Of a DNA stretch of 38,027 nt, positions 1 through 38,027 are shown one piece after another. The notes below the pieces were generated by a model, which was not told where the DNA came from, did no database searches, and saw only the letters and a program-made list of their open reading frames with translations. Source of the stretch: an uncultured Clostridia bacterium (GTDB lineage: Bacteria; Bacillota; Clostridia; Oscillospirales; Oscillospiraceae); the NCBI GenBank assembly GCA_945910975.1, contig CAMDZY010000002.1, positions 1 through 38,027 on the forward strand, read 5' to 3'. The stretch's first letter is position 1; each line of letters opens with the position of its first letter. Both the position numbers and the translations under genes were made by a program.

Positions 1-515
1 GCTACGACTTTGCATTTGTGGATTATCCGTCCTATGGGGAAAGTGCGGGAAGCCTTTCGCAGGAAACCATAAAACAGTTTGGGTTGGAGGTTTACGACTA
101 TTTTTCAAAAGTGCAGAACCGGACGGATATTTATGTGTTTGGCTACAGCCTTGGAACAGGAGTGGCAAATTATGTTGCATCGCAAAGGTCGGTGCAAGGG
201 CTGATTTTATTTGCGCCTTACGCAAACGGATATGATTTATATAATCAGCAGCTCAATATTTTTCACGGACCGCTCAAGCTGCTTGTAGGGTTCCCGATGG
301 AGGCGGAGCAGTTTGCCGAAAATATCTCGGTAAAACCGCTTATTTTTGCATCTACAGAGGATGAAGTCGTTCCCTGTGAGAGTAGCGTGCGATTATCGCA
401 AAGTTATCGCGCAGGCACGGATTTCAATCTGCTGGATGATGCAGAACACAACGATTTCTGGCGTCACCCGCAGGTGCGCGCCGTTTTGTCGGCATATCTG
501 CATGAAAGACGGTAG
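1..515 (+). CDS. alpha/beta hydrolase (5'-truncated by window edge)
   Basis: Frame open from position 3 (YDFAFVDYPSYGESAG...), nucleophile elbow GYSLGTG, late acid and His (STEDEVVP..., DAEHNDFW). Ends at a stop at 515. The GTG at 18 is an internal Val codon in a truncated ORF. Confidence 0.85.
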   Translation, partial: YDFAFVDYPSYGESAGSLSQETIKQFGLEVYDYFSKVQNRTDIYVFGYSLGTGVANYVASQRSVQGLILFAPYANGYDLYNQQLNIFHGPLKLLVGFPMEAEQFAENISVKPLIFASTEDEVVPCESSVRLSQSYRAGTDFNLLDDAEHNDFWRHPQVRAVLSAYLHERR

Positions 516-535
516 AAAGAAACGCAAGAAAATGA

Positions 536-577
536 CCCGAAAGCGAGAGTTTTCTCCGCTTTCGGGTTGCTTTTTCA
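536..577 (+). terminator. Rho-independent terminator of the hydrolase gene
   Basis: Perfect 10-bp stem CCCGAAAGCG...CGCTTTCGGG (536-545/557-566) followed by TTGCTTTTTC. Confidence 0.8.
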
Positions 578-642
578 GCTGACGAAAGAAATCACGCTGC
601 CGGCCAGCGCACGCAGAATGAAAAGTGCCGCCTTTATTTTTC
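575..642 (-). pseudogene. remnant of the 3' end of a second ArsP_2-like permease gene
   Basis: Minus-strand frame reads ...KAALFILRALAGSVISFVS*, matching the C-terminus of the intact permease at 1671-2561 (VAALFLLSALAGSVISLICALI*). GAAATCACGCTGCCGGCCAG is identical at both loci. No further permease sequence is seen upstream of the match. Confidence 0.6.
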
Positions 643-679
643 GCAAATTTTGACTTTTTTTCTTTCGTAGTCGCCAATA

Positions 680-709
680 TTGACAAAAAGACACTTGCAG
701 TGCTATAAT
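680..709 (+). promoter_or_regulatory. sigma-A-type promoter for the lipoprotein gene
   Basis: TTGACA (680-685), 18-nt spacer, TATAAT (704-709). Confidence 0.7.
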
Positions 710-754
710 TAACATTAAATTAGTCATGTGACTATGCGAAAGGAGAAATGCATC

Positions 755-1612
755 ATGAGAAAATTCATCGCAATGTGTCTGGCTGTGCTTTTCTTGCTTG
801 GCTGCGTTGGCTGCGCGGAGGAACGGCCGGAGCCAAAGAGCAAGCCGCACCGATCCACCGAGGCACAATTGCAACAAAGCGAGCCGGAAACAGAACCAGA
901 AACAGAACCAGAAACAGAACCGGAAACGGAAGTGCCTGCTGAGGTTGTGGCCAGGGTCGTTCCGGATGATGATAACTCGTATATTATCAATGACAAGGGC
1001 GAAGCCGTTCTGAAAATGAATATCGACAGCGTTTATGTGGATATTCCGGGGAATATCGGTGCAACACAAAAAATCATGGATGCATCCAAAAAAGAAAAAG
1101 AGCTGGTTTACGATAATGCGCAGGATATAGCCGGCTCGATGTCCCCGGGCAGAAATAATGAGATGTTCGAAGAATATCAAATTACCATCCTGCGTGCGGA
1201 TCGACGCATTATTTCATGGAGTTCCGCTGATACGATTTTTTTGGATGGAGTACGTCCGATACACGGCGCAGCGGTGAGAACATTTTCTTCCGAAACCGGA
1301 GATGAACTTCAGTTTGGCGATTTGACGGATCAAAAGGAAGCACTCAAGAAAGCCTTGCGTGATGCGTGTTGGGAACAGGCAAACAGTAAGCAGGATGATC
1401 CGAATTCTTATGGATATGAAGATATTGTCAGCAATGAAGAGAATTTTGATCATATATTCAGTGAAGAAAATTTTGATTGGAGTCTGGCCGATGATGGAAT
1501 CCATATTTATTGTATCCCCAACATGATTGGCGGCTTTGGTGGTGAAATTGAATTTGTTGTGCCGTATGATTTGATTGCGGACAATGTCTATGACTGGGTA
1601 CTTCCCGAATAA
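755..1612 (+). CDS. lipoprotein with DUF3298/RsiV-like C-terminal domain
   Basis: Start ATG 755 (MRKFIAMCLAVLFLLGCVGC, lipobox) after AGGAG. PETEP linker. C-terminal pattern ...ALRDACWEQ...FSEENFDWSLADDGIHIYCIPNMIGGFGGEIEFVVPYDLI is typical of DUF3298. Confidence 0.7.
   Translation: MRKFIAMCLAVLFLLGCVGCAEERPEPKSKPHRSTEAQLQQSEPETEPETEPETEPETEVPAEVVARVVPDDDNSYIINDKGEAVLKMNIDSVYVDIPGNIGATQKIMDASKKEKELVYDNAQDIAGSMSPGRNNEMFEEYQITILRADRRIISWSSADTIFLDGVRPIHGAAVRTFSSETGDELQFGDLTDQKEALKKALRDACWEQANSKQDDPNSYGYEDIVSNEENFDHIFSEENFDWSLADDGIHIYCIPNMIGGFGGEIEFVVPYDLIADNVYDWVLPE
884..935 (+). repeat. 12-bp tandem repeat encoding (PETE)n in the lipoprotein linker
   Basis: gaaccagaaaca-type unit repeated about 4 times: PETEPETEPETEPETE. 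Confidence 0.85.
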
Positions 1613-1659
1613 AGCAAAAGCCCGGAAGCAGGTTTTTTCTGCTTCCGGGCGATTTTGCT
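1613..1659. terminator. bidirectional Rho-independent terminator between convergent genes
   Basis: 12-bp perfect stem GCCCGGAAGCAG/CTGCTTCCGGGC (1620-1631/1639-1650), flanked by AGCAAAA on the left and GATTTTGCT on the right. Confidence 0.85.
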
Positions 1660-1670
1660 AGATGGGCGGC

Positions 1671-2561
1671 TTATATAAGCGCACAAATCAGCGAAATCAC
1701 GCTGCCGGCCAGTGCGCTCAAAAGGAAAAGTGCCGCTACAACGATCCAGTTTTCCTTTTGATTTTTGTTTGTGCGGAACAAAACCAACAGGCCGATGCCT
1801 GCGTTGGACAAAAGTCCTGCAAACAGGCCGCCGACGCCGATGATACCGCTGAGATAGGCTTCCGTCAGCACAACGGAAACCGAGCAGTTGGGAATCAGGC
1901 CGAACAGCGCCAGAATGCAATCGCCGATGACCGGTTTGCTGAGGATCGTGCCAGAGAGCTTTTCTACACCGATGACGCCGAACAGCAAATTCAGTCCGAT
2001 GGTCACCAAAATCAGCATGACGGCAATTTTCAGCGTATGCCGCAGCGCCGAGAGCCAAACGCTGCCCTCGTCCTCATCGCAGGAGCAATGCTCCCGCTGG
2101 CAAAAGCTGTGGATGTCCTTCTGCGTCCGGAACCATTTGCCAAGCACGGCATCTACCAGATAGCCCAGCAGAATGCCCAGCGCCGCCTTGCTCAGCACGA
2201 TCAGCACGATCAGCACGATGGAAGAAACCTTTACACTGCCGTTGCCCGTCAGTGCGCCCAGCATGATGGGCAGCATCTCGTCCGAGGTTGCGAAAAACAC
2301 CGCCAGCATGGTGCCTACCGTGATCGAGCCGGTGGAAAACAGTGTAGCGGCCGCACCGGAGATGCCGCACTGCGGCACCACGCCCAAAAGCCCACCCAAA
2401 GCGGGGCCTGCCTTGCGGGAGAAGCTGTGAAGAATATTTTCGTTCAGGCGGTTACTGCGCTCAAGCAGCTCCATCAAAAGATAGGCAATAAACAAAATCG
2501 GAATACTCAACGCGCCATCCTTCAGCCCGTCCAGCACCGCATCCAGAATGAAATCTGCCAA
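1671..2561 (-). CDS. ArsP_2-like putative 10-TM heavy-metal/arsenic exporter permease
   Basis: Polytopic protein with repeated GxxPxCxxS-type motifs (GLLGVVPQCGISGAA, FGLIPNCSVSVV), plus a Cys/His/Asp-rich central loop (HSFCQREHCSCDEDEG). Preferred start is TTG 2561 with RBS AAGGAG 7 nt upstream. The in-frame ATG at 2579 is the alternative. Confidence 0.75.
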   Translation of the reverse strand: MADFILDAVLDGLKDGALSIPILFIAYLLMELLERSNRLNENILHSFSRKAGPALGGLLGVVPQCGISGAAATLFSTGSITVGTMLAVFFATSDEMLPIMLGALTGNGSVKVSSIVLIVLIVLSKAALGILLGYLVDAVLGKWFRTQKDIHSFCQREHCSCDEDEGSVWLSALRHTLKIAVMLILVTIGLNLLFGVIGVEKLSGTILSKPVIGDCILALFGLIPNCSVSVVLTEAYLSGIIGVGGLFAGLLSNAGIGLLVLFRTNKNQKENWIVVAALFLLSALAGSVISLICALI

Positions 2562-2592
2562 ATTAACACTCCTTATCATCCGTATCTTATTC

Positions 2593-2621
2593 AGTATAAC
2601 GGATAAGCGCCGGAAATGCAA
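2593..2621 (-). promoter_or_regulatory. promoter of the permease gene
   Basis: On the minus strand: TTGCAT (2621-2616), 17-nt spacer, TATACT (2598-2593). Confidence 0.65.
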
Positions 2622-2749
2622 ACCATATTTTTCAAAATGCGCAAGATTACGCCCAGGGCTGTGGCCGGTATAGGAATTGCGAAAAGTGAGCGCTTTTTTG
2701 TCGTGAACAATCGTTGCTTGCAAAACAATAAGGGTGCTTCCAGAAATGG

Positions 2750-2778
2750 TTGACTTTTTCCCTTGATGGGTATAAAAT
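2750..2778 (+). promoter_or_regulatory. promoter of the cobalamin-riboswitch operon
   Basis: TTGACT (2750-2755), 17-nt spacer, TAAAAT (2773-2778). Confidence 0.65.
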
Positions 2779-2794
2779 AGAACAAAGTTTAATT

Positions 2795-2990
2795 TGGCAC
2801 AGTGTCCGCCGGGTTCGAGTTAGACCGGCGGGAGAATAGAGAATCGGGTGCAAATCCCGAACGGTACCGCCACTGTAAGCGCGGAGGCCGCACGGAAAGA
2901 CGAAAGTCGGTCATTGGAGGAAGCTCTGAGAAGGCTGCGTGCAGGCTGTCGATGCGCAAGTCAGGAGAACTGCTGCGCCAATTGTTCTGC
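2795..2990 (+). ncRNA. cobalamin (B12) riboswitch aptamer
   Basis: Conserved core AATAGAGAATCGGGTGCAAATCCCGAACGGTACCGCCACTGTAA (GCCACTGTAA at 2869-2878) and B12 box GCAAGTCAGGAGAACTGC (~2956-2973). Non-coding, between promoter and terminator. Confidence 0.93.
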
Positions 2991-3039
2991 CGGAATGCAG
3001 CGGGTGTGTGCTTCTGGCGGTTTTGACGTGGGAAAACGG

Positions 3040-3078
3040 CTGCGGCAATCAGAAATGACCTGATTGCCGCAGTTTTTT
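3040..3078 (+). terminator. Rho-independent terminator, riboswitch expression platform
   Basis: Perfect 13-bp stem CTGCGGCAATCAG/CTGATTGCCGCAG (3040-3052/3060-3072), 7-nt loop, then TTTTTT, 18 nt before the first CDS. Confidence 0.9.
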
Positions 3079-3095
3079 GCAAGGGGAGGGATAAA

Positions 3096-5009
3096 ATGCG
3101 CCGACATAACCTGGTTACAAAAGGGCTGGCAGCCGCGCTGGTGCTTGTCATGTTGCTGCGTATTGCAAGCGCAATTGGCTCGCTGCGGCGCGATGATACC
3201 GTTGAACCGCTCCCGCATAAGACTGCCGCCATTTTGGCCGAAGTCGGCTCCGGCGTGCAGGGGGTTGCTGTGCAAACGCCGCCAGAGGAGCCAACAAAGG
3301 AACCGGAACAGCCCACGGAGCAATCCAGCCCACCTGAGGAGCCTACGGAGCAGGCTTCCCCGCAGGAAGAGCCAAAGCCCACGGATTCGCAAACAGACAC
3401 AAGCGCCCAGCCAGACACCGGCAACCGCACAGATCACGGCGAAACCGGCGACACACCCGGCAAGGATAATCTGCCGGATGGTGGCAATGACAACGGTCAA
3501 AACAAGAATCCCGACGATAACACAAACAACGGTTCAAACAATAACGACGACAATAACAACGATCATCCGCCGGACAAGGACACTCAACTGCGGATCGTCA
3601 CCGATTTGACAAACGGTATGTTCAACTACGAACAGCTGGAAGATGATATTTTGCCCTTTTATGCGTATATTGTAAACGGAAAATCGGATATGTATCTGCG
3701 CGCAAAGCTGCGCAATACCCAAACACCGGCAAACGGGCAGTTTCTCACGGCGCAGGGCAGGAACTTTGAAGCAAGGCTGGCGCGACAGGAGGATAATTAT
3801 ATCACTTTATATGTAAAACAGGGAAGCAAAACCGTGTTGGAGGTCACCTATACCATCCGCTATGAGGCACAGAAGGCGGATGCCAACAAGCCACAGGTGG
3901 GCGATTCTCCGCCGGTTGTGCAAACCAATCTGGACGGCTTTACCGGCACGCTGACTAACCGCAATTTTACACTTACTGTCGATGCGAAAACCACCACAGG
4001 GCAGCGCATTTTTGCAGACAATATCTTTGTCACGCTGGACGGTCAGCCTGTCAGCGGGCCAACCGGCAGTCAGGTGTTTGAGTATGCGCTCTATTTTGAA
4101 AATCCCACGGTCGGGGACAGCCAAACGCATGAAATCACCGTCCTGGCGTGGGACAATGCGGGAAATTCCACTTTTGTGCGTTATGAGGTGACCTATTCTT
4201 TCGTGGATACCGGCGGCACGGTCGGCACGGCGTATATTTTGCTCGATGCCACCACCGTGGGGCTTGACCCGGATACGTTGGGCGGCACGTATGTGTGGAA
4301 AATTCGCCAGAATGTGCCGGCGTCCTACGCCGTTTTGGAGATGCTGGAGGAATTTGGTTACGATGCGGAGTATGCGAACTCGCCGGACGACGGGTTCTAC
4401 CTGCGCCGGATTTCCCGCGGCGGCATGATGGACTATGCACAGATCCCGGACGCACTCTGGCAAAAAATTCAGAAGGACGGTCTGGGCTTGACCGGCCAGT
4501 CCGACGCGGATTCTCTGGGCGAGTTTGACTATACCAACGGTTCCGGCTGGATGTACTCGCTGAACGGGACGCTGTATGCCGGAAAAGGGCTTTCCAGCTA
4601 CTACCTCAGCGATGGCGATACCCTGTATATCCGCTTTACGCTGGCCTACGGCAAGGACATCGGCGGCTATAACGACGGCTATGGGACTCTGTCGACCTAT
4701 TGCGGCAAATGGCTGAACGGCACCTATTTTGACGAGCATCAATGGGGCGAAGCAACCGTTGTGCAGCAGCCGACCTGCACGGAGCCGGGGGTTCTTACAC
4801 GCACGTGCGCAGTTTGCGGCGATCAGCAGGTAACCGGCTCCGTACCGGCACTAGGACACGATTTCGTGGAAACCGGCCGTCAGGAGCCAACGCAGACAGA
4901 GGAAGGCTGGATTGATTACACCTGCACCCGCTGCGGCGCGACCAAACGCGAAATTTTGACGGTTGCAGATACAAATTGGAGGAGAAAACATGAAAGAACG
5001 ACTCGTTAG
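3096..5009 (+). CDS. DUF4430 (transcobalamin-like C-terminal domain) secreted or N-anchored surface protein
   Basis: N-terminal hydrophobic segment, ~100-aa Pro/Glu/Asn-rich linker, Ig-like regions, then a DUF4430-type module (YAVLEMLEEFGYDAEY...GFYLRRI...GSGWMYSLNGTLYAGKGLSSYYLSDGDTLYIRFTLAYG). C-terminal Cys-pair modules (RTCAVCG, YTCTRCGATKRE). Confidence 0.82.
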   Translation: MRRHNLVTKGLAAALVLVMLLRIASAIGSLRRDDTVEPLPHKTAAILAEVGSGVQGVAVQTPPEEPTKEPEQPTEQSSPPEEPTEQASPQEEPKPTDSQTDTSAQPDTGNRTDHGETGDTPGKDNLPDGGNDNGQNKNPDDNTNNGSNNNDDNNNDHPPDKDTQLRIVTDLTNGMFNYEQLEDDILPFYAYIVNGKSDMYLRAKLRNTQTPANGQFLTAQGRNFEARLARQEDNYITLYVKQGSKTVLEVTYTIRYEAQKADANKPQVGDSPPVVQTNLDGFTGTLTNRNFTLTVDAKTTTGQRIFADNIFVTLDGQPVSGPTGSQVFEYALYFENPTVGDSQTHEITVLAWDNAGNSTFVRYEVTYSFVDTGGTVGTAYILLDATTVGLDPDTLGGTYVWKIRQNVPASYAVLEMLEEFGYDAEYANSPDDGFYLRRISRGGMMDYAQIPDALWQKIQKDGLGLTGQSDADSLGEFDYTNGSGWMYSLNGTLYAGKGLSSYYLSDGDTLYIRFTLAYGKDIGGYNDGYGTLSTYCGKWLNGTYFDEHQWGEATVVQQPTCTEPGVLTRTCAVCGDQQVTGSVPALGHDFVETGRQEPTQTEEGWIDYTCTRCGATKREILTVADTNWRRKHERTTR

Positions 5010-6096
5010 TATGATTTTGGCGCTGTGCTTTGTGTGCGCAATGGCTTTGCCCGCATTTGCTGCGGATGCAACGCTCGATGCCATGGCGCAGCAATTGGAC
5101 GGCGAAGCAGAAGACATTTTAAAGACAGCTGCGGAAACGGCAGGCAACAGCCTTTCGGATTGGGCGGTATTGCTGGCGGCGCGCAGCGGAATTACCGCGC
5201 ACCGCGAGGATTATCTCAACGCGCTTTGGGACTATGTTTCCGACCATTATGCGCAAACGGGCGCGCTGGACACGATGAAAGCCACCGAGTGGCACCGCAT
5301 TGCACTGACCGTAACGGCGCTGGGCGCGGATGCCACCTGTTTTGGTACGGACGCACAGGGCAACCGCATCGACCTGCTCGCAGACGGCACCTACAACTGG
5401 AGCCAAACCGATTCGCTGGGCAAGCAGGGGATCAACGGCTGGGTATTTGCGCTGCTTGCACTCGATGCAAGGCAGACGCCGGTGCCGACCGATGCGAAAT
5501 ATCAGCGCGAGGACATGGTTGCGGCAATTTTGGCTGCGCAGGAAGCCGACGGCGGCTTTGGCCTTTCTGCCGGACAGTCGGAAACGGATGTAACTGCCAT
5601 GGTACTGCAGGCGCTTGCGCCGTATGCAGACACCTGCACGCAGCAGATCGACCGCGCACTGGATTATTTGTCCGGTTGCCAAACGCAGCGCGGCGATTTT
5701 GAAAGCCGGGGCGCCACCAGCGCCGAGGGCAGCGCACAGGTGATCATCGCCTTGTGCGCATTGGGCATCGACCCGCGGACGGACAGCCGCTTTGTCAAGG
5801 AGGGCGGCAATGCGCTCGATGGGCTGCTGCTATATCAGACGGCATCCGGCGGCTTCTGCCACGCCCAGACCGAGCAGGACACGCTTCTGGCAACCGAACA
5901 GGCCGGCTTGGCGCTCTGCGCGGTTTCGCGTATGGATGAGGGCCACGGCAGCGTATACGATTTTTCCGACACAGAGGTTCACCCCTATGAATATACAAAA
6001 AGCAACTTGACGATTTATTTTGTCATCGGCGCAGTCGTGCTGGTGGGGATCGTTGCGATTCTTGTCTGGAAAGGGAAGAAAAAATGTTTGAAGTAA
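4990..6096 (+). CDS. alpha/alpha-toroid (prenyltransferase/squalene-oxidase-repeat; transcobalamin alpha-domain-like) protein with C-terminal TM anchor
   Basis: Start ATG 4990 after TTGGAGGAG, overlapping the previous CDS by 20 nt. Signal peptide. Repeats such as AAILAAQEADGGFGLSAGQSETDVTAMVLQALAPY and ALDYLSGCQTQRGDFESRGATSAEGSAQVIIALCALGIDP. C-terminal TM (LTIYFVIGAVVLVGIVAILVWKGKKK). Confidence 0.8.
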   Translation: MKERLVSMILALCFVCAMALPAFAADATLDAMAQQLDGEAEDILKTAAETAGNSLSDWAVLLAARSGITAHREDYLNALWDYVSDHYAQTGALDTMKATEWHRIALTVTALGADATCFGTDAQGNRIDLLADGTYNWSQTDSLGKQGINGWVFALLALDARQTPVPTDAKYQREDMVAAILAAQEADGGFGLSAGQSETDVTAMVLQALAPYADTCTQQIDRALDYLSGCQTQRGDFESRGATSAEGSAQVIIALCALGIDPRTDSRFVKEGGNALDGLLLYQTASGGFCHAQTEQDTLLATEQAGLALCAVSRMDEGHGSVYDFSDTEVHPYEYTKSNLTIYFVIGAVVLVGIVAILVWKGKKKCLK

Positions 6097-7022
6097 CCGC
6101 CCAAATTACAAATCAGGTCAAAAAAGTCATTGTCGGCAAGGACGATGTCATTGAAAAAATATGGATCTCCATCCTTGCGCAGGGTCATGTGCTGCTGGAA
6201 GACGTTCCCGGCGTGGGCAAAACCACAATGGCGCTGTCCTTCGCCAAGGCACTGGGTTTGCAGGTCAAGCGCGTGCAGTTTACGCCGGACACGATGCCGT
6301 CGGATATTTTGGGCTTTTCCGTGTTCCGCGACGGCAAGCTGTGCTATCAGCCGGGCGCGGTGATGACCAATTTGCTGCTGGCCGATGAAATCAACCGTAC
6401 CAGTCCCAAAACCCAGTCTGCCCTGCTCGAAGCGATGGAGGAAGGGCAGGTGACGGTGGATGGTCAGAGCCATCGTCTACCGGAACCGTTTGTGGTGCTG
6501 GCCACACAGAACCCGATTGGCTCGGCCGGAACGCAGAATCTGCCAAATTCCCAGCTTGACCGCTTTTTGATGCGCCTGTCGATGGGCTATCCCGACCGGG
6601 CAAGTCAGGTGAATATTTTGAAAGAACGCCAAGACGGCGACCCGCTCGCCTCCGTGCAGCCGGTTTTGTCCGGTCAGGCGCTGTCCGAGGTGATTCAAAC
6701 GGCGGCAAAGACGGACGTTTCCGACGCGATTTTGGAATATATTGCCGCACTGACCGAAGCAACGCGCAGCCACCCGATGGTGCAGCTGGGCGTCAGTCCG
6801 CGCGGCGCATTGGCACTTTGCCGTGTGGCGAAGGCGTGTGCGTTTGCACGTTGCAGAGATTATGTTTTGCCGGAGGATGTGCAGGACATGGCGATGCAGG
6901 TATTTGTCCACCGCCTGGTGCTGTCGGCAAAGGCTCGGCTCAACGATCGCACGGCGGAGAACATTCTGCGGGAGATCCTGCAAGCGGTTGAAGTGCCGCG
7001 CCTGACGGAGCGCCGCAGATGA
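6084..7022 (+). CDS. MoxR-family AAA+ ATPase
   Basis: Walker A GVGKTT, Walker B LLLADEINR, MoxR hallmarks (FTPDTMPSDILGF, ATQNPIGSAGTQNLPNSQLDRFLM). Overlaps upstream gene by 13 nt. Confidence 0.93.
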   Translation: MFEVTAQITNQVKKVIVGKDDVIEKIWISILAQGHVLLEDVPGVGKTTMALSFAKALGLQVKRVQFTPDTMPSDILGFSVFRDGKLCYQPGAVMTNLLLADEINRTSPKTQSALLEAMEEGQVTVDGQSHRLPEPFVVLATQNPIGSAGTQNLPNSQLDRFLMRLSMGYPDRASQVNILKERQDGDPLASVQPVLSGQALSEVIQTAAKTDVSDAILEYIAALTEATRSHPMVQLGVSPRGALALCRVAKACAFARCRDYVLPEDVQDMAMQVFVHRLVLSAKARLNDRTAENILREILQAVEVPRLTERRR

Positions 7023-8083
7023 GCGGGCTTTGCTGGATCGTCCTCACAGCGCTTGTGCTGCTGGGGTGTCTGCTGCAGCCCTCGGCGGTGCTTGTTGCCG
7101 CTTTGACCGTGTGCTTGCTGCTGCCGCTGCTTTCATGGGCATTTTTATGGTACATAAAAAAACACGTTGATTTTCAAATGGAAACGCCGTCCGTGGTCGA
7201 AAAACGAACGCCCATTTGCCTGCACATCTGCGCAAAATGCCGCTTTGGCACGCGGGTGAGCGGCGTTTTGCGTGTGGAAAATCTTGCAACCGGTGAATGT
7301 AGCCGCATCAAGCTGCGGCTGCGGCGGGAACAGACGGTGACGCTGCAAAGTGATTTTTGCGGCTGCCTGTGCTGTAGCCTGGAAAAGCTGCGGCTGTGGG
7401 ATATCTGCGGCGTACTGCCGCTGCCGGTTTTGTGCAATGCATCCAAGCGGATTTTGGTGATGCCGGACACTTTTCCGGTGGAGATCTGTCCGGACTTGGC
7501 GCCGACGCAGGCCGAGGACTGTCAGGAGTATGCGCAGGACAGGTCCGGTCAGGATCGCACGGAGCAATATTGTCTGCGTGACTATGTGCCGGGGGACAGT
7601 CTGCGCCAAATCCACTGGAAACTGTTTGCCAAGCGGGGCGAACCGGTGGTGCGGGAAGCGGCTTGCCCGGTAGACTGGTCGGTGATGCTGTTTGTGGACA
7701 GAACACGCAGTATCGCAACGCCCGTACAGTCGGATGCAATGCTGGAGGCGGCGGTTTCCGTTGCACAGGCCTTGACGGAGCAGGGTATTCGATTCCGCCT
7801 TTGCTGGAACGAGGAAATCATTCACGAACGCCAAATTGATCAGCACTCGCAGCTGCTGGATGCGGTTGCCGATTTGCTGTCTGCTGCGGGAGAAATTCCC
7901 GGTAGCACGTTGTATCTGCGTACTTGCGGCGCACCGGATGCCGGTCGGGTGATTTATATCGGCGCACAGCCGCCGGAGGATGATTTTTTGCGGGCGGCGC
8001 CTTGTAAGGTGCTGCTTTGTGAGGATAGCGCCGCGTGTCTTGACGCGATGGCGCAGGATTTGCGAATGATCAGTTGGAGTTGA
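7019..8083 (+). CDS. DUF58 domain-containing membrane protein
   Basis: Two N-terminal TMs, then the DUF58 signature DRTEQYCLRDYVPGDSLRQIHWKLFAKRGEPVVREA. 4-nt overlap (ATGA) with moxR. Confidence 0.9.
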   Translation: MSGLCWIVLTALVLLGCLLQPSAVLVAALTVCLLLPLLSWAFLWYIKKHVDFQMETPSVVEKRTPICLHICAKCRFGTRVSGVLRVENLATGECSRIKLRLRREQTVTLQSDFCGCLCCSLEKLRLWDICGVLPLPVLCNASKRILVMPDTFPVEICPDLAPTQAEDCQEYAQDRSGQDRTEQYCLRDYVPGDSLRQIHWKLFAKRGEPVVREAACPVDWSVMLFVDRTRSIATPVQSDAMLEAAVSVAQALTEQGIRFRLCWNEEIIHERQIDQHSQLLDAVADLLSAAGEIPGSTLYLRTCGAPDAGRVIYIGAQPPEDDFLRAAPCKVLLCEDSAACLDAMAQDLRMISWS

Positions 8084-8090
8084 GAAGAAC

Positions 8091-10262
8091 TTGAACCATA
8101 ACAAAACATCCATTCGGCTGACTGCGCATAGAAAGGATGCACCGCAGAAGCGCATTTGGCTGCTTTTGCCTGCCGTACCGATTTATCTGGGATTGTGGGG
8201 AATGTTTTTGCCGCTTGGCTGGTGGCTTTGGCCGGGCAGCTGCACGGTTGTGCTGGCTACGCTGCTTTGCTGGCAGAAGCGATGGCAGCGGGTGACGCTG
8301 ACAGCATTGTGCGCAGCAGGTGCGGCAATCTGCATCGCGGCGTCTACTGCGCTGACACAAGGCTTCGCAGCACTTGCCAATATGCTGCGCCAACAGTTGA
8401 CACAAAAGACCGGCTATTATGTCTTGCCCCTTGAACCGGCGGCTTGGCGTGCGGACATCACGTGTTTTGCGGCGGTGCTTGCTGCCGGGTTGACGGCAGT
8501 GGCAGTGCGGGCGCTGCGGGGTACGCTTCACTTTTTGAGCGCGTTGGGTGTGCTGGCGCTGGTTTTTTCGGGTCTGATCGACGCGGATATTTGGTTGGCA
8601 CTGTATTTGGGCGGTACACTGCTGCTTGCGGTTTTTCTGGCATCCGGCGGGGGAAAATCCATGGTGGCGGCAATGCTGGTGATCGCTGCTGTGATGGGCT
8701 GCTTTGCCACGGTAGACGTCAAGCCGACAGCGGCGAGCCTGTGGTTGCAGCAGCTGCTGCACCGTGTGCGCTATGAATCCGTGAAGAATCCGCTGCCGGA
8801 AGGGAAACTGCAAAATCTCGGTGCCTTTTCCGCCGGTGAGGACATGGCGCTGGAGCTGCGCATGGAGGATTGGTCGGCAACCTACCTGCGCGGCTATGTC
8901 GGCAGCGTCTATACCGAACAGGGCTGGCTAAAGACGGATCTGAATGCCGTCACGGACAAGGCACAGACGCTGTATGCCCTGCAGCGGGACTATTTTTTCC
9001 CCGCAACACAGCGCGGCGCGGCAGAGGAAGAACGTTCGGAAAATGATTTTACGGTAAAAACAGAAAATGCCTGCCGCGCGGAATGCTATATTCCCTACGG
9101 CGCGGCGGAGCTTGACTTGGATCGGCAAGCCTTGCGATCCGAGGGCTGCACAGGGCAGCAGAGCCTGCACGGAACGGTTTATGATGTGTTTGAAAGTTAC
9201 CTGACCCAGGAAAAACTGGCGCAGGAGGGCAGCGATTACCGCATTGCGGAAGCGGCCTATCGGGCATGGGTATATGACCAATATTTGCAGGTGCCCGACG
9301 CGGAGCGGCAGCTGCTTGGCACCCGCTTTGCATTCCCGGAGGAGACTGTTTCCAACACGCAGGCGCGGCAGTGGGTCACGCAGTGTGTGCAAAACGCCCT
9401 GACCTATGACGAGGCAGCGGTGATGGCACAGGGCGATATGCCGTTTTTGGAATATCTGCTTACGGTCAACCCACGCGGCTACAGTGTGCAGTATGCAACG
9501 CTTGCAACGCTGCTGATGCGCTGCTGTGGGATCCCTGCGCGCTATGTGGAGGGATATCTGTTGACCGGCGAACAGGCCGAACAGCTGCAACCCGGCCAGT
9601 GGACAACGCTGCGGCAAAGCGACAGCCATGCCTGGACGGAGATTTATTTGGACGGCGTGGGCTGGATTCCGTTTGACACGACGCCGCAGCACAAAGACGA
9701 AATCACGTATCGCCTCCCGCCCAATGGGCAGGGAACAAGCGACACAGCCGAGGTCACACCACAGCCGTTGCCTTCACCCGATCGACAGGAGATACAGATT
9801 CAAAGACAACCGCAGGAGCCGGAGGAAACGGTGCAAAGTCTGCAATGGCTTTGGCTGCTTTTGTTAGTGGGAATTTTGGCGCTGCTTGTCCGCACAATAC
9901 TGCTTAGAAGACGATTAACAAGACGCATCCGCAGATTTTCTACCGCAGATGCACGTTCGGCCAGTCTGGACTGCCTAGCCTACACGCTGGAGCTTCTCGG
10001 CGCGTTGGGACTTCCGGCGCGCAATGCACCGTTGGGCAAGCGGACGGGGGAGATCACGGCAATCCTGAATTGGCCGGATCCGACGCAGGTGGAGGCGGTC
10101 GTGTCGCTTGCCGGACGGCTTGCGTTCAGCAAGCATCCTGCCACCGAGGAGGATCGCGCGCTGGCGCTGGCCGCATTGACGGCAGTTGGCACGGTTTGGC
10201 GAACCAAAACGCCGTGGGCAAGGCGAATGTATCTGCGGTGGTTTGCCTGCAAAGTCAAGTGA
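8091..10262 (+). CDS. TgpA-like membrane transglutaminase
   Basis: Multiple N-terminal TMs, then transglutaminase core with Cys-His-Asp (LLMRCCGIPARYVEGY, DSHAWTEIYLDGVGWIPFDTTP), C-terminal TM. TTG start. Confidence 0.9.
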   Translation: MNHNKTSIRLTAHRKDAPQKRIWLLLPAVPIYLGLWGMFLPLGWWLWPGSCTVVLATLLCWQKRWQRVTLTALCAAGAAICIAASTALTQGFAALANMLRQQLTQKTGYYVLPLEPAAWRADITCFAAVLAAGLTAVAVRALRGTLHFLSALGVLALVFSGLIDADIWLALYLGGTLLLAVFLASGGGKSMVAAMLVIAAVMGCFATVDVKPTAASLWLQQLLHRVRYESVKNPLPEGKLQNLGAFSAGEDMALELRMEDWSATYLRGYVGSVYTEQGWLKTDLNAVTDKAQTLYALQRDYFFPATQRGAAEEERSENDFTVKTENACRAECYIPYGAAELDLDRQALRSEGCTGQQSLHGTVYDVFESYLTQEKLAQEGSDYRIAEAAYRAWVYDQYLQVPDAERQLLGTRFAFPEETVSNTQARQWVTQCVQNALTYDEAAVMAQGDMPFLEYLLTVNPRGYSVQYATLATLLMRCCGIPARYVEGYLLTGEQAEQLQPGQWTTLRQSDSHAWTEIYLDGVGWIPFDTTPQHKDEITYRLPPNGQGTSDTAEVTPQPLPSPDRQEIQIQRQPQEPEETVQSLQWLWLLLLVGILALLVRTILLRRRLTRRIRRFSTADARSASLDCLAYTLELLGALGLPARNAPLGKRTGEITAILNWPDPTQVEAVVSLAGRLAFSKHPATEEDRALALAALTAVGTVWRTKTPWARRMYLRWFACKVK

Positions 10263-10275
10263 GGAGGAACGGAAC

Positions 10276-13200
10276 ATGAAATACAGCTTACGGCGTTTGA
10301 TCAGCTGCTGCCTTGTGCTGGCGCTGCTTTTGCCATGGCTTCCCATGCGGGTACACGCAGCGGAGCAAGGCCGGCTCGTTCTGGCGGCGGTCACGGAGGA
10401 ACAGGTCATCATTGAACCAATGTACCTTACCTATGACGCTAACGCAACAATTTTAACGACGCTGGCGCAGTCCGGGCATCATTTTGAGGGGCTTGAAACA
10501 GGTTTTATTTCCGCCATTGACGGCGTGGGGGGAAATTTTTCTGTGCTGTGTGACAAAGGGGAATTTTTCCTGACCGCACCGGCTGAAACGGTTTCGACCG
10601 TGTACTTTACAACGGCAACGCCCTCCGATGTCTGCTTTGCACTTTTAAACACCATGGCGGACTATCGGGCAGCGGACAATGGCGTACAAAACGACCCGGC
10701 GGCGCAGCAGGCCTACCGCGATGCACTCGATGCACTGTATGATATGACGCAGGCACAGCAGCGGCAACAGGCCTTGCAGACGGCGATGGATCGCTATGCC
10801 GCTTATCTCAGGGGAGAAACGGTCACACTGCATTTTGACATTTCGCAAGGGACAAAAGCCGGGGTTCCGGTCGATGCGGTTTTCACGGACAGCTTTGGAA
10901 GAATCCATCAGGAAAAGCAGGTGCGGGAAATCTCCCTTCTTCCCGATACCTACACCTTTGATTTGTGCGACGGCGGGAGAAACCACGTGCGCGGCAGCAT
11001 CACGGTGACGGAGGAGCAGACGCTTTCTGCTGCCCTTCCGGTAGGCCAATGGCTCGCGAACGCGGATTTGAGCATAGACAGCGGCGAAAGCTGGAACGCT
11101 GTGCAGCGCGAGGGCGATACATACTATGTGCCGGACTATGCGGAGGGAAACCTATACCCCTACCTTGAACCGGGCGAGGGCGTGGACACGGGCGCGTGCG
11201 GCGTATATTTGGCGAACAGCCCCGATGCACCGCGACGCACCTGGCAGAGCAGGCAGACCGTGCTATCCGGGCTGTATCTGCCGAATTCCATGCAGGGTGC
11301 GGAGTTCGCCTTGGAGGTTCGCAGGCAGGACGGTGCGTGGGAACAGTATCAGACCTATCCGATGCACCTGATCCGCGTGCCGACACTTGCAGCTCTGCGC
11401 GTCAGCGGGGACGGTACGCAGCTTCCGCTGCGCTTTGACCCGGCGGTGCGGGAATACACCGTTACAACAGTTTCCGACACGTTGCGAATCGAGGCAAGCG
11501 CCCTGTGCGAGGACAGCACTGTTTCAATCAACGCAACGGCAGGCACAGCAGCGGACATTCCGGTTACAGACGGCAGCGTCATTACAGTGGACACTTGGCA
11601 CAGCAACGGGCAAGGCACACATTATACGATAACAGTGCGCAAGGCGGCGTCGGCGCAAGTGACACTTCAGAAGCCCAAAAACTGTCAAGTCGCCGTCTAT
11701 AACCGAACGGGCGCGGCCATTATGCCCAAATCGCAAACGGACGCTTCGGCAGTGTTTGCTTTGATTCCCGGTGAGGATTACACCTATGTTGCAACGCAGG
11801 ACACCTATTATCACACCAGCGCCGACTTTACGGCGGAAGACCGGCTGACAATCTCGGCAGCTGCGCCGATCCGGTCGGATTGGCTGCAAGCGCTCCACAT
11901 CGGGCCGACAAAAACGGTTGCCTATGAAAGCGATGCGGCATTTTCTCCGGCTGTGCATACCGGTACCTATTTTGTCGGCAGCAATCAGACGGCATTCGGC
12001 ATGATGGCAACGCTCGCGGAGGGCGCGTCAGGGTGCGAAATCACAGGCCACTACTGCGACTATCGCAGCTGGGAGCCTGCCTATGGGGAGCGGACGCTGC
12101 AAATTCCCGGTGACACATTCCGCACAGCCACGGCCTTCCTCGGCGTTTCCGGCAGAGGGAATACGATACGTCTGGAAATCGGCAGGGAAAAGGACAGCGT
12201 GCGTTATTATCAGGAGTACATTTTGACTGCGCAGCGTCTTCTGCAACTCAATGCCCTGTCGTGTGCAAGCAATGACAGGCAATTGCCGCTGTCGCAGAAA
12301 TTTGATAAAAATGTTTTAAACTATGACGTGTCCTTGGGACAAATGCTGCGGACACTTACGCTGAGTTGGAAGCTGCTGAGCACTGCATCCGGCAACGACA
12401 AGAATTTCACGCTTACTGTGACCTGCGGCGCATCGGTGCAGCAGCTGGATTACACGGCGCTGGAGGTCGAGCAGGTGCAAAGCGTCCCCATTGCGCTCGA
12501 TCCGGAACAGATGGAGGAGAAAATTTTTCTGCGGTTAGAGCATGACGGCGCTATTTCACAGACCTACATCATTACGGTACACAAGCTGCCCTCGGTGGAA
12601 ACGGTGATTGAAGTGTCGCCGTCACAAGCTGTGATTTGCCTGACGGAGGGAGGAACCCGGATCTGGCCGGATGCGGAGGGCAGATATCAGCTCGACCGCG
12701 ATGTGCAATATCGCTATACGGCAACCTGTTACGGCTATGTTTCGCAGGTGCAGACCTTTGTCGCAGGCGAGCCAAACCAAACCATTTCCATCACGTTGGA
12801 ACCGGCGGCAGAAAATCTCCGCGCCGATTTGCTCCAACCGGGCGATTGGAGCAGCTTCCGGGGCAATGCGGAAAATAATGCCGTCACGCAGGCCAAAACG
12901 CCGATTACGGCGGAAAATGCAGTGCTCAACTGGGCAAATAAGCTGGGCAGCGGAATGTCCGGCGGCGGTGTCGGCTCCCCAATTTTGGTGGGCGGCGTTC
13001 TTTATACCTATGCCAATGATACGGTGATGAAGGTGGATAAGAGAACCGGTGCGGTGCTGCTGTCTATGCCGATGGCGCGCGCGTCCAGCTTTTCCATTAC
13101 ACCGCCGGCCTATGGTGAGGGAATGCTCTTTGTCGGATTGTCCAACGGCGGCATTCAGGCCTTTGACGCGCAGACATTGCAGCCGCTTTGGCTGTATGAG

Positions 13201-15153
13201 GATGCGCTGGGCGGCCAACCCAATTGCCCCATTACGTATCGTGACGGTTATCTGTATACCGGCTTCTGGAATTCCGAAACCCGCCAGGCCAACTTTGTCT
13301 GCATCAGCGTGACCGATGAAGACCCCACACGGGGCGACGAGGAAAAGTACGCGGCATGGATCTACACTGGCAGCGGGTTTTACTGGGCGGGCGCATATGT
13401 AACAGACCGGTTTGTTTTGGTGACAAGCGATGACGCAGAGATCGGCTATCAAAAGGGTCACGGCGAAATTTTGTCGCTGGACTGCCGAACGGGGCGGCTG
13501 CTGGACAGACAAACGGCGTCGGGGCTTGGCGACTTGCGCAGCAGCGTTTGCTATGACGCAGATACGGACAGCTGTTATTTCACCTCTAAGGGCGGCGACT
13601 TTTACGCCATTGCGGTCAACCCGGACGGAACCTTCCGCGCCGATTCACAAAGGAGCCTGCATTTGCGCAACGGCTCGGACAATCCGGCGACGCCGCCCAT
13701 GAGTACTTCTACCCCGGTGATCTATCAGGGCAGAGCCTACATCGGCGTTGGCGGAACGGCACAGTTTGGCGCATATTGCGGGCATAATATCACGGTGATC
13801 GACCTTGCGTCGTGGAGCATTGCCTATACGGTTCCGACGCAGGGACAGCCGCAGACCAGCGGCCTGCTGACAACGGCGTATGACGATGCGGTCTATGTCT
13901 ATTTCATCGACAACGCATCGCCCGGCAAGCTGCGTGTGATCCGCGATACGGCAGGACAGACACAGCCAAGCTACACCACAACAGAGCATTACACCACCGC
14001 CGGGCAGACGGTGAGCATAGAAGCGGCATATGTCCTGTTCACACCGCATGGCGAGCAGGCGCAGTATGCCATTTGCAGCCCAATTGCGGACGGGGAGGGG
14101 AACCTCTACTTTAAAAATGACTCCGGCTATCTCATGTGTGTGGGTAACGCGATCACAAAGCTGACCGTTGCCAAACAGCCGGAAAAGACCGTCTACGAGG
14201 TGGGAGAAATCTTTGACCCGACGGGCTTGCAGGTGTTGGCGCAGAATGCAAGCGGTGCGGAGTGGGACGTTACGCCCTATACGCGATTTTCAACCGAACC
14301 GCTGACAACACAGGACACGGAGTTCACGCTTACCTGTTCGTTTGGTGCGCACCAGCAGATGTACCACAACTGCGACGGTCAGAGCGGCGTGGCATATCAT
14401 ATCCCGACCGCCACGCTGGATTTGACGGTTTGTCCGGGACACCAATGGGATAACGGCACTGTCACCATCCCGCCGACCGCAGAGTCCGAGGGGGAAATGA
14501 CCTATGCCTGTACGCTCTGCGGCGCAACGCGCACCGAAGCGATTCCGGCGACCGGCGAATGCACCGGCGGCGAGGACTGCCCGTCGCATCCATTCACGGA
14601 TATTTCGCCGACGGCTTGGTATCACAAGGCGGTGGACTATGCGGTCGTCAACGGCTTGATGTTTGGCGTGAGCGAAACGCAATTCTGGCCAAACGCCACC
14701 ATGACCCGCGCGCAGCTGGTGACGGTGCTTTGGCGGCAGGCGGGAATGCCCAAACCAACGCAGAAGGCCGCTTTCACCGATCTGACGGCTGCCTGGTATC
14801 AGGATGCCGTTACATGGGCAGCGGAGAACGGCATTGTTTATGGCATGACGCAAACGAGCTTCCAGCCAAACGGCACGGTGACGCGGGAACAGTTGGCCAC
14901 GATCCTCCGCCGCTATACAAGCGACTATTTGCAGCACGATACGGATGCCCGACAGGATTTCGCCGCCTTTGAGGACGGTGAAACGGTTTCCGGCTGGGCG
15001 TATGCGTCCATGCAATGGGCGGTTGCCGAGGGTTTCATCAGCGGCAACCGAAATGGCGGAAAGCTGTATCTTAGCCCAAAAAACGGCGCGACCCGCGCGC
15101 AGGTCGCTTCTGTCCTGATGCGGTATATTCAAAAGATGACGAGCCTGCAATAA
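10276..15153 (+). CDS. 1625-aa SLH-anchored surface protein with cadherin-like domains and a PQQ-like beta-propeller
   Basis: Start ATG 10276 after GAGGAGG. Signal peptide. Cadherin-like sandwich (LAALRVSGDGTQLPLRFDPAVREYTVTT...YTITVRK). Propeller-like repeats beginning WSSFRGNAENNAV..., with blades such as TVMKVDKRTGAVLL and GGIQAFDAQTLQPLW. Bacterial Ig-like region (VAKQPEKTVYEVGEIFDPTGLQV). Three C-terminal SLH repeats (PFTDISPTAWYHKAVDYAVVNGLMFG...). Confidence 0.88.
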   Translation: MKYSLRRLISCCLVLALLLPWLPMRVHAAEQGRLVLAAVTEEQVIIEPMYLTYDANATILTTLAQSGHHFEGLETGFISAIDGVGGNFSVLCDKGEFFLTAPAETVSTVYFTTATPSDVCFALLNTMADYRAADNGVQNDPAAQQAYRDALDALYDMTQAQQRQQALQTAMDRYAAYLRGETVTLHFDISQGTKAGVPVDAVFTDSFGRIHQEKQVREISLLPDTYTFDLCDGGRNHVRGSITVTEEQTLSAALPVGQWLANADLSIDSGESWNAVQREGDTYYVPDYAEGNLYPYLEPGEGVDTGACGVYLANSPDAPRRTWQSRQTVLSGLYLPNSMQGAEFALEVRRQDGAWEQYQTYPMHLIRVPTLAALRVSGDGTQLPLRFDPAVREYTVTTVSDTLRIEASALCEDSTVSINATAGTAADIPVTDGSVITVDTWHSNGQGTHYTITVRKAASAQVTLQKPKNCQVAVYNRTGAAIMPKSQTDASAVFALIPGEDYTYVATQDTYYHTSADFTAEDRLTISAAAPIRSDWLQALHIGPTKTVAYESDAAFSPAVHTGTYFVGSNQTAFGMMATLAEGASGCEITGHYCDYRSWEPAYGERTLQIPGDTFRTATAFLGVSGRGNTIRLEIGREKDSVRYYQEYILTAQRLLQLNALSCASNDRQLPLSQKFDKNVLNYDVSLGQMLRTLTLSWKLLSTASGNDKNFTLTVTCGASVQQLDYTALEVEQVQSVPIALDPEQMEEKIFLRLEHDGAISQTYIITVHKLPSVETVIEVSPSQAVICLTEGGTRIWPDAEGRYQLDRDVQYRYTATCYGYVSQVQTFVAGEPNQTISITLEPAAENLRADLLQPGDWSSFRGNAENNAVTQAKTPITAENAVLNWANKLGSGMSGGGVGSPILVGGVLYTYANDTVMKVDKRTGAVLLSMPMARASSFSITPPAYGEGMLFVGLSNGGIQAFDAQTLQPLWLYEDALGGQPNCPITYRDGYLYTGFWNSETRQANFVCISVTDEDPTRGDEEKYAAWIYTGSGFYWAGAYVTDRFVLVTSDDAEIGYQKGHGEILSLDCRTGRLLDRQTASGLGDLRSSVCYDADTDSCYFTSKGGDFYAIAVNPDGTFRADSQRSLHLRNGSDNPATPPMSTSTPVIYQGRAYIGVGGTAQFGAYCGHNITVIDLASWSIAYTVPTQGQPQTSGLLTTAYDDAVYVYFIDNASPGKLRVIRDTAGQTQPSYTTTEHYTTAGQTVSIEAAYVLFTPHGEQAQYAICSPIADGEGNLYFKNDSGYLMCVGNAITKLTVAKQPEKTVYEVGEIFDPTGLQVLAQNASGAEWDVTPYTRFSTEPLTTQDTEFTLTCSFGAHQQMYHNCDGQSGVAYHIPTATLDLTVCPGHQWDNGTVTIPPTAESEGEMTYACTLCGATRTEAIPATGECTGGEDCPSHPFTDISPTAWYHKAVDYAVVNGLMFGVSETQFWPNATMTRAQLVTVLWRQAGMPKPTQKAAFTDLTAAWYQDAVTWAAENGIVYGMTQTSFQPNGTVTREQLATILRRYTSDYLQHDTDARQDFAAFEDGETVSGWAYASMQWAVAEGFISGNRNGGKLYLSPKNGATRAQVASVLMRYIQKMTSLQ

Positions 15154-15159
15154 CGAGAT

Positions 15160-15199
15160 CCCTGATTTTGCAACGCAACGCAAAATCAGGGATATTTTT
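15160..15199 (+). terminator. Rho-independent terminator ending the B12 operon
   Basis: 11-bp perfect stem CCCTGATTTTG/CAAAATCAGGG (15160-15170/15181-15191), then ATATTTTTG. Confidence 0.85.
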
Positions 15200-15314
15200 G
15201 CGGATTGTTGATTGCTTTGCACAGATAGTCGCGAAGATCCGACAATATTTTGTGCAAAATATATAAAATCGGAAGAGAAATCTTGTGCGTTTACCCAAAG
15301 TGCAGCAAATTTGA

Positions 15315-15343
15315 TTGACTTTCCCGGGCGAGTGAATTATCAT
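15315..15343 (+). promoter_or_regulatory. promoter of ribokinase-family gene
   Basis: TTGACT (15315-15320), 17-nt spacer, TATCAT (15338-15343). Confidence 0.55.
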
Positions 15344-15379
15344 ATAAAAAATACTTTATGATATAATAGGAGAGAAGAT

Positions 15380-16300
15380 ATGGCGCGTGTTGTTGTGTTT
15401 GGAAGTTTTAACGTGGATTTGATGGCACGAGCCGAGCATATGCCGGTTCCGGGTGAAACGGTTTATGCCACAATGTTCCGCCAAAGCGCCGGCGGCAAGG
15501 GGTTTAACCAGGCTGTGGCGGCGCACAAGGCCGGCGCAGAGGTAACGACCATCGTCAAGCTGGGCAGGGATGCCATGGCGAATATGGCGCTGGAGGTTAT
15601 GCGGCGGCTGCATATGCCGCAAGATAGGGTGCTCTATCACCCGACAGCCTCCACCGGAACGGCGTTGATCACCGTGGACAATATCACCGGCCAAAATGCT
15701 ATTGTCATTGTTCCCGGCGCGAACGATACCTTTACGGCGGACGATGTTGCCCGCGTGGCCGACGTGCTGGACGGCGCATCGCATCTGCTGTTGCAGTTGG
15801 AGGTCAACCAGCAGGCAAACGAAATGCTTGCCCGCATTGCCAAGAAAAAGGGCGTCAAGGTCATCATCAACACCGCCCCCTACCGCCCGGTGTCGGAGGA
15901 ATTTTTAAACGGCGCTTATCTTGTGACACCCAATGAGGTGGAGGTCGAAGAAATGACCGGCGTAGCTGTCACGGATTTATACAGTGCCGACCGCGCTTCT
16001 GCCGTGCTGCTGCGGCAAGGCGTGCAGAATGTGCTGATCACACTGGGCAGCCGCGGCGTCTATCTCAACGCCGACGGAAAGTCGCAGATCATCCCGGCGC
16101 ACGTTGTCCGCGCGGTGGACACCACCGGCGCAGGCGATTGCTTCAACGGCGGCCTGCTCGCGGCGCTGGCGGAGGGCAAAACGCTGCCGCAGGCGTGTGT
16201 GTTTGCCAATGCGCTTGCAGCACTGGCCGTGCAGAAAATCGGCGCGGCGGACGCTGCACCTACCCGCGAAGAGGTAGAAGCGTTCCTCATGGAAATTTGA
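15380..16300 (+). CDS. rbsK: ribokinase / PfkB-family sugar kinase
   Basis: VVVFGSFNVDLMARAEHMPVPGETV, GGKGFNQAVAAHKAGA, and the PfkB signature VDTTGAGDCFNGGLLAALAEG. Confidence 0.88.
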   Translation: MARVVVFGSFNVDLMARAEHMPVPGETVYATMFRQSAGGKGFNQAVAAHKAGAEVTTIVKLGRDAMANMALEVMRRLHMPQDRVLYHPTASTGTALITVDNITGQNAIVIVPGANDTFTADDVARVADVLDGASHLLLQLEVNQQANEMLARIAKKKGVKVIINTAPYRPVSEEFLNGAYLVTPNEVEVEEMTGVAVTDLYSADRASAVLLRQGVQNVLITLGSRGVYLNADGKSQIIPAHVVRAVDTTGAGDCFNGGLLAALAEGKTLPQACVFANALAALAVQKIGAADAAPTREEVEAFLMEI

Positions 16301-16363
16301 TCCCGATTTTTTGCGACAAAGTTTGCGTTTTTGGAAAAAACACAGTAGAAACGGGATATTTGG

Positions 16364-16392
16364 TTGCAATATTTTTGAAAATCAGTTATAAT
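16364..16392 (+). promoter_or_regulatory. promoter of the glycogen operon
   Basis: TTGCAA (16364-16369), 17-nt spacer, TATAAT (16387-16392). Confidence 0.65.
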
Positions 16393-16453
16393 ATAAGGGT
16401 AAAAATATGTATGCGTGCTTTGACTGTTTCCACTTTGGAAAGGAGAGAACAAT

Positions 16454-18343
16454 TTGAACCTTGAAAAAGAACTTACTGCCTTTGACGCCGGCGATCTGTC
16501 CACGGCATATCACATTTTAGGCGCCCACCGTCAGGGGGATGTCTGGTGCTTCCGCGTTTGGGCGCCCAATGCAAAAGCAATCCACGTGGTAGGCGACTTC
16601 AACTTCTGGAACACGACCGATTTGCCGATGCAGCCGATCGGACACGGCGTCTGGGAGGCGGTGTCAGAGTTTGCAAAGGTCGGTCAGGCTTATAAATATT
16701 GTGTTACGCAGGCTTCCGGTCGGCAGGTCATGAAAGCCGACCCCTATGGCTATCAAATGACCCCGCTGCCGGACACGTCAAGCGTTCTGTGCGATCTGGA
16801 CACCTATCACTGGGGCGACGGCGTTTACCGCCGCACGGCTGCGCGCCGTAAGATGCTCAGTCGGCCGGTCAATATCTATGAGGTGCATCTCGGCTCCTGG
16901 AAGCGCCACGAGGACGGGTCTTTCCTGTCCTATGGCGAATTGGCGGAGCAGCTGGTACCCTATGTCAAGGACATGGGCTACACCCACATTGAGCTGCTGC
17001 CGATTGCCGAGCATCCGTTCACGCCCAGCTGGGGCTATCAGGTCACGGGCTATTATGCGCCGACGCACCGCTACGGCAAGCCGCAGGAGCTGATGCAGCT
17101 GGTGGATGCCTGCCATCAGGCGGGGATCGGTGTGATTCTGGACTGGGTCCCGGCGCACTTCCCCAAGGATGAATACGGCCTGTACGAATTTGACGGCACC
17201 TGCCAGTATGAGGTGTCCGACCCCATGATGCGGGAGCATCCTGACTGGGGCACGCGGATTTTTGACTACGGCAAGGGCGGCGTGTGTTCCTTTTTAACGT
17301 CCAATGTCGTGTTCTGGCTGAACAAATATCACATCGACGGCATCCGCGTGGATGCGGTGGCCTCGATGCTGTATCTCGACTATAACCGTCCCAATTACCG
17401 CCCCAACAAATACGGCGGCAGGGAAAATCTGGAAGCGATCGCATTTTTGCAAAAGATGAATCAAGCCGCTTTTGCCGCGAACAAAAGCGTGATGATGATT
17501 GCTGAGGAGTCCACAACGTTCCCCAATGTGACAAAGCCTGCGTATGACGGCGGTCTGGGCTTTTTGTTCAAGTGGAATATGGGCTGGATGAACGACCTGC
17601 TGAAATATATGGAGCAGGATCCGGTCTACCGCAAATATGAACACAATAAGCTGACCTTCCAGCTGACGTATGCGTTCTCGGAGAACTTTATTCTTCCGCT
17701 GTCGCATGACGAGGTGGTGCACGGCAAAAAATCGCTCATCGGCCGGATGCCGGGCGATTACAACCAGAAATTCAACAATTTACGCGCATTTTTCGCATAT
17801 ATGATGACGGAACCGGGCAAAAAGCTGAACTTTATGGGCAGTGAATTTGGCCAGTTCATCGAGTGGGACTACCGGCAGGGGTTGGATTGGCTGCTGCTGG
17901 ACTATGACCGGCATCGCCAGATGCAAAAATTCACCCACGACTTGAACCACTTCTACCTGCATCACCCCCAGCTGTGGGAAAATGACCAGAATTGGGAGGG
18001 CTTCCGGTGGATCAACCCCGACGATGGCGACAACAGCATTTTGTCCTACTGCCGCATGGACAAGCAGGGCAGAGAGCTGGTGGTGCTGTGCAATTTCACG
18101 CCGGTCTACCGTGAGCATTACCGCCTTGGGCTGAAGCGCCCCGGCACCTATGACCCCATTTTTTGTACCGATCGGGAGGAATACGGCGGCTATAACACCT
18201 TCGTACCCTCCGCGCAAACACAGAAAATCCCCGCGAACGGCATGAACAATTCTGCGGAATTTGTTCTGCCGGGGATGTCAGTTACGATATTCCAGCGCAG
18301 AGTGAAAACCAACAAAAAGCCAAAACTTGATGAGGAGAGGTAA
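16454..18343 (+). CDS. glgB: 1,4-alpha-glucan branching enzyme
   Basis: CBM48-like N-terminus ([20 protein letters not shown]), GH13 motifs ([63 protein letters not shown]). TTG start. Confidence 0.95.
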
Positions 18344-18345
18344 TT

Positions 18346-19533
18346 ATGAACTTTCAGAAAAAACATTGTGTCGCAATGCTTCTGGCAGGCGGGCAGGGCA
18401 GCCGTCTGATGGTATTGACGGAAAACACGGCTAAGCCTGCGGTTCCCTTCGGCGGCAAATACCGTATTATCGATTTTCCACTGTCCAACTGCGTCAACTC
18501 CGGCATCAACACGGTGGGCATCTTGACCCAGTATCAGCCGCTGGAACTCAATGAGTATATCGGCAACGGCCAGCCGTGGGGACTCAACCGCTCTCATGGC
18601 GGCGTGCAGGTGCTGCCGCCCTATGCCAGAAGCAAAAAATCCGAGTGGTATAAGGGCACAGCCAATGCGATCTATCAGAACATCGGCTTCATCGAACGCT
18701 ATGACCCGGAAAATGTCCTGATTCTCTCCGGCGACCACATCTATCGGATGGACTACGCCGCAATGCTGCGCTTCCACACCGAAAAGAACGCCGACTGCAC
18801 CATCGCCGTGCGCAAGGTTCCCATGGAGGAGGCCAGCCGCTTTGGCATCATGAATACCAACGACGACGGCTCCATCTATGAGTTTGAAGAAAAGCCCAAA
18901 AAGCCCAAGAGCAACAATGCCTCCATGGGCATCTACATATTTAAATGGAGCGTGCTGAAAAAGTTCCTGATTGCTGATGAGGAAGACCCCAAGTCGCAGA
19001 ACGACTTCGGTAAAAACGTCATTCCTGCCATCCTCAACGCCGGCCACAAGCTGTATGCCTATGCATTCCAGGGCTATTGGAAGGACGTCGGCACGATCTC
19101 CTCTTTGTGGGAAGCCAACATGGAGCTTTTGGGCGAGAATCCCGAATTCGACATTTACGGCGACAGCAAGCAAAAAATTTATGCCCGGAACTATGCAATG
19201 CCGTCAAGCTACATCGACCGCAGCGCACAGATCTCCAACAGCTTCATCGCAGAAGGCTGCGAGGTGTTCGGCACCGTCACCCACAGCATTATTTCCACCG
19301 GCTGTACCGTGGAAAAAGACGTTGTTGTGGAGGACAGCGTGATCATGCCGAACGTCACCATTGAATCCGGTGCGATCATCCGCCACGCCATCGTGGGCGA
19401 GGGCTGCAAGGTTTGTCACAACGCCATCATCGGCGGTCGCTTTGCGCCGGAAGAAACCAAAGAAATCAGTGTCATCGGCAAGGACAAGGTGGTTGAAGAA
19501 AACCAGGTCATCAAGCCGGGCGAAATCTGCTAA
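18346..19533 (+). CDS. glgC: glucose-1-phosphate adenylyltransferase
   Basis: [56 protein letters not shown], left-handed beta-helix C-terminus. Confidence 0.95.
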
Positions 19534-19557
19534 GGCGGGGAAAGTGAGGGAATTACC

Positions 19558-20673
19558 ATGAAAATGATGGGTATTATATTTGCAAATATTTACGACAGCT
19601 CCCTGGGTCAGCTGACCAACAAGCGCACCATGGCGTCCTTGCCCTTCGGCGGCAGATATCGCCAGATCGACTTCTGCCTGTCCAATATGGCAAACTCCGG
19701 CATGGATCACATCGGCATCATCACCCGCTTTAACTACCAGTCCCTGATGAACCATATCGGCTCTGCACAGGAGTGGGATCTGGAGCTGGGCGAGGGCAAG
19801 CTGGAATTTTTGACGCCGTTTTCCATGGGTCACAACGGCTCCTACCGCGGCAAGCTCGATGCGCTGAATTCCGCCATGATTTTCCTGCAATTGGCAACCG
19901 AGGAATATGTTGTTCTGGCAGACAGCGGTGTGCTGTGCGCAATCGACTACCGCAAGGTGCTCGATGAGCATATTGCCTCCGGCCGCGATGTCACAGTCAT
20001 CACAAAGGCCGGCATCAGCAACGGCGAAAAGCAGCTGGATCTGGCAGTTTTGCTCGATGAAGAGGGCAAGGTCAAGGATATGGCGGTGGACTATGCCGCC
20101 GATGAACGCTATCTTGCCTCCATGGGTGCATTTATCATGAAGCGCGAAAAGCTGATCGAGGCAGTTCGCGAGTCTGTCGCCCGCTCCTTGTATCATCTTG
20201 AGCGTGACTTTATCCTCCGCTCGTTCTACAAGGGCGAACTGAACGTTGGCGTCTATCAGTTCCAGAATGTGGCGCTGTTCAACGAAAGCCCGGAAGAATA
20301 TTATCAGAGCAATCTCGCCCTGCTCGACAGTAAGGTGCGTCACAGCCTGTTCCGCAGCGGCAACACCATTTACACCAAGGTGCGCAATGAGGTTCCCGCC
20401 AACTTCGGCGAAAACGCTCAGATCGACAACTGCATCGTGGGCGATGGCTGCGTGCTCGACGGCAAGGCGGAGCATTCTGTCTTGTTCCGCGGCGTCGATC
20501 TGCACAAGGGCGCCAGCGTGAAGGACTGCGTGATCATGCAGGACGCCGTGATTGAAGAGGGCGCGGAGCTGGAATACTGCGTGCTGGATAAGTTGGTTCA
20601 CGTGACCAAGGGCGCAAAGCTGCGCGGTATGCCCAATCACCCGGTCATCGTGGAAAGAGGAGAAACCGTATGA
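19558..20673 (+). CDS. glgD: GlgD-type ADP-glucose pyrophosphorylase subunit
   Basis: Nucleotidyltransferase paralog following glgC. N-terminus degenerate (MGIIFANIYDSSLGQLTNKRTMASLPFGGRYRQIDFCLSNMANSGMDHIGI). Confidence 0.92.
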   Translation: MKMMGIIFANIYDSSLGQLTNKRTMASLPFGGRYRQIDFCLSNMANSGMDHIGIITRFNYQSLMNHIGSAQEWDLELGEGKLEFLTPFSMGHNGSYRGKLDALNSAMIFLQLATEEYVVLADSGVLCAIDYRKVLDEHIASGRDVTVITKAGISNGEKQLDLAVLLDEEGKVKDMAVDYAADERYLASMGAFIMKREKLIEAVRESVARSLYHLERDFILRSFYKGELNVGVYQFQNVALFNESPEEYYQSNLALLDSKVRHSLFRSGNTIYTKVRNEVPANFGENAQIDNCIVGDGCVLDGKAEHSVLFRGVDLHKGASVKDCVIMQDAVIEEGAELEYCVLDKLVHVTKGAKLRGMPNHPVIVERGETV

Positions 20674-22097
20674 AAATTTTGCTAGCAGCTTCCGAAGCTG
20701 CCCCTTATGTAAAAACCGGCGGTCTGGGGGATGTGTTACAGGCACTCCCCGCCGAGCTGAGCAGGATTCCCAACAATGAGTTGGTGCTGTTTTTGCCCTA
20801 CTACCGCCGCATTAAGTATAACCCGGAGATCGAAACCACATTTGTCGGATCGTTCTCTATCCACCTGTCATGGCGGGAGCAGTATGTCGGCCTGTTCCAG
20901 CTCAAGAGCCGCCGGAAAAAGCTGCGGGTCTACTTCATCGACAATGAATACTACTTTGGCGGCCGCGACAGCATCTACAGCGACTATGACGACGGCGAAC
21001 GCTTTGCCTATTTCTCCAAGGCAATTCTTGCCTGCATGGACTATATCGGCTTTGACCCCGATGTCATTCACTGCCACGACTGGCAAACAGCGCTGGTGCC
21101 GGTTTACTTCCGTGCCGACCATCAGCAGGATCACCCCAACACCCGTCTTGTGTTCACCATTCACAATGTGGAATATCAGGGGAAGGCCAATATGCCGTTT
21201 TTCCGCGATACATTGGGTTTGCCCGATGAATATGAGGGGATCTTGACCTTTGACGGCTGTCTGAATTTCATGAAGGGCGCCATTTTGACCTCCGACCGCG
21301 TTACCACGGTGTCGCAGACCTACGCGCAGGAGCTGCAATATCCCTATTATGCGCATGGCCTGGACGGCATTTTGTCCGGCTGTGGCGACCGCCTGTGCGG
21401 TATCACCAACGGCATTGATATCGATGTTTACAATCCCATGAAGGATCCGGCACTGGTTGCAAACTTCTCTGCTGCAAAGCCGGACGGGAAAAAGAAGAAC
21501 AAGGCCGCGCTTCAAGAGGAATTGGGGCTTGAGGTTGCCGACGATGTGCCGATTTTGGCAATGGTCACCCGTTTGGCCGGACACAAGGGCATCGATTTGC
21601 TTACCTATATCCTGCATCGCTTGATGGAACGCCGCGTGCAGCTGGTGATCGTCGGCACCGGTGAGTATCAGTATGAGCACGTGCTGTCCAACATCGCGCG
21701 CGAATATCCCGGCAAGTTCTCCATGAATCTGCGCTTTGACCCGGCGCTGGCTTCCCGCGTATATGCAGGGGCAGATTTGTATCTGATGCCTTCCAAGTCA
21801 GAGCCTTGCGGTCTGAGCCAGCTGATTGCCATGCACTATGGCACAATTCCCATCGTCAACGAAACCGGCGGCTTGAAGGATACGGTTCCCGCCTACAACC
21901 CCGAAACCGGCGAGGGACGCGGCTTCAGCTTCCAGAGCTACAACGGTGATGATTTCCTTGGCGCGATTGACAGAGCGATTGACTTATATTATAATGATAA
22001 GCTGGCTTGGGCAGCGCTGATGAAGCAGGATATGACATTTGATTGCAGCTGGAAAACACCGGCACAACGTTATATGGAATTGTACGCCAGCTTATAA
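20670..22097 (+). CDS. glgA: glycogen synthase
   Basis: MKILLAASEAAPYVKTGGLGDVLQALPAEL, GT5 C-terminal MPSKSEPCGLSQLIAMHYGTIPIVNETGGLKDTV. 4-nt overlap with glgD. Confidence 0.95.
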   Translation: MKILLAASEAAPYVKTGGLGDVLQALPAELSRIPNNELVLFLPYYRRIKYNPEIETTFVGSFSIHLSWREQYVGLFQLKSRRKKLRVYFIDNEYYFGGRDSIYSDYDDGERFAYFSKAILACMDYIGFDPDVIHCHDWQTALVPVYFRADHQQDHPNTRLVFTIHNVEYQGKANMPFFRDTLGLPDEYEGILTFDGCLNFMKGAILTSDRVTTVSQTYAQELQYPYYAHGLDGILSGCGDRLCGITNGIDIDVYNPMKDPALVANFSAAKPDGKKKNKAALQEELGLEVADDVPILAMVTRLAGHKGIDLLTYILHRLMERRVQLVIVGTGEYQYEHVLSNIAREYPGKFSMNLRFDPALASRVYAGADLYLMPSKSEPCGLSQLIAMHYGTIPIVNETGGLKDTVPAYNPETGEGRGFSFQSYNGDDFLGAIDRAIDLYYNDKLAWAALMKQDMTFDCSWKTPAQRYMELYASL

Positions 22098-22098
22098 C

Positions 22099-22240
22099 AG
22101 CCTGTCGAAAAACTTTGTTTTTCGGCAGCCTAAACCGCGCGAAGGGCAGCTCTTCGCGCGGAGTGCGACGCTGCAAAATATGATTGAATTTGATTCGCCG
22201 TACCTCGGCGGCGAACTCTGCGAGGCTTTTTTGACAGGCT
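22099..22240. repeat. MITE/REP-like structured intergenic element
   Basis: Imperfect terminal inverted repeats AGCCTGTCGAAAAA (22099-22112) and TTTTTGACAGGCT (22228-22240). Internal perfect hairpins CGAAAAAC-TTT-GTTTTTCG, CCGCGCGAAG...CTTCGCGCGG, TTCGCCG...CGGCGAA. Confidence 0.55.
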
Positions 22241-22270
22241 TCGGTCTGCCGAAAATCCGGGAAATTTCTT

Positions 22271-22320
22271 CTGTCGGCTGCCGTCATGCGCTTTCTTTTA
22301 CGGTCGCCGACAGATTTTTA
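22271..22320 (+). terminator. terminator-like hairpin upstream of glgP
   Basis: CTGTCGGC (22271-22278) pairs with GCCGACAG (22306-22313), inner CCGT/ACGG pairing, followed by ATTTTTA. Confidence 0.5.
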
Positions 22321-22346
22321 TGCAAAAAATGGAGGAGCGGAAGAAC

Positions 22347-24737
22347 ATGAAACCCATTGAATTGATTCAGCAGGAAACAATGCACTCCTTTGGCTGCGAT
22401 CTTTCCGAAGCAACGGAAATTCAGGTCTATAAAGCGCTGTGCAAGGTAACAAGACATATGTTGGCGGAAAAACGCCACGAATTTAAACGCAGCTACACCG
22501 GCAGCAACCGCAAGCACGTATATTATATGTCCATGGAATTTCTGGTTGGCACCTCGCTGCGCAATAACTTGTATAATTTGGGCGTGGAGGAAGAATTCAC
22601 GCAGGCGTTGAAGGAAGCCGGCTTCGACATTCAGCGCCTTTACGATTTGGACCCGGATGCCGGTCTGGGCAACGGCGGTCTGGGACGGCTTGCGTCTTGT
22701 TATATGGACTCGTTGACCGGTCTGGAATACCCTGCAACCGGCTTTTCCATTCGCTATGAGTTCGGCATTTTCCGCCAGAAAATTGTCGACGGTTGGCAGA
22801 TGGAGTTCCCGGATAACTGGCTGGAGATGGCCGATGTCTGGCTGCGTCCCCGCACGGAGGACGCGGTGGAGGTTCGCTTTGGCGGCAATGTGCGCGAATG
22901 GCAGGAAAACGGACAATTTAAAGTTGCGCAGGAAAATTATCACGCCGTGATGGCTGTGCCGTATGACTTTTTGATTTCCGGTTACCACAGCAAGGCAGTC
23001 AACAAGCTGGTGCTTTGGGGCGCCAGGCTGCCACAGAGCTTCGACATGGCGGCGTTCTCACGCGGCGATTATGTCCGCGCACTGGAAGAGAACACCATGG
23101 CCGAAACGATTTCCAAGGTGCTTTACCCCGCCGATGACCATTTGCAGGGCAAGCGCCTGCGGCTAAGACAGCAATATCTGCTGGTTTCCGCGTCGTTGCA
23201 GAGCATTTTGCGCGACCACGTGAAAAAATACCGCACGTTGGACAATTTGCCCGATTATGTCGCGATCCACATCAACGACACCCACCCGGCACTGTGCGTG
23301 CCGGAGCTGATGCGCCTTTTGATGGACGATTACGGCTATGGCTGGGATCAGGCATGGGAGATCACGCAAAAAACGCTCTCCTATACCAACCACACCGTCA
23401 TGAGCGAAGCGCTCGAACGTTGGAGCGTAGAGTTGTATCGCGAACAGCTGCCGCGCATCTACGCCATCACCGCCGAAATCAACCGCCGTCTGATGGAGCA
23501 GCTGCACAAAGTCTATCCCGGCGACTATGGCAAGCTGAATTATATGGCGGTCATCGCAAACGGCGAGGTGCGCATGGCGAATTTGTGCCTTGCGGCGTGC
23601 CATCAAATCAACGGCGTGTCCAAGCTGCACACGGATATCCTGCGCAACGGCATTTTCCGCGACTATTGCCAGCTTGACCCATCGCGCTTTGTCAACGTGA
23701 CCAACGGCATCGCCTACCGCCGCTGGCTGTGTCAGGCCAATCCGAAGTTGACCGCTTACCTGCGCGAGCAGATTGGCGATGACTTCCTCAAGGACCCTGT
23801 CGCATTGGAAGCACTGCTGAAATATCAAAATGACAGCGCGGTTCTGGATAATTTACAGCGCATCAAGCGCGAAAACAAGGTGCGCCTTGCCAATTATATT
23901 TCCCATAGCAACGGCATCCTCATCAACCCCGATTCCCTGTTTGACGTGCAGATCAAGCGCCTGCACGAATATAAGCGGCAGCTGCTCAATGTGCTGCACA
24001 TTCTGCTGCTCTACCGCCAAATCAAGCAGAATCCCAATGCCGATTATGTGCCCCGCACCTTTATTTTTGCGGCCAAGGCATCGGCGGGCTATATCCGCGC
24101 CAAGCAGATCATCAGCCTGATCGTGGCGGTGTCGAACCTTGTCAACTCCGACCCGCAGGTGCGCGACAAATTAAAGGTCGTGTTTGTCGAGGACTACAAG
24201 GTCTCCCTTGCAGAAATCATCATCCCCGCCGCCGATATTTCCGAGCAGATCTCCATCGCCGGCAAGGAAGCCTCCGGCACCGGCAACATGAAGTTAATGA
24301 TCAACGGCGCGGTGACGATCGGCACGCTGGACGGCGCGAATGTGGAGATCCACGAGCAGGTCGGTGATGAAAATATGTTCCTTTTCGGTATGAAGGCACA
24401 CGAGGTCGAGGAGCTTTGGCAGCGCGGCTATCAGCCCAGCGCCTTTGTGGATGACGCACTTTGGCAGGTGCTGAATATGCTGACCTCCGGCGAGTTGGGC
24501 AGAAATTTTGACGACATTGCCGACAGCTTGCTGACCAATCGCTTTGGCACAGCAGACGGCTACATGATTTTGGCGGATTTTGCCGACTATGCCCGCGCAC
24601 AGCGTGATGTTTCCGCAGCGTACCGCGATAAGAATCGTTTTAATAATATGTCACTGGTCAATATTGCCAAGGCAGGCGTTTTTTCCGCCGACCGTGCGGT
24701 TTTGGAGTACGCCAACGGAATCTGGCATTTAAATTAA
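22347..24737 (+). CDS. glgP: glycogen/starch phosphorylase
   Basis: MSMEFLVGTSLRNNLYNLGV, GNGGLGRLASCYMDS, PLP-site region EASGTGNMKLMINGAVTIGTLDGANVEI. Start ATG 22347 after GGAGG. Confidence 0.95.
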   Translation: MKPIELIQQETMHSFGCDLSEATEIQVYKALCKVTRHMLAEKRHEFKRSYTGSNRKHVYYMSMEFLVGTSLRNNLYNLGVEEEFTQALKEAGFDIQRLYDLDPDAGLGNGGLGRLASCYMDSLTGLEYPATGFSIRYEFGIFRQKIVDGWQMEFPDNWLEMADVWLRPRTEDAVEVRFGGNVREWQENGQFKVAQENYHAVMAVPYDFLISGYHSKAVNKLVLWGARLPQSFDMAAFSRGDYVRALEENTMAETISKVLYPADDHLQGKRLRLRQQYLLVSASLQSILRDHVKKYRTLDNLPDYVAIHINDTHPALCVPELMRLLMDDYGYGWDQAWEITQKTLSYTNHTVMSEALERWSVELYREQLPRIYAITAEINRRLMEQLHKVYPGDYGKLNYMAVIANGEVRMANLCLAACHQINGVSKLHTDILRNGIFRDYCQLDPSRFVNVTNGIAYRRWLCQANPKLTAYLREQIGDDFLKDPVALEALLKYQNDSAVLDNLQRIKRENKVRLANYISHSNGILINPDSLFDVQIKRLHEYKRQLLNVLHILLLYRQIKQNPNADYVPRTFIFAAKASAGYIRAKQIISLIVAVSNLVNSDPQVRDKLKVVFVEDYKVSLAEIIIPAADISEQISIAGKEASGTGNMKLMINGAVTIGTLDGANVEIHEQVGDENMFLFGMKAHEVEELWQRGYQPSAFVDDALWQVLNMLTSGELGRNFDDIADSLLTNRFGTADGYMILADFADYARAQRDVSAAYRDKNRFNNMSLVNIAKAGVFSADRAVLEYANGIWHLN

Positions 24738-24749
24738 GGAGAGAAATCC

Positions 24750-26588
24750 ATGCGAATTCTGTACAACAGCAAAGAAGAGCGTTTTAAATCCCCCTTCGGC
24801 ACCCTCACACCGGAGCAGCCCTGTACGCTGCACCTGCACATTCCGGTCGACTGCCGCACTTCGGCAGCGGAGGTGATTTTTGACGATTGCAACGGCAAGC
24901 TCGTCACCTCCTTTTCCATGAAGCTGGAGCAGACAAAGGGTGATTACGATATTTTTACGTGCCAATTCAGCCTGTCACAGTGTGGATTATATTTCTACTA
25001 TTTCCGTATCAACGCGCACACCGGCCCGTTCCGACTGTTCCGGCAGGGCAATGACACCAACATGGAAGCCGGGGAGAAGTGGCAGCTGAGCTGCATCCCG
25101 GCCGACTTCAAGACGCCGGACTGGAGCAAGGGCGCGGTCATGTACCAAATTTTCCCCGACCGCTTCTATCAGGTCGGCACCTGCGACACGACCGGCAAGC
25201 TGGGGCCGTTCTGGATGCACGAGGATTTGTCGGATATGCCCAATTTCCGCCCCGATGCACACGGCGAGGTGCTGAACAATGACTTTTTCGGCGGCAATTT
25301 CCGTGGGATTCAGGAGAAGCTGCCCTATCTAAAGTCGCTGGGCGTGGGTGTTCTGTATCTCAACCCCATTGTCAAGGCATTTTCCAATCACCGCTATGAC
25401 GCGGCGGATTTCAAATGCACCGACCCGATGCTGGGAACGCAGGAGGATTTCCGCAATCTGTGTGATGCGGCGCATCAGTTGGGGATTCGCGTGATTTTTG
25501 ACGGCGTGTTCAATCACACCGGCAGCAACAGCATCTATTTTGACGCCAAGGGCGTATTTGGCGGCGGCGCGGTGTCCGACCCGGATTCAAAGTACCGCAG
25601 CTGGTTCCAGTTCAAGCACTACCCGGACGAGTATCTGTCCTGGTGGGGCATCCAAACCTTGCCCTGTGTCGATAAAAGCAACCCCGACTATATCCGCTAT
25701 CTGGTCGATGATGAGGACAGCGTCATTGCGCACTGGATGAAGCTGGGCGTTGACGGCTTCCGGCTGGATGTGGTGGATGAGCTGCCGAATGAGCTTGTCG
25801 TGCGGCTCAAGCAACGTGTCCGCGAACTGAATCCCGAGGGAATGCTCATCGGCGAGGTCTGGGAGGACGCATCGAATAAGATTGCATATGACGTTTCCCG
25901 CCGCTATTTTGTCGATGCAGAATTAGATAGCGTGATGAATTACCCTTGGCAAAAGGCGATAATACAATACATAACCGGCAAGGACGACGGCTCCGCCTTT
26001 GGCGAATGTGTAATGACCATCGCGGAAAACTACCCCCCGCAGGTGCTGGCCTGTGTAATGAACATTCTGGGCACGCACGACACGGCGCGAATTTTAAACA
26101 CGCTGGCAACCGATTTTCGTGGCAATAAGGAGCAGCAGTCACGCCGCGAGCTGACCGATGCCGAGCGCGAACGCGGTCTGCGCCGCCTGCTTTTGGCAAG
26201 CGTTCTGCAATACACACTGCCCGGTATGCCCTGCGTCTACTATGGAGATGAAGCGGGAATGGAGGGCTTTGCCGACCCGTTCAACCGCCGCTATTTCCCG
26301 TGGGGAAAGGAAAACACAACGCTGCAGGCGCACTATCGCGCGCTGGGGCAGTTGAAAAATCAGACGCCCGCGCTGCAATTGGGCGATGTCCGCGTGCAGG
26401 AGGCCGGCGGTGGCCGCGTTTGCTTTGTGCGCCGCACGGTGCAGCAGGCGGTGGCCGTGTGCGTCAACCATGCGCCGACCGGCTGGCAGCTTCCGGTCAG
26501 CGGGGAAGTACTCTTTGCAACCGAAGCACCCTCCAACGGCGTCCTTCCGGCAAATTCCGCAGCAGTTTTGGAACTTCCAAAGCAATAA
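24750..26588 (+). CDS. GH13 alpha-glycosidase (neopullulanase/alpha-amylase-like)
   Basis: VMYQIFPDRFYQVG, VIFDGVFNHTGSNS, GFRLDVVDELPNE, LIGEVWEDA, ILGTHDTARIL. Confidence 0.9.
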   Translation: MRILYNSKEERFKSPFGTLTPEQPCTLHLHIPVDCRTSAAEVIFDDCNGKLVTSFSMKLEQTKGDYDIFTCQFSLSQCGLYFYYFRINAHTGPFRLFRQGNDTNMEAGEKWQLSCIPADFKTPDWSKGAVMYQIFPDRFYQVGTCDTTGKLGPFWMHEDLSDMPNFRPDAHGEVLNNDFFGGNFRGIQEKLPYLKSLGVGVLYLNPIVKAFSNHRYDAADFKCTDPMLGTQEDFRNLCDAAHQLGIRVIFDGVFNHTGSNSIYFDAKGVFGGGAVSDPDSKYRSWFQFKHYPDEYLSWWGIQTLPCVDKSNPDYIRYLVDDEDSVIAHWMKLGVDGFRLDVVDELPNELVVRLKQRVRELNPEGMLIGEVWEDASNKIAYDVSRRYFVDAELDSVMNYPWQKAIIQYITGKDDGSAFGECVMTIAENYPPQVLACVMNILGTHDTARILNTLATDFRGNKEQQSRRELTDAERERGLRRLLLASVLQYTLPGMPCVYYGDEAGMEGFADPFNRRYFPWGKENTTLQAHYRALGQLKNQTPALQLGDVRVQEAGGGRVCFVRRTVQQAVAVCVNHAPTGWQLPVSGEVLFATEAPSNGVLPANSAAVLELPKQ

Positions 26589-26596
26589 ACCGTCAA

Positions 26597-26636
26597 AATG
26601 CCGTCCCCCTGTCAAAAGCCGGACGGCATTTTTTTG
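26597..26636 (+). terminator. Rho-independent terminator of the glycogen operon
   Basis: AATGCCGTCC (26597-26606) / GGACGGCATT (26621-26630), followed by TTTTTTG. Confidence 0.88.
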
Positions 26637-26843
26637 TGAAAATAACCGGGAGAATGGCAAAAAATTGGTAAAATGAAACAAAACTACCCAATATACACCG
26701 CGTTTATTCATCGATCGTTGTACAAATCGCGGCCAAATTGCATAAATTTATGAAAAAATAACCAAATTTCAGGTGCGAAAATAGCGATTTATCGATGTAA
26801 AGAGAAAAATATCAAAAAATCGGCGAAAATGCGAAAATTCAGC

Positions 26844-26872
26844 TTGACCATTGGCGATTTGCACAATATAAT
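26844..26872 (+). promoter_or_regulatory. promoter P1 upstream of membrane protein / peptide transporter genes
   Basis: TTGACC (26844-26849), 17-nt spacer, TATAAT (26867-26872). Confidence 0.65.
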
Positions 26873-26934
26873 AAGAATAACCATTTTATATTCTCCATTG
26901 GAAAAGGCAGCTTTTCCTTGCCAGGATATTCATA

Positions 26935-26963
26935 TTGAAATGTGTCCACGGATATGATACAAT
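26935..26963 (+). promoter_or_regulatory. promoter P2 upstream of the membrane protein gene
   Basis: TTGAAA (26935-26940), 17-nt spacer, TACAAT (26958-26963). Confidence 0.55.
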
Positions 26964-27000
26964 AGTCCACATCCGACAGCTAGGCAGACAGGAGGCAGCT

Positions 27001-27552
27001 ATGGCAAAGTACAAATATGCCGGTGACTACCGCTTGGAAAACGTCTTGGACAGAAATGGCAAAATGACCACCGTATCCGTCTACCGCGGTACGTACTACC
27101 GCTTTCTGGCGCCGGATGCTACGGTTCGCCTGATGAAGCGGCTCTACTTGGAGATTTATATTGTGGCGCTGGCCTGCTGGTTCGCACTGCTGTGCATGAA
27201 CCTGCGCAGCACGTCCTTTGGCTGGCTCGTTCTGGTGCCGATGGCACTGGCCGCAATTGCGGTTTTGTTTGAGGGCTGCGCCATGTGGCGGCTGGCAACG
27301 GCAGGCGATAAGGTCACGCGGGAGCACAACGACAAGCTCTACGGCCGCGTGGCGTCCGCTTCCACGGCACATATGATTTTGGGCGGTATCGGTCTGGTGG
27401 GCAGCATCCTGATTTTGTGTACCAACGCATTCCGCCGGCAATATCTGCTGGTACTGCTGCTGCAGCTTTTGTTCACGGTCGGCGGCTTTGTCATGTTCCG
27501 CTTCCGCAAAAATCTGCAAATGGAGCCGGTTCCCGAAACGGAAAATAAGTAA
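27001..27552 (+). CDS. four-TM hypothetical membrane protein
   Basis: ATG 27001 after ACAGGAGGCAGCT. Four hydrophobic segments (IYIVALACWFALLCM, WLVLVPMALAAIAVLF, MILGGIGLVGSILILC, YLLVLLLQLLFTVGGFVMF). Confidence 0.8.
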   Translation: MAKYKYAGDYRLENVLDRNGKMTTVSVYRGTYYRFLAPDATVRLMKRLYLEIYIVALACWFALLCMNLRSTSFGWLVLVPMALAAIAVLFEGCAMWRLATAGDKVTREHNDKLYGRVASASTAHMILGGIGLVGSILILCTNAFRRQYLLVLLLQLLFTVGGFVMFRFRKNLQMEPVPETENK

Positions 27553-27605
27553 AATGTATATTCTCAGCATGGCTGTTAATATAAAATTTTTTAGGAGGAA
27601 ATGAA

Positions 27606-29894
27606 ATGAAACTCACAAAGATTCTGGCGCTCGTTCTCGTGTTCGCTATGGTCGCTTGTATGTTCGTTGGCTGCAAAGATAAAGACAGCAACGATCCGAC
27701 CGGATCCGATTCGAAGAACGAAACTCCGCTGGTCGTAGGCTATTCCTACTTCTCCAGCAAGTTCTCTCCCTTCTTCGCGACCACTGCCTATGACGTTGAC
27801 GTCTATGAAATGACGCAAGTCGGTCTGATCGGCTCTGACCGTGAAGGCAACATGATTCTCAAGGGAATCGAAGGCGAAACCGTTCCTTACAACGGCACCG
27901 ACTATACCTACACCGGTATTGCCGACACCGAAGTTGTTCAGAACGAAGACGGTTCCGTCGACTACAACTTTACCCTGCGTGATGACGTCCTTTTCGCTGA
28001 CGGCGAAAAGCTGACGGCCGATGACGTTATCTTCTCCATGTACGTACTGTGTGACCCCACCTATGACGGTGCTTCCACTCTGTACGCACAGCCCATCGAA
28101 GGCATGGAAGACTATCGTTCCGGCATGTCCAAGAAGGGCGAACTGATCATGGCCGGCGGCCGTGACGGCGAGTCCGAATACTACACTGCTGAAGAACGCG
28201 ACGAATACTGGGCAGCAATTGACCAGGCCGGCGCAAAGATGGTCGAAGGCATTGTCAGCTACATTCAGACCGCTCTGGGCACTGACGAATGCAGCGTCTA
28301 CACTGCTCTGGAAAACTGGGGCTTTGCTGATGCCATCACCGACGAGAACATGACCGCTGAAGATGGCTGGGCACTGATTCTCGCAGCTTACGACAACGAT
28401 CCTGCTGCTGCTGACGCTGAAGCTGGCGACGTTGACCTGTTCGACGCTCTGGTTGAAGTTCTCGGCGACAAGGCAGCTGCCTATGACGAAGGTATTGAAA
28501 CCGGCAGCTCCGCAGCAAATATCTCCGGCATCAAGAAGATCGACGACACCCATGTTTCCGTTCACATGACGGAGTTCGACGCGACCTCCATCTATCAGCT
28601 CTCTCTCGCAGTTGCTCCTATGCACTACTATGGCGATGCTTCCAAGTACGACTATGACAACAACCAGTTCGGCTTTACCAAGGGCGATCTGAGCGGTGTC
28701 AAGTCCAAGAATGCCACGCCTATGGGCGCTGGCCCCTACAAGTTCCTGAGCTTTGAAAAGGGCGTTGTCAGCTTTGAAGCAAACGAAAACTACTTCAAGG
28801 GCTGCCCCAAGACCAAGAACGTCCTGTTCCAGGAAACCTCCGAAGGCGACAAGCTGACCGGCGTTGCTACCGGCACCTTCGATATCACCGACCCGTCCTT
28901 TGACCAGAGCGTTGTGGAAGCCGTTAAGGGCTACAACTCCAATGGCGAACTCGACGGCGACAAGATCACCACCAACTGCGTTGACAACCTGGGCTATGGC
29001 TATCTGGGCATCAATGCGAACCTGGTTAAGGTTGGCGATGATTCTTCCAGCCAGCAATCCAAGGATCTGCGTAAGGCATTCGCTACCGTTCTGGCTGTTT
29101 ACCGTGATGTCGTTATCGACTCCTACTACGGCGAACGTGCTTCCGTTATCAACTACCCCATCTCCAACACCTCCTGGGCAGCGCCGAAGCCCGCTGACGA
29201 AGGCTACGAGATTGCATATTCCAAGGACGTTGATGGCAACCCCATCTACACCGCTGACATGACCGCCGACGAAAAGTACGCTGCTGCTCTGAATGCTGCA
29301 ATCGGCTTCTTCAAGGCTGCCGGCTACACCTTCGACGAAGCAAGCGGCAAGTTCACCGCCGCTCCCGCAGGCGCTTCCCTGGAATACACCTTCACCATCC
29401 CCGCTGATGGCACTGGTAACCACCCCGCATACGGCATCCTGACCGAAGCTCAGAATGCTCTGGAATCCATTGGCATCAAGATGGACATCAACGACCTGTC
29501 CGACAGCAACCAGCTGTGGAACGGTCTGGACGCCGGCACTGTCGAAATGTGGGCAGCTGCATGGCAGTCTACCGTTGACCCCGATATGTACCAGGTTTAC
29601 TTCTCTGAGAACACTCCTGAAAACAATGGCGGTTCCAACAACTACCATGTTCAGGATAAGGAACTCGACAGACTGATGATGGAAGCTCGTACTTCCGCTG
29701 ACCAGGCTTTCCGTAAGGCTACTTACAAGGAATGCTTGAACATCATCCTTGACTGGGCTGTTGAAATTCCTGCTTACCAGAGACAGAACGCTTACGTGTT
29801 CTCCACTGAGCGTGTAAACATGGCCACTATGACTCCCGATATCACCACCTTCTATGATTGGTCGGCTGAAATCGAGAACATCGAGATGAACTAA
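27606..29894 (+). CDS. ABC transporter peptide-binding lipoprotein (SBP_bac_5, OppA/DppA type), enlarged
   Basis: Lipoprotein signal (MKLTKILALVLVFAMVACMFVGC), SBP_bac_5 pattern (FTLRDDVLFADGEKLTADDVIFSMYVLCDP..., AAWQSTVDPDMYQVYFSENTPENNGGSNNYHVQDKELDRLM). RBS AGGAGG. Confidence 0.92.
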   Translation: MKLTKILALVLVFAMVACMFVGCKDKDSNDPTGSDSKNETPLVVGYSYFSSKFSPFFATTAYDVDVYEMTQVGLIGSDREGNMILKGIEGETVPYNGTDYTYTGIADTEVVQNEDGSVDYNFTLRDDVLFADGEKLTADDVIFSMYVLCDPTYDGASTLYAQPIEGMEDYRSGMSKKGELIMAGGRDGESEYYTAEERDEYWAAIDQAGAKMVEGIVSYIQTALGTDECSVYTALENWGFADAITDENMTAEDGWALILAAYDNDPAAADAEAGDVDLFDALVEVLGDKAAAYDEGIETGSSAANISGIKKIDDTHVSVHMTEFDATSIYQLSLAVAPMHYYGDASKYDYDNNQFGFTKGDLSGVKSKNATPMGAGPYKFLSFEKGVVSFEANENYFKGCPKTKNVLFQETSEGDKLTGVATGTFDITDPSFDQSVVEAVKGYNSNGELDGDKITTNCVDNLGYGYLGINANLVKVGDDSSSQQSKDLRKAFATVLAVYRDVVIDSYYGERASVINYPISNTSWAAPKPADEGYEIAYSKDVDGNPIYTADMTADEKYAAALNAAIGFFKAAGYTFDEASGKFTAAPAGASLEYTFTIPADGTGNHPAYGILTEAQNALESIGIKMDINDLSDSNQLWNGLDAGTVEMWAAAWQSTVDPDMYQVYFSENTPENNGGSNNYHVQDKELDRLMMEARTSADQAFRKATYKECLNIILDWAVEIPAYQRQNAYVFSTERVNMATMTPDITTFYDWSAEIENIEMN

Positions 29895-29946
29895 TTCTAC
29901 CGATTTTCGCGGTTTTTCTGCAAAAAGGTAGCATGAGCTAGGGAAA

Positions 29947-29979
29947 TAAGTGCCTGCGGGCAGTGCCCGTAGGCACTTA
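29947..29979 (+). promoter_or_regulatory. strong intercistronic stem-loop between binding-protein and permease genes
   Basis: TAAGTGCCTGCGGGC-AGT-GCCCGTAGGCACTTA: 15-bp stem with one G-U pair, no U-tract, suggesting mRNA stabilisation rather than full termination. Confidence 0.7.
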
Positions 29980-30019
29980 CATCCTTATTGAAATATCGTG
30001 GGTTTGGAGACTGATTGAT

Positions 30020-31009
30020 ATGACGAAATATATCATTAAGCGCCTCCTAATATCTGTTGTGATTCTGTTTTGTGTCATGCTTATCGTGTATGCGTTAATG
30101 TACTCCATGCCGACAAAGTTTACCGAACAAATGGCACGTGAACTGTCAAAAGGACAGGGCGCAACGAAGAATTACGAGGATTGGCTGGCGCAATTAAATG
30201 CACAATATGGCATGGACAAGGGCCTGATTCCGGGCTACTTTACTTGGCTAAAGAGTGCGGTGAAGGGCGATTTCGGCGACAGCTGGAAATATAATATGCC
30301 CGTCACGCAAAAATTCCATGAAACAGTTTGGTACAGCTTCGCGCTTGGCCTTGTTTCCTTTATTTTTGAAGTTATTATCGCAATTCCCCTTGGTGTGCTT
30401 GCTGCAAAGAAGCAGTACAGTATTACCGACTACACCGTCACGGTTGTGGCGTTGGTTGGTATATCCATGCCAACCTTCTTCTTGGCTACCGTTTTGAAAT
30501 TGGTATTCTCTGTAAAGCTGGGGTGGTTTGACCTCAGTGGTATGATCAGTCGAAATTACTATAATCTCAGTCCGGCCGGCCAATTCTTTGATGTGGCGAA
30601 ACACTTTGTCTTGCCATGTATAACATTGACAGTTATCAGCATTGGTAGCTTGATGCGTTATACCCGTACAAACACCTTGGAGGTTTTGAATGCGGACTAC
30701 ATCCGTACCGCTCGCGCCAAGGGTTTGCCGGAAAAAAAGGTCATCAATTATCATGCATTTCGAAATACATTGGTGCCACTGGTCACCATTCTCGGCGGCA
30801 GCCTGCCCGGTCTGTTCTCCGGCGCACTGATCACCGAAACCCTGTTTGCCATTGAGGGCATTGGTTATGCCGATTACCATGCGATGGTTGCCGGCGATAT
30901 CCCCTTTACCATGTTCTATTTGGCATTTGTCGCGATTCTAACACTCTTGGGCAACTTGATTGCCGATATCCTGTACGCTGTGGTTGACCCGCGCGTCAGA
31001 ATCTCATAA
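30020..31009 (+). CDS. dppB: peptide ABC transporter permease (DppB/OppB type)
   Basis: IIKRLLISVVILFCVMLIVYALMYSMP, EAA-loop region RTARAKGLPEKKVINYHAFRNTLVPLVTILGGSLPGLFSGALITETLF. Confidence 0.92.
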   Translation: MTKYIIKRLLISVVILFCVMLIVYALMYSMPTKFTEQMARELSKGQGATKNYEDWLAQLNAQYGMDKGLIPGYFTWLKSAVKGDFGDSWKYNMPVTQKFHETVWYSFALGLVSFIFEVIIAIPLGVLAAKKQYSITDYTVTVVALVGISMPTFFLATVLKLVFSVKLGWFDLSGMISRNYYNLSPAGQFFDVAKHFVLPCITLTVISIGSLMRYTRTNTLEVLNADYIRTARAKGLPEKKVINYHAFRNTLVPLVTILGGSLPGLFSGALITETLFAIEGIGYADYHAMVAGDIPFTMFYLAFVAILTLLGNLIADILYAVVDPRVRIS

Positions 31010-31021
31010 GGAGGTGTCAGC

Positions 31022-33124
31022 ATGGAAAAGAAGAGCTTTAATGAAGTTCTAAAAGAAAAGGAAGCTGCGGAAGCAAAACAAAATGCTGGCGCAAACCATG
31101 AGATGACCCTGGACGATGCGGCGCGCGTTAAGGTTTTAAGCCCCGGCCGCTTGGTCTTCAAGCGTTTCATCCGCAACAAGCTCGCAATTGTTGGTACTGC
31201 GATCCTTGCATTCATGTTCCTGTTCGCCTTTGTTGGCCCCTTGTTCTATCCCTATGGGCAGAAAGACGTTTTCAAGAAGTATGAAGGCCTGCAAAAGACC
31301 TTTGCAACGGCACAGGAACGCACCGAATATGCAACCTTCACCTATGACTCCTCGATCGAAATCCCCTCTCGTGTCCGTAACTCCATCAACTCCGAGATTT
31401 CCAAGATGGAAGCGCAGGAGCTGCGCCAGGAAGTCATTGCGGATGACGGCGTCAGCTACCTTTTGGAAAAGGAAGGCGACTATGTCTATACGCTGAGTAC
31501 GGTAGGAGATGCCGAAGTATATGTGACCTTTGCAGCTCCGGCTGTTGCGGCCAACTATATCAAGTCGGTGGTTCCCGCCCCCGGCGTGGAGCTGTCGAAG
31601 CAAGCAACGGATGCCATCGCTGCGGCGATCGAATCGGGCGAAACAGCAGTTTCCGTCGGCGACGATGAATTTTTGATTGTTTCCGACAACAAAAAGAGCG
31701 TTGTCTATTCCGTGAAGAACAGCAATTTCAACTTTACGGATGCTGCTGCGGATGCCGAGTTTGAGGCGGCCGCGATCAATGCAGTACTTGCCGAGCAGAG
31801 CGTGTTTGTCTACAACGGCAATGTGTATACACTCTCGCAAACCGATTCCGGTTACTCCGCCAGCACGGTGGCACCGCAGGATACTGCGTATGTCTACTCC
31901 TTATACTCGTTCGATACCTATGACGCCAGCCAGCCCTCTGACCGGTTTAAGGTAGAGGCTCTGTACCATGCCTACGGCGAACCCGATTTCACCGTTGACG
32001 GCGTAAATTATACCGTTGCGCATGAGGACGACCAAACTGTCGTCTATAATGCAGACAATATGTCCGAGCCGTACGCAATGTTTACAACGTTCATCGTGCG
32101 TGACCAATTGGGCAATGACAGCTACGACCTGGCGTTTAAAACTGCGGCGCAGGAACAGATTCTTGCAATGCAGGAACAGAATATTAAGACCGCAACCTAC
32201 ACCTACTCCCTGCCCGCGCAGCAGGCCGAGGTGGAAGAAACAACCAATGAGGAAACCGGTGAGGTGACCTCGCACGAAGTGATCACCTACATCACGGACG
32301 AGAATGGCAATGTCCAGTATGAGGATAAGACCATCACGGTTGAGTTGGACTTGGATCAGCGCTATAACCTGCGTTGGGAGCAGTTGACGCATCAGGTCGA
32401 CCGTTATTCCGGTCCTACCTCTGACCATGTTTTTGGCACAGACGGTGACGGCATGGACTTGCTGGCTCGTATGATGTACGGCGGCCGTGTGTCCTTGATC
32501 GTTGGTTTCGTGGTCGTGTTCCTGGAAACCATTCTCGGCGTCATTATGGGCGGCATCGCCGGTTATTTTGGCGGCTGGGTGGACAACCTAATCATGCGTC
32601 TGGTTGACGTCTTCTATTGCATCCCCTCTACACCTATCTTGATTATCCTTGGTTCCATGATGGACAAATTGAAGGTTGACCCCTATGTCCGTCTGTTCTA
32701 TTTGATGGCAATTTTGGGCATCTTGGGCTGGGCCGGTATTGCACGTCTGGTTCGTGGTCAGATTTTGTCCCTGCGTGAGCAGGAATTCATGGTCGCCACG
32801 GAAGCTACCGGCGTAAAGGTCAGCAAGCGTATTTTCCGCCACCTGCTACCCAATGTTATGCCGCAGTTGATCGTTAACATGACCGCATCCCTCGGCGGCG
32901 TCATCCTGACGGAATCAACATTGTCCTTCTTGGGCTTGGGCGTTCGTCACCCGCTGGCGACATGGGGCACCATGATCAACTCTGTTACGGCTACCAACGA
33001 GGATATGATACGTTATACCTATATCTGGATCCCTGTTGGTCTGCTGATTTGTTTGACTGTTATTGCGTTTAACTTCGTCGGCGACGGTCTGCGTGACGCG
33101 TTCGACCCGAAGATGAAACGGTAA
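31022..33124 (+). CDS. dppC: peptide ABC transporter permease (DppC/OppC type) with large extracellular insertion
   Basis: N-terminal FKRFIRNKLAIVGTAILAFMFLFAFVGPLFYPYG, C-terminal core HVFGTDGDGMDLLARMMYGGRVSLIVG...FMVATEATGVKVSKRIFRHLLPNVMPQLIV. About 380 extra aa in between. Perfect SD AAGGAGGTG. Confidence 0.93.
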   Translation: MEKKSFNEVLKEKEAAEAKQNAGANHEMTLDDAARVKVLSPGRLVFKRFIRNKLAIVGTAILAFMFLFAFVGPLFYPYGQKDVFKKYEGLQKTFATAQERTEYATFTYDSSIEIPSRVRNSINSEISKMEAQELRQEVIADDGVSYLLEKEGDYVYTLSTVGDAEVYVTFAAPAVAANYIKSVVPAPGVELSKQATDAIAAAIESGETAVSVGDDEFLIVSDNKKSVVYSVKNSNFNFTDAAADAEFEAAAINAVLAEQSVFVYNGNVYTLSQTDSGYSASTVAPQDTAYVYSLYSFDTYDASQPSDRFKVEALYHAYGEPDFTVDGVNYTVAHEDDQTVVYNADNMSEPYAMFTTFIVRDQLGNDSYDLAFKTAAQEQILAMQEQNIKTATYTYSLPAQQAEVEETTNEETGEVTSHEVITYITDENGNVQYEDKTITVELDLDQRYNLRWEQLTHQVDRYSGPTSDHVFGTDGDGMDLLARMMYGGRVSLIVGFVVVFLETILGVIMGGIAGYFGGWVDNLIMRLVDVFYCIPSTPILIILGSMMDKLKVDPYVRLFYLMAILGILGWAGIARLVRGQILSLREQEFMVATEATGVKVSKRIFRHLLPNVMPQLIVNMTASLGGVILTESTLSFLGLGVRHPLATWGTMINSVTATNEDMIRYTYIWIPVGLLICLTVIAFNFVGDGLRDAFDPKMKR

Positions 33125-33136
33125 GGAGGTAAGTTT

Positions 33137-34351
33137 ATGTCTGCTTCAAAAAAGAAAAAGGATGCTAACTATATCTCCGGCAAAGAGTCCCGTGCGATTT
33201 CCAAGTTCAACCGCAAGCTGACAAAGCGTTTGGAAAAGGATCGCGCCGACGCAAATAAGGATCCGGCTCTGTATACAACCAGAATGCGGGATCCCAACAA
33301 CGTCGTGGAATTTGACAATGTTTGCACGTACTTCTTCACGGACATCGGTACGGTCAAAGCAGTCGACGGCGTCAGCTTTGACATTCCGAAGTGCTCTACC
33401 GTAGGTGTTGTCGGCGAGTCCGGCTGCGGCAAGAGTGTTACCAGCTTGTCCCTGATGCAGCTGTTGCAGCGTCCGCAGGGTCAGACGGCCGGCGGTGAGA
33501 TTCGCTTCAACATTGGTAATGGGGAAGCGCTGAACATCGTCAACACGCCGACTGCCAAAATGCAGGAGATTCGTGGCAACCATATCTCCATGATCTTCCA
33601 GGAGCCAATGACCTCCTTGAACCCTGTCTTCCGTATCGGCGCGCAGATCGATGAAGTGATCAAGCTCCACAATCCGGATATGTCCAAGGACGACGTGAAA
33701 AAAAGAACGCTGGAAATGATCGAGCTGGTCGGCATCGCCGATGGTGAGAGCATTTACAAGCGCTATCCCCACGAGCTGTCCGGTGGTATGCGGCAGAGAA
33801 TTATGATTGCTATCGCTCTGGCCTGCTCGCCCGGCCTGATTATCGCGGACGAACCGACCACCGCATTGGACGTGACCATTCAGGCACAGATCCTTGACCT
33901 GCTGCGCGATCTGAAGGATAAGATCAACTCCTCCATCATGCTCATTACGCATGACTTGGGTGTGGTTGCCAGTATGGCGGACTATGTTGTGGTCATGTAC
34001 GCCGGTCGTGTTGTGGAAAAAGGTACGGCGGAAGACATCTTCCATCATCCCTGCCACCCCTATACGATTGGCCTGATGCGCTCGAAGCCGGTTGTCGGCA
34101 AAAAGGTTGACAGCCTGTATAATATTCCCGGCAGCGTTCCCAACCCCGTGGATATGCCCAACTATTGCTATTTCCGTGACCGTTGCGAAATGCGCGACGA
34201 GTGCAAGGGAATGTGTGATGGGAAGTATCCTCCGGAAATTAAAATCAATGATACCCATGTCGTATCATGCTATCGCTTCTTTGAAACCGGCGAGGTGCTT
34301 GGGTATCCGAAGCCTGTAGATGTGGAGGAATTGTATCATGGCAAAAAATGA
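33137..34351 (+). CDS. dppD: peptide ABC transporter ATP-binding protein (DppD/OppD type)
   Basis: Walker A GESGCGKS, signature [15 protein letters not shown], Walker [16 protein letters not shown]-terminal oligopeptide/Cys region [17 protein letters not shown]. Confidence 0.95.
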
Positions 34352-35453
34352 AAATATCGTCCATGACGAATATGTTGCTCACGGCTTCAAAGATGCGGAG
34401 AAAAACCCGGAGAACCTGCTGGTCGTTAAGAACCTGTACAAGTATTTCCCAATCAAATCTCAGTTCTTTAAGAGAACCATCGGCAATGTTAAGGCCGTTG
34501 ACGGCGTGTCCTTTAAAATCAAGCGCGGCACCACAATGGGTCTGGTCGGCGAGTCCGGCTGTGGCAAGTCCACGGTTGGCCGCACAATCCTGCGCCTGGA
34601 GCAGAAGACAAAGGGCGAAGTATTCTTCAACGGCACTGAAATTTTCAGCCTGAGCAAGAGCGAACTGCGCAAAATGCGCCCGAAGATTCAAATTATCTTC
34701 CAGGATCCGTATTCCTCTTTGTCCCCCAGACTCCCGATCGGTGAAATCATCGCCGAGGGCGTCAAGGAACACAAAATTGTTCCCGCAGACGAAGTTGACG
34801 ATTATGTCACCCGCATCATGCACGCTTGCGGCTTGCAGGAATACCACAAGGATCGCTATCCACACGAATTTTCCGGCGGACAAAGACAGCGTATCTGCAT
34901 CGCAAGAGCGCTGGCTCTGAATCCGGACTTCATCTTGTGTGACGAGCCTGTTTCCGCACTGGACGTGTCCATTCAGGCACAGGTCATCAACCTGCTGCGT
35001 GACTTGCAGAAGCAGTTCAACCTGACATATCTGTTTATCTCCCATGACCTGTCCGTCGTCGAGCACATTTCCGATACGGTCGGCGTTATGTACTTGGGCA
35101 ATCTGGTGGAATATTCTGACACGGATAAGGTCTTTGCCAAGCCGTTGCACCCGTATACCAAGGCTTTGTTCTCCGCAATTCCCGTGCCGGATCCTGATTA
35201 CAAGATGGATCGTATTATTCTGGAGGGCAGTATTCCTTCCCCCAGCAATCCGCCCAGCGGCTGCAAGTTCCATACACGCTGCAAGGAGTGCATGGAGGTC
35301 TGCAAATATTGCCAGCCCGACTTTATGGAGGTCGAACCTGACCACTTCTGCGCTTGCCACCTGTATAACAGCGCAGAGCGCAATGCGGAGTTTGCTGCGA
35401 TCGTCAAGGAAGAAAAGGCCAAGGAAGCCGCGCAGAAAGCTGAGGAAAAATAA
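34338..35453 (+). CDS. dppF: peptide ABC transporter ATP-binding protein (DppF/OppF type)
   Basis: Walker [19 protein letters not shown], signature FSGGQRQRICIARAL, Walker B FILCDEPVSALDVS. ATG 34338 overlaps dppD by 14 nt. Confidence 0.95.
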   Translation: MAKNENIVHDEYVAHGFKDAEKNPENLLVVKNLYKYFPIKSQFFKRTIGNVKAVDGVSFKIKRGTTMGLVGESGCGKSTVGRTILRLEQKTKGEVFFNGTEIFSLSKSELRKMRPKIQIIFQDPYSSLSPRLPIGEIIAEGVKEHKIVPADEVDDYVTRIMHACGLQEYHKDRYPHEFSGGQRQRICIARALALNPDFILCDEPVSALDVSIQAQVINLLRDLQKQFNLTYLFISHDLSVVEHISDTVGVMYLGNLVEYSDTDKVFAKPLHPYTKALFSAIPVPDPDYKMDRIILEGSIPSPSNPPSGCKFHTRCKECMEVCKYCQPDFMEVEPDHFCACHLYNSAERNAEFAAIVKEEKAKEAAQKAEEK

Positions 35454-35551
35454 TCATTTTTTCGGAATGACACTTCGCGGTTCGTGGATTGGCACAATGC
35501 ATGATTTTTCCAAATCTGCATACCCTATTTGCAATGAAAGGCGGTTATGTT

Positions 35552-35806
35552 ATGGCGCGAAAACCCAAGCAGTATGACGATGATGATGGCCGTACCATTG
35601 CGAATATGAATGTGGATGGAATGCCGTGGTATGTCAAGCGCTCGAAACCCTCGCCGGATAATCCGGACGAGAAAATTGAGCTTTCCCCGCAGGAAACACG
35701 AGCCTTTATGGGCGGTGTCCTCAAGGCCGGTCTGCTGCTGGCACTGGTATTTGCCGTTGTTTTCGGCCTGTTCATCGCATTATGCGACTTCGTAATTTTT
35801 AAATAA
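35552..35806 (+). CDS. small single-TM membrane protein (84 aa)
   Basis: ATG 35552 after GAAAGGCGG. Acidic N-terminus and one C-terminal TM (GVLKAGLLLALVFAVVFGLFIALCDFVIF). Confidence 0.7.
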   Translation: MARKPKQYDDDDGRTIANMNVDGMPWYVKRSKPSPDNPDEKIELSPQETRAFMGGVLKAGLLLALVFAVVFGLFIALCDFVIFK

Positions 35807-35811
35807 CACAA

Positions 35812-35848
35812 GCAGCTGCAGACACACCCGTTTGCAGCTGCCTTTTGT
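35812..35848 (+). terminator. Rho-independent terminator
   Basis: GCAGCTGCA (35812-35820) / TGCAGCTGC (35833-35841), then CTTTTG. Confidence 0.7.
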
Positions 35849-35901
35849 CGTATCATGGCAATCGCACCGACAAGTTCGTTGACGTTTTGCAGAAAAGCAG
35901 G

Positions 35902-35930
35902 TTGCAGAATGCGTGGATTCGTGGTAAAAT
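35902..35930 (+). promoter_or_regulatory. promoter of the isocitrate dehydrogenase gene
   Basis: TTGCAG (35902-35907), 17-nt spacer, TAAAAT (35925-35930). Confidence 0.5.
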
Positions 35931-36033
35931 AGCCACAGAGCGCTTATTTAAGGATCGACATTTTGCTCCCCAACTGTGCCCGGGGAGGAATCATATGCCT
36001 AAATTATAACATAACCCAATAGGAGGACACCCC

Positions 36034-37251
36034 GTGAAAAAGATAGAGATGAAAACCCCGCTTGTCGAGATGGACGGCGATGAAATGACCCGCGTTTTGT
36101 GGGCAATGATAAAGGATGAGCTAATTTTGCCGTTTGTGGAGCTAAAGACCGAATATTATGATTTGGGTCTGCTCCATCGCAATGCAACGTGCGACCAGGT
36201 GACGGTGGACGCAGCCAATGCGACCAAAAAATATGGCGTTGCGGTGAAATGCGCCACGATCACGCCCAACCGGCAGCGCATGGAGGAATACCCGGAATTG
36301 ACCCAGATGTGGAAAAGTCCGAACGGAACCATCCGCTCCATTCTGGATGGAACGGTTTTCCGCGCGCCGATTTTGATCGACTCGATTCATCCGGTTGTGA
36401 AAAACTGGAAAAAGCCGATCACCATCGCCCGCCACGCCTACGGCGATGTATACAAGGCCGTGGATATGCTGACCGAGCAGCCCGGCGTTTGCACCATGAC
36501 GTTCCGTGCCGACAGTGGCGAAGAAAAAACGCTTACCGTGCAGCGCGTGGAAGGTGCTGCGGTCTGGCAAGGCGCACATAATAAGGTGGAGAGCATCCGC
36601 AGCTTTGCACGCGCTTGCTTCCAGTATGCAATCGACACACGGCAGGATCTGTGGTTTTCCACAAAGGACACCATTGCCAAGGTCTATGACGGCGAGTTTA
36701 AGCGCGTGTTTGAGGAAGAATTTGCTGCATACCGCGCGCAGTTTGAGCAACTCGGCATCACTTATTTCTATACCCTGATCGATGACGCGGTCGCGCGCGT
36801 GATTCGTTCGGAGGGCGGTTTTATTTGGGCGTGTAAAAATTATGACGGTGATGTGATGTCGGATATGGTTTCCACGGCATTTGGTTCGTTGGCGATGATG
36901 ACGTCTGTGTTGGTTGCACCGGATGGTACAACGGAGTATGAGGCGGCACACGGAACGGTCACCAGGCATTATTATCGTCACCTCAAGGGCGAGCGTACCT
37001 CTACCAATCCCATGGCGACGATTTTCGCATGGACAGGCGCACTGCGCAAGCGTGGCGAATTGGATGGTCTGGACGACTTGGTGCAATTTGCAAATCAACT
37101 GGAAACCGCCTGCCTGGATACGCTGAAGGCGGGCATTATGACCAAGGACTTGGTCAATCTGGTCGATGCCGGAACGCCGGTGCGCGCAGTGTATAGCGAT
37201 GAATTTATTGGCGCCGTCCGCGAACGCCTCACACAGCTGCGGCAGTCCTAA
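36034..37251 (+). CDS. icd: NADP-dependent isocitrate dehydrogenase, eukaryote-like type
   Basis: VEMDGDEMTRVLWAMIKDELILPFV, ATITPNRQRMEEY...MWKSPNGTIRSILDGTVFRAPI, YDGDVMSDMVSTAFGSLAMMTSVLV, EAAHGTVTRHYYRHLKGERTSTNPMATIFAWTGAL. Confidence 0.95.
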   Translation: MKKIEMKTPLVEMDGDEMTRVLWAMIKDELILPFVELKTEYYDLGLLHRNATCDQVTVDAANATKKYGVAVKCATITPNRQRMEEYPELTQMWKSPNGTIRSILDGTVFRAPILIDSIHPVVKNWKKPITIARHAYGDVYKAVDMLTEQPGVCTMTFRADSGEEKTLTVQRVEGAAVWQGAHNKVESIRSFARACFQYAIDTRQDLWFSTKDTIAKVYDGEFKRVFEEEFAAYRAQFEQLGITYFYTLIDDAVARVIRSEGGFIWACKNYDGDVMSDMVSTAFGSLAMMTSVLVAPDGTTEYEAAHGTVTRHYYRHLKGERTSTNPMATIFAWTGALRKRGELDGLDDLVQFANQLETACLDTLKAGIMTKDLVNLVDAGTPVRAVYSDEFIGAVRERLTQLRQS

Positions 37252-37271
37252 CTCCGGGAGAAGGTGCAGCC

Positions 37272-38027
37272 GTGCGGGTATTAGCGCTGATATGTTTTGC
37301 GTTTGCCGCGGCGGTGGCCTTTGGCGTCTATACGGCCACGGGTGTTTGGCTGGTGGCAGTTGGCGCAGTTTGCATCGCTGCCTTTGCAGCTGCAATGCTC
37401 TTGCGCAGAAATTGGGCAAGAGCGCTGGGACTTTTGCTGCTGGGCTTCGGCCTTGGCACATTCTACGTGACATATTATGATGTATACCATATTCAGCCGC
37501 TGCAACAGTTGGCAAACACCAAGCAGCAGATGGTAGTGGAATTGCAGCAAACGCCGCAGTCTACCGAGTACGGCTGGCAGGCCGTGGGACGGATCACGGT
37601 CAACGGCACGACCGGCAAGGTTATGGTGTACGGCCGCGATGCAACGGATGCCGCACTTGGCGATGTGTTGGAGGGGAGCTTTCAAATTTCCAACGCGTCC
37701 ATACGGCACGGGCAGGAGGATTTATATTATCAATCGAGAGATATTACGCTGATTTGCAGGCAGCAGGGCACTTTCACGGTGCATTCGTGCGAAAAACTGC
37801 CGCTTCGTCTGCTGCCGACAGCGTTGCAGGAACGTTTGGCCGGCACGGTGCAGCGTATCTTCCCCAAACAGGCGGCGGGTCTCGTGCAAGCACTGCTGAC
37901 AGGCGATCGCTCAGGGCTTCCGTATGGCGTGAAGAATGACCTATCTCGCAGTGGCATTTCCCACACGGTGGCGGTATCCGGTATGCACGTGGCAATGCTT
38001 TTGAGCATGGTCTATCTGCTCAGTGGA
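37272..38027 (+). CDS. comEC: ComEC/Rec2-family DNA uptake protein, N-terminal part (3'-truncated by window edge)
   Basis: GTG start 37272 after GGGAGAAGG. Frame open to the window end (252 codons). N-terminal TMs, then LVQALLTGDRSGLPYGVKNDLSRSGISHTVAVSGMHVAMLLSMVYLLSG, the ComEC signature. Missing from the ORF track because it has a GTG start and no stop. Confidence 0.88.
   Translation, partial: MRVLALICFAFAAAVAFGVYTATGVWLVAVGAVCIAAFAAAMLLRRNWARALGLLLLGFGLGTFYVTYYDVYHIQPLQQLANTKQQMVVELQQTPQSTEYGWQAVGRITVNGTTGKVMVYGRDATDAALGDVLEGSFQISNASIRHGQEDLYYQSRDITLICRQQGTFTVHSCEKLPLRLLPTALQERLAGTVQRIFPKQAAGLVQALLTGDRSGLPYGVKNDLSRSGISHTVAVSGMHVAMLLSMVYLLSG

Follow-up and report, generated by a model that had tools for sequence, protein, structure and literature searches.

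Gene 6, the last gene of a riboswitch-headed operon, encodes a giant SLH-anchored protein carrying an eight-bladed beta-propeller, and it very likely forms part of B12 uptake in these Clostridia. The B12-uptake role is well supported because DUF4430 and ECF transporter genes recur as neighbours of the propeller and because the single cobalamin riboswitch of related genomes is placed ahead of it. That the propeller itself binds corrinoid is about as probable as its opposite, since its conserved face suits a ligand and a protein partner alike. The window analysed here is the whole 38,027-nucleotide stretch of DNA; the riboswitch, the operon, the domains and the recurrent linkage to DUF4430 and ECF genes are all sequence-based assignments.

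The initial annotation had placed the propeller protein in a B12 operon, and an RF00174 match now bears this out (Table 1). A promoter-like site (2750-2778) lies ahead of the aptamer. The hairpin that follows it, a presumed expression platform, has a 15-pair stem, with a fold z-score of -3.5 for positions 2992-3095. The operon comprises six genes, encoding, in order, a DUF4430 protein, a toroid, MoxR, DUF58, a transglutaminase-like protein and the giant, all of them overlapping or separated by gaps of no more than 13 bp. The sugar-kinase and glycogen genes after position 15380 form a separate unit. Divergent to the riboswitch operon is a 350-aa ORF (1674-2723, minus strand) that matches a 10-TM heavy-metal exporter family (ArsP_2); the plus-strand ORF at 1662-2606 is probably spurious.

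Table 1. Coordinates of the operon, its regulatory elements and the domains of gene 6 within the window
Feature	Position	Strand	Basis
Cobalamin riboswitch aptamer (RF00174), operon head	2784..2991	+	96.9 bits, E 3.7e-23
Terminator-type hairpin with U tract, presumed expression platform	3038..3078	+	Between aptamer and first ATG
Gene 1, membrane-anchored extracellular protein with DUF4430 (transcobalamin beta-domain-like SLBB)	3096..5009	+	Profile searches
Gene 2, secreted alpha/alpha toroid with C-terminal transmembrane helix	4990..6096	+	PF00432
Gene 3, MoxR AAA ATPase	6084..7022	+	PF07726, E 2.3e-55
Gene 4, DUF58 protein	7019..8083	+	PF01882, E 3.3e-9
Gene 5, membrane protein with transglutaminase-like domain lacking the catalytic Cys	8091..10262	+	PF01841
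Gene 6, giant SLH-anchored propeller protein	10276..15153	+	1625-aa ORF
Probable degenerate DUF4430/SLBB domain, gene 6 aa 28-118	10357..10629	+	hhalign and model
Stalk of beta-sandwich domains, gene 6 about aa 183-845	10822..12810	+	Pfam and model; includes Cadherin-like 372-456
Eight-bladed BamB/PQQ-class beta-propeller, gene 6 aa 858-1291	12847..14148	+	Model, Foldseek, profile search
Big_3-like Ig domain, gene 6 aa 1301-1329	14176..14262	+	Pfam, sub-threshold
Three SLH repeats (cell-wall polymer anchor), gene 6	14590..15141	+	PF00395, E 4e-26
Terminator-like hairpin at operon end	15158..15193	+	Hairpin fold, 3' of gene 6

The gene 6 ORF is preceded by a GAGGAGG-type ribosome site and starts with a signal peptide, recognised by eye (MKYSLRRLISCCLVLALLLPWLPMRVHAA). 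A beta-sandwich stalk, the propeller, a weak Ig-like domain and three SLH repeats follow in this order. The initial annotation had described a 1625-aa protein with a signal peptide, cadherin-like sandwiches, a propeller of about 430 aa at roughly 12840-14150, an Ig-like domain and three SLH repeats, and each of these elements was recovered by the ORF, Pfam, inspection by eye or the structural models. In the stalk, Pfam detects a Cadherin-like domain, and the model of aa 29-845 (pLDDT 86, pTM 0.51) contains, after a small N-terminal domain and a helical stretch, a series of sandwich domains, a rod whose fold matches are generic Ig-type chains only. The Ig-like domain is a Big_3 match of 16.7 bits, below the cut-off of 21.2, and was detected in 11 out of 29 homologues. 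The SLH repeats match the SLH structures of the S-layer protein Sap.

One domain had been absent from the initial annotation. For the N-terminal domain (aa 28-118), hhalign gives an alignment to the DUF4430 profile at 86% probability (P 4.6e-6, 43 columns), a match limited to the first half of the DUF4430 domain, and the model of this region begins strand-strand-helix. Because of this alignment, gene 6 probably carries a degenerate DUF4430/SLBB domain; comparison of its N-terminus with solved structures yielded no useful direct match. Near their C-termini, gene 1 (4740-4960) and gene 6 (14360-14530) also have in common 'CxxCG...IPA'-like Cys-containing repeats, which possibly bind metal.

The propeller was modelled over aa 836-1305 with 29 sequences (pLDDT 91.3, pTM 0.90). 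Read by eye from the strand list, the model consists of eight four-stranded blades with the N-terminal strand as closure; the blade and face assignments were drawn from the secondary-structure string, without coordinates. Pfam places PQQ_2 (PF13360) above its cut-off at aa 886-979. The closest folds retrieved with Foldseek are designed PQQ-like propellers, BamB and PQQ dehydrogenases, and the profile search concurs. Against the NCBIfam BamB equivalog, the propeller scored 20.5 bits, the cut-off being 285.2. It belongs, then, to the BamB/PQQ_2 class and is not BamB proper.

Across 50 propeller homologues, conservation peaks just before the inner strands, which corresponds to the loops of one face. 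Mean conservation was 0.42 overall and 0.55 in these loops, the latter equalled by 3 out of 399 circular shifts. The conserved residues comprise Q981, GFYW 1034-1037, R1088, T1146-P1147 and Q1263-Y1264. This pattern is compatible with a ligand or partner site and does not imply a corrinoid as the ligand. An acidic face like that of BtuG2 was considered and dropped: the predicted binding face of gene 6 is not notably acidic, and the loop charges (top, median -7, with 148 loop residues for the window; bottom, median -12, with 77) lack a top-versus-bottom contrast of that kind.

The initial annotation had also named DUF4430 and toroid proteins as operon partners, and genes 1 and 2 indeed encode such partners, with DUF4430 recurring in related loci (see below). 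The DUF4430 domain of gene 1 falls slightly below the cut-off in one profile search and above it in another. When the family profile was compared with the PDB, transcobalamin 1 and 2 ranked as the top two matches, both weak (E 0.10 and 0.18). A profile of gene 2 matches squalene-hopene cyclase and complement/A2M toroids. Gene 5 has a Ser at the position of the catalytic Cys of active transglutaminases, and 53 out of 54 operon homologues are likewise non-Cys, the sole exception being G783 (L132). Covalent cross-linking of the complex by gene 5 was considered and dropped as unlikely because this Cys is missing.

BamB-class propellers are often protein-docking scaffolds. It is possible, if doubtful, that the gene 6 propeller is one of them, holding the DUF4430 and toroid proteins at the wall while only those two bind corrinoid. 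Its nearest folds and profiles are those of BamB. The DUF4430 and toroid proteins, which recur, could by themselves make up a transcobalamin-like cage, as argued in PMC1796856, and the DUF4430 profile has the transcobalamins as its weak top two PDB matches. However, the strongly conserved aromatic and polar loop residues of one face would in that case require a conserved protein partner, and the toroid was not found, within the stretch covered, in three compact propeller-first operons (L125, L126 and L129).

Propeller matches were retrieved from 28 out of 301 genomes of the same family and, at a stricter cut-off, from 6 out of 295 genomes of the order and 21 out of 391 of the class. Fifty propeller loci were annotated with home-made profiles. 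A DUF4430 gene occurs within about 20 kb or less in 47 of them, including one (L039) counted through a tblastn match at the contig end; it is missing from L046, L048 (contig cut) and L133. Genes for ECF transporter T or S components are present in 28 of the 50 loci. The order MoxR, DUF58, transglutaminase-like, propeller is found in 15, one of them (G922, L139) belonging to another family, and Emergencia timonensis (L187) has it too. In a further set of 80 loci from named genomes, examined with 6 kb flanks and partly sharing genomes with the first set, 57 contain DUF4430, toroid or ECF genes; the remaining 23 are mostly long operons cut by the 6 kb flank, or short contigs.

The architecture of the family varies. 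A single chain at L062:547-6480 runs propeller-DUF4430-toroid-DUF4430-SLH, that is, the surface system fused. The three compact propellers mentioned above lie directly 3' of a riboswitch and 5' of DUF4430 and ECF genes. In L133 (6189-11573), three CWB2 domains replace SLH in a propeller giant with a cobalamin riboswitch just upstream, and no anchor was found in the compact form of Emergencia timonensis. The anchor is swappable across the family: SLH, CWB2 or none found. At L046:358-11333, a minus-strand cobalamin riboswitch, divergent from that of the propeller, faces genes that include one for a 2994-aa nonribosomal peptide synthetase, an unusual setting for B12 control.

In genome-wide RF00174 searches, 17 genomes had one match and no more. 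In 15 of them, this single riboswitch shares the strand of the propeller gene or its operon and lies upstream of it (G126, G195, G298, G127, G058, G335, G395, G411, G457, G692, G761, G780, G797, G814 and G880; the matches in G058 and G395 are below the family cut-off). This does not hold for G887, nor for G096, where a contig end truncates the propeller operon. With one riboswitch per genome of about 2 Mb, such linkage is far beyond chance. The initial annotation had raised the possibility that homologues lie mostly outside B12-regulated contexts; the counts for DUF4430, ECF and riboswitch linkage point in the opposite direction. For eight full-length propeller loci, the upstream stretch that was searched first contained no riboswitch. 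In two of these (G160 and G088), several lie further up on the same strand, at a distance of about 10 kb, two start near a contig end and the rest are without explanation; a plain B12 box search in the riboswitch-less loci was uninformative. G160 contains three cobalamin riboswitches within 1.4 kb (L091:697-2084), upstream of a six-gene operon, and two of the three are also present at the equivalent place in G088 (L092).

These neighbourhoods bear on whether gene 6 could be a general S-layer or adhesion protein, with a B12 link that is incidental to a shared operon. The source genome does contain more than 20 further SLH regions, and the sandwich rod forming the stalk is of a generic kind. Nevertheless, we consider this reading very improbable, given the repeated linkage to cobalamin riboswitches, DUF4430 or ECF across several families and the genomes whose single riboswitch precedes the propeller gene.

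Only two cobalamin riboswitches were detected in the source genome. One heads the six-gene operon, while the other (L082:13353-17606, on another contig) is followed by a DUF4430 gene and the ECF genes T, A-A and S, which probably constitute a corrinoid transporter operon. The ECF genes, absent from the window, are found in this second riboswitch operon. A third DUF4430 domain (G000:C14:4924-5106) has no detected cobalamin riboswitch. Searches of this genome, which is 87% complete, did not find CbiD, looked for as a sign of B12 biosynthesis, and did not clearly find a B12-dependent enzyme; the six-gene operon contains no TonB receptor.

Taken as a whole, including direct capture by the propeller, our scheme, in which gene 6 encodes a wall-anchored subunit that contributes the propeller to a B12-repressed system for scavenging corrinoid, has roughly an even chance of being correct. 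When corrinoid is scarce, the riboswitch would permit transcription of the operon. The SLH repeats would fasten the gene 6 protein to the cell wall, and the sandwich rod would extend the propeller outward. There, the propeller may capture either corrinoid or a partner in its corrinoid-loaded state and concentrate it for the DUF4430 and toroid proteins, which, tethered to the membrane, may act as a split transcobalamin-like pair. This pair could hand the corrinoid to the ECF transporter encoded on the other contig, with its own riboswitch and DUF4430 gene, in an order of hand-off that we infer. MoxR-DUF58 and the catalytically dead transglutaminase-like protein would probably serve assembly at the membrane.

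Much gut B12 is protein-bound, and many named hosts of the propeller family are gut-derived metagenome genomes. The propeller might accordingly capture a B12-carrying macromolecule (a host or microbial B12-binding protein, a glycan or a vesicle) in place of free corrinoid, and proteins are common ligands of propellers. We regard this as improbable, as none of the sequence features tested indicates such a ligand.

As far as the literature searched shows, what is new is the dedicated propeller family and its linkage to riboswitches, together with the six-gene operon and the dead transglutaminase-like partner. Somewhat short of even confidence, we tentatively propose that this unnamed eight-bladed BamB-class family is a dedicated corrinoid receptor of Clostridia, of an origin independent of BtuG, with interchangeable wall anchors and, as partners, a split transcobalamin-like pair and an assembly module that is transglutaminase-like but non-catalytic. 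Surface B12 capture by Gram-positive gut bacteria is little known compared to that of Bacteroidota. Should the propeller bind corrinoid, the job of BtuG would have been taken on independently by a second lineage of propellers, and gut B12 competition would gain a defined Gram-positive side. Even as a scaffold only, it would mark a conserved, riboswitch-controlled surface complex and offer a proposed context for the DUF58 and Cys-less transglutaminase-like families. Culturable relatives (Emergencia timonensis, Eubacterium barkeri and Blautia glucerasea) make the propeller hypothesis testable.

The initial annotation had suggested a Gram-positive analogue of BtuG. The B12-regulated surface context stands and a function like that of BtuG is plausible, whereas kinship with BtuG is not supported. 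Both are surface-exposed beta-propellers encoded in a B12-uptake locus, with corrinoid capture proposed. However, the propeller of BtuG2 is seven-bladed (PMC10404256), and BtuG2 is a lipoprotein lid on the TonB transporter BtuB (PMC10404256; PMC6143338), while gene 6 has a predicted eight-bladed BamB/PQQ-class propeller, anchors to the wall by SLH, has ECF partners and is a putative corrinoid binder. No BtuG was found among the PDB profile matches of the propeller up to E 10 or among its top 50 fold matches, and one out of 29 homologues matches DUF5074, weakly. We thus dropped membership of the BtuG family; the tests made point to an analogue by location, and possibly by function, and not to kinship. 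BamB and PQQ-type eight-bladed propellers share the fold and weak profile similarity with gene 6, which differs in lying far under the equivalog cut-off and in its Clostridial surface and B12 context.

The wider system of SLBB/toroid scavenging was already predicted by Burroughs et al. 2007 (PMC1796856), who, in the passages concerned, assigned B12 scavenging to SLBB/toroid surface proteins found with CbiO/CbiQ of low-GC Gram-positives, listed a beta-propeller fusion in one Clostridium protein and proposed that such extra domains might tether the proteins to polysaccharides of the wall. A literature search for DUF4430 or PQQ-like propellers with B12 in Gram-positives retrieved nothing past that work. 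The window operon is of the same kind, with the surface SLBB and toroid domains in genes 1 and 2; its ECF genes, in contrast, lie outside the operon, in the second riboswitch operon, and they occur in the related loci counted above. The riboswitch, the MoxR-DUF58-transglutaminase-like genes, the SLH giant and the dedicated propeller family do not appear in those passages. In the PFNA cluster of Bifidobacterium, a large extracellular FN3 protein is likewise encoded next to MoxR, DUF58 and transglutaminase genes (PMC8430577), so an assembly role for this set is suggested, not proven; immune recognition is proposed for that cluster, and the abstract of that paper makes no link to B12. ECF-CbrT is a vitamin B12 ECF transporter (PMC5997447). 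The window differs in containing no ECF genes, and the S component encoded elsewhere in the genome has a presumed B12 specificity; ECF modules nevertheless adjoin many propeller loci, as well as the other riboswitch of this genome.
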